Below are positions 1 through 64,000 of a DNA stretch of 64,000 nt, piece after piece. Both the position numbers and the translations under genes were made by a program. Within the stretch, counting starts at the first letter, position 1. Each line of letters starts with the position of its first letter. This stretch comes from Ignavibacteriota bacterium (GTDB lineage: Bacteria > Bacteroidota > Ignavibacteria > Ignavibacteriales > Melioribacteraceae), in assembly GCA_013112585.1 (NCBI GenBank), contig JABFGH010000003.1:1-64000 (forward strand), in the 5' to 3' direction. Under the pieces are notes generated by a model. The model was not told the DNA's origin. It did no database searches and saw nothing but the letters and a program-made list of their open reading frames with translations.

Positions 1-121
1 ATATCAACACTATCTCTTTGGTTACTCGTTTATCTAAATCCGTGGTCAACCAGTATCTTGATTTATTGCCGGCTGACCAATAAATTTGTTCTTACACTCT
101 TTCCTTTGGTATCATTTGATA

Positions 122-2518
122 CTATTTGAGAAGTATCATCTTCTTAGAAGTAATAAAATTTGAACCATCTGCCCCTTCGGCATTAATTGTATAATAGTAA
201 ATTCCACTGGCAAAACTTATTGCATTAAAAGAAGCTCTGTTTACCCCGGCTAAAAAATTATCATTTACAACTTCGATTAGTTCCTGACCAATGGTGTTGT
301 AAACTTTTATCGATACTTTAGCTTCGGTAGGCAATGTAAATTCAATTACCGTAGAAGGATTAAAAGGGTTAGGATGATTTTGTGAAAGTGAATATTCTTT
401 GGGCATACCCAGGTCAACCTCAATAGTATTTGAGTACTCATGACTTCCGTTAAAATCAAGCTGCTTAAGCCTGTAGAAAAACTTTCCTGAACCTGATGGT
501 CTATCGGTATAAGAATAATCATGATTTACATTACTGTTGCCATTCCCTTGAATAAAAGCTGCCTTTTCAAAATTCTGATCATCAATAGAGCGTTCAATTT
601 CAAAGCCGTAATTATTTAATTCGGTTGCAGTTTTCCATTCAAGATAAACGCCGTTGTTAATTGTAAAACCCCGGAAGGAAACTAACTCAACAGGTACGGG
701 TGCATCTATTTGAAAGTTTGTGTTTGATATATCAAAAAACACATTTCCTACAGCTTCAATTTTAATTCGTGCTGTTGTTGTTTGATTATCCGGCAATAGA
801 ATATTTTCAATTCCGTCATTATCTGTAGCGGAGGCAAGCACTATGGGAAATGTTTGTCCGCCGTCAGTTGAAAGTAAAATATTAACCTGACTGCAATTAA
901 TAGGAGCCGCATTTGTATTTGCAACATCCCACGTTACATCAATAAAATTATTTCCGGGTATAATAACAGATGTGTTCGGGTAAGTTACCAAAAAAGGACC
1001 GGCAGCATTGCTAACGGTAAATGAAATTTCATCGAACCCAACACCACCGCCCCCGCTGCGATTATCACGCGCTGTTATTCTAAAATTTAAGTCTCGTGAA
1101 TAAGAGGGGAGAATCTCTCCGATAGTTGAACTATTGTTTAAAATATTTGAAAGTTTAGGAAATGTTCTAGTCGGAGTGGTGACAGGGTCGAAGCTTCTAA
1201 AAATTGGAGCATTACCCGATGGGCTTGTAGGAGAACCGGCTGGTCCAAGATCAAATTGTTCCCAGCAATATGTCATTGGGTCGCCGTCAGGGTCGGTTGC
1301 TGAACCTGTTAAAGAAAATGGAGTGTTAATCGGAATTACAAATCCGCCTGTTCCTGCATTAACTATAGGGACGCTGTTTCCGGTTGAAGTAATAACTGCA
1401 CACCCATTGCCGGAACTTAATGTTGAATAAGCAACCATTTCATCAAAACTAATTCCATGGAAATAATCGTCACTATTAGACTGTAAATTTTGTGAACCGC
1501 AAATACCGGCGTAAGCCATAATTGTGCTTCCGCTTCCCGGTTCGTAAGCAGTGGATGCATTTCTGTTTCCGCCGCTGCAATTACCTGCTGTTCCGTTAAA
1601 TGGATGATTTGCTCCCCACTGATGCCCCATTTCATGCGCAACATAATCAATATCAAAAGGATCACCTACCGGCTGAAACAATCCGGTTACGCCTCGAGCT
1701 TTTAACCCGTTTCTGCACGGCACACCGAGTGATGCAATGCCGCCGCCGCCCGTACTGAATACATGACCAATATCATAATTACTGCTGCCGATAACCGCAT
1801 CAATATTTGATTGGTTTTCACTCAGCATTGTAAATCCACTGTTGTTTGTGTAGGGATCGGTTCCGGCATTTGTGTAAATGATTTGATCATTATTAGCTAT
1901 AAGAACCATTCTAATTGCAACATCTCTTTCATAAACTCCGTTCACACGGTTCATTGTTGTAACCATTGCTGCTAAAGCGCTTACCACGGTTCCACCATGG
2001 AATGAAGTATATTCACCTGTGCATGCAAGTGCTAATCGATAGGTTCTCAATTGTGTGCCCGACGATTCAATTGCTCCGCGTTCTATAATTTGCTTTATTT
2101 CGTTAACTATTACCGGGTCTGCATCAATTGGACCGCATGTTGTATGGGCTTCGGTTTCGTTAACGCTAAAATCTTTTTTGTAATATGAAATATAATTTTC
2201 AATATTGCCCGCGCTGTAGGGATCAATATAAATAGTTCCTTCTGCAGAAAGTATCATTGCATGAAACCCTTGCGGAGTAACATCGAAACGTACCGAAGCA
2301 GTGCGGTCATTAATGCCCTGCCCCCTGTATGTTTTTATTTCAGGGTACTTTTCTGCTAATGCCTGTTCCATTATCGGCGAGCCGATTATTGCAAACTTCT
2401 CAAATTGCCCATTCGGCATCGGTAAACGTAATGTTGCTTTGGAGAAACTTGTACGCGAATTTTCTTCATCAGGCAAGGTTGTTAAAAAATTTTGTAATCC
2501 ATTAATATCCAGCTTCAA
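122..2518 (-). CDS. Secreted reprolysin-like metalloprotease with T9SS C-terminal tail
   Basis: Predicted zinc metallopeptidase of the M12B/reprolysin-like group. The zinc site HEMGHQWGANH lies at about residues 293-303 and is followed by a Met-turn-like SGSTIMAYAGICG stretch. An Ig/FN3-like part follows, with the module starting TELNNYGFEIERS. The last 80 residues are a T9SS-type sorting domain with HPNPFNPST, ending in ILLK. The protein is probably exported and anchored or released by type IX secretion. The start is unresolved: the position given is a TTG that would omit the signal peptide. The same frame stays open upstream to a stop at 2726-2728 and encodes a hydrophobic signal-like segment (2630-2675), but contains no ATG, GTG or TTG. 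Either a rare start codon or an upstream frameshift is likely. The 55797-57077 protein shares the C-terminal half. Confidence 0.85.
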   Translation of the reverse strand: MKLDINGLQNFLTTLPDEENSRTSFSKATLRLPMPNGQFEKFAIIGSPIMEQALAEKYPEIKTYRGQGINDRTASVRFDVTPQGFHAMILSAEGTIYIDPYSAGNIENYISYYKKDFSVNETEAHTTCGPIDADPVIVNEIKQIIERGAIESSGTQLRTYRLALACTGEYTSFHGGTVVSALAAMVTTMNRVNGVYERDVAIRMVLIANNDQIIYTNAGTDPYTNNSGFTMLSENQSNIDAVIGSSNYDIGHVFSTGGGGIASLGVPCRNGLKARGVTGLFQPVGDPFDIDYVAHEMGHQWGANHPFNGTAGNCSGGNRNASTAYEPGSGSTIMAYAGICGSQNLQSNSDDYFHGISFDEMVAYSTLSSGNGCAVITSTGNSVPIVNAGTGGFVIPINTPFSLTGSATDPDGDPMTYCWEQFDLGPAGSPTSPSGNAPIFRSFDPVTTPTRTFPKLSNILNNSSTIGEILPSYSRDLNFRITARDNRSGGGGVGFDEISFTVSNAAGPFLVTYPNTSVIIPGNNFIDVTWDVANTNAAPINCSQVNILLSTDGGQTFPIVLASATDNDGIENILLPDNQTTTARIKIEAVGNVFFDISNTNFQIDAPVPVELVSFRGFTINNGVYLEWKTATELNNYGFEIERSIDDQNFEKAAFIQGNGNSNVNHDYSYTDRPSGSGKFFYRLKQLDFNGSHEYSNTIEVDLGMPKEYSLSQNHPNPFNPSTVIEFTLPTEAKVSIKVYNTIGQELIEVVNDNFLAGVNRASFNAISFASGIYYYTINAEGADGSNFITSKKMILLK

Positions 2519-2856
2519 AACTCTATATTTATTAGGAATGATTTGTCTTTCTAAATTATTTGAAATCGACGACTCATTTACATCAAGCCAAAACTCACTT
2601 GAGTTGCCCTGACCGGTAATTGCCGTGTTAATTGTAAGTAGAAGAATTAAACAAAGACTGAATATACTTTTAACTATGCTGCCCCGGTTTGCGAAAGAAA
2701 AGTAAATAGAATTGATAACGTCACCTCATTGTTTTATTGTAATTGAATATTTCTTTTAGAATATATGCCCAGTTTGAATAAAATCAAATTATAAAAATAT
2801 TTTTAAGAAACTTTGTATTTTGAATTATCATACTATTAATATTTTAATTTAGAATC

Positions 2857-3255
2857 ATGAAAAATTCAATTTTAAAAACACACATTATTTTATACGTTGA
2901 AGATCAAGAAAGAAGCACAAAGTTTTACTCTGCTGTGCTTGAAATTAAACCTCGGCTCAATGTTCCGGGCATGACAGAATTTGAACTGGGCGATGAAATA
3001 ATTCTTGGACTAATGCCTTATTCGAGTGCAGAAAAATTATTAGGCAAAAATTTTAAAAATAAAAATCTTGAGAAGCCTATTCCAAAAACAGAATTATATT
3101 TAATTACCGACAAACCGAATACTTTTCACAAAAGAGCATTGGAGAACGGAGCAGAAGAGATTAGTCCTTTGCTTAAAAGAGATTGGGGACACAAAGCTGC
3201 CTACAGCATTGATTTTGACGGAAATATTTTAGCGTTTGCCGAAATAATTAAATAA
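2857..3255 (+). CDS. Glyoxalase/VOC superfamily protein
   Basis: 132-residue protein of the vicinal oxygen chelate fold. The N-terminal strand THIILYVEDQERSTKFYSAV and the C-terminal YSIDFDGNILAFAEI are the typical two halves of a single beta-alpha-beta-beta-beta module pair. Such proteins bind a divalent metal and act as lyases, dioxygenases or antibiotic-resistance binding proteins; the substrate cannot be told from sequence. It stands alone between a divergent protease gene and the next forward gene, with an AT-rich leader and an ATG start. The family call is firm, the function open. Confidence 0.8.
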   Translation: MKNSILKTHIILYVEDQERSTKFYSAVLEIKPRLNVPGMTEFELGDEIILGLMPYSSAEKLLGKNFKNKNLEKPIPKTELYLITDKPNTFHKRALENGAEEISPLLKRDWGHKAAYSIDFDGNILAFAEIIK

Positions 3256-3372
3256 GCCATTGAACCAGCTTTTACATTTCTTTTACACTTCGGGCATTTA
3301 GAAAAATCTAATAAATACTAAATTGCTTTTAGTAAAAATACTAATTGCTAAAAATTAAGAAAGAACAACACT

Positions 3373-5226
3373 ATGGAAAATTCTGCCATTCATAAATTTC
3401 ACATTCCGGTTATGGGATTAGCATTTACAATTGATACACCAATTAAAGTAGCTCACTTTGGAATTGATTCTGTAATTTCAATTGTTGATGATGACTTAAT
3501 TGAAAAAATGCGCGGGGTATATTTACGAAAAAGAAATCTAGAATTTAACCCTATCGGTATGAACGAAGAAGATTACCGCGCCCGCAGAATATCCGCCTAC
3601 CTAAATCTAGTGAATGAAATTGTTAATGAAAATTTTGAAGAATTAAAGAACAGCTATGGAAAAAAAGATAGCTTGTTTGAACAATATATAAATATGCTTC
3701 CCGAAACTTCTGAATTACGAAAAGAATATTTAGAAGCAGTTGAAACTAACAGCACCGACAAAATTAAAGAGTGGGCTTTTTCGCAATTAAAGCAGGGCAG
3801 TATTGATGTAAACATAATGACGAAATTGGATAAAGCAAATTATGATAAGAATGAGAAGATGCCGGTAATCCATAATGATGCTCATGCCGCTCTAAGAGGA
3901 TTTGCAAATAGTGATCTTTCCTCTTCAATTGTATTATCTGCAGGTATGAATCCGCGGCTTTATACATACTTTGAAAACTTTACTGATTTTTATCCTGATG
4001 AAAATGGAAATCTTAAAAAGAAAATAATTCTTAAAGTAAGTGATTATCGGTCGGCACTTATTCAAGGAAAATTTCTTGCAAAAAAAGGTTTGTGGGTTTC
4101 GGAGTATCGAATAGAATCGGGACTAAATTGCGGCGGACATGCATTTGCAACCGACGGTTATTTAATGGGTCCAATTTTAGAAGAGTTTAAGAAAAATAGA
4201 CAAACACTAATTGATACAACACATGAAATCTATTGTGATGCATTAAGCAAAAAAGGTATTAACTTTTCGGATAAACCGCATAAACTGATTGTAACTGCTC
4301 AAGGCGGAGTAGGGACAGTTGATGAACAAAATTTTTTACTCGATTATTATCAAGTTGATTCTGTTGGCTGGGGAACTCCCTTTTTATTAGTGCCTGAAGC
4401 CACAAATGTTGATGAACATACTTTATCACTGCTTTGTGCCGCTAAGGAAAAAGATTTGTACCTAAGTAAAATTTCTCCGCTTGGAGTTCCGTTCAATAGT
4501 TTAAGGGGCAATTCCAAGGATGTTGAAAAACTTGAGAATGCGGCAAAGGGCAAACCTGGAAGCCCATGCCCTAAAAAATTCCTGCAGTCAAATTCGGAGT
4601 TTAGTGAAAAGCCAATATGCACGGCTTCAATAACTTATCAGAATAAAAAAATCACTGAACTAAAATCTTTAAATAAATCTAAAAGTGATTTTCAAAAAGA
4701 ATATGATAGAATTATTGATAAGTCATGTTTATGCGTTGGATTAGCTATCGCTGTATTAAAACTTAATGATGCTGCCGCTAAGGCTGATGGTGATGGAGTG
4801 CTTGTTTGTCCCGGACCAAATATGGCATATTTTTCAACGGTGGTTTCGTTAAAAGAAATGACCGATCACATTTACGGAAGAATGAATTTAATCAGCCGAA
4901 AAGATAGACCGAATATGTTCCTGAAAGAATTGAATCTTTATATCAACTACTTAAAAGAAAAAGTTGAAGACTTGAACGAAGCGCCTACGAAAAACCAAAT
5001 TAAATATTTCGACACATTCCAGACAAATCTTGCCGAAGGAATAAATTATTATAAAATGCTTTTTACATCTTCCCAAAATAATATTATTGAATTAGATAGT
5101 ATTGTATTGCGTGAATTAGCAGAGCTTGAAAATGAGTTTGATACATTAAGACAGCGAATGATTGTTCAAGAATTGATTAGTTCAGATGCCGGTGAGTTTT
5201 CTAGAAGGTTTGCCGCTACAGTTTAG
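3373..5226 (+). CDS. Conserved hypothetical protein, possibly a flavin-type TIM barrel
   Basis: 617 residues, no signal peptide and no membrane segment. I do not recognise a named family. Features resembling FMN-binding TIM barrels (nitronate monooxygenase or glutamate synthase barrel type) are the N-terminal MGLAFTIDTPIKVAHFGID, the central GLNCGGHAFATDG, and VTAQGGVGTVDEQ followed by VGWGTPFLLVPEA. Between about residues 395 and 460 there are several Cys in SPCPKK, PICTAS and SCLCVG, a pattern that could bind metal or an Fe-S cluster. The C-terminal about 110 residues are charged and helical (NYLKEKVEDLNEAPTKNQ). The ATG at 3373 follows an A-rich leader (AAGAAAGAA). It is transcribed alone. 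The barrel and cofactor ideas are inference. Confidence 0.75.
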   Translation: MENSAIHKFHIPVMGLAFTIDTPIKVAHFGIDSVISIVDDDLIEKMRGVYLRKRNLEFNPIGMNEEDYRARRISAYLNLVNEIVNENFEELKNSYGKKDSLFEQYINMLPETSELRKEYLEAVETNSTDKIKEWAFSQLKQGSIDVNIMTKLDKANYDKNEKMPVIHNDAHAALRGFANSDLSSSIVLSAGMNPRLYTYFENFTDFYPDENGNLKKKIILKVSDYRSALIQGKFLAKKGLWVSEYRIESGLNCGGHAFATDGYLMGPILEEFKKNRQTLIDTTHEIYCDALSKKGINFSDKPHKLIVTAQGGVGTVDEQNFLLDYYQVDSVGWGTPFLLVPEATNVDEHTLSLLCAAKEKDLYLSKISPLGVPFNSLRGNSKDVEKLENAAKGKPGSPCPKKFLQSNSEFSEKPICTASITYQNKKITELKSLNKSKSDFQKEYDRIIDKSCLCVGLAIAVLKLNDAAAKADGDGVLVCPGPNMAYFSTVVSLKEMTDHIYGRMNLISRKDRPNMFLKELNLYINYLKEKVEDLNEAPTKNQIKYFDTFQTNLAEGINYYKMLFTSSQNNIIELDSIVLRELAELENEFDTLRQRMIVQELISSDAGEFSRRFAATV

Positions 5227-5351
5227 GATAAGTCTTTATACATCTATTCAATACCCGCCGACCATTAATTAAATAGGGATACAAAATTATATTCCGTAAA
5301 TTGTGCATCTAATTTTTTACAACATGAAACTATTATTTAGGAATTGATATT

Positions 5352-7076
5352 ATGACCTTCGAAGAGATAGGAATTGAGAGCAAATATATAAAGGCAATAG
5401 AGGAATTGGGATTTGAAAAACCAATGCCTGTTCAGGAAAAAGTTATTCCTCACCTTATAAAAGATGACAGTCCGGATATAATTGCATTGGCGCAAACCGG
5501 TACCGGTAAAACCGCTGCATTCGGACTTCCCCTAATTCAAAAATCAAACCCCCGCACAAAACATGTTCAGCATTTAATCCTTTGCCCAACACGTGAACTT
5601 TGCCTGCAGATTTCTAATGACTTAGCAGAGTATTCAAAATACGATAAAGAAATTAAATCAACCGCAGTATTCGGCGGAGCCAGCATTGAAAGACAAATAA
5701 CTATTATTAGAAAAGGCGTGCATATAATCAGTGCAACTCCCGGCAGATTATTGGATTTAATAAAAAGAAAAGTAGTGAAGATTTCTAAAATTAAAACTGT
5801 GGTACTTGATGAAGCTGACGAAATGCTTAACATGGGTTTTAGAGATGAACTTGAAGCAATACTGGCAGAAACACCGAAAGAAAAAAACACGCTTTTATTT
5901 TCTGCTACTATGCCGTCAGAAGTTCGTAAAATGGCAAACAAGTTTATGAATAATCCAATTGAAATTACAATTGGGAAAAAGAATGTAGGCGCCGAAAATG
6001 TAAAGCATGAAAGTTATATAGTGCATGCCCGCGATAGATATTTAGCATTAAAAAGAATTGCAGATTATTACCCTGATATTTACGGTATAATTTTCTGCCG
6101 TACGAGAAAAGAGACTCAAGAGGTAGCCGATAGGTTAATACAGGATGGATATAATGCAGATTCGCTTCATGGTGATTTATCTCAGCCGCAGCGAGATAAA
6201 GTGATGGGCAAATTTAGAATTAAAAATATTAGTTTATTAGTTGCCACCGATGTTGCTGCAAGAGGATTGGATGTCGATAATTTAACACACATTATTAATT
6301 ACAACTTACCCGATGATCTGGAGGTTTACACACATAGAAGCGGTAGAACCGGGCGTGCCGGAAGGTTAGGTACCTCAATAGTTATTGCTAATATGAAAGA
6401 GAAGAATAAACTAAAACAAATTGAACGACAGATTAATAAAAAGTTTGACAACAAACTTGTTCCTTTAGGAAAAGACATCTGCGAAAAACAGCTATTTCAT
6501 TTAGTAGATAGAATGGAAAGAGTTGAAGTAAACAACGAAAGGATAAATGCTTTTTTACCCGCCATAATGCAAAAGCTAGAATGGCTTGATCGAGAAGAAT
6601 TAATTAAAAGGTTTGTCTCAGTTGAGTTCAACAGGTTTTTAGATTACTATAAAAATACACCGGATTTAAATGCACCTGCTGCGGAAAGAAAACGGGGCGA
6701 TCAGAAAAGATCGGCAGGCAAAAGAGCAGCAGATGGTTTTACCAGATTTTTTATAAACCTTGGCAAGACCGATGATCTTCGTCCGGTTGATATAATTGGG
6801 ATGATTAACGATTACACAAATATTCGTGATATTGATATCGGCGAAATTGATATTAAGAAAAACTTTTCATTCTTTGAAGCAGACCAAACATATACTGAAG
6901 AGATTATGAAGGGTTTTAAGAAAAAAGATTTTAAGAAACGTGAAATTAATGTTGAAGTAGCTGAAAATACTAAAAGAGAATCAAGTTCAGATTCGCATAA
7001 AGGTAAACGAAAAAGAAGTTTTAAGAAAGAAAGTACTAAACCCCGCCCAAAATATAAAAGAAGAAAAAGAAAATAG
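5352..7076 (+). CDS. DEAD-box ATP-dependent RNA helicase (DeaD/CsdA type)
   Basis: 574-residue RNA helicase. All core motifs are present: Q motif PMPVQEK, Walker A AQTGTGKT, PTRELCLQ, DEAD in LDEADEMLNMGF, SAT, and motif VI HRSGRTGRAG. After the two RecA domains (about residues 1-370) come a linker, a DbpA-type RNA-binding domain near 460-520 (FINLGKTDDLRPVDIIGMI), and a very basic Lys/Arg tail ending KYKRRKRK. This architecture belongs to DeaD/CsdA helicases, which unwind structured RNA during ribosome assembly and cold growth. The gene is monocistronic, with an ATG start preceded by TTTAGGAAT, a reasonable ribosome site. Confidence 0.93.
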   Translation: MTFEEIGIESKYIKAIEELGFEKPMPVQEKVIPHLIKDDSPDIIALAQTGTGKTAAFGLPLIQKSNPRTKHVQHLILCPTRELCLQISNDLAEYSKYDKEIKSTAVFGGASIERQITIIRKGVHIISATPGRLLDLIKRKVVKISKIKTVVLDEADEMLNMGFRDELEAILAETPKEKNTLLFSATMPSEVRKMANKFMNNPIEITIGKKNVGAENVKHESYIVHARDRYLALKRIADYYPDIYGIIFCRTRKETQEVADRLIQDGYNADSLHGDLSQPQRDKVMGKFRIKNISLLVATDVAARGLDVDNLTHIINYNLPDDLEVYTHRSGRTGRAGRLGTSIVIANMKEKNKLKQIERQINKKFDNKLVPLGKDICEKQLFHLVDRMERVEVNNERINAFLPAIMQKLEWLDREELIKRFVSVEFNRFLDYYKNTPDLNAPAAERKRGDQKRSAGKRAADGFTRFFINLGKTDDLRPVDIIGMINDYTNIRDIDIGEIDIKKNFSFFEADQTYTEEIMKGFKKKDFKKREINVEVAENTKRESSSDSHKGKRKRSFKKESTKPRPKYKRRKRK

Positions 7077-7125
7077 ATTATAGCCTGTCTGAAACTTACT
7101 ATTCGAAAGTCTTACATTTTGACGC

Positions 7126-7214
7126 GCTCACACTTCGACGGGGCTCAGTGTGACGATGAATATATATTCTAATTTGAGAGAATATAGAAGTCAGTCTGAG
7201 GCTCTCGAAGACTG
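7126..7214. repeat. Palindromic intergenic repeats, left of the GIY-YIG gene
   Basis: Two different repeat units lie side by side. Unit A (7126-7154) begins GCTCACACTTCGACGG and ends CTCAGTGTGAC; its ends TCACACT and AGTGTGA pair as a stem. Unit B (7187-7214) reads GTCAGTCTGAG, then CTCGAAGACTG; CAGTCT and AGACTG can pair. Both recur on the far side of the GIY-YIG gene (7598-7830), so these are mobile or REP-like elements, not chance hairpins. Confidence 0.75.
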
Positions 7215-7228
7215 AGGGTTACCAACAC

Positions 7229-7519
7229 CTATTTGCTTTTTCTTTTTGACAACCGGACTATTTCATCAAAGTCCCCTTTAATTAAAGCTTCCTTTTTTGC
7301 CCTCGACCATCCTTTAATTTGCTTTTCCCTTTGAATAGCAATAGCAGCCTCAGCAAAATATTGTGAATAAACTAATTCAACCGGTCTTCTACTGTAAGTG
7401 TAAGAATTTTTATCTTCCCCAAAATTATGTTCAGCAATTCGTTTCTCAAGATTATTTGAAATACCGGTGTAATAAGATTTATCACTACATTTTAGAATGT
7501 AAACGAAGTAAGATTTCAT
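7229..7519 (-). CDS. GIY-YIG domain protein (URI-like single-domain endonuclease)
   Basis: 96-residue protein made up of a single GIY-YIG nuclease domain. It begins MKSYFVYILKCSDKSYYTGI (the GIY and YIG positions appear as YIL and YTG), followed by the Arg/His helix NLEKRIAEHN. The later SRRPVELVYSQYF and AAIAIQREKQIKGWSRAKKEALI elements are typical of the UPF0213/URI subfamily. I start at the ATG at 7519 rather than the longer frame upstream because the domain begins exactly there. Single-domain members are common in Bacteroidota; their cellular role is unknown. It is notable that the palindromic repeat units A and B occur on both sides of this gene. Confidence 0.85.
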   Translation of the reverse strand: MKSYFVYILKCSDKSYYTGISNNLEKRIAEHNFGEDKNSYTYSRRPVELVYSQYFAEAAIAIQREKQIKGWSRAKKEALIKGDFDEIVRLSKRKSK

Positions 7520-7597
7520 AAAGCTAATATTATTTTGTGATCTATAATTTGCAAATATTTTATATAAAAATAAAAGCAACGTAATAAATGTAAAATA

Positions 7598-7830
7598 GCT
7601 CACACTTCTACGAGCTCAGGGTGACATATGAATTTTGATTCTATTTGCGGAGTCTCGAAGTCAGTCTGAGGTTCTCGAAGACTGGCGATCAAAGTGCGAC
7701 ATGATAATGCTTCCATCGGGCTCACACTTCGACGGGGCTCAGTGTGACATAGTGAGTTTTATCCAATATAAAATTTCTATCAGTCGGTCTGAGTTTGCTT
7801 GCCTAAAGCAAAGGTTTTGCGAAGACTGAT
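7598..7830. repeat. Palindromic intergenic repeats, right of the GIY-YIG gene
   Basis: Unit A recurs at 7598-7625 (degenerate, CACACTTCTACGAGCTCAGG) and at 7720-7748 (identical to the left copy over its whole length). Unit B recurs at 7657-7684 and, interrupted by about 20 extra bases, at 7780-7830. The order alternates A-B-A-B. A frame can be read through this stretch, but it only translates the repeats and has no protein-like composition. Confidence 0.75.
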
Positions 7831-7839
7831 AATTTTTAT

Positions 7840-7881
7840 TTGACAATATTTATCTATTATATTATTTTGTGCATATGCACA
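7840..7881 (+). promoter_or_regulatory. Promoter with palindromic operator upstream of the DUF134 gene
   Basis: TTGACA at 7840-7845, then a 17-base spacer and TATTTT at 7863-7868, resembles a sigma-70 type promoter. A perfect 14-base palindrome, TGTGCATATGCACA, covers 7868-7881 and overlaps the -10 and start region, 20 bases before the ATG of the DUF134 gene. The position fits a repressor site; the helix-turn-helix DUF134 product itself is the obvious candidate for binding it. That assignment is inference. Confidence 0.55.
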
Positions 7882-7900
7882 TAATAAATTTTGGAATATA

Positions 7901-8179
7901 ATGGGACGCTGCAAAAAAGAACGTAAATGCAGAAGGTTAAAAGATGAATTAGTATATAAGCCAATTGGAATTCCGGCTAGATTACTTTTAACCAATGAAA
8001 TTGAACCTGATGAATTTGAATCAATGCGTTTATGCGATATGGATGGTAAAAGTCAAATTGAAGCTGCTGAAAAAATGAAAATTTCACGGGGGACCGTACA
8101 GCGGCTTTTAATTTCAGGCAGAGCAAAACTTATGGATGCAATTTTATCAAATAAAACAATTAAGATTAAAAACAATTAG
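7901..8179 (+). CDS. DUF134 family helix-turn-helix protein
   Basis: 92-residue DUF134 protein. It has the N-terminal signature MGRCKKERKCR, then FKP-type IGIPARLLLTNEIEPDE, ESMRLCDMDGKSQIEAAEKM and a helix-turn-helix SRGTVQRLLISGRAKL of the sigma-70 region 4 kind. Members probably bind DNA and are very often encoded next to a NifX/NifB-type protein, as here (9 bases to the next start). Four Cys lie in the protein, two of them at the N-terminus. It is likely autoregulated through the palindrome just upstream. Confidence 0.88.
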   Translation: MGRCKKERKCRRLKDELVYKPIGIPARLLLTNEIEPDEFESMRLCDMDGKSQIEAAEKMKISRGTVQRLLISGRAKLMDAILSNKTIKIKNN

Positions 8180-8188
8180 GAGTTTAAA

Positions 8189-8566
8189 ATGCGAGTATGT
8201 TTACCAACAACAGGCGACAGAGGAATGAAGGAAACTGTTTACAATCATTTCGGCAGCGCAGGCTTTTTTACTATTTACGATACTGAGCTTGAAACACTTT
8301 CCGTACTTAAAAACGGAAATGAGCATCATCAGCATGGGCAATGTAATCCTCTTGCTCAAATTGCACAATATAATGTTGATGCTGTTTTAACAAACGGAAT
8401 GGGTAAGCGTGCTGTTCAAAAGTTGAATGACGGCGGAGTTAAAGTTTTTTTGGTTGAAGGAGAAACTGTGGAAGAAGCATTGCAAAAATTTCAGAGCGAA
8501 GAACTTTCTGAACTAACTATGGATAGTGCGTGCGGCGGGCATAGTCATGCCCACGGCATTCACTAA
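8189..8566 (+). CDS. Dinitrogenase iron-molybdenum cofactor biosynthesis family protein (NifX/NifB-like)
   Basis: 125-residue member of the NifX/NifY/NafY and NifB C-terminal fold. It contains MRVCLPTTGDRGMKETVYNH, FGSAGFFTIYDTE, and AVLTNGMGKRAVQKLNDGGV, all standard for the family. The His-rich stretch GNEHHQHGQC and the tail CGGHSHAHGIH could bind metal or an Fe-S precursor. No nitrogenase genes are visible, so a general metal-cluster handling role is more likely than nitrogen fixation. It is co-transcribed with DUF134 and its ribosome site TTAGGAG sits in the 9-base gap. Confidence 0.88.
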   Translation: MRVCLPTTGDRGMKETVYNHFGSAGFFTIYDTELETLSVLKNGNEHHQHGQCNPLAQIAQYNVDAVLTNGMGKRAVQKLNDGGVKVFLVEGETVEEALQKFQSEELSELTMDSACGGHSHAHGIH

Positions 8567-8589
8567 AACTCTGTTACACTCTCCCTAAC

Positions 8590-8620
8590 GCCTCCCTTAA
8601 TCGGGAGGCTATTATTTTTA
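8590..8620 (+). terminator. Rho-independent terminator after the NifX-like gene
   Basis: GCCTCCC at 8590-8596 pairs perfectly with GGGAGGC at 8603-8609 across a six-base loop, followed by TATTATTTTTA. It lies 23 bases past the stop of the NifX-like gene. The convergent fructosamine kinase gene ends at 8664, so it could act in both directions. Confidence 0.8.
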
Positions 8621-8663
8621 TTCATAGGCTGGTTTAACTACGTACCTCAATCTTCATAATAAA

Positions 8664-9512
8664 TTATTTATAAAAACTTATCAAAGATATAGCCTGGCTA
8701 TAATATCCGCTGCCGAAAAGGTTTAAATGATTTAGTACGTGATATAGTTTGTAAATGTTTTCCCTGTATTGCCAGCCCTCTTTTAATGGATACTCTTCAT
8801 TGTAAGCTGCGTAAAAATTTGAATCAAATCCGCCGAACAATTTTGTCATTGCTAAATCAGCTTCGCGGTGACCGTAATAAACTGCAGGGTCAATCAAACA
8901 GGGATTTCCATTTTCATCCGGCATATAATTCCCGCTCCATAAATCACCGTGAAGTAATGACGGCTGTTCATCACTGCCGGCAAGAATATCATTTATCGAT
9001 AATTCAATTTTTTGTATTCCGTTTCTTAATTCTCCGGTTGAATGCCCATTTTTTTCAGCAAGTTTAAATTGATAGAGAATTCTATTTTCAAAATAAAATT
9101 CAACCCAGCTTTTTTTCTGCGGCAAATTTATTTGATCTGTTGAGCCAATAAAATTATTTTCATAAAAGCCGTATTCCGATGAGTGATGTTTATGCAGCCT
9201 TGCAAATTGTCTCCCGAATAATTCACTGAAGTTATTTGTCTTACTCGAAGAATTAATATATTCCAATAATAAGAAATCGCCGCTTACAAATATTACCTTC
9301 GGCACTCTAATCGCCGAAGCTTTATCTAATTCTCGTAATCCATTTGCCTCAGTAAAATGAATACTGCTATTGCTATACTCCTTTACAAAATATTTTTCTC
9401 CGGTTTGAACCGTCAGTAGTTTCGAATTACCAATACATCCGCCGCCGATAGAATTTAAACCGGTTATCTTTTTTGATAAGGCTTGTTCAACTTTGTTTTG
9501 GATACTGCTCAT
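8664..9512 (-). CDS. Fructosamine kinase family protein
   Basis: 282-residue protein kinase-like fold enzyme of the fructosamine-3-kinase family. Visible marks are the ATP lysine in GEKYFVKEYS, LLEYI in the hinge, the catalytic loop LLHGDLWSGNY, and the metal site CLIDPAVYYGHREADLAM. The family phosphorylates ketoamines on glycated protein; bacterial members mostly prefer ribulosamines and erythrulosamines, and the phosphate then destabilises the adduct. The start overlaps the stop of the upstream LMW phosphatase gene by four bases, so the two are translationally coupled. That pairing is known from other bacteria and supports a protein-deglycation role. Confidence 0.9.
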   Translation of the reverse strand: MSSIQNKVEQALSKKITGLNSIGGGCIGNSKLLTVQTGEKYFVKEYSNSSIHFTEANGLRELDKASAIRVPKVIFVSGDFLLLEYINSSSKTNNFSELFGRQFARLHKHHSSEYGFYENNFIGSTDQINLPQKKSWVEFYFENRILYQFKLAEKNGHSTGELRNGIQKIELSINDILAGSDEQPSLLHGDLWSGNYMPDENGNPCLIDPAVYYGHREADLAMTKLFGGFDSNFYAAYNEEYPLKEGWQYRENIYKLYHVLNHLNLFGSGYYSQAISLISFYK

Positions 9513-9994
9513 AACAAATTATTATTTAATTTAGTTTTTACATCTTCCAACAAACCGGCACACGTATCTTCAAGAATATCAAGTACAGTTTCAAATCCTT
9601 CAGGTCCGCCGTAATATGGGTCCGGGACTTCGGCAAAATTATTGTTAGTCGAAAAATCAGTCATCATAAATATTTTACTTTTATACTTATTGTTTATATC
9701 GTATGATAACAGATCATTATAATTACTTTCATCCATGGCAATTATATAATCAAATTTTTCAAAATCAGCTTCATTAAACTTACGCGCCATACTTGTTAAG
9801 TTATAGCCTCTTTTTATTGCGTGAGTCTTCATTCTTGAATCAGCCGGATTTCCTTCATGATAAGCAATTGTTCCTGCTGAGTCGCAGCTTATTTTATCTT
9901 GTAAGTTTTCACGTCGTATTAATTCGTTCATAACGGCTTCACCGCTGGGGGATCGGCAAATATTGCCCAGGCATACAAATAAAATTTTTATCAT
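9509..9994 (-). CDS. Low-molecular-weight protein tyrosine phosphatase family
   Basis: 161 residues, the usual family length. The P-loop CLGNICRS is at residues 8-15 and the general-acid motif DPYYGGPEGF near residue 123. The family hydrolyses phosphotyrosine, but homologues encoded next to fructosamine kinases have been described as phosphatases for ribulosamine-5-phosphate type sugar adducts. Given the four-base overlap with the kinase gene, I favour this repair role over signalling. The leader is AT-rich and the gene begins with ATG; it is the first gene of the pair. Confidence 0.92.
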   Translation of the reverse strand: MIKILFVCLGNICRSPSGEAVMNELIRRENLQDKISCDSAGTIAYHEGNPADSRMKTHAIKRGYNLTSMARKFNEADFEKFDYIIAMDESNYNDLLSYDINNKYKSKIFMMTDFSTNNNFAEVPDPYYGGPEGFETVLDILEDTCAGLLEDVKTKLNNNLL

Positions 9995-10078
9995 CTCAAC
10001 TCGGTATTTATTTTATAAAATTAAGTCTCAAAGTTAACATAGACTTATTAAAATTCAAGTTAACTCAAAAATTTACTT

Positions 10079-10260
10079 ATGAGAGAGTTAGAAGCCATTG
10101 ATTGGTATAATCAGTGAATAGATGTTTGCAAAATGATAAATAAATAGTGGTACTTATTCATAATGGAAAGTAAAACTATGCAACACTTATTAAATGGCTA
10201 AGAAGAAACAATACAAAAATTGAAGAAGAGCTTAAAGATTATTTGTTTCCCAAAAAATAA
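10079..10260 (+). pseudogene. Remnant of an encapsulated ferritin-like (EncFtn) gene
   Basis: Reading from the ATG at 10079 gives MRELEAIDWYNQ, a TGA stop, then IDVCK in the same frame. After a frame change come VVLIHN and, further on, TLIKWLRRNNTKIEEELKDY, ending in LFPKK and TAA at 10258-10260. Together these follow the order of the encapsulin-associated ferritin EncFtn (a DWY helix, then HN and EEKEHA, then EWLRRND and the YLF end). The block normally carrying the EEKEHA metal ligands is unreadable. At least one frameshift and three stops break it, so it cannot make a working protein. No encapsulin shell gene is visible nearby. Confidence 0.7.
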
Positions 10261-10349
10261 TTGAGGCATGATTAGTTAAGCTGCATAACCTAAATATTAC
10301 TGTATGTGGCATGATAATGTTTCTTGAAAAAGGAAATGTTAAACATACC

Positions 10350-10808
10350 TTATCCCTCTCTTTTAAACGCATCAATTTTTATTTCATACTTATGTGAATG
10401 AGGGTTTTCAAACATCGAAATATTTACTTCAATATTTTTTGCCCGCAGATCAAATTCCGATACATTTAAGGTATCTATTTTAAATCCTTTCTTGCTGCAG
10501 TCAGCTAATAGCTTATTCATTGTTTTATGTGCGCTGTTTTTATCATTAAAAATTTTAAACCCCTGTACGTGATAAACTCCTTTTTGATTTGCGACAAAAA
10601 CCATTTGATAATCTTTCTCTTTGTAGAAAACACATTCCATTTCCAAATTACTTTTATCATGATGCACAGGCTTACCATAATCAGCAATTACGGCAGATAG
10701 TTTTTTGCCGATCATATTAAAAGCGGTTAAGTCTTGAGAGTTAATACTTATGAGCGGAATGAAAATTATAGCAAACAAAAATTTCTTAAAATAAATAATC
10801 CTTTTCAT
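10350..10808 (-). CDS. Small exported protein of unknown function
   Basis: 152 residues with an N-terminal signal peptide (KKFLFAIIFIPLISINSQ). The mature part of about 125 residues has mixed charge and no motif that I recognise; the pattern GKKLSAVIADYGKPVHHDKS and later KIFNDKNSAHKTMNKLL suggest a small alpha/beta domain. It is a single gene with an ATG start preceded by GGAGGC in the leader, a strong ribosome site. Function unknown. Confidence 0.7.
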   Translation of the reverse strand: MKRIIYFKKFLFAIIFIPLISINSQDLTAFNMIGKKLSAVIADYGKPVHHDKSNLEMECVFYKEKDYQMVFVANQKGVYHVQGFKIFNDKNSAHKTMNKLLADCSKKGFKIDTLNVSEFDLRAKNIEVNISMFENPHSHKYEIKIDAFKREG

Positions 10809-11172
10809 AATGCCTCCAAATTGTTTGGTTACCGGTTATGAATTTTTACGAATCTATTTAATAGAATTATTTTTTTAAGATTTAGTAAGCAGCAAAAAAA
10901 ATCTAATAATTATTAAAAAATTTTTACTACTGTTTGAATTGAATGTAGTATAATTTTCTTAAAAGTTCAATTTATAGCAGGCGGATGTTGGAAGGTCTAA
11001 GCAATAACGTTTCGATATTCATTTTAGTATATTTATTTTATAAAATAAAGGATTTGAATAGCGTGATAATAAGTAGGGTTTGCTTCATCCGTCGGCTGAC
11101 GGATTCACAATGATAAACCAAAGGTGATACAAATGTATTTAAATAAGTGTTCATATTTGTCCGGATTGAAAA
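10809..11172. other. Intergenic region with one copy of a 16-base palindromic repeat
   Basis: 364 bases without a gene. The only notable element is the palindrome TCCGTCGGCTGACGGA at 11088-11103. The same core recurs at 47925-47940 (reversed loop) and inside a coding region at 52573-52588. The rest is AT-rich sequence in which I see no gene. Confidence 0.6.
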
Positions 11173-11901
11173 GTGAAAAAGTATAGAGATAAATCGCCCG
11201 AAGAGGTTATTAAACTTGTAACGATTGAAATTATTGAACGTGCAATTAAACTGGGCAAAAAGAAAAACAGAACTGTCTTCATCAGCAAAACATCGGGCGG
11301 TAAAGGTACTGATGTTAATACCCTTAATCCTAAAACTAAAGAAGGGCAAATCAATCTTGAACAATTTTTCAAATCTACCCGCAGGCACTACACTTTTTCC
11401 GGATTAGGTTCGCCTGAAGAACCTGATGCCATAAACTGGCGAATTTTAAATTTACCGTTTGGTAGAAGGATGCTTTTAGTGTTTCAAGTTTTACTTTCAT
11501 TCGTTTTAAAAGGCACGCCATTTAAAAACAAGCTTTACAGATGGATGGGAATACATGTCGGCAAAGGTGCGGAAATTATGCAGATGGTCTGGCTCGATCA
11601 CTTTAGACCGGAACTAATTTTTATCGGTGAGAATGCTTTGCTTGGTGCATTCACTCAACTAACAGTGCACGCCTACGAAGGATCGGGCAAGTTTCGTTAC
11701 GGGTTAATTGAAATTGGTAATAACTGTAAAATGGGAGCTGGAACGGGAATGGGACCAATACTGATAGAAGATAATGTAAGAACTTTGCCGGGTGCGACTC
11801 TTTCTCCTTATTTTTCTAGAATAAAAGCCGGATCGATCGTTGGTTGGAATCCGCCGAATGTAAAAGAAGTGAAGAGTGTAGATGTGAAAGGTGAGAAGTG
11901 A
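11173..11901 (+). CDS. Left-handed beta-helix acyltransferase-like protein
   Basis: 242 residues. The C-terminal half holds hexapeptide-type turns (IHVGKGAEIMQMVWLD, LIFIGENALLGAFTQL, LIEIGNNCKMGAGTGMGPI, ILIEDNVRTLPGATL), which build a left-handed beta helix as in maltose/serine O-acetyltransferase-like enzymes. The first 80 residues are basic and not recognised; a hydrophobic segment near residues 100-116 (MLLVFQVLLSFVLKG) may sit at the membrane. The start is a GTG directly after an in-frame stop and has no clear ribosome site, so it is uncertain. The acyl substrate is unknown. Confidence 0.75.
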   Translation: MKKYRDKSPEEVIKLVTIEIIERAIKLGKKKNRTVFISKTSGGKGTDVNTLNPKTKEGQINLEQFFKSTRRHYTFSGLGSPEEPDAINWRILNLPFGRRMLLVFQVLLSFVLKGTPFKNKLYRWMGIHVGKGAEIMQMVWLDHFRPELIFIGENALLGAFTQLTVHAYEGSGKFRYGLIEIGNNCKMGAGTGMGPILIEDNVRTLPGATLSPYFSRIKAGSIVGWNPPNVKEVKSVDVKGEK

Positions 11902-11925
11902 GAAGTGAAATGGCAAAGGTGAAAT

Positions 11926-11975
11926 GGCAAGCATGCATTCATGCAATCATTCAACCATGCATCTTTTCATCCCTG
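11926..11975. repeat. ATGCA/CATTCA dispersed repeat
   Basis: A run of overlapping ATGCA and CATTCA words (AAGCATGCATTCATGCAA, then ATCATTCAACCATGC, then ATCTTTTCATCCCTGC) in the gap before the ABC-F gene end. The same composite sequence flanks the four-helix-bundle gene at 33036-33079 and 33549-33600, which marks it as a dispersed repeat family and not simple low complexity. Confidence 0.6.
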
Positions 11976-13853
11976 CATTTCAGCAATTTTCTCTAACTCC
12001 TCCCATCGCTCATAAAGTTTTTGAACTTTAGCTTTTGCCTGCTCCAATTCCAAATTAAGTTCATTTGTCTTGTCAGCATATTTATCATAAAAATCTTTTG
12101 ATGAAAATATCGACTCAATCCTTTCAACATTTTCCTCCGCTTTCAAAATATTCTCTTCAATTGTTTCCAGTTCTTTTTTCTCTTTCCATGTTAATTTCCT
12201 TACTTTTTCTTTAACCCTGGTATCACCTTTTTTATTTTTGCTATTAGCAGGTTTTAATTCCTTTTTACGGCTCTTTCTTTTTTCAATATAGTAATCGTAA
12301 TCTCCTTCACTAAAATAAATTTCACCGTCACCTTCAAAAGCTAAAATGCCGTTACAGACGCGGTTTAAAAAATACCTGTCATGCGAAACGACAACAACAC
12401 ACCCATCAAAGGCGAGCAGCGCTTCTTCAAGTATTCTCAATGTCGGTAAATCCAAATCGTTTGTCGGTTCATCAAGCATTAAAAAGTTGCCGCCGTTTTT
12501 TAGTATGCGGGCAAGTGTAAGTCTGCTTTTTTCTCCGCCGGAAAGCCTGCCAACAATTGTATTTATTCTTTCATCAGTAAAAAGAAATTTTTTTAGGTAG
12601 CTCCAAACTTTCATTTGCTGATTGCCGAATTTGATAAATGTATTTCCCTCGCCTATCGCTTCAATCACCGTATCTTCATCATTCAGCAATAATCTCGATT
12701 GATCAACATAATTGAATTCAGTTTTTTCACCGATCTCAATTATTCCATCGTCCGGAGTAATTTCACCGAGTAGAAGTTTTAGCAATGTAGTTTTACCAAC
12801 ACCATTTTTACCAACAATACCTAATCTTCTGCCGGGAGTAAAAACAAAGTGCAAGCCGTCAATTAATTTTTTACCGCCAAGCTTTTTTCCAACTCCTTTT
12901 AATTCAAGAATATTTTTACCCAGCTTTTCCGCAGGAGGGATTACCATTTCTACATCGAGTTCAACTTCAGTATTTTCTTGAGCCGCTGTTTCGTAGTATG
13001 TATCGAGCCGGCTCTTTGCTTTTGTAGTTCTAGCCTTGGGTCCCCTTACAACCCATTCCAGTTCCCGTCTTAAAAAGTTCTGACGCTTTCTCTCTTCAAC
13101 TTCTTTTATTGCTAACCGCTCTGCTTTGTTAACCAGGTAATCTGTATAATTTCCTCTGTGCGAAATGAACTGTCCATTCGTAAGTTCAACAATTCTGTTT
13201 GCAATTCTATCTAAAAAGTATCGATCGTGAGTAACAAAAATGCATGTGCCTTTGTATGCGGCTAAAAATTTTTCAATCCATTCGATCGATTCAGTATCAA
13301 GATGGTTAGTCGGTTCATCTAATATAAGCAGATCGGGCTGAGAAACTATTGATCTGCAAAGCGCCACCCTTCTCTTTTCGCCGCCGGATAAGGTATCGAT
13401 TGCTCTATCAGCCTCAGGTGCATTTAACGATTTTAATAATTGATTGATCTTCTTCTCTAAATTCCAGCCGTCGAGATATTGAATTTTTTCCTCAAGAATA
13501 TTTCTTTTAGGTGAGTCAAATGGAAGTGATTCATATTCATCAATTAAAACAAGAATGTTATCGGCACCGGCTAAAACGTTTTCATAAACATTTTTAAATT
13601 CATCAAGTGTGAACTCTTGAGTTAAAAATCCTACAACGAGTTCTTTCTTCTTTGCCACATTACCGGAATCGGGTTCCATTAAGCCGGAAATTATTTTTAA
13701 GAATGTTGATTTACCAACTCCGTTTCTACCGACAAGTCCAATCCGATCTCCTTCATGTACACTTAGCGATGCATTATCAAGAATGATCTGCTCGCCAAAA
13801 TGAACATCCAATTCCATTGCGGTTAGTATTACCGGAGTTACATTGTTTTTCAT
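11967..13853 (-). CDS. ABC-F family ATPase (Uup/EttA type)
   Basis: 628-residue protein with two ABC ATPase domains and no membrane domain. Domain 1: Walker A GLVGRNGVGKST, signature LSGGEKRRVALC, Walker B LLILDEPTNHLD. Domain 2: GIVGKNGVGKTT, LSGGEKSRLTLA, MLDEPTNDLD. The linker between them (about 245-310) is the arginine-rich interdomain arm, and the last 110 residues form a coiled coil (KKELETIEENILKAEENVER). ABC-F proteins act on ribosomes, and Uup-type members with a C-terminal coiled coil also bind DNA junctions. Its ATG start is in an AT-rich region; it is monocistronic. Confidence 0.93.
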   Translation of the reverse strand: MKNNVTPVILTAMELDVHFGEQIILDNASLSVHEGDRIGLVGRNGVGKSTFLKIISGLMEPDSGNVAKKKELVVGFLTQEFTLDEFKNVYENVLAGADNILVLIDEYESLPFDSPKRNILEEKIQYLDGWNLEKKINQLLKSLNAPEADRAIDTLSGGEKRRVALCRSIVSQPDLLILDEPTNHLDTESIEWIEKFLAAYKGTCIFVTHDRYFLDRIANRIVELTNGQFISHRGNYTDYLVNKAERLAIKEVEERKRQNFLRRELEWVVRGPKARTTKAKSRLDTYYETAAQENTEVELDVEMVIPPAEKLGKNILELKGVGKKLGGKKLIDGLHFVFTPGRRLGIVGKNGVGKTTLLKLLLGEITPDDGIIEIGEKTEFNYVDQSRLLLNDEDTVIEAIGEGNTFIKFGNQQMKVWSYLKKFLFTDERINTIVGRLSGGEKSRLTLARILKNGGNFLMLDEPTNDLDLPTLRILEEALLAFDGCVVVVSHDRYFLNRVCNGILAFEGDGEIYFSEGDYDYYIEKRKSRKKELKPANSKNKKGDTRVKEKVRKLTWKEKKELETIEENILKAEENVERIESIFSSKDFYDKYADKTNELNLELEQAKAKVQKLYERWEELEKIAEMQG

Positions 13854-13996
13854 CTATTACTAAAATTGATATTAAAATGAGGTGTAAATATAAACAATAT
13901 TTTAATGCTTGTAGATTTACAAATTAAAACATGTTTTGAAAGTTATGTCTGGGAATTCGTCCACTACAGCAGTAGTAATTTATATATTTTAATTTG

Positions 13997-15166
13997 TCAG
14001 GGATCAGTTTCTATGCACCATAATACACTCCAGTCTGATGTGTCATATAGAAAGAGCTTACCGTCTCTTTCAATTGCAAAATATTTTCCTGTCTTATCAA
14101 AATTAATTGGCATTATTCCATCGATAGTATAACTATCTGTAAATGGATAAATTTTAGTTATTAATTTCATGTCAGGGTACTCATAAATTTTTACTTCAAA
14201 ATTCCCTTCGTCATTCATTAAACTTATAGCCAACATATTATTATTACTATTTAATACCATATGTATAGCTTCTCCGGGAACTTTATTGACTATTTCATTT
14301 TTCTCGATAGACCAAAAATGAATAAACCTATCATAACCTCCAAGCAAAACAAATTTCTCATCAGGTGAAAACACAGCAGTTCTAAAATATTTTTCATCAA
14401 GGGGCATCGAAACAATTTTTTTACCCTTGTCAATATCCCATACTGTTATATTTTCATTAGCTGACTTGCGAAAAAAATCTAACAATGCAAACTTTGCTTG
14501 CCGTTGCCAAATAACAATATATTTTCCGCTTGTACTATGATTAACCCATGTCTCTTTATGTCCGTCAAAGCTATATTCGTCATGTATTACTTCCATTTCA
14601 TTTATTACTTCACCAGTTTGAATTTTAACTTTGTATATGGCATCACTTCCAAAAGCAATAATCTCATTGTTATCCTCAGAAAACCAAACACCAAAATAAT
14701 AATCATCAATTCGCTTATTTTCCCAAAACAATCTCTCTTCTTCCAACGAATAACATTGTAGCCGACTTGATTTTCTTTCGAACGTTGCAACTATAATATA
14801 ATCTTCATTATGACTCATTACCATATGATTTATCCATATAGATTTCCCCAAATAGCTTAATTCAGATTGTCTCCCATCCAAAAGCCTATAAAAATAAATC
14901 ATTCCCCCTTTTGTATTTCGTGCTGAATATTCAGCAATGATTATTGATTTGTTATTTGAGATATTTAGGAAATTTAAATTATTGCGTTTCATATTTACTT
15001 CTGGTAATTCAGCGTAGCAATCCAGAATTCTTACAATATTGGAGTCAGTCCACAACTTACCTTGTTCTACATTAATATCATTCCGATCAACTTGCCCATA
15101 AATCATTATAGGTTGTAGAGAAAAAAGAATGAGCAGAAAAACTAAATATTTGTAAATATTAATCAT
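13997..15166 (-). CDS. Exported WD40-like beta-propeller protein
   Basis: About 390 residues. The ATG at 15166 starts a clear signal peptide (INIYKYLVFLLILFSLQP, then GQ); the longer frame upstream would bury it. The mature part shows propeller blades such as VWDIDKGKKIVSM, FSPDEKFVLLGGYDRFIHFW and INFDKTGKYFAIERDGKLFLYD, with the usual structural Trp/Asp near the blade ends. Probably a periplasmic or surface binding scaffold; no enzyme motif is visible. It is followed and preceded by small membrane protein genes on the same strand, separated by palindromic hairpins. Confidence 0.75.
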   Translation of the reverse strand: MINIYKYLVFLLILFSLQPIMIYGQVDRNDINVEQGKLWTDSNIVRILDCYAELPEVNMKRNNLNFLNISNNKSIIIAEYSARNTKGGMIYFYRLLDGRQSELSYLGKSIWINHMVMSHNEDYIIVATFERKSSRLQCYSLEEERLFWENKRIDDYYFGVWFSEDNNEIIAFGSDAIYKVKIQTGEVINEMEVIHDEYSFDGHKETWVNHSTSGKYIVIWQRQAKFALLDFFRKSANENITVWDIDKGKKIVSMPLDEKYFRTAVFSPDEKFVLLGGYDRFIHFWSIEKNEIVNKVPGEAIHMVLNSNNNMLAISLMNDEGNFEVKIYEYPDMKLITKIYPFTDSYTIDGIMPINFDKTGKYFAIERDGKLFLYDTSDWSVLWCIETDP

Positions 15167-15179
15167 GATATTCTCATAT

Positions 15180-15210
15180 TCTAGGCAGTCACGGTCGAAT
15201 TGTGACTGAT
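15180..15210. repeat. GGCAGTCAC-type hairpin repeat, copy 1
   Basis: Imperfect inverted repeat AGGCAGTCACGG, TCGAAT, TGTGACTG. It lies between the propeller gene and the membrane protein gene upstream of it. Related copies are at 16240-16267 and 16550-16580. Confidence 0.6.
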
Positions 15211-15215
15211 ATAAA

Positions 15216-15812
15216 TTAATTTGAAGAGAAATTATTATCACTTGCTCTCCCATTAATAATTTCATTTTTCAGTTTTATAAACTCTTTGTCTGTAATCACT
15301 CCGGTTTCTTTCAGCTGATTTAGTTTTGCTAGTTCAATTACTTTTGTACTCTCAGTATAGTTCTCATGGTAATAATTCACCAAATAATCTTTTCGATTTT
15401 TAATTAGGGAATCACAAAAACTATTCACTTCTTTTACATTTGGTTTATTAGGAAATAATACAATATTATCGGGGGCTGATTCGAAAACAACGACTTTTTC
15501 TCTAGTAAAAAAATACGATGCAGTCACTGCTAAAAATATTGCAGCAAAAAAGAAGAATGCTTCAAAACTTTTTGGGGTAGTGATTGAGTTGTAAAGGGTG
15601 AATAAACAAACAATGAATAGAACAATCATTACCCAATATTTAATTTTACTTGAAACTACTGTCTCAATAGAATTAGCAGTGATATCTTCATAATTGATAA
15701 TGAATTTTTTGGTGTTGAATAAAATGCTTTCTTCAATGTCAATACTATCATCTCTTAATTCAAAATATTTTACTTTGAAAAGTTTTCTCTGAGTAAGTTT
15801 TAAATGATCCAT
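15216..15812 (-). CDS. Membrane protein with SHOCT-like C-terminus
   Basis: 198 residues from the ATG at 15812 (a TTG nine bases upstream is less likely). The N-terminal 60 residues look like a PH-like beta domain (FELRDDSIDIEESILFNTKK, YEDITANSIE). Two transmembrane segments follow (IKYWVMIVLFIVCLFTLY and AFFFFAAIFLAVTASYFF). Near the end, LNQLKETGVITDKEFIKLKN matches the short SHOCT motif, common in Bacteroidota membrane proteins of unknown role and sometimes implicated in oligomerisation. Function unknown. Confidence 0.72.
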   Translation of the reverse strand: MDHLKLTQRKLFKVKYFELRDDSIDIEESILFNTKKFIINYEDITANSIETVVSSKIKYWVMIVLFIVCLFTLYNSITTPKSFEAFFFFAAIFLAVTASYFFTREKVVVFESAPDNIVLFPNKPNVKEVNSFCDSLIKNRKDYLVNYYHENYTESTKVIELAKLNQLKETGVITDKEFIKLKNEIINGRASDNNFSSN

Positions 15813-15853
15813 AGGTAACAATTTTTATCATTACGGTTGGACTTTGCCAACCT

Positions 15854-16219
15854 TTAATTTACTTTTTCTTTTTTTAATGAAGCGATTAGCTTTTTTAGTA
15901 TTACTAAATAATAAATCATAAACACAATTATAAATATAAAGATATTCATTATCATTCCTGAAGAAACTCCAATAATTATTTCAATGATTATTGTTGAAAG
16001 TGAATAGGCTAGTGAGAACTGGAAAAAGTAGATTATTACTTTTACGATCCATGTTTGTCCTATTGCCAATTTCCAACTAAGGAAAAACGAAAGAAAAACT
16101 AATGCTGCTACAATAATTTTGCCTAAAGTATCACCTAAATGCTCGGGTAAAAAAAGTGTATAAATAATAAATAAAGAAATTAGCCCAATACAAATTAAAT
16201 CAGTAATTCTACTTTTCAT
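15854..16219 (-). CDS. Small integral membrane protein, unknown
   Basis: 121 residues with about four hydrophobic helices (TDLICIGLISLFIIYTLFL, IIVAALVFLSFFLSWKLAI, VKVIIYFFQFSLAYSLSTII, MNIFIFIIVFMIYYLVIL) and a basic C-terminus. No family recognised. It sits between two other small genes on the same strand and starts with ATG. Confidence 0.65.
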   Translation of the reverse strand: MKSRITDLICIGLISLFIIYTLFLPEHLGDTLGKIIVAALVFLSFFLSWKLAIGQTWIVKVIIYFFQFSLAYSLSTIIIEIIIGVSSGMIMNIFIFIIVFMIYYLVILKKLIASLKKEKVN

Positions 16220-16239
16220 TTTAATTCCTTAATTTTTCT

Positions 16240-16267
16240 AAGCGGTCAGTGTTCAACCGTGATTGCA
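16240..16267. repeat. GGCAGTCAC-type hairpin repeat, copy 2
   Basis: GCGGTCAGTG, then TTCAACCG, then TGATTGC. A degenerate copy of the inverted repeat seen at 15180-15210 and 16550-16580, again in a gap between small same-strand genes. Confidence 0.5.
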
Positions 16268-16283
16268 ACAATAATATATGAAA

Positions 16284-16529
16284 TCATTGATCTACAATTC
16301 CAATTTCAGTAGTTATGTTTCCCAAACTTTCAATCAAGAAACCAAACTCCTCAAAATAATTTCCGGAACGATGAATGTATAAACCGTAAGGTTCAATACC
16401 TAATTCAACTTCAAAATTGTTTTCCTTCTTAATAAATAATAAACCGCTTTTCACATAACCAATATCTTTTAATAATTTAGTTAAGTCATCTTCTTTGTAC
16501 TCAAACCTTAGTTGCTGCCTTAATCCCAT
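16284..16529 (-). CDS. Small hypothetical protein
   Basis: 81 residues, soluble, no recognised motif. It begins MGLRQQLRFEYKEDDLTKLL and contains strands typical of a small alpha/beta fold (GLLFIKKENNFEVELGIEPY, GLYIHRSGNYFEEFGFL). It is bounded by two palindromic hairpins. Codon use is like the neighbours and the frame is clean, so it is probably a real gene of unknown function. Confidence 0.55.
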   Translation of the reverse strand: MGLRQQLRFEYKEDDLTKLLKDIGYVKSGLLFIKKENNFEVELGIEPYGLYIHRSGNYFEEFGFLIESLGNITTEIGIVDQ

Positions 16530-16549
16530 TTACTACTCCAAATTTTCTT

Positions 16550-16580
16550 GGCAGTCACACTCTAACTGTGACTGCCTTTT
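16550..16580. terminator. Strong hairpin of the GGCAGTCAC family, likely terminator
   Basis: GGCAGTCACA and TGTGACTGCC form a perfect 10-base stem around CTCTAAC, followed by TTTT on the forward strand. It sits 12 bases beyond the end of the reverse-strand GHL10 gene, so it may end that transcript, although the T tract favours the forward direction. It is the best-conserved of three related hairpins in 15.18-16.58 kb. Confidence 0.55.
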
Positions 16581-16591
16581 AAATTCCAATC

Positions 16592-18949
16592 CTACTTCAG
16601 CAATATCATTTTATTCGTTTGAGTGAATTCTCCGCTCTTAATTCTATAAAAATATATTCCGCTAGGCAAAAGATTAGCATTCCAGTCAAATGAGTATTTC
16701 CCCGCACCAAGTTCCTGCTTTATCAACGTTTCAATTTCCTCACCCAGGAAGTTATAAATTTTCAGTTCCGTAAATCCCGGTTCCACAATACTAAAAGTGA
16801 TCTTTGTAGTAGGGTTAAACGGATTAGGATAGTTCTGATTCAAACTATACTCATTAGGTAATCCCATGTCATCATTGATGTCAGTTGTTACTTCAGTTTT
16901 AAATCCAAAAGATTCCGACCAGCCGCCAAAACCTAAATTATTGCTGGAGCTTACCCTCCATGAATGAATTCGATTATTAAGAAGGTGTGTTGTAACTGTG
17001 CAGACTGTATCGGTGACAAGTGTGTCAACTTGTAATAAGTTCGGGGAAATTGCCGTACCGAGATAAACTTGCAAATTATAATCAGTTGCACCCTGGGCTG
17101 AAAACCAAGTTAATGTTGGCGTAATTGAAACATTAGTTGTTGTATGAGGCGGATCGCTTAATACCGGAGGAATTGGGAAGCCGGTAGTAAAACTCCATGT
17201 ATCCGAATATTCTCCTTCGCCGGCATAATTTGATGAGCTCACTCTCCAAAAATATTCGGTCTGTCCTGTAAAGCCTGATGCAACAATAAACGTATCTCTA
17301 ATTTCCTCTTTTTCAAAAATTATGTTGGTAAATAAATTATCCTCTGCAATTTGAATTTTACTTGTTGAAGAATGTTCAACATTTCTCCAACGAAGCAGTA
17401 CTTCTTCGGGCTGACTGCTGTTTCCATTTTCCGGAAATTCAAGATAGGTTTTTCCCGGCGGTACAATTTCCACTTGAATAACTTCACTCAATCCGCTTTC
17501 TACATAATTTCGGCTTAAACTTGTTACACCAAAATAAAATGTAGATTCCCCGGGCGGCGGTTCCGGCAAATAGGCAAAGTTAGTACCGCTTATTGCTGCA
17601 ATATTTGCGGGATCATCAAGATCTGCTTGCGTGTATGTCATTGAGGGAAGTCGATAAACTGCATACATAAATGCCTCAGCGGCATTGCCTGATGTACCGG
17701 GTTCATCCCAAACTAAACCATCACCGCGTTCTCCCGCCAAACTTTCATAACGTAAGTTTGATGGTGCATTTGGGACATCCATATTTTTCCAATCCATAAC
17801 CGGCGGTAATGCTTTGTACTTAAAATGATTTGAATTCAGATAATCCGTAAAACCTGTATTAGTTAAAAAGTTTGATGATTTAAAAAATATACTTCCTTGT
17901 GTATTTGGATCAGTTCTGTTCAAATCGATCTGAGCTCCGTATTCAGTTGGGGCATAAGCTTTATATAATCCCATACCGGAATAGAGATGCCTGCCATTAA
18001 TTTGACTTGACCACCATGGAAGGAGAGTGCCGTAATCCTGTCCTCCGCCGAAAGCCCAATATAATTGAGGTGTTAAATAATCGAGCCATTGATTTTCAAT
18101 CCAGGTTACGGCATCGCAGTAAATTACACTATATGCATCCATTCCTGTTATTCCTGCCGGTACTCCATTTTTCCAAATGCCGAATGGGCTAATACCAAAT
18201 TTTATATGAGGCAGCTCTGTTGCAAGCGTATCACTAATTGCCTCAACTAATAGATGCACATTATCACGACGCCAATCTTCAATATCACTAAAGCCGCGAG
18301 GATACAAACTAAAAGTTCCGGTATCTTGTGTTGTAATTTGGTGGCTCGGATATGGATAAAAATAATCGTCGAGATGTACACCGTCAACATCATAGTTTGT
18401 TGTAACATCAAGTATAATATCGATAATATAATTTCGAACTTCGGGCAAGCCGGGATTCAGAAATTTAAATCCGGTAACATCAAGCACCCAATCCGGTTGA
18501 GTATTTGTAACATGTATTGGGTCTGTCGGGTAATCACCTGCATTGCTTTCAGCACGGTAAGGATTAAACCATGCATGCAATTCCATGCCCCGTTTATGTG
18601 CTTCATCAATTGCAAATTGGAGCGGATCGTAAAACGGACTTGGCGCTTGTCCCTGCACTCCCGTTAACCAATATGACCAAGGCTCGTAATTCGATTGATA
18701 AATTGCATCGCACTCAGGACGAATTTGAAAAATTACCGAGTTAATATTATTAGCCTGCAGTTCATCTAAAATTAATCTTAGCTCCTGCTTCTGTTCAGCG
18801 GTTGAAATACCCGGCTGTGATGGCCAATCCTCATTCCTTACAAGTGCTATCCATGCACCTCTAAATTCTCGTTTTAGGGGATTGCCTTGCCCCATTACTG
18901 GTAAAGCCATTAAGAATACTAAGAATGTGGTTATCAATTTTGCATACAT
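16592..18949 (-). CDS. Secreted GHL10-type glycosidase-like protein with T9SS tail
   Basis: 785 residues. Signal peptide in the first 20 (LITTFLVFLMALPVMGQ). Residues about 25-345 match the GHL10/DUF187 domain, a TIM barrel glycoside-hydrolase-like family: REFRGAWIALVRNEDWPS, NSVIFQIRPECDAIYQS, ELHAWFNPYRA, VDGVHLDDYFYP with two likely catalytic Asp, and WLDYLTPQLYWAF. Then come three FN3-like modules (about 400-690) and a T9SS sorting domain with NYPNPFNPTT ending ILLK. Family members include enzymes acting on cell-wall or exopolysaccharide. It should be exported to the cell surface. Substrate unknown. Confidence 0.9.
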   Translation of the reverse strand: MYAKLITTFLVFLMALPVMGQGNPLKREFRGAWIALVRNEDWPSQPGISTAEQKQELRLILDELQANNINSVIFQIRPECDAIYQSNYEPWSYWLTGVQGQAPSPFYDPLQFAIDEAHKRGMELHAWFNPYRAESNAGDYPTDPIHVTNTQPDWVLDVTGFKFLNPGLPEVRNYIIDIILDVTTNYDVDGVHLDDYFYPYPSHQITTQDTGTFSLYPRGFSDIEDWRRDNVHLLVEAISDTLATELPHIKFGISPFGIWKNGVPAGITGMDAYSVIYCDAVTWIENQWLDYLTPQLYWAFGGGQDYGTLLPWWSSQINGRHLYSGMGLYKAYAPTEYGAQIDLNRTDPNTQGSIFFKSSNFLTNTGFTDYLNSNHFKYKALPPVMDWKNMDVPNAPSNLRYESLAGERGDGLVWDEPGTSGNAAEAFMYAVYRLPSMTYTQADLDDPANIAAISGTNFAYLPEPPPGESTFYFGVTSLSRNYVESGLSEVIQVEIVPPGKTYLEFPENGNSSQPEEVLLRWRNVEHSSTSKIQIAEDNLFTNIIFEKEEIRDTFIVASGFTGQTEYFWRVSSSNYAGEGEYSDTWSFTTGFPIPPVLSDPPHTTTNVSITPTLTWFSAQGATDYNLQVYLGTAISPNLLQVDTLVTDTVCTVTTHLLNNRIHSWRVSSSNNLGFGGWSESFGFKTEVTTDINDDMGLPNEYSLNQNYPNPFNPTTKITFSIVEPGFTELKIYNFLGEEIETLIKQELGAGKYSFDWNANLLPSGIYFYRIKSGEFTQTNKMILLK

Positions 18950-19084
18950 ATTTACCTCATGTTGAAGTGTTAATCTTTTCGATTATCTAAAATTAGTAAA
19001 TTAAATATTAAAGTGGGAAGTTTGAGAGTAGTTTTTAATTCTAAAAAAAGAGACGTAATTCCTTAGTCTCTACAAAAATTTATT

Positions 19085-22000
19085 CTATTTATTATTCCAA
19101 ATAGGGAAACGACCCGGAGTATGCGGAGCACTGAGTTTTTCTAAATTTAATTCAATCCCGTTTATGTTTGTATCAATTGATTTTAGATTCATGAGTAAAT
19201 CAGTAAACCTGCTGGATGCTTCATCATACGCTCTTTTTAAAGTATTGGTGGCAGCACCGGTAGTCCCCCATAATGAATAAGTAATCAACTCAACTCTTCC
19301 TTTAACTGATGTTGGTGATGCCCCTTCATATCTGGCGCGAAGGTTATCTCCATTAAGGTCACGGTTGAATTTTTTTAATTCCAATTCAACCTCAACAATA
19401 TTATTGAATGTTTCCGGAGGAACATCGGCAGCTTCAACCACTGCTTTTTTCAGATAAGATAATTTCTTTACTAATTCTTTTCTATAGGAATCAGCACCGC
19501 TTATTGCTCGTGTAAGTTCTGCAACCTTTTGGTTAAATTTATCTAATTCAATTTTATCAAGTGCAGGAAGTGTGATGTTGTTTAGCGGCTTGCAAATAAA
19601 TTCTTCAGGTCCTGCAATATCGGTAAACTTGCCGTCATCAAATTTAGAAAGTGATACTTTATACTTACCCGGAACTACCATGTAGCCTTGATCTTCCGAC
19701 ATCCACGGCACGCTATCATCAAAGGGCGTCAAGTCGATCGGAGTAAATGGGCTGTACCTGAAATCCCACACAATTCTGTTTACTCCTTTTGAGGGACTTG
19801 TTTTAATTTTTCGAACAACATTATTCTGCATATCCATAACAGTAAAAAGTAAATATGAATCTTGTTCTTCGCTCTCTTTTCTTAAAGTTTCATAGGTGGG
19901 ATATTTAATATCCTTCCCCTTTTTTACTAACTCTTTTTCCTCTTCTCTTCTTTTTTCTTTTAGAGTTTTGAAGCCATCTTTAAGATAATAAGTGAATACG
20001 GCTCCAACTTTTGGATTAGGAGCAGAATAAAAACTAGCGCCCATAAATCCAATTCCTTTAAATCCAAATGGGTTTGAGGGGATGAACATCAATGCATCTT
20101 CAATCGGGAAAATAACGGCTTCCTTTTTTAGTGTTTCGGATGAGAGATTCCGCAACGGTGAGTAATCATCCAAAATAAAAACTCCTCTTCCGAATGTGGA
20201 CACTACCAGATCATTTTCTTCACGCTGAATTTCGATATCCATTACAGAGTGATTAGGAATTCCATTTTTTAATTTTATCCATTCATCACCGCCATTGTTG
20301 GAAAAGTAAACTCCGAATTGAGTTCCTACAAAAAGTAAGTTCTTATCAATATGATCTTCAGCAACTGAATAAGTGCTGCCTCGTTTAGGTAAATTGCTAT
20401 TTATTGAAAACCAATTAGCGCCGCCGTCTGTAGTTTTGTAAAGGTACGGAAGTTTATCACCGCCGATAAAATTATGAATTGCAGCATAAGCGATTTGCTT
20501 ATTAAAGTTAGATGCTATGATGTGGTGAATACGCGCATACTTAGGAATACCGGGTACTTCTGCCTTTATCCAGTTATCACCGCTGTTAGTGGTATAGTGG
20601 ATAAAACCATCACCGGAGCCGACAAAAAGAATTTTTTCATCAAGCGGAGATTCTGCAATAGTTACGATGTTAGCCATGGAACTTTTTCTAGCCAACTGAT
20701 CGATACTCCAACTTTGCCCCATCAGTTTCTGCATTTCTTGGGGTACACCTCTTGTCAAGTCGGGACTAATTTCCCTCCATGTACTTCCCTGATCATCGGT
20801 TCTAAGCAATTTATTTGCGCCAAAATATAATCGCTTATTATCATGTTGAGAGATCAGCAGTGCAGCATCCCAATCAAAGCGGTATGCAGTATCACCAATC
20901 TCGTATGGTTTGATATAATAATTTTCACCGCTCTTTTTATCGAAGCGAACGAGACCGCCAAATTGCGACATTGCATAAATTATATTCGGGTCTTTCCAAT
21001 CTGCTTGCGATTCAAAACCATCACCGCCGTTAGTGAAAAGCCAGTCCCGGTTTGTTATTCCGCCCGAGCTTATAGTTCTTGAGGGACCGGTCAAACTATT
21101 ATTATCCTGTGTTCCGATGAACACATTGTAAAATGGTTTTGCATTGTCAACGGCAACTTTATAAATCTCAGTGATAGGAAGATTTGCTTTGAAGTCCCAA
21201 TTTTTCCCTTGGTCGTATGATTCATAAACACCGCCGTCACAACCGGCAATCAAATGTTTATTATTAACCGGGTTAATCCACATGCAATGATCATCAACAT
21301 GTTTAAATTTGCTGCCGACATTTTCAAAAGTCTTGCCGCCGTCATCGGTAAATTTCATAAATACATCCATGCTGTAAACTCTATCGGCATCTTTTGTATC
21401 GGCAACAATTTTTTGAAAATAAAATTTGTAAGCAGAATTATAATTGCTCTGCTTTGTCCAGCTAACACCCCGATCAAGACTTCTATAAAAACCTAAATTA
21501 TCTTTATCGGCTTCAACAACTGCATAAAGAATATCGGGGTTAACAGGTGAGATATCCATTCCAACACGACCAATATCAGAAGAAGGTAAGCCGCTCTTCA
21601 TCTTATCCCAATTTGCTCCGCCGTCGGTTGTACGGTAAATTCCGCTTTCGGGTCCGCCGGAAACTGCGGTATACAAATTTCTCATTCGCTGATGAGCAAC
21701 TGCATAAAGTATATTTGAATAACGCGGGTCCATGTGAACTTGAAAGCATCCGGTATTTTCACTAATGAATAAACTGCGCTCCCAAGTTTTACCGCCGTCG
21801 GTTGTCTTAAATATTCCTCTATCACCGCCGGGGTTTCTTAGTGATCCGTAGGCTGCGGCATAAACAATGTTTGAATTGTTCGGATCAATTTCAATTCCGC
21901 CTATATGCTCGGAATCTTTAAGTCCCATATTTTTCCAACTCTTGCCGCCGTCCTCGCTTTTGTAAATGCCGTCGCCATAAATAACATTATTTTGATTATT

Positions 22001-22351
22001 ATTTTCGCCGGTTCCAACCCACACAATATTTGTGTTGGTCGGATCAACAGCCACAAACCCGATTGCGTATGAATCCTGGTTATCAAAAACCGGATCAAAC
22101 GTAATTCCCTTATTTGTTGTCTTCCACAAATTGCCATGCCCTGAAGCAACATAGTATTCACTATGATTATTAGGGTTTACAGCAATTGCAGAAATTCTTC
22201 CGCCGGTAATTGCCGGACCTATGCTTCTGAATTTTATTCCGGCTAAAGAAATATTTTTAAGGGAATCCGGTTCGGAAGTTTTTTGTGCAGTGATTGTTAA
22301 TGAGAATACAAATGTAAAAAGTAATATGAAGGATGCTATTTTTCTTTTCAT
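19085..22351 (-). CDS. Exported VPS10/BNR-repeat propeller protein
   Basis: 1088 residues. Signal peptide KIASFILLFTFVFSLTITAQ. Residues about 35-780 are beta-propeller blades of the sortilin/VPS10 and BNR type, each with an Asp-box-like GGKSWKNMG, GGKTWERS, GGANWDKM, GSTWREI, GDNWIKA or GDEWIKL. The last 300 residues carry an Ig-like strand region (VPGKYKVSLSKFDDGK) and a helical end. Such proteins are very common in Bacteroidota and often labelled glycosyl hydrolase or sialidase without proof; no catalytic set can be confirmed here. Unlike other secreted proteins in this window it lacks the T9SS tail. Single gene. Confidence 0.85.
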   Translation of the reverse strand: MKRKIASFILLFTFVFSLTITAQKTSEPDSLKNISLAGIKFRSIGPAITGGRISAIAVNPNNHSEYYVASGHGNLWKTTNKGITFDPVFDNQDSYAIGFVAVDPTNTNIVWVGTGENNNQNNVIYGDGIYKSEDGGKSWKNMGLKDSEHIGGIEIDPNNSNIVYAAAYGSLRNPGGDRGIFKTTDGGKTWERSLFISENTGCFQVHMDPRYSNILYAVAHQRMRNLYTAVSGGPESGIYRTTDGGANWDKMKSGLPSSDIGRVGMDISPVNPDILYAVVEADKDNLGFYRSLDRGVSWTKQSNYNSAYKFYFQKIVADTKDADRVYSMDVFMKFTDDGGKTFENVGSKFKHVDDHCMWINPVNNKHLIAGCDGGVYESYDQGKNWDFKANLPITEIYKVAVDNAKPFYNVFIGTQDNNSLTGPSRTISSGGITNRDWLFTNGGDGFESQADWKDPNIIYAMSQFGGLVRFDKKSGENYYIKPYEIGDTAYRFDWDAALLISQHDNKRLYFGANKLLRTDDQGSTWREISPDLTRGVPQEMQKLMGQSWSIDQLARKSSMANIVTIAESPLDEKILFVGSGDGFIHYTTNSGDNWIKAEVPGIPKYARIHHIIASNFNKQIAYAAIHNFIGGDKLPYLYKTTDGGANWFSINSNLPKRGSTYSVAEDHIDKNLLFVGTQFGVYFSNNGGDEWIKLKNGIPNHSVMDIEIQREENDLVVSTFGRGVFILDDYSPLRNLSSETLKKEAVIFPIEDALMFIPSNPFGFKGIGFMGASFYSAPNPKVGAVFTYYLKDGFKTLKEKRREEEKELVKKGKDIKYPTYETLRKESEEQDSYLLFTVMDMQNNVVRKIKTSPSKGVNRIVWDFRYSPFTPIDLTPFDDSVPWMSEDQGYMVVPGKYKVSLSKFDDGKFTDIAGPEEFICKPLNNITLPALDKIELDKFNQKVAELTRAISGADSYRKELVKKLSYLKKAVVEAADVPPETFNNIVEVELELKKFNRDLNGDNLRARYEGASPTSVKGRVELITYSLWGTTGAATNTLKRAYDEASSRFTDLLMNLKSIDTNINGIELNLEKLSAPHTPGRFPIWNNK

Positions 22352-22680
22352 GCGAGTAGCTTTGTTTTAATTGTAGAATATTTATTTGAGTGTTTTAAAA
22401 TAGGAAAGGATATTGAAATTAAAAAAAATTAGCAGCAAAGTTTTTGAAATTCTAAAATGCCTTTTATCAACGTCAAGAGTCATAGACCATGAGCCTCTAA
22501 TGGGCACATGGTTGATTTTGAGAAACAAGTTTACTAAATTGATTTTAGCAGATGTAGGTATCCTTTTAATAGGTTTAACCTTTCAAAATTTAGTTCTGAA
22601 AATCTGAAAATATTTTATAGACTTTAATCGGGAAATAGTGTTCAAATAAATTTAGAATTTAATACAGGGTTAATCGGGTT
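22352..22680. other. Intergenic region upstream of the polymer operon
   Basis: 329 bases between divergent genes, presumably holding both promoters. A hairpin can form at 22486-22512 (ACCATG with CATGGT, and GCC with GGC inside). A 64-codon open frame at 22413-22607 has no ribosome site and no protein-like features, so I do not call it a gene. Confidence 0.5.
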
Positions 22681-23466
22681 TTGAATAAGGAAAGTTTCGC
22701 ATTAGTTACGGGGGCAAGTAGTGGAATTGGAAAAGAGATTTCCAAACAGCTGGCAAGCAAAGGCATAAACCTAATACTCATATCGAGGAAGAAAAATCAA
22801 TTAGAAGAACTGAAAAATTTCATTCAGACTCAAAACAATGTCTCAGTTAAAATAATTGCTGCTGATCTATCAATTATTGGAGCGTCAGAAGATATTTTTG
22901 ATCGATTAAATAAAGAAAAGATAAAAGTTAACACGCTAGTAAATAATGCCGGAGCTGCAAGCTATGGTAAATTTACTGAAACTGAATTTGAGGTAGAAAC
23001 CAATCTACTGCATCTTAACATTATTTCAATTGTCCAGCTAACAAAATTACTCCTTCCGAAAATGATAGAAGATAAGGAAGGAAAAATACTTAATATTGCT
23101 TCTACAGCTGCATTTAGAGCAGGTCCTCTTATGGCGACTTATTGTGCCGCAAAGGCATTTGTTTTATCTTTTTCAGAAGCGCTTTCTCAAGAATTAAAAG
23201 GAACCGGAATATCAGTAACCACAGTTTGCCCCGGAGCAACGGATACCGGGTTTGCAAAAGCAGCCGGCATGGAAAACTTATTCTATTTTAAAAAAATGAA
23301 TTTAGCATCCGCTAAAACTGTTGCAGAGTTTTCAATCAATTCGATGATGAATAAAAAAGTAGTAGCAGTGCAAGGCTTACGTAATAAAGTAATTCTATTT
23401 TTAACTAAGATTCTACCCCGCAATTTTGTAAATAAAATTACACACCGGGTTAGAAAAAATAATTAG
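22681..23466 (+). CDS. Short-chain dehydrogenase/reductase
   Basis: 261 residues, classical SDR: cofactor site TGASSGIGKE, NNAGAAS, catalytic Ser in NIASTAAF, and YCAAK for Tyr/Lys. The C-terminal extension of about 30 residues (KVILFLTKILPRNFVNKI) is hydrophobic and basic, as in the DltE/YqjQ-type SDRs. The start is TTG, immediately before the Asn-Lys-Glu-Ser sequence. It heads the run of forward genes through 28724 and ends 26 bases before the glycosyltransferase gene, so a role in making or modifying a surface polymer precursor is plausible. Confidence 0.85.
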   Translation: MNKESFALVTGASSGIGKEISKQLASKGINLILISRKKNQLEELKNFIQTQNNVSVKIIAADLSIIGASEDIFDRLNKEKIKVNTLVNNAGAASYGKFTETEFEVETNLLHLNIISIVQLTKLLLPKMIEDKEGKILNIASTAAFRAGPLMATYCAAKAFVLSFSEALSQELKGTGISVTTVCPGATDTGFAKAAGMENLFYFKKMNLASAKTVAEFSINSMMNKKVVAVQGLRNKVILFLTKILPRNFVNKITHRVRKNN

Positions 23467-23492
23467 ATACATACTAAGTTGAGTTCTAAATA

Positions 23493-24692
23493 ATGCGTGA
23501 CTTTACAGACAAGCACATTGTGATAATTATTGAGGACATGCCTGCACCGCTTGATAGGAGAGTTTGGCAGGAAGCAATTGCGTTAAAAGAGAAAGGTTCA
23601 TCTGTTTCAATTATTTGTCCGAAAATGAAAGGTTATAATAAAAGTTATGAAGTAATTGATGGAATCAAGATTTACCGGCATCCAATTCCATTTGAAGCCG
23701 AGAGAGCAGTAGGATTTTTACTTGAATATTCAACCGCACTTTTATTTGAGTTTGCTTTATTGGTTAAAATTTATTTGAAGCAGAAAATTAATGTAATACA
23801 AGGCTGCACTCCTCCGGACTTAATGTTTCTGCCTGTTCTTCCTTTCAAACTTTTCGGGGTAAAATATGTTTTTGATCATCACGACTTAAATCCAGAGTTA
23901 TATTTATCGAAGTTTAATAAAAAGGGGTTTTTCTATCAACTGCTGAAATTGTTTGAAAAAATGAATTTCCGAACCGCTGATTTTTCCATTGCAATGAACT
24001 CCTCTTATAAAAACATTGCAATTGAAAGGGGAAAAATGAATCCCGAAAATGTAAGTATAGTAAGGAGTGGACCGGATTTAGAACGACTAAAAATTTGTAA
24101 AGAGAATATGAAATATAAAAACGATAAAAAATTTCTTGTTGGATACTTAGGTGTAATTTCAAAGCAGGATGGCGTTGATTTGCTGATGAAGATAATCAGA
24201 TTAGTTTTAGATAGAAGAGATGATGTACAATTTGCAATTATTGGGGGCGGGCTTGAACTTGAGAATATTAAAGATATTGCAGCAAAACTTAAAATTAAAA
24301 ACGACGTAACCTTTTACGGAATGGTAAAAGATAACAATTTACTATCCGAGATTATAAGTACATGCGATATCTGTGTAAATCCTGATGAGTACAATGAGTT
24401 CAATGACACATGCACTTCGGTAAAGATCATGGAATATATGGCACTAAAAAAAGCTGTTGTTCAGTTTGATTTGAAAGAGGGCAGATACTCAGCACAGAAA
24501 GCTGCACTGTATGCAGAAAATGGCAGCCTACATGATTTTGCAGATAAAATTTGTTATTTGCTTGATCAAAAAATGTTAAGAGAAGAAATGGCTGAATTTG
24601 GTTATCAGAGAGTGGTAAAAGAATTATCATGGCAAAATGAAAAAATGAAATATCTCAATTTTTATTCAAAAGTATTTTCTAACCGTAACTGA
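23493..24692 (+). CDS. Glycosyltransferase, GT4 family
   Basis: 399 residues, GT-B fold. The N-terminal domain opens IVIIIEDMPAPLDRRVWQEA followed by ALKEKGSSVSIICP, typical of WbuB-like GT4 enzymes. The C-terminal domain shows LVGYLGVISKQDGVDLLM, FAIIGGGLELENI, VTFYGMV and the EX7E-type region INPDEYNEF to MEYMALKKAVV. It transfers a sugar from a nucleotide sugar to a growing surface glycan. It lies seven bases before the WecG gene, with the same strand and codon use; operon membership is clear. Confidence 0.9.
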   Translation: MRDFTDKHIVIIIEDMPAPLDRRVWQEAIALKEKGSSVSIICPKMKGYNKSYEVIDGIKIYRHPIPFEAERAVGFLLEYSTALLFEFALLVKIYLKQKINVIQGCTPPDLMFLPVLPFKLFGVKYVFDHHDLNPELYLSKFNKKGFFYQLLKLFEKMNFRTADFSIAMNSSYKNIAIERGKMNPENVSIVRSGPDLERLKICKENMKYKNDKKFLVGYLGVISKQDGVDLLMKIIRLVLDRRDDVQFAIIGGGLELENIKDIAAKLKIKNDVTFYGMVKDNNLLSEIISTCDICVNPDEYNEFNDTCTSVKIMEYMALKKAVVQFDLKEGRYSAQKAALYAENGSLHDFADKICYLLDQKMLREEMAEFGYQRVVKELSWQNEKMKYLNFYSKVFSNRN

Positions 24693-24699
24693 GTTTTAT

Positions 24700-25527
24700 A
24701 TGGATAATGGATTAATAAAAATTTGTTTCAAAAATGATCTAAATCTTATCACAGGAACTTTCCCCCAAATAACCGCTTGGATTGTTTCTCTTGCGGAATC
24801 AGATAGGAATTCTAATCCGCAAATCATTAGCCATATTAATGTATTTAATTATAACCGTATGCAGATGAATACTGAGCTGGCGGATGAAATGAAAATAAAT
24901 AATAATTTATTATTCGATGGGATTGGTTTTAAAATTGCATCTGCAATACTTGGCTACGGTTGGCTGCCTGACTTAAACGGGACAGATTTATTTCCTTTAG
25001 TAATGAAACAAGCCTCTGAAAAGAAACTTAGTTTGTACTGCCTTGGTGCAAAGGAAGATGTAATAGATGCCGCTGTTAAAAATATCAAAAAAACTTATTC
25101 CGGGGTTAGAATCACAGGGTTTCGTTCCGGATATTTTGATAAAAAAGATGAAGCAAAAATTGTTGATGACATAAATAATTCTAATGCACAAATATTATTA
25201 ATCGGAAGAAATTTTTTACAGCAAGAGGAGTTTGCACTCAGACATAGAGAAAAGTTGAATGTTTCATTAATATGGAATGTAGGCGGACTGTATAATTTTA
25301 TTTCAGAAACTGTTCCGAGAGCACCGCTCATTTTTAGAAAATTGCGACTCGAATGGCTATTTAGATTTTTGATTGAACCACGGCGAATGTGGTACAGAAA
25401 TATTATTGCCGCTCCTCTTTTTATTTTTAACATTATTGGTTTTAGATTAAAATATTTTTTTAGTAGAAGGGGAAATACAAAATCTCAAAAACCGGCAATA
25501 AGAAAGCTGGATGCCGATAATCTCTAA
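24700..25527 (+). CDS. WecG/TagA/CpsF family glycosyltransferase
   Basis: 275 residues of the GT26 family. Recognisable elements: NTELADEMKINNNLLFDGIG near the substrate site, LPDLNGTDLFP with the conserved NG-D, LYCLGAKEDVIDAAVKNIKK, GFRSGYF, and GRNFLQQEEFALRHREKL, VGGLYNF. GT26 enzymes add ManNAcA or ManNAc to a lipid-linked GlcNAc, an early step in polymer synthesis. The C-terminus (RRMWYRNIIAAPLFIFNIIG) is membrane-associated. It is co-transcribed with the GT4 gene before it and the deacetylase after it, which starts five bases past its stop. Confidence 0.88.
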   Translation: MDNGLIKICFKNDLNLITGTFPQITAWIVSLAESDRNSNPQIISHINVFNYNRMQMNTELADEMKINNNLLFDGIGFKIASAILGYGWLPDLNGTDLFPLVMKQASEKKLSLYCLGAKEDVIDAAVKNIKKTYSGVRITGFRSGYFDKKDEAKIVDDINNSNAQILLIGRNFLQQEEFALRHREKLNVSLIWNVGGLYNFISETVPRAPLIFRKLRLEWLFRFLIEPRRMWYRNIIAAPLFIFNIIGFRLKYFFSRRGNTKSQKPAIRKLDADNL

Positions 25528-25531
25528 AACT

Positions 25532-26428
25532 ATGCAAAGTAGAATTAAAAATAAAATACCATTGCTGATAACGATGGATCTTGAAATTGCTGAAGACCAT
25601 AATTTGGAACAGCAGGCACAAATAATAAATAAATTGAATAAAAACATTGAACTGCCAATTACAATATTTACAGCTGCAAATGCTGCTCAAAAATTTTCAA
25701 ATGAAATAAAAAATTTAGATAGTACATTTCATGAATTCGGCTGTCACGGATTAAATCATTCTGAAAGTGAAAATTTTAATAAAATGACAATTGCCGAATC
25801 AAGTGATGCAATTTATAAAGCTACAACAATTATTGAATCTATAATTGGTATGAGACCAACAGCTTTTAGAGGACCCAGCATGGGAACATCCTCCAATACT
25901 CAGCATGCTTTGGTTGAGAACGGGTATAAAACTGATTTTTCAGTTTGTTCACAGCGGTTTGATATTTTTAATTCGAAAGGGGGTAGTGCCGGATGGCTAA
26001 CTGCTCCTCGTATTCCGTATCATCCAAGTAAAAGTTCACCATTTAAAAGAGGAAATTCAAAATTATTAGTTGTTCCTTTAAGGAGTATGGGATTACCTTT
26101 TCTTTCAGGCACACTATATTTATTCGGGTTACATTTTATGAAAATGTTTTTCAATTTACTTTTTAAAGAATCTCAAAAATCAAATAAACCGATTGTTTAT
26201 TTATTTCATTCATATGAGTTCTGTGAAATTAATAGAACAGACACAAAAAATTCAGCCAAGCAAAAACTGCTTCATAGAATCTATCATCAAGATAGGAACA
26301 AAAGATTAAAATTAAATTTGGAGTTGATTAAGTATATGATTTCTTTTTCTGAAGTGGAGCCTATGACTGCACGTAGTTTTTTTGAATACTTTAATGAACC
26401 AAAAAATATGTTTGAAGAGTATGTATAA
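25532..26428 (+). CDS. Polysaccharide deacetylase family protein
   Basis: 298 residues from the ATG at 25532 (an in-frame ATG at 25511 would overlap the previous gene). NodB-type fold: LLITMDLEIAED carries the Asp, EFGCHGLNHSE the metal His pair, and RGPSMGTSSNTQHALVENGY the substrate loop with TDFSV. The C-terminal YLFHSYEFCE holds the last His. Compared with typical members, the first motif reads TMDLE rather than TFDD, so catalytic details may differ. It would remove N- or O-acetyl groups from a cell-surface glycan. It overlaps the following radical SAM gene by eight bases. Confidence 0.85.
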   Translation: MQSRIKNKIPLLITMDLEIAEDHNLEQQAQIINKLNKNIELPITIFTAANAAQKFSNEIKNLDSTFHEFGCHGLNHSESENFNKMTIAESSDAIYKATTIIESIIGMRPTAFRGPSMGTSSNTQHALVENGYKTDFSVCSQRFDIFNSKGGSAGWLTAPRIPYHPSKSSPFKRGNSKLLVVPLRSMGLPFLSGTLYLFGLHFMKMFFNLLFKESQKSNKPIVYLFHSYEFCEINRTDTKNSAKQKLLHRIYHQDRNKRLKLNLELIKYMISFSEVEPMTARSFFEYFNEPKNMFEEYV

Positions 26429-27515
26429 AACAATAAACAAATCATTTGCAAGAATTCTTAGAACTCCGCAGTATCTAATACTTTTTGTCAGCAATAATTG
26501 CTGGATGAAATGTGAACACTGCTGGTTCAATGAAGAATGGAAAGAGAGCAATCTGAATGAGCAGAGTCTTACATTTGAAGAATTTGAAAAAATTGCAGAA
26601 TCAATTAAAAGAATTAATTTTTTAAGCATAACCGGCGGCGAGGCATTTAGCCGTGATGATATTGTTGAATTAGCAAATATGTTTGCAGAGAAAACAAAAC
26701 TAAACAGATATCAAATCCCTACATCAGGCTATTTGACAGATGACATTATTTCTAAAACTGAAAAAATATTAAAAAATAATCCGGGCATTCCATTTAGAGT
26801 TGATGTATCGCTTGATGGGGATGAAGAAACGCATAACTTTATACGAAACAGGAAAAAGAGTTTTGCAAATGCCGTTGAAACTATTAAAAGATTAAATAAA
26901 CTAAAGCACCAATACAGCTATTTTGATGTTGGAGTTATAAGCACAATCTCAAATCAAAATCAAAATATTGTTGATAGACTTGCTGAAACTATTGAAGATA
27001 TTAAACATGATGGTGAATGGATGGTTAATTTGGTGCGGGGTAAAACTCGAGCTCCAAAATCTATTGATGTAGATTTAAATAACTATATTAAAGCCCATAA
27101 GCATATTGACTCACGAATTGAAAACGGAACTTATAAAGGTCATAGCGGACATATTTTAGCACCCTGGTTAACAGCAAAAAATATTGTTAGAAGAAATAAA
27201 ATTGTAAATATAGTTGAGGGTAAATGCAGAGGCGGTGCATGTTCCGCAGGTTCACTTGGCGGAGTAATTTATAATGATGGTTCCGTTTATCCATGTGAAA
27301 TGCTCGAGCATTCATTTGGTAATATTAGAGATTTTAATTACGACTTGCCGAAATTATGGAATTCACCGCAAGGGGATTGGATTAGAAATAACATAGAAGA
27401 CACAAAATGTATTTGTACTCAAGAATGTTTTTTATCACTCAATTTGCTTATGCAGCCAAAACACTTGGCGGAAATAATCAAAGAGAGAATAAAATTGTTG
27501 AACTTAAATTCTTAA
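26421..27515 (+). CDS. Radical SAM protein with SPASM-like C-terminus
   Basis: 364 residues from the ATG at 26421, which overlaps the deacetylase stop. The 4Fe-4S motif is CWMKCEHC (Cys-x3-Cys-x2-Cys), followed by the SAM-binding ITGGEAFSRDD. The C-terminal half has several Cys: GKCRGGACSAG, YPCEML and TKCICTQECF, matching a SPASM/twitch-type auxiliary cluster region. These enzymes perform difficult radical chemistry on peptides, sugars or lipids. Placement between a glycan deacetylase and an SGNH-fold gene suggests that the substrate is part of the surface polymer. That is inference. Confidence 0.88.
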   Translation: MYKTINKSFARILRTPQYLILFVSNNCWMKCEHCWFNEEWKESNLNEQSLTFEEFEKIAESIKRINFLSITGGEAFSRDDIVELANMFAEKTKLNRYQIPTSGYLTDDIISKTEKILKNNPGIPFRVDVSLDGDEETHNFIRNRKKSFANAVETIKRLNKLKHQYSYFDVGVISTISNQNQNIVDRLAETIEDIKHDGEWMVNLVRGKTRAPKSIDVDLNNYIKAHKHIDSRIENGTYKGHSGHILAPWLTAKNIVRRNKIVNIVEGKCRGGACSAGSLGGVIYNDGSVYPCEMLEHSFGNIRDFNYDLPKLWNSPQGDWIRNNIEDTKCICTQECFLSLNLLMQPKHLAEIIKERIKLLNLNS

Positions 27516-27533
27516 TAAAAATACTGTTAAAAT

Positions 27534-28724
27534 ATGGATTTAATTATCTACACTTTTTCAGCACTGCTAATTTATTCAATATTCGAAATAATCTGTTTCG
27601 TTGGAATTAAACTTATCTATAAAAAGAAGCGGGTGTATTATCTCCCAAAAGATAAACCAATACTTAGCAGGCAAACAGTTGATTTTATTAGCCGGTTTAT
27701 TGAACGAGAGGGCAAAGGTACAATTAAGGAATTTGATAAAGTTTTAGGTTGGAAATCTCGACCAAATAGCGTTTCAGAAGATGGGCTGTATAAAATAAAT
27801 TCCGAGGGCGCAAGGTCTAATGTAGAATATAGTGAAATACCGAAAGAGGGAATTACGCGTATCACAACTTTCGGTGATTGTGTTACCTTTGGTGAAGGAA
27901 TGGCTCACTCAAAATGCTGGCAGAAAATAATGGAAAACATTAAACCAAATTTTGAAGTTATAAACTTCGGTGTTGAAGGATTTGGACCGGCACAGAACTA
28001 TTTGCATTACTTTAAAAATAAAAATGTTTATACAGATCAGAAATTTGTTTTGATCGCTTTTGTCTCCACCAATATTTATAAACCAATAAATATGTTTCGT
28101 CCATTTTATTCTTTTGATCATGGACTGCAGCTCTCTAAGCCGGGATACGTTTTACAGGGTAACTCTCTTGAGCTTGTTAATAATCCAATTGATGATTTGA
28201 TCAAATATAAAACAGTGTTAGAAAATCAGGAGGAGAAATTAATTAGAATAGGAACTCATGATCATTATTTTAAAACAACATACAGAAGCAGTTCTCTTGA
28301 TTTTCTTCCCTCAGTAAAATTCTTTAAAATTATTATTGATTCTTACAAAAGATTACGAGAAGTGTTTAATCGGCACAGCCAATTTTGTACTGATTCTCTT
28401 GCATATAAAACAACGCTAAAAATTTTAGAAAAAAATTGTATTGATGTTAAAGCAAATAGTTCCATACCGGTTATCATATTATTTCCGTTAAAAAATGATT
28501 TGAGAAATTATTTTAAAAATGGAATTAAACCTTGGCAGCCAATGTTAGATCACTTTAATAAAGTTAACCTGCCTTTTATTGATATGTTAGATGCCTTTAA
28601 AAATCATAGCAGCGTACAAAACATTAACATTCTATTTTCAGGCAGAAATTATTCGGAAACAGCACATAGAATTATTGGGGAAACTGCGGTAAAGTTTATT
28701 ACTAAAATGAACTCTGACTTATAA
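27534..28724 (+). CDS. Membrane-anchored SGNH-fold protein with degenerate active site
   Basis: 396 residues. One N-terminal membrane segment (LIIYTFSALLIYSIFEIICF) anchors an SGNH/GDSL domain outside. Block I reads TTFGDCVTFGEGM, where the nucleophile Ser is replaced by Cys. The C-terminal block, normally D-x-x-H, reads GRNYSETAHRIIGE, so the Asp-His pair looks absent. The NFGVEGFGPAQNYLHY block that normally carries the oxyanion Gly is kept. It therefore looks like a binding protein or a much altered esterase. It overlaps the convergent SGNH-TPR gene by six bases and ends the forward run. Confidence 0.75.
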   Translation: MDLIIYTFSALLIYSIFEIICFVGIKLIYKKKRVYYLPKDKPILSRQTVDFISRFIEREGKGTIKEFDKVLGWKSRPNSVSEDGLYKINSEGARSNVEYSEIPKEGITRITTFGDCVTFGEGMAHSKCWQKIMENIKPNFEVINFGVEGFGPAQNYLHYFKNKNVYTDQKFVLIAFVSTNIYKPINMFRPFYSFDHGLQLSKPGYVLQGNSLELVNNPIDDLIKYKTVLENQEEKLIRIGTHDHYFKTTYRSSSLDFLPSVKFFKIIIDSYKRLREVFNRHSQFCTDSLAYKTTLKILEKNCIDVKANSSIPVIILFPLKNDLRNYFKNGIKPWQPMLDHFNKVNLPFIDMLDAFKNHSSVQNINILFSGRNYSETAHRIIGETAVKFITKMNSDL

Positions 28725-30698
28725 AACTTTTATCTTTTTGTTAAATCCATCTAACTCATTTCGATATTCTTTCACTTCCTCTTCCCGGAAAAGATATATT
28801 TTATCGGAGTGGGGCAGCAAATGTTTTTTGTGAATATTAATTAATTCAGTTACTGTATTATATATATCAATAAATACATCTGCTTTTTCGGATTTGGCGG
28901 GTAAGTAATAAATCATGAAGAGGCATGTATTTATAATATTAAATAGAGATACTCGATCAAAAAACATTGAATAATGAGATGCGCTGCCAAAAATTAAGGA
29001 CTCGCGGAAAAACCAATAAGTAATTGTTCTATATTTATTAAAAACAATCGGCTCATTAGAGACATTAAATTTTAATAGTTCTATTGTTCTCTTAATAATT
29101 TGATCGGAGTAATGAAGAGCAAAATCAATTAATTTATTATCATCCGCCTGTTCAAAAAAGAGTTCTAGATTAAACCACCAACTATTTATCTTCTTTAAAT
29201 TCGGGAGCAAGTCATTGTCCTTGTTAAAAATAAAATAAAACCTCTCCTCATTTTCTATCATCTTATATACCGGCATCATATGGCGCATAAAATAAAATTC
29301 CGGTAATTGTCCTTGATCAACACTTTTAATCGGCGGGGATAATTTTAGAAAATCAGTACATCCAAAAAGCGGGTGACTTAAAATTATGTTTCTTATTCTA
29401 ACTTCATTACTCAATTCGTAATTAAAAATTTCGTTTAATATTTCTTGATAAGATTTTTTTTCAGCTTCAGAAATTACTCTATTCGAAAAATCAATTTCAG
29501 GCTCGGCAATTATTTTAAAGTGCTCAAAAAAGTTTTTGTCTGAAACATACTTATCAGGATTAGTTGGAATATATTTTAATTCCGGTTTTACTTTTCCCTC
29601 AGCTAAATTCAAAATATTTTTCAGTTCACCGCTAATTTTTAATGCTAATTTTTTATGACCATTGTCGGTAGGATGGCAATAATCAATAAAGTCCTCATCT
29701 GAAGTAAATTCATCCATACCAATGTAAAATACATTTGCAGTTTTTTGAATAGAAAAATCGTAGATAGCTTTATTGTAAGCTTGAGTAATACGGTATGTTC
29801 CTTTATCTCTTTCTTTAATTTCTCTAAATAATTTATTTGCTTCTTTATCATTACCCTTAATACTAAGTATAACTGCTAAATTAAACGCTGCGATATCAGT
29901 AATTTGTGTCTTTGAATTTAATTGTTCCTCAATAATTTTTATAGCATCACTATAATTTTCTTGTTCGGCAAGTATCACCGCCATATTATTTTTAGCTATT
30001 CCCTTTGTTTCTCCATCTTCAATCTTACTAATATTTTTTTTGTAGTGAATTAATGCATCGTTAAGCCTGCCTTCTTCTTGAAGTTTTATCGCCGCAATTA
30101 ATTCAGATGACTTTTCCTCTTTCCAATGCGGATAACAATTAGCAGCATTTACAATTTTATAAAAAATAAAATTTCCGATATTATTAGCCGGCGGAAAATT
30201 TGCTTTGGAAGATGGATTAATTAAAATCAGTTTGATATTATTTTTTTGAGCATGTTTAATTATCCGTGCAATGTTTGATTTGAAATCCTCAATCGAAACA
30301 CAACTCTGTAAACTGTTTTGGGAAATATTATATTTAGTAAACTTAAAAGGCTTATTTCGTATTGAGATAGGATTCTTACTTCTATATGCTTCATTTTTTG
30401 TTAAGGAAATTTTTTTACGAGGGAAAAATTTAACTGAAGGTTTTAAATAACCGTATCCGCATGCATCGCAATTACCGAGATATATTATTGCCGCATCATA
30501 ATTATCTTTTTTAACTGCTGCTTTAAAATGTAATAATGCATCGGCACTCGTCATACCAATTGCAGATAAATTTTGGATCTGAACTCTTGAAGAAAAACTA
30601 GAATTTTTACATAGTATATCCAAGGCATTATCGAAGCAATTGCCAAAGCCGGAGAACACTGAATCGCCAAGAACTAAAAGCCGAGTTACTTTTTGCAT
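28719..30698 (-). CDS. SGNH hydrolase with inserted TPR repeats
   Basis: 659 residues, cytoplasmic by sequence. Block I is LLVLGDSVFSGFG with the catalytic Ser. Block III is YLGNCDACG with the Asn. Block V is DYCHPTDNGHKKLA with Asp and His, about 200 residues after a set of TPR-like helices (AAIKLQEEGRLNDALIHYKK, GIAKNNMAVILAEQENYSDA, AAFNLAVILSIKGNDKEAN). So the lipase fold is split by TPRs between blocks III and V. The last 300 residues are an unrecognised helical domain. Unlike the convergent neighbour, its active site is complete. It probably handles acyl groups on the surface polymer; evidence is by context only. Confidence 0.75.
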   Translation of the reverse strand: MQKVTRLLVLGDSVFSGFGNCFDNALDILCKNSSFSSRVQIQNLSAIGMTSADALLHFKAAVKKDNYDAAIIYLGNCDACGYGYLKPSVKFFPRKKISLTKNEAYRSKNPISIRNKPFKFTKYNISQNSLQSCVSIEDFKSNIARIIKHAQKNNIKLILINPSSKANFPPANNIGNFIFYKIVNAANCYPHWKEEKSSELIAAIKLQEEGRLNDALIHYKKNISKIEDGETKGIAKNNMAVILAEQENYSDAIKIIEEQLNSKTQITDIAAFNLAVILSIKGNDKEANKLFREIKERDKGTYRITQAYNKAIYDFSIQKTANVFYIGMDEFTSDEDFIDYCHPTDNGHKKLALKISGELKNILNLAEGKVKPELKYIPTNPDKYVSDKNFFEHFKIIAEPEIDFSNRVISEAEKKSYQEILNEIFNYELSNEVRIRNIILSHPLFGCTDFLKLSPPIKSVDQGQLPEFYFMRHMMPVYKMIENEERFYFIFNKDNDLLPNLKKINSWWFNLELFFEQADDNKLIDFALHYSDQIIKRTIELLKFNVSNEPIVFNKYRTITYWFFRESLIFGSASHYSMFFDRVSLFNIINTCLFMIYYLPAKSEKADVFIDIYNTVTELINIHKKHLLPHSDKIYLFREEEVKEYRNELDGFNKKIKVL

Positions 30699-30800
30699 TA
30701 CGTTAATTTTGATTTTTATAGGAGGAAATTAAATAATATAATTCAAATGTTCATATATTTATTAAGTAAATAATTTAATAAAAATTATAACGGTAAGAGT

Positions 30801-30917
30801 ATGTGGTACATCGTGGGCGGTGCAGCATTATTATTGGTCGTAGTTTTAACAGTTTATTTTTATAAAAAAGGAAAGAGTAAAAATAAAAGTAATGAAGAGA
30901 TTTATCCTTTCTGGTAA
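30801..30917 (+). CDS. 38-residue single-pass membrane protein
   Basis: Reading frame MWYIVGGAALLLVVVLTVYF, then YKKGKSKNKSNEEIYPFW and a stop. It has one hydrophobic helix followed by a basic stop-transfer stretch and an acidic end, a classic type topology with the N-terminus outside. A purine-rich GGTAAGAGT sits just ahead of the ATG. It lies alone in the gap between the SGNH-TPR gene and the two reverse genes with the tube-like protein, and it faces them. No family recognised. Small membrane proteins of this shape can be holin-like or sensory. Confidence 0.55.
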   Translation: MWYIVGGAALLLVVVLTVYFYKKGKSKNKSNEEIYPFW

Positions 30918-30933
30918 AAGGAATTATTAAAGA

Positions 30934-31347
30934 TTATACTTTCTGTTGATTAGCATTCCGGGTGACGTACCCAATCTCTTTGTAAATACCCAGATTGTGT
31001 ACAATTGTAGTTCTATACTTGGCAGATTTTATGTTTTGATAATTTACTTCGGCGGATATTTGTTCCGGTTCTTCACGGGCAAAATAAGCGGATGATGAAT
31101 CAAGAAAAGTTTTTATTTCTTTTCCGGGCGGCATAAATTCAATGAGTTTAAAAAGAGGTAATTCTGAAATTATTTTTCCCCCCTCTACTCCTCTAAATCT
31201 CTGCTCAAAATTTATGGAAATTTTATAAGCCGGTTTTCGCCCAATGTTTTTAATTGCAATATAAAGTAAACCATCTTCGAATATAAAATCGAGAATAACT
31301 TCAGGTCTTCCGCACAAATATTCTTTTAAACAATTAAAAATTTTCAT
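30934..31347 (-). CDS. Hypothetical protein, partner of the tube-like protein
   Basis: 137 residues. Predicted all-beta, probably an Ig-like sandwich: VILDFIFEDGLLYIAIKNIG, RKPAYKISINFEQRF, KLIEFMPPGKEIKTF, ISAEVNYQNI. No signal peptide. Its start lies two bases after the stop of the tube-like gene, so the two are co-translated. I do not recognise a family. Partnership suggests a capping, adaptor or binding role for the tube protein. This is inference. Confidence 0.65.
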   Translation of the reverse strand: MKIFNCLKEYLCGRPEVILDFIFEDGLLYIAIKNIGRKPAYKISINFEQRFRGVEGGKIISELPLFKLIEFMPPGKEIKTFLDSSSAYFAREEPEQISAEVNYQNIKSAKYRTTIVHNLGIYKEIGYVTRNANQQKV

Positions 31348-31349
31348 AA

Positions 31350-31781
31350 TTAATCATTTTCAATTGTCAGACCTTCATGAGCAATTTCTAATGTTTCTAT
31401 TGCAGCTTCATTTCCGGTTGCTTTTAAGCTTGGTCCTTCAACCCTTACCGGAAACGCATTTCGTGCTTTCCAAATCATAACCGGTTCATGTTCTTCATTA
31501 AGCAGCTTGATCACTATATCCCTTCGTTCAACCTTATTTAATTTTGTTGTATTAAGCCACTCAAAAAATTCATTGTCATGGGGAAGAATTCCTCTTTTCA
31601 TTACGATGTTTGAATACTTTGGAATTCCCGGCATTTTAATTGACGAATAAATTGGACTGCTGCCTTCTCTATATTCAATAACTTGATGCTCAATTGATAA
31701 GCCCGATACTTCCGCAAACCCAACTCTTGTTCCGCCCCACTCAACTTGAAAATGAAATGATGGTATTGGATATTCCGCCAT
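31350..31781 (-). CDS. Phage/eCIS tail-tube-like protein (gp19 family)
   Basis: 143 residues, the usual length of the contractile tail tube family (T4 gp19, TIGR02241, Pvc1-like). Signatures: IPSFHFQVEWGGTRVGFAEV, SGLSIEHQVIEYREGSSP, MPGIPKYSNIVMKRG, and FFEWLN, with the IWKARNAFPVRVEGPSLKAT end strand. In injection systems many copies stack to form the inner tube. No sheath, baseplate or ATPase gene is in this window, so it is an orphan here. It shares an operon with the 30934-31347 gene. Family assignment is good; use is unknown. Confidence 0.88.
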   Translation of the reverse strand: MAEYPIPSFHFQVEWGGTRVGFAEVSGLSIEHQVIEYREGSSPIYSSIKMPGIPKYSNIVMKRGILPHDNEFFEWLNTTKLNKVERRDIVIKLLNEEHEPVMIWKARNAFPVRVEGPSLKATGNEAAIETLEIAHEGLTIEND

Positions 31782-31892
31782 AGTTTACTCCCATTATTAT
31801 AATACTATCTGTCTGATTTAAGTTACCTTTTGTAAATAATAATAGCAACTTATTTAGGAAGTGATAAATACATTAAAAGGTATTGAACTAAC

Positions 31893-32996
31893 TCAATACC
31901 CTTTCCTTGCTACCAAATCAAAATCTGCATCTGCCATAATACCGACTAAATCTTCAAACTTTGTTTTTGCTTTCCAGCCTAATTCCTTTTCCGCTTTAGA
32001 TGAATCACCAATAAGCAGTTCTACTTCTGTTGGTCTGTAATAATTTGGGGAAACCTCAACAACTGTATCACCGACTGTAATTCCATTTACCAAATCCTTT
32101 TTTGCGAATACCTTTTTATTTCTTTCAAGATCAATCGATTTTACAATTCCGGTTTCTTTCGCTCCCTCACCTTTCCATTCTAACTCAACACCAAGTTTAC
32201 TAAATGTATGCTGGACAAATTCACGCACTGTATGAGTTTCACCTGTTGCGAGAACAAAATCATCGGCTTTATCATGCTGAAGAATTTGCCACATCCCTTC
32301 GCAATATTCCGGTGCGTAACCCCAGTCGCGTTTTGCGCTAAGATTACCGAGCACAAGTTTATCTTGAGTACCAATCAAAATTCTTGATGCGGCTCTTGTA
32401 ATTTTACGTGTTACAAATGTTTCACCCCTACGCGGCGATTCGTGATTAAACAAAATTCCGTTGCTTGCATAAATGTTATAAGCTTCGCGATAGTTCACAA
32501 TAATCCAATACCCGTATAGCTTTGCAACTGCGTATGGGGATCGTGGATAGAATGGAGTTTTTTCTGTCTGCGGAACTTCCTGCACTTTGCCGTAAAGTTC
32601 ACTTGTTGAAGCCTGATAAAACTTTGTACTCTTCAACCCGGTTTCACGAATTGCATCAAGAAAGCGGAGTGTTCCCAATGCATCTACCTGTGCCGTGTAA
32701 TCCGGTATTTCGAACGAAACCTTTACGTGGCTTTGAGCGGCAAGGTTATAAATTTCATCCGGCTCAATTTTTTCAAGCAGTCTATTTAAATTGCTGGTAT
32801 CAACTAAATCGCCGTAATGTAAAAAGAATCGGTGATCGAGTAATTCTTCTTGATTATAAAGATGATCAATTCGCTTAGTATTAAAAGAACTGCTTCTTCT
32901 AATCACACCATGAACTTCATATCCTTTATCTAAAAGAATTTCTGTTAAGTAACTTCCGTCTTGTCCGGTTATACCGGTAATTAGTGCTCGTTTCAT
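31893..32996 (-). CDS. gmd: GDP-mannose 4,6-dehydratase
   Basis: 367 residues from the ATG at 32996 (a TTG at 33008 is possible but unneeded). Extended [21 protein letters not shown] for NADP, the catalytic Thr/Glu in [10 protein letters not shown], and YAVAKLYG for Tyr/Lys. [13 protein letters not shown] and [13 protein letters not shown] are GMD hallmarks. It converts GDP-D-mannose to GDP-4-keto-6-deoxymannose in the cytoplasm, the precursor of GDP-L-fucose. The next step is encoded at 33600-34553, with a four-helix-bundle gene in between. Confidence 0.95.
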
Positions 32997-33035
32997 ATTT
33001 AAATCCAATTAAAAATTAAAAAGTTGTTTTACTAA

Positions 33036-33079
33036 GCATGGGAAAAGATGCATGGATGAATGATTGAATGGATGCATGA
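33036..33079. repeat. ATGCA/CATTCA repeat, left flank of the four-helix-bundle gene
   Basis: GCATGGGAAAAGATGCATGG, then ATGAATGATTG and AATGGATGCATG. Its reverse complement matches the repeats at 33549-33600 and 11926-11975 (sharing ATTCA-CCATGCATCTTTTC), so the two flanks of the small gene are inverted relative to each other. Confidence 0.55.
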
Positions 33080-33085
33080 AAACAT

Positions 33086-33508
33086 TTATATGTATTCTGA
33101 TTTCCATTCTGCTTTGTTATTTAATTTAGTGATCAACTTTTTATTCATGCTTATTAATTTATTTTCAAGTTCGTATGCTTTTATATCAAATTTGTTAAAT
33201 GCTTCTTCACTTATTTCATTAGCATTTAATAAGGTGAATAATTGAGAATAGTTTTCTGCTAATGAACTTAAAGAAATTTCATTAAATCGTAAGTTTTCTT
33301 TTAATGACCTTCTTGAATAACCTTCAGCTATATTGCTTGATACAGATAGCGCAGCATCTTTTATTTGTGCTTGAACTTTATATGGTATCTTATCAAACTC
33401 TGTAATTATTGTGCTCACTAATTTATAAAGGTCAACAGCCAATTGCCAAATTTGTAATTTTCTAAAACCACGGTTAATATTTCTATTCTTTTCTATGAAA
33501 TTATTCAT
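33086..33508 (-). CDS. Four-helix-bundle protein (23S rRNA intervening-sequence/S23 family)
   Basis: 140 residues from the ATG at 33508. Family pattern: FRKLQIWQLAVDLYKLV, YKVQAQIKDAALSVSSNIAE with the conserved SNIAEG, and LRFNEISLSSLAENYSQLFTL. These proteins form pentameric four-helix bundles, occur inside 23S rRNA intervening sequences and as scattered chromosomal copies, and have no proven function. Here the gene splits gmd from the fucose synthase gene and is bordered by inverted copies of a dispersed repeat, which suggests later insertion. Confidence 0.88.
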   Translation of the reverse strand: MNNFIEKNRNINRGFRKLQIWQLAVDLYKLVSTIITEFDKIPYKVQAQIKDAALSVSSNIAEGYSRRSLKENLRFNEISLSSLAENYSQLFTLLNANEISEEAFNKFDIKAYELENKLISMNKKLITKLNNKAEWKSEYI

Positions 33509-33548
33509 AATTAAATTCAACCAGAAACTTCGGTGACCATCTTTTTCA

Positions 33549-33600
33549 TTCAATCATGCAACCATGCAGTCATGCAATCATTCACCCATGCATTCTTTCT
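33549..33600. repeat. ATGCA/CATTCA repeat, right flank of the four-helix-bundle gene
   Basis: CATTCAATCATGCAACCATG, CAGTCATGCAATCATTCACC and CATGCATTC in sequence. The repeat is inverted relative to 33036-33079 and reaches the end of the fucose synthase gene. Family member also at 11926-11975. Confidence 0.55.
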
Positions 33601-34553
33601 CACCCTTGCGTCTTATTCTTCACGAACCACTCATACGCCTTCTTGATCCCATCCTCCAGAGAGGTAGAGTGTTTCCAGCCAAGTTCATGCAATCTAGTTA
33701 CATCAAGTAATTTTCTTGGTGTTCCATCTGGTTTGGAAGTATCAAATACCGTTGCTTTATCAAACCCTATTACTCTTTTTACGGTCTCAACTAATTCTGC
33801 AATCGATAGGTCTTCTCCCGTACCAATGTTTATATGAGTTATGTCGTTGTCATATAAGTCAGAGGCATTTACATTCTGCATAATGTAGAACACCGCATCA
33901 GCTAAATCTTCAACAAATAAAAATTCCCGTTTTGGTTTGCCTGTTCCCCAAACCTCAATGTAGTCATCACCATTTTGTTTTGCTTCATGTACTTTTCTAA
34001 TTAATGCTGGAAGCACATGTGAAGTCTCCAAATCAAAATTATCATGCGGTCCAAATAAGTTAGTAGGCATTACACTAATAAAATTTGATCCGTATTGTTT
34101 GTAATAGCTTTCGCATAATTTTATACCGGCAATTTTTGCAATTGCATAAGGCTCGTTTGTGTATTCTAAAGTATCGGTAAGTAAATATTCTTCCTTCATT
34201 GGCTGCGGTGCCATTTTAGGATAGATGCATGAACTGCCGAGGAACAACAATTTATCTACTTTATTTTCGTATGCGGCATGAATCAAATTAGATTGGATCA
34301 TTAAATTTTCATACAGGAATTGGGCGCGGTAAGTGTTGTTGGCAAGTATGCCGCCGACTTTTGCAGCAGCAACAATAATTTGGTCCGGCTTATTTTCTGC
34401 AATAAAATTTTCAACTTCATCTTGCCGGATTAAATTTAAATCTTTTTTATCAGCAGATAATAAATTAGTATATCCCTCACTCTCAAACTTTCGGAAAATT
34501 GCAGAGCCTACCATGCCTTTACTTCCGGCGATAAGTATTTTTTTATCTTTCAT
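33600..34553 (-). CDS. fcl: GDP-L-fucose synthase
   Basis: 317 residues, the usual length. Extended [66 protein letters not shown] with Tyr/Lys, and [20 protein letters not shown]. It epimerises and reduces GDP-4-keto-6-deoxymannose to GDP-L-fucose with NADPH. The gmd gene follows on the same strand after the inserted small gene. Together they feed fucose to the surface glycan made by neighbouring glycosyltransferases. Confidence 0.95.
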
Positions 34554-34626
34554 AAAATTTCAATCAATTCAAAAAATGTTTTTCAAATATAAGTATAAAA
34601 ATAAATCTATCCTCATTTAACAAAAC

Positions 34627-35394
34627 TCAAAACCCGAGAGCAGTAAATCCACCGTCAACAGCAATACACTGACCTGTAATATATGATGAGGCGGGCATGC
34701 AGAGAAATGATGCAAGTCCGGCAATTTCTTCAGGCTTGCCAACTCTTTTCATTGGTGTTCTTGATAAAACTTCATCTAAATAATTTTGGTTTGATAAAAC
34801 TTGTTTAGCAAGCGGAGTTTCAATATACCAGGGTGCAATTGTATTTACTCTAATTCCATCTGCCGCCCATTCAACTGCCAAATTTTTACTCAATTGATTC
34901 ATCGCCGCTTTTGTCATGCCGTATGGTGAACCCGTTTTCAGATGTGTGAGTCCCGCCACTGACGAAATATTTATAATTGAAGCCGTGCCTGATTTTTTTA
35001 ATAACGGAAATGATCTTTTACACATGTCAAATGCAGATTGAAGATTAGTCTTAAATATTATTTCATACTCTTCGTCGGAATACTCAACTGTTTTTTTTCT
35101 GATGTTAGTACCAGCATTATTAATTAGAATATCAAATTTATCCCAATTGTTTTTTACCTTACTTATCACTTTTGCTCTTTCGCCAGCTTCGCTAATATCA
35201 GCAGAAACTCCGTAAGCAGTAAATCCCTCACTTCTCCAGTTTCCAACACAGTCTTCTACTTCCGCCTTATTTCTGGCAACAATAAATATCTCAGCACCAA
35301 GTAAAACAAACTCATCTGCAATTGCTTTTCCAATTCCTTTTGTCCCGCCTGTAATTATTGCTCTTTTATCTTTAAGACTCCATCTGCTTGCCAA
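34627..35394 (-). CDS. SDR family oxidoreductase, tropinone-reductase-like
   Basis: 255 residues, classical [18 protein letters not shown] for cofactor, [35 protein letters not shown] for Ser/Tyr/Lys, [13 protein letters not shown], and the ending [11 protein letters not shown]. The NNAGTNIRK and PWYI/TPL marks are those of the tropinone reductase-like subgroup, found widely in bacteria and plants with unknown substrate. It is located 73 bases before the fcl start, in the same direction, so may be co-expressed with the fucose genes. Confidence 0.85.
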
Positions 35395-35560
35395 TTTTTC
35401 CTCCGCTTAAAACTTTTAATTATAGATTGAAATAAAGTAGATTAAAACTATTTTGCAAGTATTAGCAAATTTGAATTAACTATAGTTAAAAATTAAGTAA
35501 TAGATTAAAGTAAAATAAACTGTTAGATTTGTTATATATAAAAAAACATTTGAGGTTAAG

Positions 35561-35776
35561 ATGATAGACAAAGAATTATTAGATATACTTTGCTGCCCGG
35601 AAAGCAAAGCCGATTTAGTTTTGGACGGTGAGTTTCTTGTTTCGACTGATAAAGCTACCAGGAGAAGATATAGGATTGAGGATAATATTCCGGTTATGCT
35701 GATTGATGATTCAGAGCAATTGGATGAGCAGACATGGAATGAAATTATGCTGAAACATGGGAAAGCTGCAGAATAA
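35561..35776 (+). CDS. Trm112 family protein
   Basis: 71 residues. LLDILCCPESKADLVLDGEF with paired Cys and RRYRIEDNIPVMLIDDSEQL are the standard Trm112/YcaR pattern. The zinc-binding half seems incomplete, as only CC is present, typical of bacterial members. Eukaryotic Trm112 activates methyltransferases; bacterial forms are less studied. It begins with ATG after TTGAGGTTAAG and lies 39 bases from the next gene. Confidence 0.85.
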   Translation: MIDKELLDILCCPESKADLVLDGEFLVSTDKATRRRYRIEDNIPVMLIDDSEQLDEQTWNEIMLKHGKAAE

Positions 35777-35815
35777 TATTTTCGCTCCCCTCATTATTAT
35801 TTCCCTCTAGAAAAA

Positions 35816-37312
35816 ATGATTACAAAAACTAATCCCGATGAGATACAAAGCTACCTTGTGGATGCTGCAAATTTTAAAGGCAATTGCAGCGCTGTATATT
35901 TTCCTGAGACGCATGATGATATAGTTGAAATTGTTAAGGAAGCAAATAACAATAAAACTGAAATTACTGTTGCCGGGAACAGAACGGGATTGACAGGCTC
36001 CGGAATTCCATCAAAAGGCATTGTTATTTCAACGGAAAAATTGAATAGAATACTTGAAATAAATAAAGATAAAAAATATGCAATTGTTCAGCCGGGAGTT
36101 TTGTTGAGCGAATTGCAGGACAAAGTTAGTGAGCATGGATTATTATACGCGCCCGATCCAACGGAAACAAATTGCTTTATAGGCGGAACAGTTGCAACTA
36201 ATGCTTCGGGATCAAAAAGTTTCAAGTATGATGCAACAAGAAATTTTGTAGAAGCATTAAAAATTATTTTACCGGATGGCGAACAGCTTAATTTAGTGAG
36301 GGGCGAAAATTTCGCAGATGGAAATACACTAATTTTGAAAACAGAATCCGCGAAAAAAATAACTATTGAATTGGCTGATTACAAAATGCCCTCAACAAAA
36401 AATGCAGCCGGTTATTTCAGCAAACCGGATATGGATGCAATTGATTTGTTCATCGGTTCCGAAGGTACGCTTGGTATTTTTTCGGAAATTAAAATCAGGC
36501 TGATTGACAAACCTGAGAATATTTTATCAGCAGTGATATTTTTTAATGATGAAAGCAGCGCATTGAATTTTATTGATGATCTGCGGCTCTCATCTTTAAA
36601 CCCTAAAGAAATTAACAACTCTGAAAACATAAATGTACTTGGTTTGGAATATTTTGATAAAAACTCATTGAAATTTTTAGAAAGCGATTATCCTAAAATT
36701 CCGGATGAAGCAGATGCCGCAGTGTGGATTGAGCACGAAACAAACAAAGAGAGTGAAGAAAGGATTTTTAACAGTATTGCCGAATCAATAAACAAACATA
36801 ACGGCAATAATGAGAAATCATGGTTCGCATTAAATTTAAAAGACCGTAAAGGTTTTCAAGATTTTAGGCATGCGGTATCATGGAAAGTATCTGAATATAT
36901 TACAAAACAAAATGTTCAAAAAGTCGGCACCGATTCGGCTGTTCCGGTAAAACATTTTAGAATATTTTATGATTACATTAAAGGGCTTGCAATCAATAGT
37001 AAAATTGCTTATTTGGTTTACGGACATTTTGGCGATTGTCATGTTCATTTAAATTTGCTTCCTAAAAATAACGATGAATATAAAATTGCAAGAGATGTTT
37101 ACAGACTCATCTGCCAAAAAGCAATCGATCTTAATGGAACAATTTCAGCAGAGCATGGTATTGGTAAATTGAAGCATGAATATTTAGAAATGATGTATGG
37201 TAGAAGCGCAATTAAGCAGATGGCAAAAATTAAAAAAGAGCTTGATCCGAATTTTATTCTATGCATTGGGAATATTTTTAGCAGTAAATATTTAATCGAT
37301 CAAAAATTATAA
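35816..37312 (+). CDS. FAD-binding oxidase, GlcD/D-lactate dehydrogenase type
   Basis: 498 residues. FAD_binding_4 domain in the first 220 (ITVAGNRTGLTGSGIPSKG, QPGVLLSELQDKVSEHGLLY, GGTVATNASGSKSFKYDATR) and an FAD-oxidase C-terminal domain (VYGHFGDCHVHLNLLP, GTISAEHGIGKLKHEYLE with conserved His, IKKELDPNFILCIGN). These flavoproteins oxidise D-2-hydroxyacids such as D-lactate or glycolate; the exact substrate is not readable. It starts with ATG right after CTAGAAAA and leads into the TPR gene 14 bases downstream. Confidence 0.9.
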   Translation: MITKTNPDEIQSYLVDAANFKGNCSAVYFPETHDDIVEIVKEANNNKTEITVAGNRTGLTGSGIPSKGIVISTEKLNRILEINKDKKYAIVQPGVLLSELQDKVSEHGLLYAPDPTETNCFIGGTVATNASGSKSFKYDATRNFVEALKIILPDGEQLNLVRGENFADGNTLILKTESAKKITIELADYKMPSTKNAAGYFSKPDMDAIDLFIGSEGTLGIFSEIKIRLIDKPENILSAVIFFNDESSALNFIDDLRLSSLNPKEINNSENINVLGLEYFDKNSLKFLESDYPKIPDEADAAVWIEHETNKESEERIFNSIAESINKHNGNNEKSWFALNLKDRKGFQDFRHAVSWKVSEYITKQNVQKVGTDSAVPVKHFRIFYDYIKGLAINSKIAYLVYGHFGDCHVHLNLLPKNNDEYKIARDVYRLICQKAIDLNGTISAEHGIGKLKHEYLEMMYGRSAIKQMAKIKKELDPNFILCIGNIFSSKYLIDQKL

Positions 37313-37326
37313 TTGAAGTTTTACAA

Positions 37327-39186
37327 ATGAAAAATATTGTACTTATACTAATCGGGTTATTTTTGATGCAGATAAGTTCTTTTGCTCAGGTAAATAATCT
37401 AAATAACAAGTTCCGGTTAGCGCAGAGCTATGAACAAAGCGGAAATACTGAGAAGGCAATTGAGATTTATCATGAATTAATTGAAGCACAGCCCTGGAAT
37501 AATCTTTTTCTACAATCACTTAATAAATTGTATTTAAGTCAAAAGGATTATGAGTCCTCAATAAATTTGCTGAGTGAAAAAATTAAACAAGCGCCTTTGG
37601 ATCTAAACTCCTACGGATTATTAGGCAGTACTTACTATGTAATGGGTGATAATGAAAAAGCATTTTCAATTTGGGAGGATGCACTTGCTGCAGTTAAGCA
37701 TAGTATTGCCGGGTATAAAATGATTGCAAATTATGCCATTCAGAACAGAGCTTTTGATAAAGCTGTGGAATATTTGAATCGCGGTAAAAAGGAAACAAAC
37801 GACCCCAAAATATTTTCATTCGATTTAGCAAACATTTATGCACTTACTATGAATTACGACAAAGCGATTGATGAGTATTGCCAATTGTTGATTACTTCAC
37901 CCCATCAGCTGGATAACATAAAAAGAAGAATCACAAGGCTGCTCAACACAAAGGAATTTCAAAATCAATCTATTGATGTTGTAAAAAAATATGCTGAAAA
38001 TGAGGGCGGAATATTATTTCTCGATTTGCTCTCATCAATTTATATTCAAACAAAAAACTTTGCTGAAGCTTTTGAAACCATAAAGGAACTTGACGACAAA
38101 AAAAGTGATAACGGAACAACACTTTATTCATTCGCCAATAATGCGTTTAAGGAGAAAGAATTTGCGATAGCCTCAGATGCTTACAATCTGATTCTCACTA
38201 ATTATCCTAATTCCCTGTTAGTTCCCCGTGTGAAAATTGGTTATGCCGAAACATTAAAAGCATCCTTGGATCAAAAGTATTTAAGTAAAGGAGATGATTG
38301 GAAACCGTATAAGTTAACCGATACAACCGGAGCTTTTAAATACAGGGCAATCATAAATGCTTATGATGAAATAATTGCGGCTTATCCAAATACGGAAACG
38401 GCATCCGCTGCCAAGTACGCAATTGCACTAATTTATAAAAACATTTTTAATGATTTTGAAAACGCTGAAAACATTTTCAGAGAATTAGCAAATGGATCGA
38501 TTATTTCAAAAGTTCATCCCTTGTCAAATGAACAGCTCGGTTTAATATCAATTAGAAAAAATAGATTGGCTGATGCAGAAAATTATTTTGAAGCAATTAT
38601 TAAAAATGAACGGGCAGATAACAACATTAAAATCAGAACGCAATTTCAATTGGCTAAAATTGAATTTTGGCAGAATAAATTTGAAAGCTCAATTAACATT
38701 TTGAATAAACTGACAGAGGATCTATCGAATGATTTTGCCAATGATGCAATTGAACTTTCATTAATGCTCGGAACACTTAAAACCGATTCATTAAATTTAA
38801 GTATTTTTGCAAAGGCTGATTTACTGCTTGTACAGCAAAAGTTTGCACAAGCCATAGAGCAATTTAATTTACTTGCAGAAAACCCGAATTTAATTTTACT
38901 TAACGATCTTGCAAAGTATAGAAAAGCTCAAATTCACATAGCGATGAACAATTTACCGCTTGCATTAGAAAATTTGGAAAAAATTGCTTATAGTGACTTA
39001 AAATCGCCTTATTCTGATAAGGCACTATATTTGCAAGGTAATACATTTTTATATGGAGTTAAAAATATTGATAAAGCAAAGGAAGCATTTGAGAATCTGC
39101 TTGAATTATTCCCAAACTCCTTATATTTTGATAAGTCAAGACAAATTATTAATGGCATAATAACCAAAGAGAACAGAAATATATGA
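37327..39186 (+). CDS. Exported tetratricopeptide repeat protein
   Basis: 619 residues. Signal peptide [20 protein letters not shown]. The rest is TPR or TPR-like helical pairs almost end to end: [60 protein letters not shown], then [20 protein letters not shown] and [20 protein letters not shown]. It resembles periplasmic or outer-membrane assembly scaffolds. It overlaps the start of clpX by four bases. Confidence 0.85.
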
Positions 39187-40433
39187 ATGAAACAACAGAT
39201 CAAAAAGCCGTAAAGTGCTCATTCTGCGGCAGAGAAGCGAACGAAGTTAACAGCATGGTTGCTGGTCCCGATGTTTATATTTGTGATATCTGCATAAAAA
39301 CTAGTGTGGATATTTTAAAAAACAACTTAGCTGCTTACAATACAAAGTCAAATCAGCAAACAACATTAACACCGGATATGATTAAAAAAAGTCTTGACGA
39401 ATATGTAATTGGACAAGATAGAGCAAAGAAAGTTTTATCCGTTGCTGTGTATAACCATTATAAAAGAATTAATTCCAACACTTCATTTTTTGAACTTGAT
39501 GATGTAGAAATTGAAAAAAGTAATATTCTGATGATCGGCTCTACCGGTGTTGGAAAAACATTAATTGCACAAACATTAGCAAAAATTTTAGATGTACCTT
39601 TTGCTATTGCCGACGCTACTACATTAACAGAAGCCGGTTATGTTGGTGATGATGTAGAAACTATTTTAGTACGGCTGCTACAATCTGCCGATTATAATCT
39701 TGAGAAAGCACAGAAAGGGATTATCTACATTGATGAGCTTGACAAAGTTGCCCGCAAAAGTGAAAGTGTATCAATAACCAGAGATGTTTCCGGCGAAGGT
39801 GTTCAGCAGGCATTGTTAAAAATATTAGAAGGCACTGTTGCAGGTGTTCCCCCAAAAGGCGGCAGAAAGCATCCTGAGCAAAGTTTAATTAATATCAACA
39901 CAAAAAATATTTTGTTTATTTGCGGCGGAGCTTTCGATGGCATCGATCCGATTATTGCCTCAAGAATTAATACAAATACAATGGGCTTTGATACTGAAGT
40001 AGATAAAAAAATTATTGAGAAGGATGATCTCGTTCAATTAGTTCAGCCTGAAGATTTAATTTCATACGGTCTTATACCGGAACTTGTAGGAAGACTTCCC
40101 GTTGCAGCACCTTTACACTCACTTAACGAAGAAGCTCTGAAGAACATTCTCACCAAACCTAAAAATGCAATACTGAAACAATACAAAAAATTATTTATGA
40201 TGGAAGGTATTGATTTAGAATTTGAAGAAGGTGCACTTGACATAATAGTAAAGACCGCTATTGAAAGAAAAACCGGTGCTCGTGCATTAAGATCAATTGT
40301 TGAAAATACCCTTTTGGATATTATGTATGAAATTCCAAACCTTGAAGACATTGACAAATGTTTAATTACTAAAGACACAATAGAAAAAGGTGAACCGCCG
40401 GTTTATATTGAAGCTGATAGAAAATCAGCATAG
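39183..40433 (+). CDS. clpX: ATP-dependent Clp protease ATP-binding subunit ClpX
   Basis: 416 residues. N-terminal zinc domain with Cys pairs in KCSFCGREA and YICDICI. AAA+ core: Walker [17 protein letters not shown], Walker [16 protein letters not shown], sensor/pore region [20 protein letters not shown], and [16 protein letters not shown] at the C-terminal small domain. It unfolds tagged substrates and hands them to ClpP; no clpP gene is visible here. It overlaps the end of the TPR gene (ATGA), so is translated as part of the 35561-40433 operon, and is closed by a clean terminator. Confidence 0.97.
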
Positions 40434-40454
40434 AATATTTAAATAGATTATTTT

Positions 40455-40480
40455 GAACCCGGTTTATGCCGGGTTTTTTT
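40455..40480 (+). terminator. Rho-independent terminator after clpX
   Basis: AACCCGG at 40456-40462 pairs with CCGGGTT at 40469-40475 around a six-base loop, followed by TTTTT. It is 22 bases past the clpX stop and closes the Trm112-oxidase-TPR-clpX operon. Confidence 0.9.
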
Positions 40481-40559
40481 ATGCATCATTTGGGTGTTTT
40501 ATTTTAATCATTTTATCATTTATATTTATTCAATTATTGTAATCAAAAATTTATCTATT

Positions 40560-41216
40560 ATGAAAAAAATTCAATTTAAAAATAGCAGTCAAACAGAAAC
40601 GGTTGGAAAAATAGTTTGTGTAGGCAGAAACTACGCCGAACATGCAGAGGAGTTAGGAAACGAAATTCCCGAATTCCCTTTAATTTTTCTTAAGCCTGCA
40701 TCATCATTAATTTTTAATGGCGATAATATTATCCATCCGAGCTATTCAGATGAAATGCATAATGAAGTTGAACTCGTGCTACTTATCGGCAGCGATATAA
40801 AAAACGCCGATGATGAAAGTGCTGAAAATGCAATAGCAGCTTATACTGTTGGGTTGGATATGACCTTACGCGATATACAGAGTAAATCTAAAAGTAAAGG
40901 ACACCCCTGGACACTGGCAAAATGTTTTGATACTTCGGCGGTTGTTTCAGACTTTAAACTTAAAAGTGAGTATAAGTTAACCGGTGATGAAAAAATAAAA
41001 CTAAGTGTAAATGGAATTCAAAAACAGCATGCTTCACTTTTCCAAATGATTTTTTCACCGGCGGAATTAGTAAAATATATATCGGCAAGAATGACACTGG
41101 AGAAAGGTGATTTGATTTTTACCGGTACTCCGGCGGGTGTAGGCAAAGTAAACCGCGGCGATATTTTAACTGCGGAAATTGAAAATATTGCAAGTTTAGA
41201 AAATAAAATTATTTGA
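40560..41216 (+). CDS. Fumarylacetoacetate hydrolase family protein
   Basis: 218 residues from the ATG at 40560 (the longer frame upstream reads as AT-rich noise). Family motifs: KIVCVGRNYAEHAEELGNE, FPLIFLKPASSL, MHNEVELVLLIG with the metal Glu residues, AAYTVGLDMTLRDIQSK, and DLIFTGTPAGVGKVNRGDIL. It binds Mg/Mn and cleaves or decarboxylates acylpyruvate or oxaloacetate-type compounds. The rhodanese lipoprotein gene starts 17 bases later. Confidence 0.9.
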   Translation: MKKIQFKNSSQTETVGKIVCVGRNYAEHAEELGNEIPEFPLIFLKPASSLIFNGDNIIHPSYSDEMHNEVELVLLIGSDIKNADDESAENAIAAYTVGLDMTLRDIQSKSKSKGHPWTLAKCFDTSAVVSDFKLKSEYKLTGDEKIKLSVNGIQKQHASLFQMIFSPAELVKYISARMTLEKGDLIFTGTPAGVGKVNRGDILTAEIENIASLENKII

Positions 41217-41232
41217 ATTAACCGGAGAATAA

Positions 41233-41610
41233 ATGAAACTGATTTATTGGATGACGATATTATTACTGCTGATTTTTAATAGCTGTAACGCACAAGATAA
41301 AGATAAAGTAATAACCATCGATGAATTGACAGCGGCAATGGAAAAAGATTCATCAACAATAATTCTTGATGTAAGAACTGCGCCCGAACTAAGCGGTCCC
41401 TTAGGGCATATTGATGGAGTTATCCATATACCGCTGCAGGAACTAGATAAAAGAGTGGATGAACTTGATGAATTTAAGAACAAGCAAATTAATGTTATCT
41501 GCCGTACCGGCAGGCGCTCAGGCATTGCCGCTTCAATACTTAATGAAAAAGGCTTTAAGGCAAAAAATGTTCTTGGCGGAATGAAAGAGTATAGGGAAAA
41601 GGGCAACTAA
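41233..41610 (+). CDS. Rhodanese-domain lipoprotein
   Basis: 125 residues. Signal with lipobox: IYWMTILLLLIFNSC, so Cys19 is the probable lipid anchor. The rhodanese domain has ILDVRTAPELSGPLGHIDGV and the active-site loop VICRTGRRSG with the catalytic Cys. It may carry persulfide sulfur in the periplasm. The leader ACCGGAGAATAA includes a good ribosome site. It is likely co-transcribed with the FAH-family gene. Confidence 0.88.
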   Translation: MKLIYWMTILLLLIFNSCNAQDKDKVITIDELTAAMEKDSSTIILDVRTAPELSGPLGHIDGVIHIPLQELDKRVDELDEFKNKQINVICRTGRRSGIAASILNEKGFKAKNVLGGMKEYREKGN

Positions 41611-41684
41611 TTTTGTTCAGATTTTAATTGACTTAATCACTCATCTTAAAATCGAAATATCATTCCATATTAAAGGGGAGTAAA

Positions 41685-42353
41685 ATGGAAGAAGCAAAGC
41701 ATATACCATATAAGGACTTTAAGGAAATACCTGTTGATAAAATGATTTATAACTCGAAAGAGTTTTTAGAAAATGTTTCCCGAAGAAGAAGCATACGCAA
41801 TTTTTCTGCCAGGCAGGTGCCGCTTGAAATAATAAACAATTGCATTTTGGCAGCCGGCAGTGCACCAAGCGGAGCCAATATGCAGCCTTGGCATTTTGCA
41901 GTTGTAAGTAATTCCAAAACAAAAACAAGAATACGTGCCGCCGCTGAAGAAGAAGAAAGAGAGTTTTATTCCTCACGCGCACCACAGGAGTGGCTGGATG
42001 CGTTAAAACCAATAGGGACGGATGCTGATAAACCATTTTTAGTAACGGCGCCATACTTAATTGTAATTTTTGAAAAGAGATTTGAAAACCTGCCGGACGG
42101 TACAAAAGTTAAGCAGTACTATACCAAGGAATCGGTAGGCATTGCAACGGGAATACTTATCACCGCACTGCATTTATCCGGACTTGCAACATTAACGCAT
42201 ACTCCAAGCCCGATGAATTTTTTAAATGCTATTTTAGAACGCCCGGCAAATGAAAAACCGTACTTAGTATTAGTTGCCGGTTACCCTGCTGATGAAGCAA
42301 CTGTACCCAATATTAAAAGAAAATCTCTTTCAGAAATTGCATCATTTATTTAA
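41685..42353 (+). CDS. Nitroreductase-fold flavoprotein, iodotyrosine deiodinase-like
   Basis: 222 residues, the length of bacterial iodotyrosine deiodinases. FMN-site motifs: [33 protein letters not shown], and [18 protein letters not shown] near the C-terminus. The lid carries Glu-x3-Tyr in EREFY and a Lys 21 residues after that Tyr (TDADKPFL), the same spacing as the Glu-Tyr-Lys triad of IYD that binds the halotyrosine zwitterion. Most nitroreductases lack this triad. The known reaction is reductive deiodination or dehalogenation of tyrosine. The match is from spacing by eye, so treat as likely. A purine-rich AAAGGGGAG precedes the ATG. Confidence 0.85.
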
Positions 42354-42464
42354 GCAGCAAAACATTTTGATTTTGTTCAAGCCATGTGATTGCTGTATCT
42401 TAAAAATTCAAATTGGATATTTCTTCATACAAAATTAGTCTTTCCAAATAAGATGAGAATTAGG

Positions 42465-43451
42465 ATGACAAAACTACTCTCAAAAAATGATGTTAAAAAA
42501 GTTTTAAGTATAAAAGATACAATTGAAATTCTCGAAGAGGCTTTCAGTGAATTATCCAACGCAAATACAGAAATGCCCGTGCGAACTCAAATTGCAGTGA
42601 GTGACAATAATGGACTTGCATTGTTTATGCCTGCTTACTTAAAATCTATGCGGGCATTGGGAATTAAAGTAGTAACCACCTACAAAGAAAATCCCTCTAA
42701 ATACAACCTGCCGAATATAATTGGTACAATTACCCTGCTGGATGAAAAAACGGGAGTACCACTTTCAATTATGGATGGCGGTTATTTAACTGCAATGAGA
42801 ACAGGGGGAGCCGCAGGACTTGCCTCAAAATACTTAGCCCGTAAAGATGCGAAAGTACATACACTTTTTGGTTCCGGCGGCATGGCATTTACACACGCAC
42901 TGGCGGTTGATTCAGTGCGGTCATTGGAAAAACTAATTATTTTTTCCTTAGACCCGATTGAAAAGCGGGAAGCATTTAAAGATCAATTAAATGAAAAAAT
43001 AAGCTGCGAAATTATTTTAGCCGATAACGCCGAGGATGCAGTTAGAGAAGCTGATATTGTAACATTAATTACTACCGCCAAAAATCCAATTATTAGTGGT
43101 GACTGGCTGCAGCCGGGAACTCACGTAAACGGTAACGGCTCTCATACCCCTTCTATGCGCGAGATTGACACGCTGACGATTCAAAATGCAAAGGTCGTTT
43201 GTGATTTGATTGAAGCATGTAAACCGGAAGCAGGCGATTTTATTATTCCTGTTGAACAGGGTGAGTGGAAATGGGAAGATGCTCATGGTTCTCTTGGAGA
43301 TGTTATCACCGGAAAAATTTCCGGAAGAGAAAATGATGATGAAATTACACTGTTTAAAGGTGTAGGTTTGGCAATTCAGGATATTTCCACAGCACTTGCT
43401 GTTTATAAAAAGGCTAATGAAATGAGTGTTGGGAGTGAGTTTAAATTTTAA
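42465..43451 (+). CDS. Ornithine cyclodeaminase/mu-crystallin family protein
   Basis: 328 residues from the ATG at 42465 (another ATG 12 bases upstream is possible). Family motifs: the N-terminal LLSKNDVKKVLSIKDTIE, PVRTQI, IKVVTTYKENPSKYNLPNI, GTITLLDEKTGVPLSIMDGG, TAMRTGGAAGLASKYLARKD, GSGGMAFTHALAVDSVRSLE for NAD binding, ADIVTLITTAKNPI, and HVNGNGSHTPSMREID. It probably acts on amino acids or imines with NAD(P)H. It lies in a run of forward metabolic genes. Confidence 0.88.
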   Translation: MTKLLSKNDVKKVLSIKDTIEILEEAFSELSNANTEMPVRTQIAVSDNNGLALFMPAYLKSMRALGIKVVTTYKENPSKYNLPNIIGTITLLDEKTGVPLSIMDGGYLTAMRTGGAAGLASKYLARKDAKVHTLFGSGGMAFTHALAVDSVRSLEKLIIFSLDPIEKREAFKDQLNEKISCEIILADNAEDAVREADIVTLITTAKNPIISGDWLQPGTHVNGNGSHTPSMREIDTLTIQNAKVVCDLIEACKPEAGDFIIPVEQGEWKWEDAHGSLGDVITGKISGRENDDEITLFKGVGLAIQDISTALAVYKKANEMSVGSEFKF

Positions 43452-43788
43452 TAGAATTATTTGTGATTCTCCGCGGGAGTTCTATAGAGAATAATTATTC
43501 GGCAAAAATTCTTTGGTTATTTATTGTAATCTGGGCGCAGCGTTATTGTTCGTTTTTTAACTGATAATCTTTCTGAAGTATATCTTCAGCTGTCAATAAA
43601 ATCAATGAACTTAATATCGAGGAGAGTTCATTGGAGTTATCTGCGATGGGCAGGCAATGCCGCAACTCCTATATGAACTCTCCTACCGAACTTTTTATCT
43701 GCAACCTTTCTAATAAACCTCGTCTTTTTCTCATTTGTCACCTCAGTTGCTTCGTGAAATCTAACTGCTTCCGTGGCGACATTTGTCG
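43452..43788. other. Intergenic region with strong hairpins
   Basis: 337 bases, no gene. Besides the large hairpin at 43620-43684 it has a perfect short stem at 43573-43589 (CTGAAG, TATAT, CTTCAG). I see no recognisable RNA family or promoter. Confidence 0.5.
43620..43684. ncRNA. Nested long hairpin, possible structured RNA or repeat end
   Basis: AGGAGAGTTCA at 43620-43630 pairs perfectly with TGAACTCTCCT at 43674-43684. Inside it, GGAGTT pairs with AACTCC, and the apex GCGATGGGCAGGCAATGCCGC can fold again. No T tract follows, so it is not a simple terminator. Whether it is transcribed is unknown; a REP-like element or transposon end is equally possible. Confidence 0.4.
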
Positions 43789-46700
43789 TTATTTGATTAG
43801 CAGCATCTTCTGAACACTGTTAAACTTTCTATTTGATTTAGTGGAGGCTGCATTAATTTTTAGAAAATAAACTCCCGAGGCTAAATTGCCTGCATCCCAA
43901 TTTTTATCATAATAACCTGCTTCCTTAACTTGATCTGAAAGCACCGCAACTGTTTCGCCCAGGGCGTTGTAAATTAGTATTTTTACATTGCTTTGTTCGG
44001 GAATGGCATATCTTATTTTTGTCGATGGATTAAAAGGATTTGGATAATTACCCAATAGTTCAAAGTTTGTTGGTATGCCGCTTAATAGTATGTCTTCCAC
44101 AGATGTAAGAGAATTAACAGTAAGATTAACTACTAGAGAATTTATACTACCGGCAGTATTTGAGACTGTCACAGAATACATACCCTCATCACCTAACTGA
44201 GCATTTTCAAATCTTAGTGTGTCGTTAACTTCACCAGGGAGAATTGCTCCGTTTCTTTTCCATTGATAATTTGGTGTTGGCGTGCCAACAGCCGAGACAA
44301 AAAGTACTGCTGTCTCACCTTGTTCAATTGTTACATTTTTTGGTTGAGTTGTTATTGTAGGCAGAGTACTTTGTGCATTAACATTTATTTCAGCGAATGT
44401 AGTTATGCTGTTTTCAAAACCAAATTTAAATGCTTTTGCTCTTAACACATAATTACCGGAATTGAATAGGATTGGCTGCTGATACAAAAACGAGGAATCA
44501 CCCGGTTCTGTGCCATCAAGAGTATAATAGATTTTTGCATTATCAGTCAATGATGACATTGTTACTGTAACAGTATCAATAAAACTTCCGGAGTCAGGTG
44601 TTATTGTTGGCGCACCGCAAGCAAAAATATATTCAGCGGTAACAATTTCACTATCAGAGAAAAATGTTCGGCGTCCTCTTGTTTTATATGTTGTTGATTT
44701 AAAAGTACTAATTGGGTTGCTATAAGTAGCGGATGGTGATGTTATTGGTAAGAATGTATCCGGTTCAGTACCATCCTTAGTATAAATTATGCCCGCGAAT
44801 TGTGTTCCGGATGTTATTGCTACTTGAACTGTATTATTATAAACACCGGGAGGTGGATTAAAAGTTGGGTTTTCTACTACTCCTAGCGGTGCAACAACAG
44901 ACAATTGACCGGTTTGCACAATCTCACTGGCAGCCATACCGGATTTAAATGCCCGCACTTTTAAAAACATATTCGATCCAGGTGCCCCGATATTTACCGG
45001 TCCGGTATAAGTAATAGATCCACCGCCAGTCTCGGTTGGATCTGCAGGTAGTTGACCAAACCCAACAGTGTAACGAATAACAGCATCTTCCGTAGCGCAA
45101 GTAATATCTAAAGGAATTGGGACAGTGAAAGTTTGAGTCGTCCTTGGCCAAACTACAGGGGTTGCAACAGTAACAAGATTTGGAGTATATACAATGAATT
45201 CTGCAGTTGTTGATTGACTTGGATTATAACCATCTAAATATATTTTTGCTTTAATGGTGTGCTCACCTACTCCAAGAGTAATAGGGTCAGTGTAAATAGC
45301 AGAGTAGGATGTTGGCTCAGCACCGTTTGTTGTATATCTAATTACTGCACCCAAAACCGTTGAACCAATGTAAACTGTAACCGACTCAGTAAATGAACCT
45401 CCATTTGGGAATAGAACCGGCGAAGGAAGAGTTATTGCAATGTTAAATGTAGCGTCCGCGGTGGTAGATGAATTTTGACCCAAAAATGCTTTTGCTTTTA
45501 TTCGTGTGGTTGAACTGACGGTAAAAGGGTTCGTGTATAGAGTAGAAGAAGTTGTAGGTTCTGATTCATCCGTAGTATAGTAGATTTGTGCCCCCTGTGT
45601 TTCTGTAAATATAGTAACGGATATAGGTTCTGAAAATATCCCACCCTGCGCAGGGTAAAACTGCGGAGTAGAAACTTGTGTTAATATATTATAGTTGGCA
45701 GAAACAGTTTGGCTAGGAGAATAATCAGCTCTAAATGCTTTTGCCTTAACTATTGAAGACTGAATTACATTAAAAGGACCGCCGTATGCAAATGATGCTT
45801 GTGTTGGTTCACTTCCATCCGTGGTGTATCGAATAACCGCAAAATCAGTAGCACAGCTAATTGAAACACTAACTGTACTGTTATATGTGCCGCTGTTCGG
45901 TGTTATCACCGGATTAGTCACAGTGGGGTTTGCCTGCTGTAGAACATAATTTGCTGTTACTACATTACTTGGTGTATGGTTTTGCCGGAATGCTCTTGCT
46001 TTAATTGTGTTGGAATATCTTTGAAATATATAGTCTGTACCGGGAATAAACTCGAATGAATAAGGGGTTGGCTCAGTTCCGTCTAGAGTATAATAAATCC
46101 TAGTATTACTGCTGTTGGAACCGCTGCCATATGCAAGTCGGACTTCCAAAGGTGAAGGATAAGTGCCGCTTGGCGGATTAAAAATTGGTGATGAAGTAAT
46201 ACTTGTATTTACTGTTGAGTATAAGGATCTAATACCGTCAATATCGTCTTGACGCAAATCCGAAACAGGACCGCCATAGAACGGATACATTACGGCATTT
46301 ATATCATCGGAATGATTCAAACCTAATCCATGTCCAGCTTCATGGAGAGCAATTGTATAAACATCTTTTCCTGTTCCAATCTGCCAAAATTCATCCTCGT
46401 CAAAATGTAAGTCACCTGCACGAGGCTCACTTACAAGATCGCCGGGGTAAAAACAATGTGCAAGAACTCCACTTGGACCATCAAATGGAAATGGGTCACC
46501 ATGTGAATTTGCACCCCACGAAATATCTAGAGCTTTTGTTTGTCCTGCTGTCGATGTGCTAGTCCAGGTGATTGCGGCATACTGACTCCACGTTTCAAGA
46601 GCGGCAACAACTTCAGCATTTTCCCCGCTCACATCCGGTGTTCCATTTTCGAAATGATATTTTAGCGCAGCACTGCCTAAACCCGGTCCATCCCATCCTT

Positions 46701-47370
46701 GTCCGTTTGTAACGAACTCCGGTACAAACCCAAAACCGGTTAGAGGACCTGGACAATGGTATACTTTTTCTGCGTTTACTAATTTATCATCGGCTGGAAA
46801 AATATAGCTGACTTCATCTAATTGAGAAATTTCATTTACCGCTTGTTGATTAACTTTTAGCAGTAAAAAATGTGGAGGCAGATAAGGATTAAAAATAATT
46901 TCTGCACCGGCTGCGGTAAGGTTACTTTCATATTTAATTTTATTTAAGGAACGATGCAGAACGGTAATAACATAAAAATCATCCTGCATAGAATTTATTT
47001 TGCTGCTTAGTTTATCTTCAGCTTTTAGAGTTCCAACCCATCTAATACCTTGAAGTTTATCAAGATTATTAATATCGATTGTAGAAACAGAAACGGTTGT
47101 GCTTGATACTTTACCGTTAATAATAAATCCCAAGCTTTCAATTTCACTTTTTTGCTTGATGCTTAAAATATTTTCAAATTGAATTAGAAGATTTTGTTTA
47201 CCCTGAAAAGATTCCTTAGAAATCGATATCATTTTTGCCGGGGTAAAACTTCTGTTTTTAAGATTGATTTGATAAATATTTTGAGGCGCATTTTGTCCCC
47301 AAATTGTTGCAGTAATCATAATTAATAATAGTATTACTGCTGTGTAGCTTAGTGGTTTATATTTATGCAT
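43789..47370 (-). CDS. Secreted matrixin-like metalloprotease with seven CHB_HEX_C repeats and T9SS tail
   Basis: 1193 residues. Signal peptide near the N-terminus (TAVILLLIMITATIWGQ), then a propeptide-like region to about 210. The zinc site HEAGHGLGLNHSDD near residue 343, followed by VMYPFYGGP (Met-turn), makes it a matrixin/M10-type peptidase. After it come seven chitobiase/hexosaminidase C-terminal-type repeats with IYYTLDGTEPT or IRYTTDGSEPT, then an Ig-like domain (QPKNVTIEQGETAVLFVSAV), then the sorting tail NYPNPFNPST ending MLLIK. It would be exported and surface-bound. Substrate unknown; the repeats may hold it to glycans or the cell surface. Confidence 0.9.
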   Translation of the reverse strand: MHKYKPLSYTAVILLLIMITATIWGQNAPQNIYQINLKNRSFTPAKMISISKESFQGKQNLLIQFENILSIKQKSEIESLGFIINGKVSSTTVSVSTIDINNLDKLQGIRWVGTLKAEDKLSSKINSMQDDFYVITVLHRSLNKIKYESNLTAAGAEIIFNPYLPPHFLLLKVNQQAVNEISQLDEVSYIFPADDKLVNAEKVYHCPGPLTGFGFVPEFVTNGQGWDGPGLGSAALKYHFENGTPDVSGENAEVVAALETWSQYAAITWTSTSTAGQTKALDISWGANSHGDPFPFDGPSGVLAHCFYPGDLVSEPRAGDLHFDEDEFWQIGTGKDVYTIALHEAGHGLGLNHSDDINAVMYPFYGGPVSDLRQDDIDGIRSLYSTVNTSITSSPIFNPPSGTYPSPLEVRLAYGSGSNSSNTRIYYTLDGTEPTPYSFEFIPGTDYIFQRYSNTIKARAFRQNHTPSNVVTANYVLQQANPTVTNPVITPNSGTYNSTVSVSISCATDFAVIRYTTDGSEPTQASFAYGGPFNVIQSSIVKAKAFRADYSPSQTVSANYNILTQVSTPQFYPAQGGIFSEPISVTIFTETQGAQIYYTTDESEPTTSSTLYTNPFTVSSTTRIKAKAFLGQNSSTTADATFNIAITLPSPVLFPNGGSFTESVTVYIGSTVLGAVIRYTTNGAEPTSYSAIYTDPITLGVGEHTIKAKIYLDGYNPSQSTTAEFIVYTPNLVTVATPVVWPRTTQTFTVPIPLDITCATEDAVIRYTVGFGQLPADPTETGGGSITYTGPVNIGAPGSNMFLKVRAFKSGMAASEIVQTGQLSVVAPLGVVENPTFNPPPGVYNNTVQVAITSGTQFAGIIYTKDGTEPDTFLPITSPSATYSNPISTFKSTTYKTRGRRTFFSDSEIVTAEYIFACGAPTITPDSGSFIDTVTVTMSSLTDNAKIYYTLDGTEPGDSSFLYQQPILFNSGNYVLRAKAFKFGFENSITTFAEINVNAQSTLPTITTQPKNVTIEQGETAVLFVSAVGTPTPNYQWKRNGAILPGEVNDTLRFENAQLGDEGMYSVTVSNTAGSINSLVVNLTVNSLTSVEDILLSGIPTNFELLGNYPNPFNPSTKIRYAIPEQSNVKILIYNALGETVAVLSDQVKEAGYYDKNWDAGNLASGVYFLKINAASTKSNRKFNSVQKMLLIK

Positions 47371-47385
47371 AGCTTACTCCTTTTG

Positions 47386-47784
47386 TTAGAATACTTCAGT
47401 TAGTTCTGTTAAATTTTCTTTACTGATAAATAATTTTGCCCCTGCCATCAGTGCTTCATTTTGTGTCTCCTTATCAGCAAAGTGAGATACAATTACAATT
47501 TTTGCAGCAGGGTGTTTTTTGATTATTTCTTTTGTTGCTTCGATTCCATCAACCTCAATCATTTTTATATCCATCACAACCCAATCAGGATTAAATGTTT
47601 GATAAAGCAAGGAAGCACCCTCACCGTCATTGTGCTCAAGAAATTCATCAAAAGTATTAGATAGAATTTCTCTTATCACTTTTCGTATTCTGGGGTTATC
47701 ATCAACTATCATCAATTTCAATTTCTGCGCTCTTTTTTTTGAAATCAAAATAGCTGATAAAGGAGGGGAGGTAAATGAGGACAT
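47386..47784 (-). CDS. Stand-alone receiver-domain response regulator
   Basis: 132 residues, one CheY-like receiver domain after a 23-residue N-terminal extension. LMIVDDNPRIRKVI holds the acidic pair, WVVMDIKMIEVDGIEA the phospho-Asp, IVIVSHFADKE the switch Ser, and AKLFISKEN the Lys. No output domain follows, so it signals by protein contact or is a phosphate sink. It starts 15 bases beyond the metalloprotease end (same strand) and lies 260 bases from the NarL-type regulator gene. The cognate kinase may be the propeller kinase nearby; this is a guess. Confidence 0.85.
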   Translation of the reverse strand: MSSFTSPPLSAILISKKRAQKLKLMIVDDNPRIRKVIREILSNTFDEFLEHNDGEGASLLYQTFNPDWVVMDIKMIEVDGIEATKEIIKKHPAAKIVIVSHFADKETQNEALMAGAKLFISKENLTELTEVF

Positions 47785-47924
47785 CCACTCATATTTTATA
47801 GGTGAATACCCCTAGTTGTAATGAATTGATAAGTAGTTAAGTTGAGTAATCGCTGATTTGTTATCTTAAATTCAAATTCCTTTTATCGGCTTGAAGAATA
47901 CTTAAATATGAGATTACTTCGTCA

Positions 47925-47940
47925 TCCGTCAGCCGACGGA
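47925..47940. repeat. TCCGTC palindrome, copy 2
   Basis: TCCGTCAGCCGACGGA: the same 16-base palindrome as at 11088-11103 (loop in the other orientation). Both copies lie in a context with AAGTAGGGTT or GAGATTACTTC and a following AATGA word, so the repeated unit is longer than the palindrome. Confidence 0.6.
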
Positions 47941-48044
47941 CTCCTCGTAATGACTGGAAAATTAAGAAAGTATTTAACGGGTTGAGATTACCTCGTGCTC
48001 GAAATAAATTCTGTTTGTGATAAACTTTAAGATTTTGCTTTTAA

Positions 48045-48698
48045 TTATAGAATTGACTTATTAGTAAGAGCAAATTTAATTAAGCTATGTGATCCGCTTA
48101 AATTTAATTTTCGTGAGATATTCGTGCGGTGATTTTCAACTGTTTTTGAAGCAATGAATAATTCTTCGGCAATCTCTTTGCTTGTTTTGTTTTGAGCAAC
48201 CATTCGTAAAATGTTACGTTCTGTTTTAGTAAGATCATTAATTGAAGGGGAGCTATCCGAGAGTGACTGCATTTTTTTCTGACGGTTAATCAGGTATTTA
48301 GAAATAAGCGGGCTGATATAGTAGCTGCCTTTTGAAACTTCCTTGATGCAGTCAACAATATCATCAACAGCATTTTCTTTTAGAACATAGCCTGAAGCAC
48401 CTATATCCATTGCTTCGTTAAACATGTCTTCATCTTTGTACATGGTTAAAAAAACAATTTTTATTTCAACTTGTTCTTCAATAATTTTTCTGGCAACTTC
48501 AATACCGCTCATTTCAGGCATTTCAACATCAAGTGTAATTATATCAGCAGGTGATTCTTGTAAAGCTGTAAATGCTTCAATTCCGTTTGAGGCTTGTGCA
48601 ATTACTTCAAATCTTTCTTCTGTTTCTAAAACCGTTTTAAGTCCCTTGCGCATCAGCGGATGATCATCAGCTACAATTATTTTTATTTTATCACTCAT
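48045..48698 (-). CDS. NarL/LuxR-type response regulator
   Basis: 217 residues. Receiver domain: IIVADDHPLMRKGLKTVLE, phospho-Asp in ADIITLDVEMPEMSG, IVFLTMYKDED, and YVLKENAVDDI with the Lys. C-terminal GerE helix-turn-helix: LTKTERNILRMVAQNKTSKE, IAEELFIASKTVENHRTNIS. It overlaps the kinase gene by eight bases (48691-48698), so kinase and regulator are translated together and form a two-component system. It should bind DNA as a dimer after phosphorylation. Confidence 0.94.
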   Translation of the reverse strand: MSDKIKIIVADDHPLMRKGLKTVLETEERFEVIAQASNGIEAFTALQESPADIITLDVEMPEMSGIEVARKIIEEQVEIKIVFLTMYKDEDMFNEAMDIGASGYVLKENAVDDIVDCIKEVSKGSYYISPLISKYLINRQKKMQSLSDSSPSINDLTKTERNILRMVAQNKTSKEIAEELFIASKTVENHRTNISRKLNLSGSHSLIKFALTNKSIL

Positions 48699-51600
48699 TT
48701 TTATTAACCGGAATAATTATTTTAACTTTTGTTCCTTTACCCAATTCAGATTTAACTTCAACCTTTCCCTTTAACAGTTGTAACCGTCTTTCAATGTTTT
48801 GAATTCCAAAACCATTTTTATTTTTTGCTTCATCAGTATTAAAGCCTTTCCCATTGTCTGAAATACTCATAGTCACTGTTTCATTAAAACGGCTTATGCT
48901 GACCGATGCTTCACTCGCTTCGGAATGTTTAATAATATTGTTTACACATTCCTGCACTACACGATAAACATTAATTTCATTATCCTTTGAAAAAAGATCA
49001 TCAATATTTGTATCCTCAATTTCAAAACTCACATTATGTATTTCATCCACATTTGTAATTATTGATTTAATCGCTTTCGTTAAGCCCAATCTCTTTAACT
49101 GATAAGGGTGAAGGTTGTATGAAATCTGTCGTACTTCATCAAGTGCGGAAGATGCGGAAGAGGAGATTTCATTAAACTGCTGTTTTGAATTTTCATTGTC
49201 GTTAGTTTTTAAACCAAGCAGAGCCCGGTTTTTAATGATAAGCAAATTTTGCCCGAAGCTGTCATGCAGCTCCGAAGCTATTCTTTCACGCTCAGCTTCT
49301 TGTGAGTTTATAAGTCTCTCAGAAAAAACTTCCTGTGCTTTTTTTTCTCTCTCTAAATTCATTATTCGTTTTCGGTAAAAATAAAACCCAATTGAAATTA
49401 GAAGAAGAGTAAATAAAATTCTAAATAACCAAGTTGACCAGAAGGGGGGAGAGATCATGATATTTATGGAAGCAGTATTACTGCTCCAAACTCCGCTATG
49501 GTTTGTTGCTTTAACTTTAAATACATATTCACCCGGATCAAGATGAGTATAGTTTGCAAAACGCCTGCTGCCTGCCTCAATCCAATTCTTATCTAATCCT
49601 TGCAGCATATAAGCATATTTGTTTTTTGCCGGACTCGTAAAATCGAGCGAGCTGTATTCGAAAGAAAAATTATTGTCTTTGTACGATAAGCTTATTATTT
49701 CAGTAAATTCTATATCTTTTTCAAGTTCTACATCCGAGTTATAAACTTTAAATGATGTAAATACAACTTGCGGTTCAAAGTCACTTTCTAAAATATTTTT
49801 TGGATGAAAATAATTAATTCCCAAAGTTCCGCCGAAATACATTGTTCCATCAGCAGATTTAAAATGAGCATCAGGATTAAATTCTCCCTTCTGCAACCCA
49901 TCATTAAAATTATAATTTTTTATCGAATAATTATTCGGATCAAATTTGGTAATTCCTTTTAGCGTGCTTATCCAAAGCATACCGTTATCATCTTCAAGTA
50001 TGCCGCAGATAATTGCGCTGGCAAATCCTTCTGCTTCAGAAAAAGAAATAAACGAATTTGATTCAGGGATAAATTTATTCAATCCTCCGCCCCAGGTACC
50101 CGCCCATAATTCACCCTTTTTTGATAAATATAATTCTGTAACAAGATCACTGCTAATTGAATTTTTATCATTACTTAAGTTTTTGAAGTGGGTAAAAATT
50201 TGTGTGGTTTTATCAAATTTATTTAATCCGCCGCCGTAGGTTCCAATCCATATAAACCCGGCACTATCTTCGCAGATTGATAAAATACTATTATGGCTAA
50301 TTCCTTTTTCATCAGTTGGATCAAACATATAATTGATAAACTTATTTTCTTCTCGATTAAAATAACTTAATCCGCCGCCATTTGTTCCTATCCATAATTT
50401 GTTTTCACTATCCTCAAAAATTGCTCTTACATCATTTAACGGAAGATCGTATTTACCCTTGCCCTCTTTATAAATCGTAAAGGAATCCCGTTTTCTATTA
50501 TACTTACAAAGCCCGCCGTAATAAGTGCCAACCCAAAGATCATCGTTGTGATCAACCAGCAATGATCTAATTGTATTACTTGATATTGCACCCTTAATAT
50601 TATTATTCTCCCGATAAAAACTATACTTGCCGGTTTTTAAATTTAGTCGGTTTAAGCCGCCCCCATAAGTGCCAATCCAAATATTGCTCCGGTTATCTTC
50701 CGTAATTGAAAAAACAAAATTATTGTTTAATGAATTTTCATTATTCGGATTATTCTTCAAATGAAAAAACATTTTAGGTTTTATGTCGGTTTTATTTATC
50801 CCTTCAACTAAGGTTCCAATCCAGATATTATTTGATTTATCTTCGTAGATAGAGCGAATATTGTTCGTGCTAAGACTTTTTGAATTTACTGGATCAGCTG
50901 CTATGTGATGTAGAGCTTCGGAAATAGTATCATACAAGTACACTCCATTAGCCAATGTGGCAATCCAAATTTTACCTTGAGAATCTCGTAATAAAGATAA
51001 AATAATTTTACCGCTCAGGTTATCAAATGGATGAACGGAATTATTGGTGTTGTAAAACTTCTCTTTGCGTGGATCAAATTTGTTTAATCCGTTTCCGTAA
51101 GTGCCTACCCAAAGTATTCCATTATCATCGCAAAGCATGGTCGGAATAATATCATTGTTCAATGAGAATTTATTTTGAGGGTCATTAAAATAATGCTTAA
51201 TTACTTTGCCGTGCCGGTTAAGTTTAATTAAACCCGCCCCATCTGTCCCAATCCAAATATTTCCATCAGCATCTTCGCACAAACTAAATATCTTTTCTTT
51301 GGCTAAATTATTTTCACCTAATTTTTGCAGAATAATTTTTGAGAAATTGTCGGTTGAATAATCAAACTTATTTAATCCTCCTCCATAAGTGCCTACCCAT
51401 AAATTATTATTCTTATCAACATGAACTCGTTCAACCACATTGTTGCTTAAACTGGTAGAATCATTTTCATTGTGAAAATAATTTTTAAAGCTATTATATT
51501 CAGGATCATACCGGCTTAATCCACCGCCATAAATACCAACCCAAATATAACCGAGTGAATCTTCGCAGATTGACCATACATAATTTGCAGAGAGAGAAGT

Positions 51601-51918
51601 TGAATCGCCGGGAATATTTTTAAAGACCTTCATCTCATAACCGTCGTATCGGTTTAACCCTTCCTCAGTACCGAACCACATAAAACCTTTGCTATCCTGA
51701 AAAATTGTATTTATCGTTCCCTGGGAAAGTCCTGATTCGAGTGAGATATGTTCGAAATCAAATTTGTTTTCCTGAGCAACAAGCATGATTGCTGCAAGCT
51801 GAAAAAGAATCGATATGAGAATTTTAAGTTTCAATTTTATAAAAGGATAGTTTATCTGATAAAAAATTATACAAATATTTTTATTTAGATGGAAGAAGTA
51901 AAATATTAAGTGAGGCAA
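48691..51918 (-). CDS. Sensor histidine kinase with two-component propeller (Reg_prop, HisKA_3)
   Basis: 1075 residues from the ATG at 51918; a TTG at 51834 would give a cleaner signal peptide (LKILISILFQLAAIMLVAQ) and may be the true start. The outer part is two seven-bladed-type propellers with many GTYGGGLNKFD, IWIGTDGAGLIKLN and LWVGTYYGGLCKYN blades (to about residue 690), then a Y_Y_Y Ig-like domain. A transmembrane helix (WLFRILFTLLLISIGFYF) leads to a HisKA_3 region with the His in ASELHDSFGQNLL, and an HATPase domain (VVQECVNNIIKHSEA, NGKGFNTDEA, GFGIQNIERR). It senses an outside signal and phosphorylates the overlapping regulator. Confidence 0.93.
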   Translation of the reverse strand: MPHLIFYFFHLNKNICIIFYQINYPFIKLKLKILISILFQLAAIMLVAQENKFDFEHISLESGLSQGTINTIFQDSKGFMWFGTEEGLNRYDGYEMKVFKNIPGDSTSLSANYVWSICEDSLGYIWVGIYGGGLSRYDPEYNSFKNYFHNENDSTSLSNNVVERVHVDKNNNLWVGTYGGGLNKFDYSTDNFSKIILQKLGENNLAKEKIFSLCEDADGNIWIGTDGAGLIKLNRHGKVIKHYFNDPQNKFSLNNDIIPTMLCDDNGILWVGTYGNGLNKFDPRKEKFYNTNNSVHPFDNLSGKIILSLLRDSQGKIWIATLANGVYLYDTISEALHHIAADPVNSKSLSTNNIRSIYEDKSNNIWIGTLVEGINKTDIKPKMFFHLKNNPNNENSLNNNFVFSITEDNRSNIWIGTYGGGLNRLNLKTGKYSFYRENNNIKGAISSNTIRSLLVDHNDDLWVGTYYGGLCKYNRKRDSFTIYKEGKGKYDLPLNDVRAIFEDSENKLWIGTNGGGLSYFNREENKFINYMFDPTDEKGISHNSILSICEDSAGFIWIGTYGGGLNKFDKTTQIFTHFKNLSNDKNSISSDLVTELYLSKKGELWAGTWGGGLNKFIPESNSFISFSEAEGFASAIICGILEDDNGMLWISTLKGITKFDPNNYSIKNYNFNDGLQKGEFNPDAHFKSADGTMYFGGTLGINYFHPKNILESDFEPQVVFTSFKVYNSDVELEKDIEFTEIISLSYKDNNFSFEYSSLDFTSPAKNKYAYMLQGLDKNWIEAGSRRFANYTHLDPGEYVFKVKATNHSGVWSSNTASINIMISPPFWSTWLFRILFTLLLISIGFYFYRKRIMNLEREKKAQEVFSERLINSQEAERERIASELHDSFGQNLLIIKNRALLGLKTNDNENSKQQFNEISSSASSALDEVRQISYNLHPYQLKRLGLTKAIKSIITNVDEIHNVSFEIEDTNIDDLFSKDNEINVYRVVQECVNNIIKHSEASEASVSISRFNETVTMSISDNGKGFNTDEAKNKNGFGIQNIERRLQLLKGKVEVKSELGKGTKVKIIIPVNKNE

Positions 51919-52100
51919 TAAGAGCGGGTCAATTAAAAAATGAGTTGAGGCTGAATAGTAAATCTAAAACCAATGGCAGTTTCCAAGCAGCAAAAGCAAA
52001 CCATTTGCATTGTTGATCATTTCAAAAAGTTATCGTCAATGCATCAAAAGATGTCAACTCTAAAAAGAAGAGTTGGCATCTTGCCCGTGAATCAAAATAA

Positions 52101-52400
52101 AGATCATTTCTTCGCTTTTGGAAAATAGGATCTTTGGAAAAAGTTTTAATTTATTATTGATGATTGATAATTTGACAATACCAGGATAGGGATTACTGAT
52201 TTTGATTTAAGAACACTGATTAACGATTTTCGATTTTTGATCTTTTTTTACTTCTCAAATCTAAAATCTATAATCAAAAATCGTAATTCATGTTTTCTAA
52301 GATTGCTCATTTTGATTTTTTTTCATCGGAAGTATGATTAAAAAAATGATCGACAATGCTTTCCAAAGATATAATCTCATTCAGGGATTCCATCTTAATG
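52101..52400. repeat. Long intergenic repeat, copy 1
   Basis: Shares many identical blocks with 55392-55757: AGATCAT, ATAGGATCTTTGG, AATTTATTATTGAT, ATAGGGATTACTGATTT, and a long shared block through the middle (ACGATTTTCGATTTTTGATC). It ends in the structured segment with AAGAT, AATCTC, GATT, ATCTT (52366-52396). Both copies lie directly beyond the 3' end of a reverse-strand T9SS-type gene. Confidence 0.8.
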
Positions 52401-52403
52401 AAA

Positions 52404-52437
52404 ACAAAAAGCCGCCAAGCAATAATTGAAAGGCGGC
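52404..52437 (-). terminator. Rho-independent terminator of the frameshifted T9SS gene
   Basis: On the reverse strand GCCGCC, a 15-base loop, GGCGGC, then TTTTTGTTTTC. It lies 59 bases past the stop of the 52496-53633 gene. A near copy ends the 55797-57077 gene. Confidence 0.75.
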
Positions 52438-52495
52438 TTTCTAATCATTCTCTTTTTTCTTTTATACTGACTACTGAATTCTGACTACTGGCTTC

Positions 52496-53633
52496 TTATT
52501 TTAGAAGCATCATCTTCCTACTGGCAACATAGTCATTTGCCTGAATTCTATAAATATAAACACCACTTGAAATCCGTCGGCTGACGGAACTTGCATCAAA
52601 CTTCACTTCATATCTTCCTTTTGCTTGTGTTGTATTTACAAGTGTCATTACCTCTGCACCCAGCACATCGTAAATTTTTAGGCTTACATTACCGGCATTT
52701 GGTAGCTGATATTTGATTGTAGTTGTTGGGTTAAACGGATTCGGATAATTCTGAGATAAATCATAAGTAGTTATTTCTCCGGCTCCGTTATAGTTTAAGG
52801 TAACTGCTCCGGATTTTTCCAATAAATTACTTTCGCAGAATATTGTTGCTAAGTTTGGATCCGCTTCAACATTGTAATCAACTACAAGTCTCATTTTTAC
52901 TGTTCTGCTGCCTATGCCATCGGTTTCAATTATGTAGTTAATATTATCATATACTTCAAGATTGTTTTCATCAAAAGTTACATTGTCATATACTCCGAGA
53001 ACATCACCGCTTATATTATCAACCAACTGTACTTTGTAATTAATAAAATCTCCTTCTTCCAGTATCTGTTCTTCTTCTGATACTACACCGTATTTTACTG
53101 AGTATGCAAGTTGAGAATTATTATTTACTTCGAATGGTAATGATTCAAGATAGCTGTTTAATGAAATTAGATCAGTAAAGTTTGTCGTGTCTGAAAGTGG
53201 TTCAAATTCAATTACTTCTCCATCAATCATTATGTCATTTAGTTCAAAGAAGAATACACTTTGGTTGTAGTTAATTAGTCCTTCTCTTCCTACTGATTGA
53301 AAATTTGCTGCCAATATCCGTAATACTAAACTTATGAGGACTAGTACCATAATTTGAAAAACTATATCCAAGAGAAACGCTGGTTATATTATTAGCATTG
53401 CTTGGCAATGTGCTTAAATTAAATTCATACTTTGTTCTTGCAAATTCAACATCATCTCCTTCTCGTTTATAACCAATGTCGTGAGAAAAGGTACCGTAGG
53501 TATAATAGTCAGTACCAGTTTTAGGGACATAAATCACAACTATTTCTTTACTTCCTGTGAAATTTTCAGCTGTGATAATACTTACGGCTCCTAATAAAAG
53601 GAGTATTATGGCAGAATAAGAGAATCTTTTCAT
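52496..53633 (-). pseudogene. Frameshifted secreted protein with T9SS tail
   Basis: The reading frame from the ATG at 53633 (strong GAGGT site upstream) gives a signal peptide KRFSYSAIILLLLGAVSII and about 100 mature residues up to TDIGSKFS. It then loses frame at the AAAA run 53300-53303, whose gain or loss of one base would restore continuity. The next frame continues with SVGREGLINYNQSVFFFELN, a domain of about 170 residues, and a full sorting tail NYPNPFNPTT ending MLLK. Two frames therefore make one gene. It is a genuine break or a sequencing error. The tail contains the peptide VSRRI, encoded by the TCCGTC palindrome. Confidence 0.8.
52573..52588. repeat. TCCGTC palindrome inside a coding region, copy 3
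   Basis: TCCGTCGGCTGACGGA is identical to the intergenic copy at 11088-11103, but lies within the sorting tail of the 52496-53633 gene, encoding residues Val-Ser-Arg-Arg-Ile between DASS and SSGVYIY. Paralogues have only a short turn at this place. Confidence 0.7.
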
Positions 53634-53781
53634 TTTAACCTCTTTTTGATTATTGAATAATATTTTCTTTGAAAATGAATAATTTCCATCGAATAGAGAA
53701 ATTATTATATTATAAATAGGAATAGCCACTTCTTTCTCATGAAAGATTAAATAGGTTGCTGACCTAACCGGCTATTTCAAT

Positions 53782-53806
53782 GGCGGTGTTACAGCACCGC
53801 CTTTTT
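53782..53806 (+). terminator. GGCGGTG hairpin with T tract
   Basis: GGCGGTG at 53782-53788 pairs with CACCGCC at 53795-53801, followed by TTTTT on the forward strand. No forward gene precedes it, so it may act from the other side or be a decayed part; the lipoprotein gene ends at 53818 on the reverse strand. Confidence 0.45.
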
Positions 53807-53817
53807 AATTTCGAAAG

Positions 53818-54864
53818 CTAATTACCTCCTTTTTTTAACACTCCGTGATAAATTAAATTTAAATTTGTTGAAGATTCATACGTTATAAAAAACACTTCTT
53901 TTTCAAATAGGGCAGCTCCAAAAATTTGCGTTCTGGCTTTATTGAAGTAAAATAAATATTCTTGATTTGATCCATTGTAATGAACAAGCCCATCAGTCAT
54001 AAGTAAAAATATATCCTTATTAGTTCTTCCCCATATCCTTTGATAAAAGTTCGGATTTTGAATTGTTAAAAATGTTTGAAACTGATTGTTATTACGCAGA
54101 GCTACTTCTTGACCTAAAATAAAATGTACTCTTCCATCAATTAAACTAATGCCAGCTTCCTTTCCTCTCGTCCATACACTTCTATATAACAACTTGCTCG
54201 TCTCAGGAGAATATTCAAAGATTTGAGTACTGTCGAAATTTATTCCTTCTCCAGGCAAGGGTACTTGTAAGTATATTTTTCCATCAACTTCGTCCCTATA
54301 AAGGTGTGCAATAACACCTCTAATTCCATCAGTATTAAGCATCTTCCAACTATTATCAAAATGTGCAATCACACTATTTGTGTAATATGAATTAGCATCT
54401 GGATAGGCTCCAAATGCATATATATCATTAGGTGCTTCACCCCAGATGTTATTAATACCAATGTTTTTCTGTCCATTTTTTACTAGTGTTGCAAATTCAT
54501 ACCATTCAACTCCATTATACCTCCATATTTTTCCACCGCTACCTCCCATCCAAACATTATCTGGTGCAAATCCAAAAACAGAGTTAGGTGAAAATGAGCG
54601 CACAGTACTATCAGTTTTCCAGCTAACCCCATCAAAGTGAAAAATAGTTTTATCAAGATCACCACCAGGGCTAGTCGCCCAAACATCATCCGGTGAGCTA
54701 CCCCAAATTCTATAAATTGTATTATATGGATAGTTCAAAGTATCAACTGTCCATGTATAATCTCTTCTTCCTGGCTGCTCTTCAACAATAGGTGGCTCTG
54801 TTGAATCGCATGAGCATCCAAATATTGTTATTGTTAAAAATAAAGTCGTTAATAATTTTTTCAT
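53818..54864 (-). CDS. Lipoprotein with beta-propeller-like repeats
   Basis: 348 residues. Signal with lipobox LTITIFGCSCDSTEPP, so a Cys near 17-19 is the anchor. Repeats such as IYRIWGSSPDDVWATSPGG, VFGFAPDNVWMGGSGGKIW, INNIWGEAPNDIYAFG and RIWGRTNKDIFLLMTDG mark a propeller of the W-G-x-x-x-x-D-V/I-W/F type, seen in many Bacteroidota lipoproteins of unknown role. Its ATG overlaps the stop of a 37-codon frame upstream (TGA within ATGA). No ligand predicted. Confidence 0.8.
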   Translation of the reverse strand: MKKLLTTLFLTITIFGCSCDSTEPPIVEEQPGRRDYTWTVDTLNYPYNTIYRIWGSSPDDVWATSPGGDLDKTIFHFDGVSWKTDSTVRSFSPNSVFGFAPDNVWMGGSGGKIWRYNGVEWYEFATLVKNGQKNIGINNIWGEAPNDIYAFGAYPDANSYYTNSVIAHFDNSWKMLNTDGIRGVIAHLYRDEVDGKIYLQVPLPGEGINFDSTQIFEYSPETSKLLYRSVWTRGKEAGISLIDGRVHFILGQEVALRNNNQFQTFLTIQNPNFYQRIWGRTNKDIFLLMTDGLVHYNGSNQEYLFYFNKARTQIFGAALFEKEVFFITYESSTNLNLIYHGVLKKGGN

Positions 54865-54974
54865 TTTGCCGCCTCAAGTTTTTCTTTTACTTCATCAAAC
54901 TTAAGTATTACAATTTTTATTTGCCCTGTTAATATTTGGTGCTTCTTAATTGTTTCCCATATTCTGTAGTGCAT
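54861..54974 (-). CDS. Short upstream ORF coupled to the lipoprotein gene
   Basis: 37 codons: MHYRIWETIKKHQILTGQIK followed by IVILKFDEVKEKLEAAK. Its TGA stop shares bases with the ATG of the lipoprotein gene, the arrangement of translational coupling. A weak AGGG sits about ten bases ahead of its ATG. It is basic with amphipathic helices. It may be a leader peptide or a small protein; I know no homologue, and a chance frame is possible. Confidence 0.4.
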   Translation of the reverse strand: MHYRIWETIKKHQILTGQIKIVILKFDEVKEKLEAAK

Positions 54975-55348
54975 TTTAAAACCCTATAAAAACAATAATT
55001 TACTCTGTGCTGTGTGGCACAACTTAAATGCCGTTTCGTTTTCAGTCTGTTTTCGCACTTTCAAAAATGAGTTTTTGCCAATTCGGTTATTTGTAAAGGT
55101 TAAGTTTACCACTTTTATTTTAAGACAAATTGTGCTAAATGGGGTTTGAGATAATGCTCTTGTCAGTTCCGGTTTTATCGCAGGGCTTTGATGAATATTA
55201 ATTTACTGATAACAAAGTAATAATTAAAAATCTTGTAATTGTTTTAATTAGTTTATCAAGTCCCAAAATTAGTTTACAAGTTTTTGTTTAATATTCATAA
55301 TTACCCCTTCATTCTTGTCCCCTTATCCAACGCTGCCGACAATGATTT

Positions 55349-55757
55349 CCAAAGATCTAATCTCTTCCAGAGATTCCATCTTGAAGTAACACAAGATCAT
55401 ATCTTCGCCTTTAGAAGATAGGATCTTTGGGAAGCGAACTAATTTATTATTGATTAGTTATTATTGATGATTGACATTGTGACCATGCCTGAATAGGGAT
55501 TACTGATTTTAATTTAAGAACACCGATTAACGATTTTCGATTTTTGATCTTTTTTTACTTCTCAAATCTAAAATCTATAATCAGCAATCGTAAATCATTT
55601 TTAAAGGATTCAAATATTACTGATTTTGATTCACTCTTCATCAGAAGTATGAGTTAAAATAAAATTGACAGACAATGCTTTCCAAAGATATAATCTCTTT
55701 CAGAGATTCCATCTTAATGAAAACAAAAAGCCGCCAATCATAATTGAAGGACGGCTC
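55349..55757. repeat. Long intergenic repeat, copy 2, with duplicated structured end
   Basis: Matches 52101-52440 over almost its entire length. The end element (CCAAAGAT, then AATCTC and GAGATT, then CCATCTT) occurs twice here, at 55352-55382 and 55685-55715, and once in copy 1. Each can fold as AAGAT/ATCTT outside and AATCTC/GAGATT inside. Confidence 0.8.
55726..55755 (-). terminator. Rho-independent terminator of the LamG-type gene
   Basis: On the reverse strand GCCGTCC, a 13-base loop, GGCGGC, then TTTTTGTTTTC. It carries one mismatch relative to the copy at 52404-52437, and lies about 40 bases past the 55797-57077 stop. Confidence 0.65.
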
Positions 55758-55796
55758 TGTGTATTTAGTATTCTAATAAATACTAACTCCTTACTA

Positions 55797-57077
55797 CTAT
55801 TTCAATAAAGTCATTTTCATTGATTGTGAAAAATTCTCAGTTTCAATTCTATAAATATAAATTCCGCTTGGCAGATTTGAAGCATCGAAAGAAACTGTAT
55901 GATTACCTGCTTCAACATTGTCATTTAACAATACTGCAACTACTTCGCCTATTGTATTATAAACCTTAATGTTTACATTCGATTGCTGAGGAAGCTTAAA
56001 CTCAATTTTAGTAGATGGGTTAAATGGGTTAGGATAGTTTTGAGAAATATCAAAATCATCCGGAGTAATTGTTGAAACTTCAATTGTATTGCTGTATTCA
56101 AAGGTTCCATTCAAGTCAATTTGTTTTAGTCGATAAAAATAATTTCCGGCGGTATTCAACTTATCAGTGTATGAATAAGATTTTGCAGATGTACTATTTA
56201 TATTTCCTTCAACAAAACTAATCTTTTCAAAACTTTGATCATCCATTGATCTTTCAATTTCAAAACCATAATTGTTTAGCTCTGTGGCAGTTTCCCATTC
56301 CAATACAACACTATTGCCGTTTACAACTGCGGCAAATTTTGTCAGTTCAACCGGCAGTAAAGTATTATCTAAAACATAGTTGTCAAGAGTCATCATACCG
56401 GCTGTACCTGTAGTGGGACCATTAGAGGTAGCCAAAGCTAAAGGACTTTCATCGGCAGGAGGCAGTAGAGTATTGTTTGAAAAAGTGAAGTAGAAAACTG
56501 TATTAGCATCAGAGCCTAACCATGCTTGAGCTGTTGTAATTGTAAAATCTGCAGTATAGCGACCTATGTTTGAGTATCTAACTTCATCAAACATATTCAG
56601 TACAGAACCGGATGACCAAGATGAAGCAGCGCCTATGTTTACACCTACGTTACTGGCAGCAATTGGAATATTAGCATTTGAACCGGCAATTCCATTTGTA
56701 TAGAAAGTGGTCACAGTATCAGTTCTGGAAACCGCAACATGGTTCCAAGTATTAAGTGTTAAAACCGGTGATGAAATACTTATTGTTGCGCCAGCCCCGG
56801 TATCAAATCGTACTACAGGTCCGCCGCTGTTAAAAATATAAAATCTAAAAACATCGGGTCTTTCGGCAATATAAAATGTTGAAGCAGCAGTTGGATAAAC
56901 CCATGCTTCAATTGTAAAATCTCCTGTTAAATCTAATGCGGCATCGTCGTTAACATTAAAACAAACTCTTGAACCCGCATAAGAGAAAACATAATTGTCC
57001 TGCCCCAAAATATTTGTGTTAAAAAATAATAGGAGCGCTAATAAAATAAAAATGGATTGCAGTAAAGATTTTTTCAT
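55797..57077 (-). CDS. Secreted LamG/concanavalin-like protein with T9SS tail
   Basis: 426 residues. Signal peptide LLQSIFILLALLLFFNTNIL. Residues about 30-235 are a laminin-G/concanavalin-like jelly roll: LTGDFTIEAWVYPTAAST, NTWNHVAVSRTDTVTTFYTN, and FDEVRYSNIGRYTADF are diagnostic. An FN3-like module (VVLEWETATELNNYGFEIER) and the sorting tail NYPNPFNPST ending TLLK follow. It should be exported and surface-attached, probably binding carbohydrate. Its C-terminal half is closely like that of the 122-2518 protease. Confidence 0.9.
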   Translation of the reverse strand: MKKSLLQSIFILLALLLFFNTNILGQDNYVFSYAGSRVCFNVNDDAALDLTGDFTIEAWVYPTAASTFYIAERPDVFRFYIFNSGGPVVRFDTGAGATISISSPVLTLNTWNHVAVSRTDTVTTFYTNGIAGSNANIPIAASNVGVNIGAASSWSSGSVLNMFDEVRYSNIGRYTADFTITTAQAWLGSDANTVFYFTFSNNTLLPPADESPLALATSNGPTTGTAGMMTLDNYVLDNTLLPVELTKFAAVVNGNSVVLEWETATELNNYGFEIERSMDDQSFEKISFVEGNINSTSAKSYSYTDKLNTAGNYFYRLKQIDLNGTFEYSNTIEVSTITPDDFDISQNYPNPFNPSTKIEFKLPQQSNVNIKVYNTIGEVVAVLLNDNVEAGNHTVSFDASNLPSGIYIYRIETENFSQSMKMTLLK

Positions 57078-57295
57078 ACTAACCTCATAATTAGTTATGT
57101 GTATTTTTATTTAAGTTAAATATTCTTATTAAAAACACTTAGTGAATATTTCACTTTGCTTAGATTTGCAGCAATAGTTTGAATTTAAAAAATGCTGCCC
57201 TTAATAACAAAGCAATACGTAGGGGTAAATGTGAATTTCAAAATTAAATGTATTATTAATAAAACAGTTATACCAAAATTATTTTGTAAAACCTC

Positions 57296-57324
57296 TGTAA
57301 CAATTTCCCAATAACTTTCGTCTT
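57296..57324 (+). promoter_or_regulatory. ECF-type promoter upstream of the sigma factor gene
   Basis: TGTAAC at 57296-57301, a 17-base spacer, then CGTCTT at 57319-57324. This matches the AAC/CGTC pattern of many ECF sigma-dependent promoters. It lies 27 bases ahead of the sigma gene ATG, so the factor probably activates its own operon. Confidence 0.6.
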
Positions 57325-57350
57325 TAAAGCAGAAAACAAAATTTGAATAG

Positions 57351-57884
57351 ATGTTAACGAAAACGAGATACAATTTTTTAATTCAGCAGTACAAAAATAA
57401 CATTTACGGTTATTCCTTTTACATGTTGAAAAACAGAATGGACGCTGATGATGTTACGCAGGAAGTTCTTATAAAAATTTGGAAGAATATTAATGGGTTT
57501 AAGTTAACATCGGCAAAAACGTGGATAATGAGAACAACGCATAACCTTTGTATTGATTATTTAAGAAAGAGAAAAATAAACGTGGAAAGAATTTATTCAA
57601 TTGATGAAGAGTTTGTAGAAAATTTAGCGGGAGCCGAAAATGAAAGCAATCCGCATAATCAAACGCATCAAAATTTGATGGCAGATAAAATAAAGGAAAA
57701 GATTCAACTTCTGCCTGAAAATCTGAGAAGCATTTTTGTTCTTTATGAATTACACGGATTAAAATATAGAGAAATTAGTAAAGCGCTCGATCTTCCGATA
57801 AACACGGTAAAAGTTTATTTAATGCGTGCGCGAAAAAAATTACAAGAGGAATTAAAATATTATGAACGCCAAGAAGTCATTTGA
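57351..57884 (+). CDS. ECF-family RNA polymerase sigma factor
   Basis: 177 residues. Region 2: YGYSFYMLKNRMDADDVTQE, VLIKIWKNINGF with the core-binding and -10 helix, then WIMRTTHNLCIDYLRKRK. Region 4: LRSIFVLYELHGLKYREISK, ALDLPINTVKVYLMRARKKL for -35 binding. Such factors direct polymerase to stress or surface genes. The anti-sigma gene overlaps its end by 23 bases, and a matching promoter lies upstream, so the operon is likely self-activated and held off by the anti-sigma factor. Confidence 0.93.
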   Translation: MLTKTRYNFLIQQYKNNIYGYSFYMLKNRMDADDVTQEVLIKIWKNINGFKLTSAKTWIMRTTHNLCIDYLRKRKINVERIYSIDEEFVENLAGAENESNPHNQTHQNLMADKIKEKIQLLPENLRSIFVLYELHGLKYREISKALDLPINTVKVYLMRARKKLQEELKYYERQEVI

Positions 57885-58440
57885 AATAACAGAGGAATTG
57901 CGGGATAAAATAATTTCCGCTGCCTATGGCGATGCGGGTTTTATTGATAAGATTAAGATCAATAAACTTGCTGCAAAATACCCTGAAGTGAAAATTCTTT
58001 TCGACGAATATTCAACCACGGCAAACGCAGCCCATTCAATTAAATTGGAGGAATGTCCGGATGAATTGCTGAACTCTGTCGGGAGTAAAATTGGAGTTAA
58101 AAGAGAAAACAAAAAATCATTTTTATTTGATTTGTACACGGCATTGTTTACCCGACCAATAGTTTCAGCCGCGGCTGCATCCATTTTGGTTATCGCAATT
58201 GTTACATCAATAATTTTTAACAAAAATGAATATCAATACAATTACTCACCTGAAGAGATAGCTTTAGCTGATAAGCAGGTAAAAGAATCACTCTATTTTG
58301 TGAGTAAAATTTTTAATAAAGCACAAACAAATTTAACCGATGAAATTTTGACCGATCGCGTGGCTAAACCAATTTCAAAGGGAATTAACTTAGTAAACGA
58401 CTTATTTATTGAAGGAGATAAAAATGAAAACTTTAACTAA
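57862..58440 (+). CDS. Membrane anti-sigma factor (probable)
   Basis: 192 residues. It is soluble for about 95 residues with helices (EITEELRDKIISAAYGDAGF), then one transmembrane segment (PIVSAAAASILVIAIVTSII), then an outer domain of about 75 residues. This is the topology of a Bacteroidota anti-sigma factor. It overlaps the sigma gene at its start and ends 17 bases into the next gene. No zinc-binding HxxxCxxC motif is visible, so it belongs to a different class from the ZAS domain anti-sigmas. The call rests mainly on context. Confidence 0.7.
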   Translation: MNAKKSFEITEELRDKIISAAYGDAGFIDKIKINKLAAKYPEVKILFDEYSTTANAAHSIKLEECPDELLNSVGSKIGVKRENKKSFLFDLYTALFTRPIVSAAAASILVIAIVTSIIFNKNEYQYNYSPEEIALADKQVKESLYFVSKIFNKAQTNLTDEILTDRVAKPISKGINLVNDLFIEGDKNENFN

Positions 58441-58975
58441 ACTTGCTGTTATATTCGTACTATTATTAAGCACGGCAGCATTTGCACAAGGCAAAGACTA
58501 CTCGGATGAACCCGGTTATGTTAACTTTGGTAATCTTGCAGATTTTGAAACTGAAGAAATGGTAACCGAGGTAATTTTAGAAGACCATATTTTAAGAATG
58601 GTTTCAAAAATTACCAAGGGTGAAGATGAAGACCTTTCAAAACTTATAGGCGGATTAAAACTTATACGCGTAAACGCTTTTGAAGTGAACACAAAAAATG
58701 AAAGTGAATTATTCGATAAAGTGAAATCAGTTGATAAAGATTTGATGGGAGAAGGCTGGGATAGAATTGTGAAATCGAGAAGTAAATCTGAATCGGCTTA
58801 CGTTTACATTAAAACTGACGGAACGGATAATATTTACGGTTTAGTAGTAATGGCTATTGATGGCAGCGGGGAAGCTGTGTTTGTAAATATTGTAGGCGAT
58901 ATAAATTTGGAAACAATCGGCAAACTCGGCGCTAAGTTCGATATTCCTGCACTTGATCAAATTAATGGCAAATAA
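58424..58975 (+). CDS. DUF4252 protein, secreted
   Basis: 183 residues from the ATG at 58424, preceded by GAAGGAG. Signal peptide KTLTKLAVIFVLLLSTAAFA. The mature domain (VNFGNLADFETEEMVTEVIL, LIGGLKLIRVNAFEV, DLMGEGWDRIVKSRSKSES, YGLVVMAIDGSGEAVFVNIV) is the DUF4252 type, very often encoded behind ECF sigma/anti-sigma pairs in Bacteroidota. Function unknown; perhaps a sensor or effector of an envelope response. A paralogue follows at 58991. Confidence 0.85.
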   Translation: MKTLTKLAVIFVLLLSTAAFAQGKDYSDEPGYVNFGNLADFETEEMVTEVILEDHILRMVSKITKGEDEDLSKLIGGLKLIRVNAFEVNTKNESELFDKVKSVDKDLMGEGWDRIVKSRSKSESAYVYIKTDGTDNIYGLVVMAIDGSGEAVFVNIVGDINLETIGKLGAKFDIPALDQINGK

Positions 58976-58990
58976 TAGAACGGGGATAAA

Positions 58991-59539
58991 ATGAATATCA
59001 AAAGATTTTTAGCGCTTGGATTGATTCTCCTTGCCAGTCTCTCTTTTACCGGCTGCCTTGGTGTAAACGGAGAGTTTAGAACCGTGCGGAATCATGTTCT
59101 AAGAAATATTGATATGGATGTAAACCGTGATATTGAATTAAGCATTGGTCCTGCATTAATTTCATTCGCCTCGCTTTTTGTAAGCTTTGCCGAAACTGAT
59201 GAACCCGTTGATGAAATGATGCGGCAGGTTAAGCGTGTTCAGGTTGGCATTTATGAAGTAAAAAAGGTTCATAACGCAAAAGTAAGCAGTTCGGTTGTAT
59301 CCGAGCTAACAGATTTGATGAGTGAAAAGGGCTGGAAATACATTGTTAAAAGCCGCGATAGAAACGAGATAGCAACAGTTTTTGTAAGAAGTGAAGAAGT
59401 TGATGAACTAAGCGAAATGTTCGTTGTTGCCGTCTCCGATCAAGAAGTAGTTTTTGTACACATTGAAGGCGAGCTTGAAGACTTGATTGAGATAGCAGTT
59501 AGAGAGCATGGACTTGGAATTCAGGTCGCTAATAAGTAG
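58991..59539 (+). CDS. DUF4252 lipoprotein, paralogue
   Basis: 182 residues. Signal with lipobox LILLASLSFTGCLGV, so lipid-anchored. The mature part matches the preceding protein: IELSIGPALISFASLF, MMRQVKRVQVGIYEVKKV, LMSEKGWKYIVKSRDRNEIA, and MFVVAVSDQEVVFVHIEGEL. Two members with one soluble and one lipid-anchored are usual for these operons. It starts 15 bases after the previous stop (GGGGAT site) and is the last gene of the sigma operon. Confidence 0.85.
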   Translation: MNIKRFLALGLILLASLSFTGCLGVNGEFRTVRNHVLRNIDMDVNRDIELSIGPALISFASLFVSFAETDEPVDEMMRQVKRVQVGIYEVKKVHNAKVSSSVVSELTDLMSEKGWKYIVKSRDRNEIATVFVRSEEVDELSEMFVVAVSDQEVVFVHIEGELEDLIEIAVREHGLGIQVANK

Positions 59540-59547
59540 AATCTGTA

Positions 59548-59571
59548 GCGTAGATTGCTTGCAATCTGCGC
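59548..59571 (+). terminator. Hairpin after the sigma operon, REP-like
   Basis: GCG-AGATTGC, then TT, then GCAATCT-CGC (a perfect inner seven-base stem), followed by TGTTAAATTTTATTT. It lies right after the last DUF4252 gene. The sequence looks like a mobile palindromic unit that now serves as a terminator. Confidence 0.5.
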
Positions 59572-59624
59572 TGTTAAATTTTATTTGAGAAATTACACAC
59601 TGCAATGTATTTGAATAATATTTT

Positions 59625-59903
59625 TCAAATACTATGTCTAAGTTCACTATCACTTCTTTCCTTTAAAATTATTTTTATTAAAGATTGATAGGGGACATCA
59701 CGCTTATTAGCAATTATTTTTATATCATTTAATAAAAACTCCGGCAGCCTTAAAGAAATAGTTTTAGTTGAAGGCTTTAATTTTGGGAATGACACTGATT
59801 TCGAAGACTTCCAATCTAAATAATCAGTTGAATCATTTTTTGACCAGAATTCTCTTTCTTCATTTTCAGTATTAAGTTTCGGTATTTTTTTTAGTTTCTT
59901 CAT
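59625..59903 (-). CDS. CopG/BrnA-like antitoxin
   Basis: 92 residues. The C-terminal half is a ribbon-helix-helix of the CopG/BrnA kind: KTISLRLPEFLLNDIKIIAN, KRDVPYQSLIKIIL. The N-terminal half is acidic and Trp-rich (REFWSKNDSTDYLDWKSSKS), as in BrnA-type partner-binding segments. No BrnT-like toxin frame is next to it; its upstream neighbour is the HigBA pair 49 bases away. It could be an orphan or part of a three-gene module. Confidence 0.75.
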   Translation of the reverse strand: MKKLKKIPKLNTENEEREFWSKNDSTDYLDWKSSKSVSFPKLKPSTKTISLRLPEFLLNDIKIIANKRDVPYQSLIKIILKERSDSELRHSI

Positions 59904-59952
59904 AGCAAGTTTTTTGTAATAGTCTTATTTCTAATATGTTACTCATATAATA

Positions 59953-60372
59953 TCACTTATTCTCAATAAACACAGAAGGGGAAACAGAAAACATTTTACT
60001 AAGAATTACTACCTGCCTCAAATTTAGCTTTCTTTTCCCATTTATAATTTCTGAAACAACACCTTGACTTCCAATCTCACTTAAATCACTTTGCTTCAAT
60101 CCATGTTCTTCTAAAAGAAATTTTAATACCCCAATTGGGTCGCCGGCTGGCTCTTCAATTTTTCTATCTTCATAATCTTTTACTAAAGTTCCAAGAGTAT
60201 CAATTAATGATTCCTTAACCGGATCACTTTTATCACTTACTTCATCAATTAATTGATCCAGCATTCTCACCGTTCTTTTATATTGCCGTTCAGTATGAAT
60301 TGTTGACACAACTTTTGAAACTGTCTGCCAAACTTTAATTGTTCTTCTTATTTCATTTTTTTCTTTTATCAT
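59953..60372 (-). CDS. HigA-like antitoxin, helix-turn-helix
   Basis: 139 residues from the ATG at 60372, or 145 from an ATG at 60390 that overlaps the toxin gene. The C-terminal helix-turn-helix is IGVLKFLLEEHGLKQSDLSE, IGSQGVVSEIINGKRKLNLR. The N-terminal half is helical and charged, including a segment (LDQLIDEVSDKSDPVKESL) typical of HigA antitoxins. It neutralises the toxin encoded upstream and represses the operon. The order toxin before antitoxin is the HigBA arrangement. Confidence 0.85.
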   Translation of the reverse strand: MIKEKNEIRRTIKVWQTVSKVVSTIHTERQYKRTVRMLDQLIDEVSDKSDPVKESLIDTLGTLVKDYEDRKIEEPAGDPIGVLKFLLEEHGLKQSDLSEIGSQGVVSEIINGKRKLNLRQVVILSKMFSVSPSVFIENK

Positions 60373-60377
60373 TATTT

Positions 60378-60665
60378 TTATTCCTTCCATTTTCCTTTAT
60401 CATATTCTTTGTGTGATAAAATATGCCGGATATAAATTCGTTTTGCATGGTAAACTATATAAGCAATTAGTCGATATTTATTACCTCCGATATTAAATAC
60501 CGTAAATTTTCCAACTTGATCCGCTTTGGGAAAAGTTTTTCTTAACTCCGAAAATGAACTATAATTACTCTGTTTAACAATGCGGTACCATCTGTCTAAT
60601 GGCTCCTGTGAATCGGGATGTTTTTTGCTGAACTCTAATAACCGTTTACGGGAGATAATATGCAT
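60378..60665 (-). CDS. HigB-like toxin (mRNA interferase family)
   Basis: 95 residues, RelE/ParE-like HigB. MHIISRKRLLEFSKKHPDSQ, the domain centre FPKADQVGKFTVFNIGGNKY, RLIAYIVYHAKRIYIRHILS with the basic/His active residues, and HKEYDKGKWKE at the C-terminus all match the family. It cleaves mRNA on ribosomes when free of HigA. The gene is followed directly by the antitoxin, with start/stop overlap or a five-base gap depending on which antitoxin ATG is used. Confidence 0.9.
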   Translation of the reverse strand: MHIISRKRLLEFSKKHPDSQEPLDRWYRIVKQSNYSSFSELRKTFPKADQVGKFTVFNIGGNKYRLIAYIVYHAKRIYIRHILSHKEYDKGKWKE

Positions 60666-60836
60666 AGTTTAATATATCTCATATTGAGATGTAATTCAAG
60701 CAGTTTATGATGGTTTGTTTTAGAATGATGTTGAATGTGGACTGCGGAACGTGACACCTGGGTAATTTTGCCATAAATCTTTTTGTCCTCTTGCCTGCCC
60801 CGAGTATTTTCGGGGACTATTTACTTATTTAAGAGG

Positions 60837-61871
60837 TTATGTATTTCCGTTCACATAGTCTTGCAATATTTTCCTAGCAGTTTGTTCTGCTTTAGTTTTG
60901 CTTGCATTATAAAGTGATTGTGAATTATATTGTCGAAGATTATCAATATCTCTGCCTTTACGAAACCTTACATTCCATTTACCATTATTTCCTTCAAATA
61001 AAGAAACACTAATATTCATATCTCCTTTTATAGCATACCACCTTATTCCATTAGATATTTTTCTTTCATCCCAATCTACTTCAACTGTTAGTCTTTCAAG
61101 TGAGTGACGCATTTCAAGAGCAGTTTGATAACGCTCTTTTTTATTTATATTGAGCGCCTTGTTGATAAGTAATCTGAAAGACCTTGGAATAAAAAAGCGA
61201 TAACTAGTTCGGTCAGGAAATGTCCCCGCTATAGTTCTGTCCCTTACTTCACTAAACGGAACGTTGGAAATATAGCTATCCCCATTTACCAAGCGATAAA
61301 GAGTTGCCCCACAAGCATAAATATCTGACTGAGCTGAAAATTTTTCAAAGGATGTTACTTCGGGAGCCAAATGTAAAACATATTGGTAATCTTTTATTGA
61401 GGATAAATCAAGAGCGGCAATACTTGGCAAGGCAAGTCCAAAATCTGAAAGTTTGCCTTCAGATGCATTTCCAATCATTATGTTTGCAGGTTTAATATCT
61501 CTATGAATTATAGCTTTTGAATGAGAATATTCTAGGGCTCTTAAAACATCAATCATAAGCTTCTTAGCACGTGAAAGTTTTACATATGCCCCCTTTACTT
61601 CATCTTCTAAACTTCCATTTTTAAGATATTCCATTTTAACATAAATTCTATCATCGTTCATTGCGCCGGTATCAAGTACTTTAACAATATTTGGATGCTC
61701 AGTTAATTGTAGAGTTTGGGCTTCGGAATAAAAATTATTTTGGTCTATGACTTTATCTTTAGGAATAAGTTTGACCGCACATTCAGAATCCAAACCAATG
61801 TCAACGGCTCTCCATACTTCACCGAAATGCCCAGAACCAAGTCTATCTAAAAAATCAAAGGAAACAGCCAT
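60837..61871 (-). CDS. Serine/threonine protein kinase with C-terminal domain
   Basis: 344 residues from the ATG at 61871 (a TTG at 61889 would overlap the upstream gene). Kinase domain in the first 260: LGSGHFGEVWRAVD, ECAVKLIPKD, catalytic HRDIKPANIMIGNA, SDFGLALPSI, APEVTSFEKFSAQSDIYACG. It lacks a transmembrane segment, unlike most bacterial PASTA kinases. The remaining 80 residues (WDERKISNGIRWYAIKG, ISVSLFEGNNGKWNVRFRKG, then a helix) form a small unrecognised domain. It is two bases downstream of the RNase H-fold gene stop, so the pair is co-translated. Substrate unknown. Confidence 0.9.
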   Translation of the reverse strand: MAVSFDFLDRLGSGHFGEVWRAVDIGLDSECAVKLIPKDKVIDQNNFYSEAQTLQLTEHPNIVKVLDTGAMNDDRIYVKMEYLKNGSLEDEVKGAYVKLSRAKKLMIDVLRALEYSHSKAIIHRDIKPANIMIGNASEGKLSDFGLALPSIAALDLSSIKDYQYVLHLAPEVTSFEKFSAQSDIYACGATLYRLVNGDSYISNVPFSEVRDRTIAGTFPDRTSYRFFIPRSFRLLINKALNINKKERYQTALEMRHSLERLTVEVDWDERKISNGIRWYAIKGDMNISVSLFEGNNGKWNVRFRKGRDIDNLRQYNSQSLYNASKTKAEQTARKILQDYVNGNT

Positions 61872-61873
61872 AA

Positions 61874-62329
61874 CTATAAACAACTCCAAGCAACTAAAAT
61901 TGCTTCATTTATTTTCTCAGATGTTTTCGCATAGTTTACAACTGATGTTATATCAATATCAGTCACCAAATATTTTGCCTTTCCTTTACAACCCAAATCT
62001 TTAGCAATAGTTGCTTTAACTTTTCTAAAAACATTTTCATTTCCTTTGTTAGCTCCGAGAAGAAAAACGATTGCCTCATTTTCAGCACGACTTGTATAGA
62101 GTTTTCCTTTTTGGGCCATAGCTTCTGCACCCTTAATTCCCCATTTATCAATTTTGTACTTTCTGGATAACTCATCAAGTTCTTGATAAAACCACTTTAA
62201 TTCAGCTGGTCTTGAAAAACCATTTGGGAAGTGAATCGTACCAGAATCAACTAAAACTGGAGAGTTTTTATTACCATCAACGATTGCAAAAGAATAATCT
62301 TTGTTACTACACCTTAATCCAATGACCAT
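61874..62329 (-). CDS. Small RNase H-fold (RuvC/DUF3010-like) protein, kinase partner
   Basis: 151 residues. It resembles a RuvC/RNase H fold: first strand pair MVIGLRCSNKDYSFAIVDG, a middle KWGIKGAEAMAQKGKLYTS, and a last helix SEKINEAILVAWSCL. The usual catalytic Asp after the first Gly is replaced by Leu-Arg-Cys and the last Asp by Asn-Glu, so it may be inactive as a nuclease; Glu in GAE and NEAI are retained. The gene comes first, with the kinase right after. I do not know this pair from a named system. The fold call is by eye. Confidence 0.6.
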   Translation of the reverse strand: MVIGLRCSNKDYSFAIVDGNKNSPVLVDSGTIHFPNGFSRPAELKWFYQELDELSRKYKIDKWGIKGAEAMAQKGKLYTSRAENEAIVFLLGANKGNENVFRKVKATIAKDLGCKGKAKYLVTDIDITSVVNYAKTSEKINEAILVAWSCL

Positions 62330-62349
62330 AATAACTCCATTTGATAACG

Positions 62350-62537
62350 CATAACGGCGTCGTTGCTAAAGCGCAGCCCATAACAACACTGCCATATTGA
62401 TTATTAAAATTTATATTTACAAAAAACTTACACACATTACAAAAGCTAAACAGCAATGCCGAAGCGGTACTGTAAACCTCAGAATTTCAAAATGGTGCAA
62501 GCGTAAACGCTGGCGCTTTGAGCAACTGGTTATAAGC
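62350..62537. other. attC-like inverted repeat between accessory genes
   Basis: GCATAACGGCG, then TCGTTGCTAAAGCGC near 62350-62374 is matched in reverse by GCGCTTTGAGCAAC, then TGGTTATAAGC at 62513-62537. The ends thus pair as GTTGCT-AAAGCGC with GCGCTTT-GAGCAAC and carry the GTTAT/ATAAC core words of integron attC sites. A second CCATAACAAC lies at 62379. The span (188 bases) is longer than a usual attC and no integrase is seen, so the identity is uncertain. The region is richer in G and C than its neighbours. Confidence 0.45.
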
Positions 62538-62552
62538 GATTTATTATTTTAC

Positions 62553-64000
62553 TCAAGTCAAATTTTTAATTTCTAATATTTCAACATACTTATCCAAATT
62601 ACCTACTTTAACAGTTTCACCAACTGATTTTTCTTTCAAGGAAATTGCTAATGGTGATTGTAAACTAATTTCTTTAATACCATTTGACATATCATAATTT
62701 TTGCGAACATTTGTAACCAACCGCACGGTAATATCCTTCCCCGAATTTATATACTTAACTTTCACTATACTATTTGACATTACGATATCTTTACGCTGTA
62801 TTGGTAGCACAATTTTCTTTTCACTAATCGCTTCCACAGTTTCTTTCAAATCTTTTTGAAGACTCGGTGCTACTTTCTTATCTTCATTCTCAATTATCGA
62901 AATATTATCAGTAAATGCTAATGCAATATCGGATTTCTCTTTAATTTCTGATTTGCCATTATTCTCAATGTTTTTAATAAATTCAACTAATATTTTTGTT
63001 TCTCTTTTGGGATTTCTCCACCAATTTGTGCTCCATATTCTATGAAAAACAAAACCGTGTCCTTCAAGTATTTTTTGTCTATGTCTGTCATATAAATATG
63101 CTTCTTGACTTGAGTGATATGTTGCTCCATCACATTCAATTGCTATTTTGGGAACTCCAATAATTTTTGAATCATAAACTAAATCAATTCTAAATCCTGC
63201 AAATTGCAATTGTGGAATTATTTTAGTTTCATCAAAATGGTCAGTTAATACTTCATAGACTTCTTCTTCAAATGGAGATTCAAGGTCTTCGTTTAAAATA
63301 CCGAGTGTAGAACTTTTAGTTGTATTGTCAGAGAGTGTATTTAGAATTGCTAATCTTTGTTCTTTGTCATTATCGCTCACAGATTTACAATAAGCTAAAT
63401 AAGCAAAGAAAACAGCTCGTCTATTATTTGAATCTTCGATTGATAAATATTCTTTATAGTTTAGAAATACTTCCTCTGGAATAGAAGAACATACATATAT
63501 TTTATATTTTGCTCTTGTTATAATTACATTTAATAATTTGTATCCTTTTTGATGATTTATTGAGCCAAAACGATGTGCAAACTTACCGTCTTTATTTATG
63601 CCATAAGTCGTGGTTAAAATTATTACATCTCGTTCATCTCCTTGAATATTTTCCAAGTTTTTAACGAATAAGCCATTCTCTTCAAGTTCCAATATCTTTT
63701 CATTGAACTCCTCATAGCTATCAAATTTACGCCTTTCGTTAATTTTACTTAAAATAAGGTTTCGCTGATGAATATTAAATGTAGCAATACCAACAGATGG
63801 ATATTCACCATTTGGTAAACGATTAATATTATTTTCTATGATAGACAAAACAGTTTCTGCTTCAACTTCATTTGTGTGGTTAGAATAAGTGCCATTTACT
63901 TGAATATATTTGATTGGAGTATATTCAAATCCATTTGGTAAAGGTTTTAATCTTTGATTGTAAAAAGCATAATTTGAAAAGTCAATTAAATAAGGATGTC
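62553..64000 (-). CDS. SF1 helicase-nuclease with GreA/GreB-like end (partial, cut by window edge)
   Basis: The frame is open to the window edge at 64000, so about 482 C-terminal residues of a longer protein are seen. Parts in order: helicase motif IV, HPYLIDFSNYAFYNQRLKPL; motif V, LENIQGDERDVIILTTTYG; motif VI, KLLNVIITRAKYKIYV; then a MTES_1575/Vsr-like nuclease domain, FRIDLVYDSK, IAIECDGATYHSSQEA, YDRHRQKILEGHGFVFHRIW; then a GreA/GreB-like domain, VKVKYINSGKDITVRLV, EISLQSPLAISLKEKSVGE. SF1-MTES_1575 proteins often carry an N-terminal DUF4011 and are found in defence islands. The GreA-like tail is the unusual part. The N-terminus is missing. Confidence 0.88.
   Translation of the reverse strand, partial: HPYLIDFSNYAFYNQRLKPLPNGFEYTPIKYIQVNGTYSNHTNEVEAETVLSIIENNINRLPNGEYPSVGIATFNIHQRNLILSKINERRKFDSYEEFNEKILELEENGLFVKNLENIQGDERDVIILTTTYGINKDGKFAHRFGSINHQKGYKLLNVIITRAKYKIYVCSSIPEEVFLNYKEYLSIEDSNNRRAVFFAYLAYCKSVSDNDKEQRLAILNTLSDNTTKSSTLGILNEDLESPFEEEVYEVLTDHFDETKIIPQLQFAGFRIDLVYDSKIIGVPKIAIECDGATYHSSQEAYLYDRHRQKILEGHGFVFHRIWSTNWWRNPKRETKILVEFIKNIENNGKSEIKEKSDIALAFTDNISIIENEDKKVAPSLQKDLKETVEAISEKKIVLPIQRKDIVMSNSIVKVKYINSGKDITVRLVTNVRKNYDMSNGIKEISLQSPLAISLKEKSVGETVKVGNLDKYVEILEIKNLT

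What the first reader, a model, noticed from the sequence alone, without database searches (positions are those of the whole stretch)
60837..62329. Two-gene unit: RNase H-fold protein coupled to a soluble Ser/Thr kinase
The RuvC-like gene stops two bases before the kinase ATG. The kinase is complete but soluble and has an unrecognised 80-residue tail. The partner lacks the normal first catalytic Asp. The pair sits between a HigBA toxin-antitoxin module and a helicase-nuclease gene, next to an attC-like site. Kinase-based anti-phage systems are known, so this could be an undescribed variant in which the partner is sensor or substrate. Seen: genes, coupling, motifs. Inferred: joint function.
Basis: partly seen in the sequence, partly recalled or inferred. 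Interest (0 to 1): 0.6.

Follow-up and report, generated by a model that had tools for sequence, protein, structure and literature searches.

The report
Kinase paired with dead Holliday-junction resolvase
A protein kinase gene travels with a gene for a DNA-junction-resolvase look-alike whose cutting site has been rewired; the same pair sits in prophages, where its kinase is reported to abort infections by a rival phage, so the look-alike is probably the kinase's unrecognised controller.

Summary
In detail: two coupled minus-strand genes, a 151-aa RuvC-like protein (61874-62329) and a soluble 344-aa kinase (60837-61871). They are an obligate pair. All 55 loci found through the small gene carry the kinase directly downstream. 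In 395 genomes of the phylum the six best, tail-bearing kinases all have the small gene. AlphaFold2 gives a full-length RuvC fold (Z 18). The metal site is charge-inverted: RuvC Asp7 is Arg in 28 of 29 lineages and Glu67 is Lys/Arg in 29 of 29, so it should not cut. The closest characterised relative is the prophage kinase Stk of Shiga phage 933W, reported to be activated by phage HK97 and to abort infection; the EDL933 copy, at what I take to be the 933W prophage, has the same pair plus a third tiny gene. A sister branch sits between hsdS and hsdR of type I restriction operons in two phyla. Most likely: an abortive-infection module in which a pseudo-resolvase regulates the kinase. Defence is inferred from homology and neighbourhood; the sensor role is inference. 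New variant of a known kind.

The parts
61874..62329 (-). RuvC-like partner gene, 151 aa
   Evidence: ORF; AlphaFold2 pLDDT 81.5, pTM 0.79 with 16 rows; PDB best hits are RuvC over the whole length, Foldseek TM 0.7-0.8, VIA Z 18.2, 147 residues, 2.8 A
62312..62314 (-). codon of Arg6, at the place of RuvC catalytic Asp7
   Evidence: Arg in 28 of 29 partners, Asp in L121 only; Asp in 9 of 9 RuvC
62132..62134 (-). codon of Lys66, at the place of RuvC catalytic Glu67
   Evidence: Lys/Arg in 29 of 29 partners, Glu in 9 of 9 RuvC
61904..61906 (-). codon of Glu142, at the place of RuvC Asp142
   Evidence: Asp/Glu in 28 of 29 partners, Asn in L121
60837..61871 (-). soluble protein kinase gene, 344 aa (kinase domain about 7-252; HRD and DFG motifs intact)
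   Evidence: Pfam Pkinase E 3.5e-44; Lys34, Glu50, Asp125, Asn130, Asp143 invariant in 16 pair kinases
60840..61088 (-). C-terminal tail of the kinase, residues 262-344
   Evidence: In the six best kinases of 395 genomes the pair profile runs into the tail (to position 341-344 of 347 in five, 311 in one), whereas most lower-scoring matches stop near 270-300; Trp267 in 28 of 29, Lys/Arg at 305 in 28 of 29
62553..64000 (-). neighbour, not part of the unit: 3' part of a 1462-aa helicase / MTES_1575 nuclease / GreA-GreB-C protein, candidate defence family PDC-S37
60378..60665 (-). neighbour, not part of the unit: HigB toxin, 171 bases downstream of the kinase
   Evidence: PF09907 E 5.5e-32
59953..60390 (-). 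neighbour, not part of the unit: HTH antitoxin of HigB
   Evidence: PF01381 E 3.7e-6

Best explanation
The two genes are one abortive-infection module, a chromosomal relative of the Stk kinase unit of prophage 933W. The small protein is a pseudo-resolvase: it keeps the RuvC fold, but basic residues have replaced metal-binding acidic ones, so it should be unable to cut DNA. It most likely sits on the kinase, holds it silent, and releases or activates it when it meets a product of invading-phage replication or recombination (a branched DNA or a phage recombination protein). The kinase then phosphorylates cell proteins and stops the infection at the cost of the cell. Shown: pairing, co-divergence, fold, rewired active site, homology to Stk, neighbourhood of defence genes. 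Inferred: defence by this copy, complex formation, sensing, and the nature of the trigger.
For: Partner-first searches: 55 of 55 loci have the kinase directly downstream (45 viral contigs; four genomes of the phylum; two from database hits; four alphaproteobacteria; adjacency); two of these (L051, L057) have a split kinase ORF. In the phage collection the 14 records with the partner are the same 14 whose kinase match covers at least 80% of the query. Kinase-first: in 395 genomes the six best kinases all have the partner; the 24 next kinase loci have none within about 1.5 kb. Pair kinases form one group against 25 other kinases, 100/99. Partner and kinase distances correlate, r 0.95, 0 of 9999 permutations, n 29. 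RuvC fold; inverted active site. Homology to Stk: pair in 223 of 5426 E. coli genomes, 100% in EDL933. [quoted passage not shown] hsdS-pair-hsdR in Methylocystis, Novosphingobium, a Rhizobiales MAG and one genome of the window's phylum; DarT/DarG-like neighbours; AbiLi-like and type IIG R-M genes; PDC-S37 beside the window's pair.
Against: No experiment on this copy or on the partner. Several neighbourhoods hold no known defence gene among the proteins I scanned (for example L036, L038, L088). The partner's isoelectric point ranges from 4.4 to 9.2 among 29 lineages, so general DNA binding is not supported by net charge. L121 keeps the Asp (and loses others), so the exact substitutions are not universal. 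The third small gene of the prophage branch (20 of 20) has no clear counterpart in the window, so the window unit may work differently.
Confidence: 0.6

Rival explanations
1. Toxin-antitoxin logic: the kinase is toxic by itself and the small upstream protein is simply its inhibitor; infection that shuts down synthesis of a labile partner frees the kinase. No DNA sensing.
For: Small gene first, effector second, overlapping or nearly touching, the usual order of antitoxin-toxin pairs (general knowledge); Stk is reported nearly silent without infection (passage); two viral loci have a broken kinase and an intact partner.
Against: The partner is a complete RuvC fold with a position-specific rewired active site kept over deep divergence, more than an inhibitor needs. 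The broken-kinase loci fit the favoured model equally well.
Confidence: 0.2
2. The partner is the substrate or effector: phosphorylation switches a DNA-binding or cutting activity of the RuvC-like protein.
For: Obligate pairing and a fold known for DNA binding.
Against: No Ser/Thr/Tyr column reaches 85% in 29 partners; acidic residues needed for cutting are replaced.
Confidence: 0.1
3. Control unit, not defence: the pair regulates recombination, repair or type I restriction of its host element.
For: hsdS-pair-hsdR arrangement in four loci; position in the lysogeny operon beside a cI-like gene in L015 and L089.
Against: Also found away from hsd genes and outside evident prophages (window; L016, L121); the one characterised kinase excludes a phage (passages).
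Confidence: 0.08
4. Two unrelated genes that happen to touch in this genome.
For: Rare in the phylum: with the partner protein as query, only the window's own copy and four weak RuvC-type matches among 395 genomes.
Against: 55 of 55 partner-first loci and six of six tail-kinases are paired.
Confidence: 0.01

Closest known systems
Stk of Shiga phage 933W (Friedman et al. 2011, primary paper not held; read only as passages in PMC3681748, PMC3564112, PMC6356687, PMC8008677)
   Same: Same kinase family with C-terminal tail, same RuvC-like partner directly upstream in EDL933 and phi24B (39, 56).
   Different: Window pair is outside a recognisable prophage, about 30% identical in the kinase and 21-23% in the partner to the enterobacterial branch, has HRD where that branch has HFD, and has no clear third small gene.
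RuvC Holliday-junction resolvase
   Same: Full-length fold.
   Different: Catalytic Asp7 and Glu67 are replaced by Arg and Lys; the genome has a separate true RuvC candidate (G000:C9).
PD-T4-6 and MADS6 (mad6) defence kinases in PADLOC
   Same: Best PADLOC matches of the kinase domain (mad6 E 1.1e-56, PD-T4-6 E 1.2e-50).
   Different: The matches end with the kinase domain; NCBIfam MAD6 score 145.6 against a cut-off of 460; no PADLOC model matched the partner.
Kinase-Kinase-Phosphatase (KKP) and staphylococcal Stk2 (PMC11341870, passages)
   Same: Prophage or host kinases used against phages.
   Different: No RuvC-like partner is mentioned in the passages seen ('ruvc' occurs 0 times in the main text); different gene content.
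CapK/CapS and VapKSC (PMC13373217, passages)
   Same: Logic: a kinase responding to abnormal DNA in immune operons.
   Different: GHKL kinase and STAS-domain partner, not an eukaryotic-type kinase with a RuvC fold.
PrrC embedded in the EcoprrI type I restriction operon (recalled, no call)
   Same: Abortive module inserted between hsd genes.
   Different: Anticodon nuclease, not a kinase pair.

Membership tests
Stk (933W-type) kinase unit | Full-length kinase homology including the C-terminal tail | tested here: met
   Profile of 16 pair kinases, window included, matches the window kinase over 8-343 of 347 positions; one group with the Stk branch, 100/99, against 25 other kinases
Stk (933W-type) kinase unit | RuvC-like gene directly upstream | tested here: met
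Stk (933W-type) kinase unit | Location in a prophage cI operon | tested here: not met
   Window neighbours are HigBA, CopG antitoxin and a PDC-S37 helicase; so I file it as a relative of Stk, not as a 933W-type prophage unit
Stk (933W-type) kinase unit | Silent until phage infection, then aborts it | not testable with these tools
   Needs phage challenge
RuvC resolvase | RuvC fold | tested here: met
RuvC resolvase | Four catalytic acidic residues | tested here: not met
   Arg6, Lys66, Lys139 and Glu142 stand at Asp7, Glu67, Asp139 and Asp142
MADS6 (MAD6) kinase | Score above the curated NCBIfam cut-off | tested here: not met
   145.6 bits against 460; PADLOC mad6 matched only at 53-313 of 659
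PD-T4-6 kinase | Match to the PADLOC model | tested here: inconclusive
   PDLC04042 matched at 11-277 of 292 (E 1.2e-50), but this is the general kinase domain and the library shows no cut-off; the tail and the partner are outside the model
Integron gene cassette | attC site next to the gene, repeated in an array | tested here: inconclusive
   One copy in the genome at DNA level, unremarkable fold; no attC-specific model was run

The most novel reading that the evidence does not exclude
A whole family of recombination-sensing immune units: a catalytically dead RuvC watches for phage recombination (branched intermediates, or the phage annealing protein itself) and turns on a tyrosine/serine kinase that kills the cell. 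It would supply the missing sensor of the 933W Stk system. I recall, unverified, that HK97 orf41 triggers Stk; in the HK97 record the gene that follows Gp40 in that place is erf, an ssDNA-annealing recombination protein.
Probability: 0.25. Interest if true: 0.85.

Novelty: new variant of a known kind. Interest (0 to 1): 0.68.

Why it matters
It turns a one-gene exclusion kinase (Stk of 933W) into a two- or three-gene family spread over at least three phyla, names its constant partner, and gives testable residues (Arg6, Lys66) and a testable class of trigger. It also joins two fields: a Holliday-junction resolvase fold reused as a non-cutting regulator, and kinase immunity placed inside type I restriction operons, where it could act as a back-up when restriction is defeated.

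Tried and rejected
Partner P0001 alone as query found nothing in plasmids, phages or viral contigs, and in 395 genomes only itself plus four weak matches in frames of 178-191 aa; the one I read, L003, is a true RuvC beside a ruvA-like gene. AlphaFold2 of P0001 without an alignment was useless (pLDDT 40.7). Alignment A6 misplaced the alphaproteobacterial branch and was not used. A scan of viral contigs with L007's partner found nothing. Of the 40 plasmid kinase hits listed I opened six (H1, H3, H4, H5, H6, H19): five have the partner; H6 (Rhodococcus, a 1096-aa kinase) has none. Profile search of solved structures by sequence gave no RuvC; Pfam gave RuvC in 7 of 16 members at best E 0.015. An attempt to support DNA binding by charge failed. 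Orf41 of HK97 could not be verified in print. Searches for a published RuvC-like partner of such a kinase: searches showed none in the listings or passages I saw; only open-licence papers are held. Integron reading of the gap not supported. The kinase tree has only 25 outgroup kinases (24 from the window's phylum and L011), so 'one group' is relative to those; the joining of the window with L121 near the base may be long-branch attraction. 'At least three phyla' counts Pseudomonadota and Bacillota (host Bacillus subtilis) from named records, and the window's own phylum, which no call names. Dropped before counts: copies of the window (L001, L002), duplicates (L013, L017-L020) and hits under 45 bits were left out of the 57 loci; five of these 57 (L007-L010, L012) and L014 came in through the kinase and are not in the '55 partner-first' count (51 plus L085-L088).

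Full report
1. What is there. On the minus strand the window holds a 151-aa gene (61874-62329) and, two bases further, a 344-aa kinase gene (60837-61871). The kinase domain covers residues 7-252; about 90 residues follow without a family. The partner has no Pfam family; PHROG 3875 calls it RuvC-like (E 3.6e-5). Neighbours are HigB with an HTH antitoxin, a lone CopG antitoxin, and a 1462-aa helicase-nuclease of the candidate defence family PDC-S37. In the window's own genome the partner occurs once.

2. The pair is obligate. A kinase search of plasmids led to five loci where a hypothetical protein of about 153 aa precedes the kinase (six of 40 listed hits opened; the sixth, Rhodococcus, had no partner). 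I then searched by the small protein alone. Three routes gave 53 loci: 45 viral contigs, four genomes of the window's phylum (of 395 searched) and four alphaproteobacteria. Two database hits (L015, L016) make 55, and all 55 have the kinase directly downstream on the same strand, with offsets from -8 to +4 bases in the loci measured, apart from L051 and L057, where the kinase ORF is split. The 19 weaker profile hits kept as loci (L003-L006, L021-L035; some are the same gene fetched twice) are open frames of 178-199 aa, like RuvC, and have no kinase beside them. In reverse, a profile of pair kinases scanned over the same 395 genomes gave six top kinases (454 to 246 bits, next 197); five are in genomes with a partner found by profile, and the sixth (G369) is preceded by a very divergent 153-aa gene that the profile had missed. 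BLAST barely links that gene to the window's partner (E 0.012); I accept it from position, length and the shared ends. The 24 next-best kinase loci have no partner within about 1.5 kb. Distances of partners and kinases run in parallel, r 0.95, 0 of 9999 permutations as high, n 29; linked descent alone would give this, so it shows staying together, not contact.

3. The partner is a RuvC fold with an inverted active site. With 15 viral relatives aligned, AlphaFold2 gave pLDDT 81.5 and pTM 0.79. The best solved structures are RuvC proteins over the full length: Foldseek E 4e-8, TM 0.7-0.8; VIA Z 18.2, 147 residues, 2.8 A. The alignment of 29 partner lineages with nine RuvC proteins places Arg at RuvC Asp7 in 28 of 29, Lys/Arg at Glu67 in 29 of 29, a variable residue at Asp139 and Asp/Glu at Asp142 in 28 of 29. 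The exception, L121, has Asp at the first site but Arg at the second and Asn at the fourth. So no lineage keeps the catalytic set, yet the replacements are conserved, which suggests a new function rather than decay. These assignments rest on sequence alignment, not on a residue-by-residue structural overlay.

4. Three branches. A: prophages and others, including the Stx-phage immunity region, SPbeta-type phages, Mesorhizobium beside DarT/DarG-like genes and three genomes of the window's phylum. In all 20 representatives a short gene (50-84 codons, mostly pI above 9) follows the kinase; 933 of 3000 random places have such an ORF, so 20 of 20 is more than chance, and the peptides of related phages are alike. 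B: L039, Methylocystis, Novosphingobium and four more alphaproteobacteria; in four of seven the pair sits between hsdS and hsdR of a type I restriction operon. In L086 a SIR2-like DUF4917 gene (PDC-S21) overlaps the kinase end, and L088 has a piece of it. C: the window and L121, long branches near the base; L121 lies beside AbiLi-like and type IIG restriction genes. In the nearest 295 genomes neither the window's kinase nor L121's partner had a further close relative, so the unit looks acquired rather than inherited in this group.

5. The known relative. The phi24B immunity-region record names the kinase stk and says 'similar to bacteriophage 933W'. The same 1502 bases are 100% identical in EDL933, between a CI-like repressor with a DUF3024 gene and CIII; that this is the 933W prophage is my reading of its position. 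The pair is in 223 of 5426 complete E. coli genomes, 221 of them over at least 80% of it. Passages in four papers report 933W Stk as a eukaryote-like tyrosine kinase cotranscribed with cI, with limited if any activity without infection, activated by HK97 and aborting its growth. None of these passages mentions the partner. The 2011 primary paper is not held.

6. Mechanism. I commit to an abortive-infection module in which the pseudo-resolvase governs the kinase. Pairing, fold, altered site and homology are shown. Defence by the window copy, contact of the proteins, inhibition and sensing are inferred. A recombination trigger is the boldest step: I recall HK97 orf41 as the Stk trigger, and in the HK97 record erf stands at that place in the gene order, but I could not confirm the recollection. 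Against a plain DNA sensor stands the wide range of isoelectric points. Against 'partner as substrate' stands the lack of any conserved Ser/Thr/Tyr.

7. Verdict. Not a chance pair and not an ordinary kinase gene; a new branch of the Stk kind with a constant, unstudied partner. Interest 0.68.

Noticed in passing
L010 after 5020, L015:4505-4669, L089:4005-4169 and 18 further branch-A representatives: A short, mostly basic, Ser/Thr/Tyr-containing peptide gene follows the kinase in 20 of 20 branch-A representatives, often with a 'PY' near residue 20; possible third component or kinase substrate.
   Followed up: partly
L007, L012, L085, L039: The pair is inserted between hsdS and hsdR of type I restriction operons in Alphaproteobacteria and in one genome of the window's phylum.
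   Followed up: yes
L086:11535-12617; L088 near 11581-12009: A SIR2-like DUF4917 gene (PDC-S21) overlaps the kinase stop by four bases; L088 carries a fragment of the same gene.
   Followed up: partly
window 62553-64000 (gene continues to G000:C3:66941): Helicase / MTES_1575 nuclease of the PDC-S37/Hhe kind carries a GreA/GreB C-terminal domain at its end (PF01272, E 3.1e-8), an odd fusion.
   Followed up: no
L090 (HK97) 3176-3781: By gene order HK97 gp41 would be Erf, an ssDNA-annealing protein; relevant if orf41 is the Stk trigger, as I recall.
   Followed up: partly
window 59625-59903: CopG-type antitoxin (PF12441, E 1e-33) without an evident toxin gene beside it, next to HigBA.
   Followed up: no
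L051, L057: Two viral contigs have an intact partner but a split kinase reading frame; decay or sequencing error.
   Followed up: no

Follow-up and report, generated by a model that had tools for sequence, protein, structure and literature searches.

A mobile SF1B helicase-nuclease carries a GreA/GreB-type tail that differs in origin from its body

The questions raised by this locus are what a domain of the GreA/GreB type does at the end of a helicase-nuclease and where that domain came from. The protein lies at the end of the window, i.e. the 64,000-nucleotide stretch of contig JABFGH010000003.1 (Ignavibacteriota bacterium, Melioribacteraceae, GCA_013112585.1) that was analysed. A first-pass annotation had reported helicase motifs V and VI, a nuclease with IECDG and a tail segment here, and all of them were found at those sites in the full protein. 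The complete gene (C3:62553-66941, minus strand) extends beyond the window end and encodes 1462 aa with, from N- to C-terminus, DUF4011, an Upf1/Sen1-type SF1B helicase, an MTES_1575 (Vsr-like) nuclease and a GreA/GreB C-terminal domain. The features were placed as follows.

62553..64000, minus strand: C-terminal 481 aa of the SF1B helicase / MTES_1575 nuclease / Gre-tail protein (1462 aa in full)
63627..63644, minus strand: helicase motif V, QGDERD, residues 1100-1105
63492..63530, minus strand: helicase motif VI, NVIITRAKYKIYV, residues 1138-1150
62976..63272, minus strand: MTES_1575 Vsr-like PD-(D/E)xK nuclease, residues 1224-1322 (Pfam, 94.6 bits, cut-off 38.2)
62796..62966, minus strand: variable linker, residues 1326-1382, region of the mosaic break
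62556..62795, minus strand: GreA/GreB C-terminal-type tail, residues 1383-1462, with the IS..SPL motif at 1425-1431
62345..62540, minus strand: imperfect palindrome of attC-like form immediately after the helicase gene, CGCTTATAACCAGTTGCTCAAAGCGC ... GCGCTTTAGCAACGACGCCGTTATGCG, present once in the genome
Residues 85-170: DUF4011 (Pfam, 24.4 bits, cut-off 22.2)
Residues 299-922: AAA_11 (Pfam)
Residues 1020-1151: AAA_12 (Pfam)
Residues 1383-1459: GreA_GreB C-term, PF01272 (Pfam, 32.9 bits, cut-off 26.9)

Motif V continues as QGDERDVII (residues 1100-1108), IECDG of the nuclease occupies residues 1268-1272 and EISLQSPLAISL of the Gre tail residues 1424-1435. In the relatives, the Walker A and DEASQ motifs and motifs V and VI were invariant, including Q, G, D, E and the last D of motif V and R1143 of motif VI (40 relatives each), and the nuclease residues D1253, E1269, D1271 and H1276 were invariant as well; both enzyme parts therefore look active. 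By sequence comparison the helicase resembled SMUBP-2, Sen1 and Nam7/Upf1. In Foldseek searches with the predicted model of the whole protein, which was of low confidence (pTM 0.35), the helicase matched Senataxin, Aquarius, Ighmbp2 and the Sen1-RNA polymerase II complex. The nuclease region matched the homing endonuclease I-Bth0305I (3r3p) in Foldseek. A long helical insert was observed in the first helicase lobe at residues 481-800 (P0001; L002:4542-5501, minus strand). It was the most divergent and most length-variable part of the family, with a looser dN/dS (0.08-0.24 in ten Bacteroidota pairs) than the tail, and is possibly a sensing part.

The tail had been proposed to adopt the GreA/GreB C-terminal fold, and this was confirmed by the PF01272 match above the gathering cut-off (37-38 bits, 38.2, when the window tail was scanned alone), by matches throughout the family and by predicted structure. 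All 49 family tails matched PF01272 on their own (E 0.001; best 9e-14), and a search of the PDB with a profile of the family tails hit Gfh1 (1.4e-4). For the C-terminus as modelled by AlphaFold2 (mean pLDDT 71; tail blocks 59-88), the first matches were Rnk (3bmb), GreA and Gfh1 (E 4e-5 to 2e-3), all of them proteins that bind RNA polymerase. In the predicted model a disordered linker and one short helix lie ahead of the tail; for the Gre N-terminal coiled coil with its acidic tip, no GreA N-terminal Pfam match was obtained in the protein.

Relatives were sampled from one genome per species. Across 84,980 species, relatives were encoded at 54 loci, almost all of them in Bacteroidota, and the Gre tail was present in 49 of the 50 complete ones (Bacteroidota and Ignavibacteriota, window copy included). 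The tail is under strong purifying selection: its dN/dS was 0.00-0.11 in ten close Bacteroidota pairs, near that of the enzyme core (0.01-0.06). The SPL motif was mostly kept (P1430 in 46/49 tails, L1431 in 47/49). In our own alignment S121 and S124 of the IS..SP motif of E. coli GreA correspond to residues 1426 and 1429, and residue 1426, the first Gre-motif serine, was N or Y in most relatives. Relatives elsewhere differ at the C-terminus: L021 and L022 end in DUF3320, in line with the earlier statement that related helicases commonly do so, L079-L085 stop after the nuclease, and the Gre-like tails of L077 (with an inserted segment) and L078 were recognisable by alignment only. Because relatives vary at exactly the tail site, the C-terminal tail is a changeable module on a constant motor-nuclease. 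This architecture is genuine and conserved, and we could find no earlier description of it. The only complete close relative without a Gre tail, L025:10001-14131 (1376 aa), does not extend past the linker.

The main new result is that the Gre tail was exchanged in a phylum-linked manner. The body of the window protein was 94-99% identical, and its helicase-nuclease 96-99%, to two Flavobacteriaceae copies (L023 and L024), apart from the insert 481-800, which was 92% and 75% identical to them and is itself mosaic (75% to L024, flanks 95-98%). The tail shared 52-53% identity with the tails of L023 and L024, and its nearest counterpart (65%) was that of L034 from genome G036, a member of the same family, Melioribacteraceae, as the window genome. 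The body of L034 was 95% identical to L033 (Marinilabiliaceae). In the tail tree the window copy grouped with L034 (support 100/99) and its grouping with L023(+L024) was rejected (p 0.005-0.008), while in the body tree it grouped with Flavobacteriaceae and its grouping with L034 was rejected (p 3e-6). Thus two bodies of different origin carry one Melioribacteraceae-type tail. DNA identity dropped near codon 1314 in the window copy and near codon 1354 in L034. Between the window copy and L023, dS was 0.21 in the body and 1.29 in the tail; since synonymous divergence jumps in the tail, the tail block was exchanged and is not merely fast-evolving, and fast adaptive change was thereby rejected. 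Among the 62 close pairs (bodies at least 90% alike), tails were 67-100% alike in the 59 pairs within Bacteroidota and 45-54% alike in the three that cross phyla, and the mosaic, based on two phylum-crossing copies only, was seen in these three alone. Host GreA was rejected as tail donor, as the tail profile found just the two helicase copies among the 79 genomes of the family; the host genome encodes two GreA-sized and two Rnk-sized PF01272 proteins.

Would such an exchange have to do with the host RNA polymerase? Gre factors contact the beta-prime rim helices with their globular domain, the GreA substitution S121P loses RNA-polymerase binding, and in E. coli specific binding needs both Gre domains (PMC7527559). 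SF1 motors docked on RNA polymerase have precedents: the C-terminal tail of PcrA/UvrD binds it directly (PMC3797733), and HelD uses a Gre-like arm (PMC7749165). The beta-prime rim tip was GLITDAERYNK in the window genome and mostly GLITNNERYNQ in Bacteroidota; given this difference between the host phyla, a tail that docks there would have to change as well. Among 46 hosts, body-corrected tail divergence followed host rpoC (r 0.35, p 0.0003), more weakly without the two Melioribacteraceae (r 0.13, p 0.048; isolates only, r 0.38, p 0.0003), which makes the tail-host correlation within Bacteroidota weak to moderate (r 0.13-0.38). A first Mantel test with 21 hosts had pointed to the tail alone as tracking the host RNA polymerase. 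This was rejected, as the N-terminal segment also trended weakly with host rpoC among the 46 hosts, and tail specificity within Bacteroidota is therefore not claimed. Because rpoC also stands in for host phylogeny, the correlation supports a host factor without proving that it is RNA polymerase. Indirect support for a tie between tail and RNA polymerase comes from homology, from the predicted fold, from the purifying selection on the tail and from its match to the host lineage. The domains, the intact catalytic motifs, the conservation of the tail under purifying selection and the mosaic with its host association are established.

The gene is sporadic and mobile. Any relative was found in 4/79 genomes of the family, the Gre-tailed form in 2/79, and the gene in 3/392 genomes of the phylum sample. 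The domain order was conserved in many genomes, and varied known or candidate defence genes lay near the homologues: the 106 proteins encoded there gave single strong matches to models of type I restriction, PDC-S06, PDC-S01, HEC-01, TmtA, DpdF, PsyrT and ZorB, a count made with no control set and in which several models may match one protein. No constant partner gene recurs beside the relatives, and the neighbouring STK, RuvC-like and HigBA genes were rejected as partners since they are not conserved next to relatives. A phage or plasmid origin was also rejected, as just distant relatives occurred on plasmids and in one phage record, and none in viral contigs.

In the window, an overlapping pair at 60837-62329 encodes a 151-aa weakly RuvC-like protein (E 0.0038), in which the first catalytic Asp is seemingly replaced, and a Ser/Thr kinase matching the PD-T4-6, MAD6 and MkoA models. 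The region 59625-60665 contains a HigB/HigA pair matching the PD-Lambda-2 A and B models, and a CopG antitoxin with no obvious toxin adjoining. Directly downstream of the second Melioribacteraceae copy, L020:668-1363 encodes a protein of 231 aa whose C-terminal end is cold-shock-like.

The fold of the attC-like element behind the helicase gene was no stronger than that of shuffles (z -0.61), and its pattern had zero matches in six genomes. An integron array was rejected, as neither an IntI above cut-off nor a second copy of the element was found in the genome. L034 carries a similar but diverged attC-like element at the same place, and L023/L024 do not. In Bacteroidota, an imperfect palindrome of about 90-150 bp was observed within about 20 bp of the helicase stop codon at 15 loci or more, and a related hairpin occurred upstream of the helicase. 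The palindrome also trails quite different genes, several apparently defence genes; read from their sequences, these were DNA methyltransferases, a large restriction enzyme, a type III-like helicase, AbiEi/AbiEii and a RhuM-like protein. Copies of the palindrome, behind the helicase or such other genes, include L026:11198-11350, L026:20109-20259, L124:2598-2746, L126:866-953, L128:2370-2457, L047:6151-6237 and L121:6602-6676. The palindromes look like a gene-cassette system moving single defence genes.

The first-pass interpretation was supported in part: the helicase-nuclease with a Gre domain held for many genomes, the suggested roles on R-loops and foreign DNA are conjectural, and the mosaic, the Sen1/Upf1-type helicase and the relation to Hhe and PDC-S37 were absent from it. 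The best reading, to which we give about an even chance, is a defence helicase-nuclease whose Gre-type tail is matched to the host and docks it on the RNA polymerase there. The gene would encode a stand-alone defence enzyme moving horizontally, in which the Upf1/Sen1-type 5'-3' SF1B helicase drives the Vsr-like nuclease. The Gre tail would dock the enzyme at the secondary-channel rim (beta-prime rim helices), the docked motor may work where polymerases transcribe invading DNA, with nascent RNA, R-loops or DNA as its substrate, and the nuclease would cut this DNA or RNA. As the tail must fit the host polymerase, we propose that it is exchanged for the version of the host lineage on crossing to a new phylum. 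We infer the RNA-polymerase binding, the anti-phage role, the substrate and the order of events. A fuller proposal is put forward tentatively, at somewhat less than an even chance: a transcription-coupled defence enzyme that rides the host RNA polymerase and destroys foreign DNA or RNA during transcription, with the tail as an exchangeable adaptor to the host, for which a lineage-matched version was substituted on at least two entries into Ignavibacteriota, and the fit to RNA polymerase setting the host range of the defence system.

The 3' end of the gene and the attC-like element next to it also belong to the exchanged block, so hitch-hiking of the tail is conceivable. The tail would then be a protein-binding module of FKBP-like type, no longer able to bind RNA polymerase and used for self-regulation, for dimerisation or to recognise a phage protein, and its exchange in Melioribacteraceae would have come with a lineage-specific 3' cassette end. 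The main argument is that behind both Melioribacteraceae copies lie attC-like elements that resemble each other (CGCTTATAACCAG...) and not the 3' element of Bacteroidota; the exchanged block begins in the linker and includes the stop codon, and position 1426 (GreA S121) is not conserved. However, all the best fold and profile matches are to Gre, Rnk and Gfh1 proteins, which bind RNA polymerase, the SPL motif is kept, and selection on the tail is strongly purifying, and we consider this explanation possible but rather unlikely. The mosaic itself could be thought an artefact of metagenome assembly or binning, as L023 and L024 are short contigs from metagenome bins. Yet the window copy has an uninterrupted ORF inside a 285-kb contig of a genome that is 99.97% complete, a second genome has the same tail type on a different body, L033 carries no MAG label, and the flanks of L023/L024 are of the same type as in cultured Flavobacteriaceae, so that an artefact is hardly credible.

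A role in genome maintenance associated with RNA polymerase, i.e. R-loop removal or clearing of stalled polymerases as by Sen1, HelD and UvrD, would make the gene accessory DNA that is not anti-phage. The Gre-type docking domain and a helicase fold nearest Senataxin, Sen1, Ighmbp2 and Aquarius agree with it, but the gene is mobile and as sporadic as counted above, its closest named families are defence proteins, an active nuclease would be unusual in housekeeping polymerase clearing, and the neighbours vary with defence genes among them; such a role is improbable.

Docking of a defence enzyme on RNA polymerase would bear on why many defence helicase-nucleases spare host DNA, which is often unexplained. 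The contrast between a body that crosses phyla and a Gre-type tail in step with the host lineage suggests RNA polymerase as the platform. If true, antiviral nucleases would be linked to the transcription machinery, and there would be a molecular reason why some defence genes work, or fail, after transfer to a new phylum.

Compared with known systems, the protein has the C-terminal FKBP-like domain with the IS..SP motif in common with GreA/GreB, Gfh1 and Rnk, but is without the Gre N-terminal coiled coil and acidic tip and is fused to a nuclease-helicase. HelD, PcrA/UvrD and Sen1 are also SF1 motors acting on RNA polymerase, and the HelD arm is Gre-like and enters the secondary channel, whereas their docking elements are not homologous to the Gre tail, and HelD and PcrA are UvrD-like SF1A enzymes. 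None of them is known to have a Vsr-type nuclease. No published Gre-tailed defence helicase was found in the open-access literature.

On the defence side, the helicase class SF1_Upf1 includes Hhe, MkoA and MkoC (PMC10925250). The Upf1-type SF1 helicase is shared with Mokosh MkoA (8.6e-17), but the kinase of the window is on a separate gene that is not conserved beside relatives, no Mokosh nuclease was found, and the Mokosh arrangement, in which MkoA combines kinase and helicase and has a partner gene, has no equivalent here, as no partner recurs. With the anti-phage protein ProA the protein shares helicase-nuclease homology (NCBIfam NF058533, 1.3e-132) at 443.9 bits against a cut-off of 1500, so it is not a member. 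The best PADLOC match was the single-gene defence candidate PDC-S37 (5.7e-145), across helicase and nuclease; the Gre tail alone had no match to this model, and its last ~130 positions have no counterpart in the window protein. The anti-phage protein Hhe was matched at 6e-85 and in NCBIfam (NF042953) at 358.6 bits, far below the curated cut-off of 2000. The window protein has a longer N-terminus than Hhe and its Gre tail lies outside the match, and the two share DUF4011, the Upf1-type SF1 helicase and a related C-terminal nuclease region, with 36% identity over residues 885-1311. As read from sequence, the helicase motifs and nuclease active site that mark the SF1_Upf1 helicase-Vsr nuclease class (Hhe and the candidate PDC-S37) appear intact in this protein.
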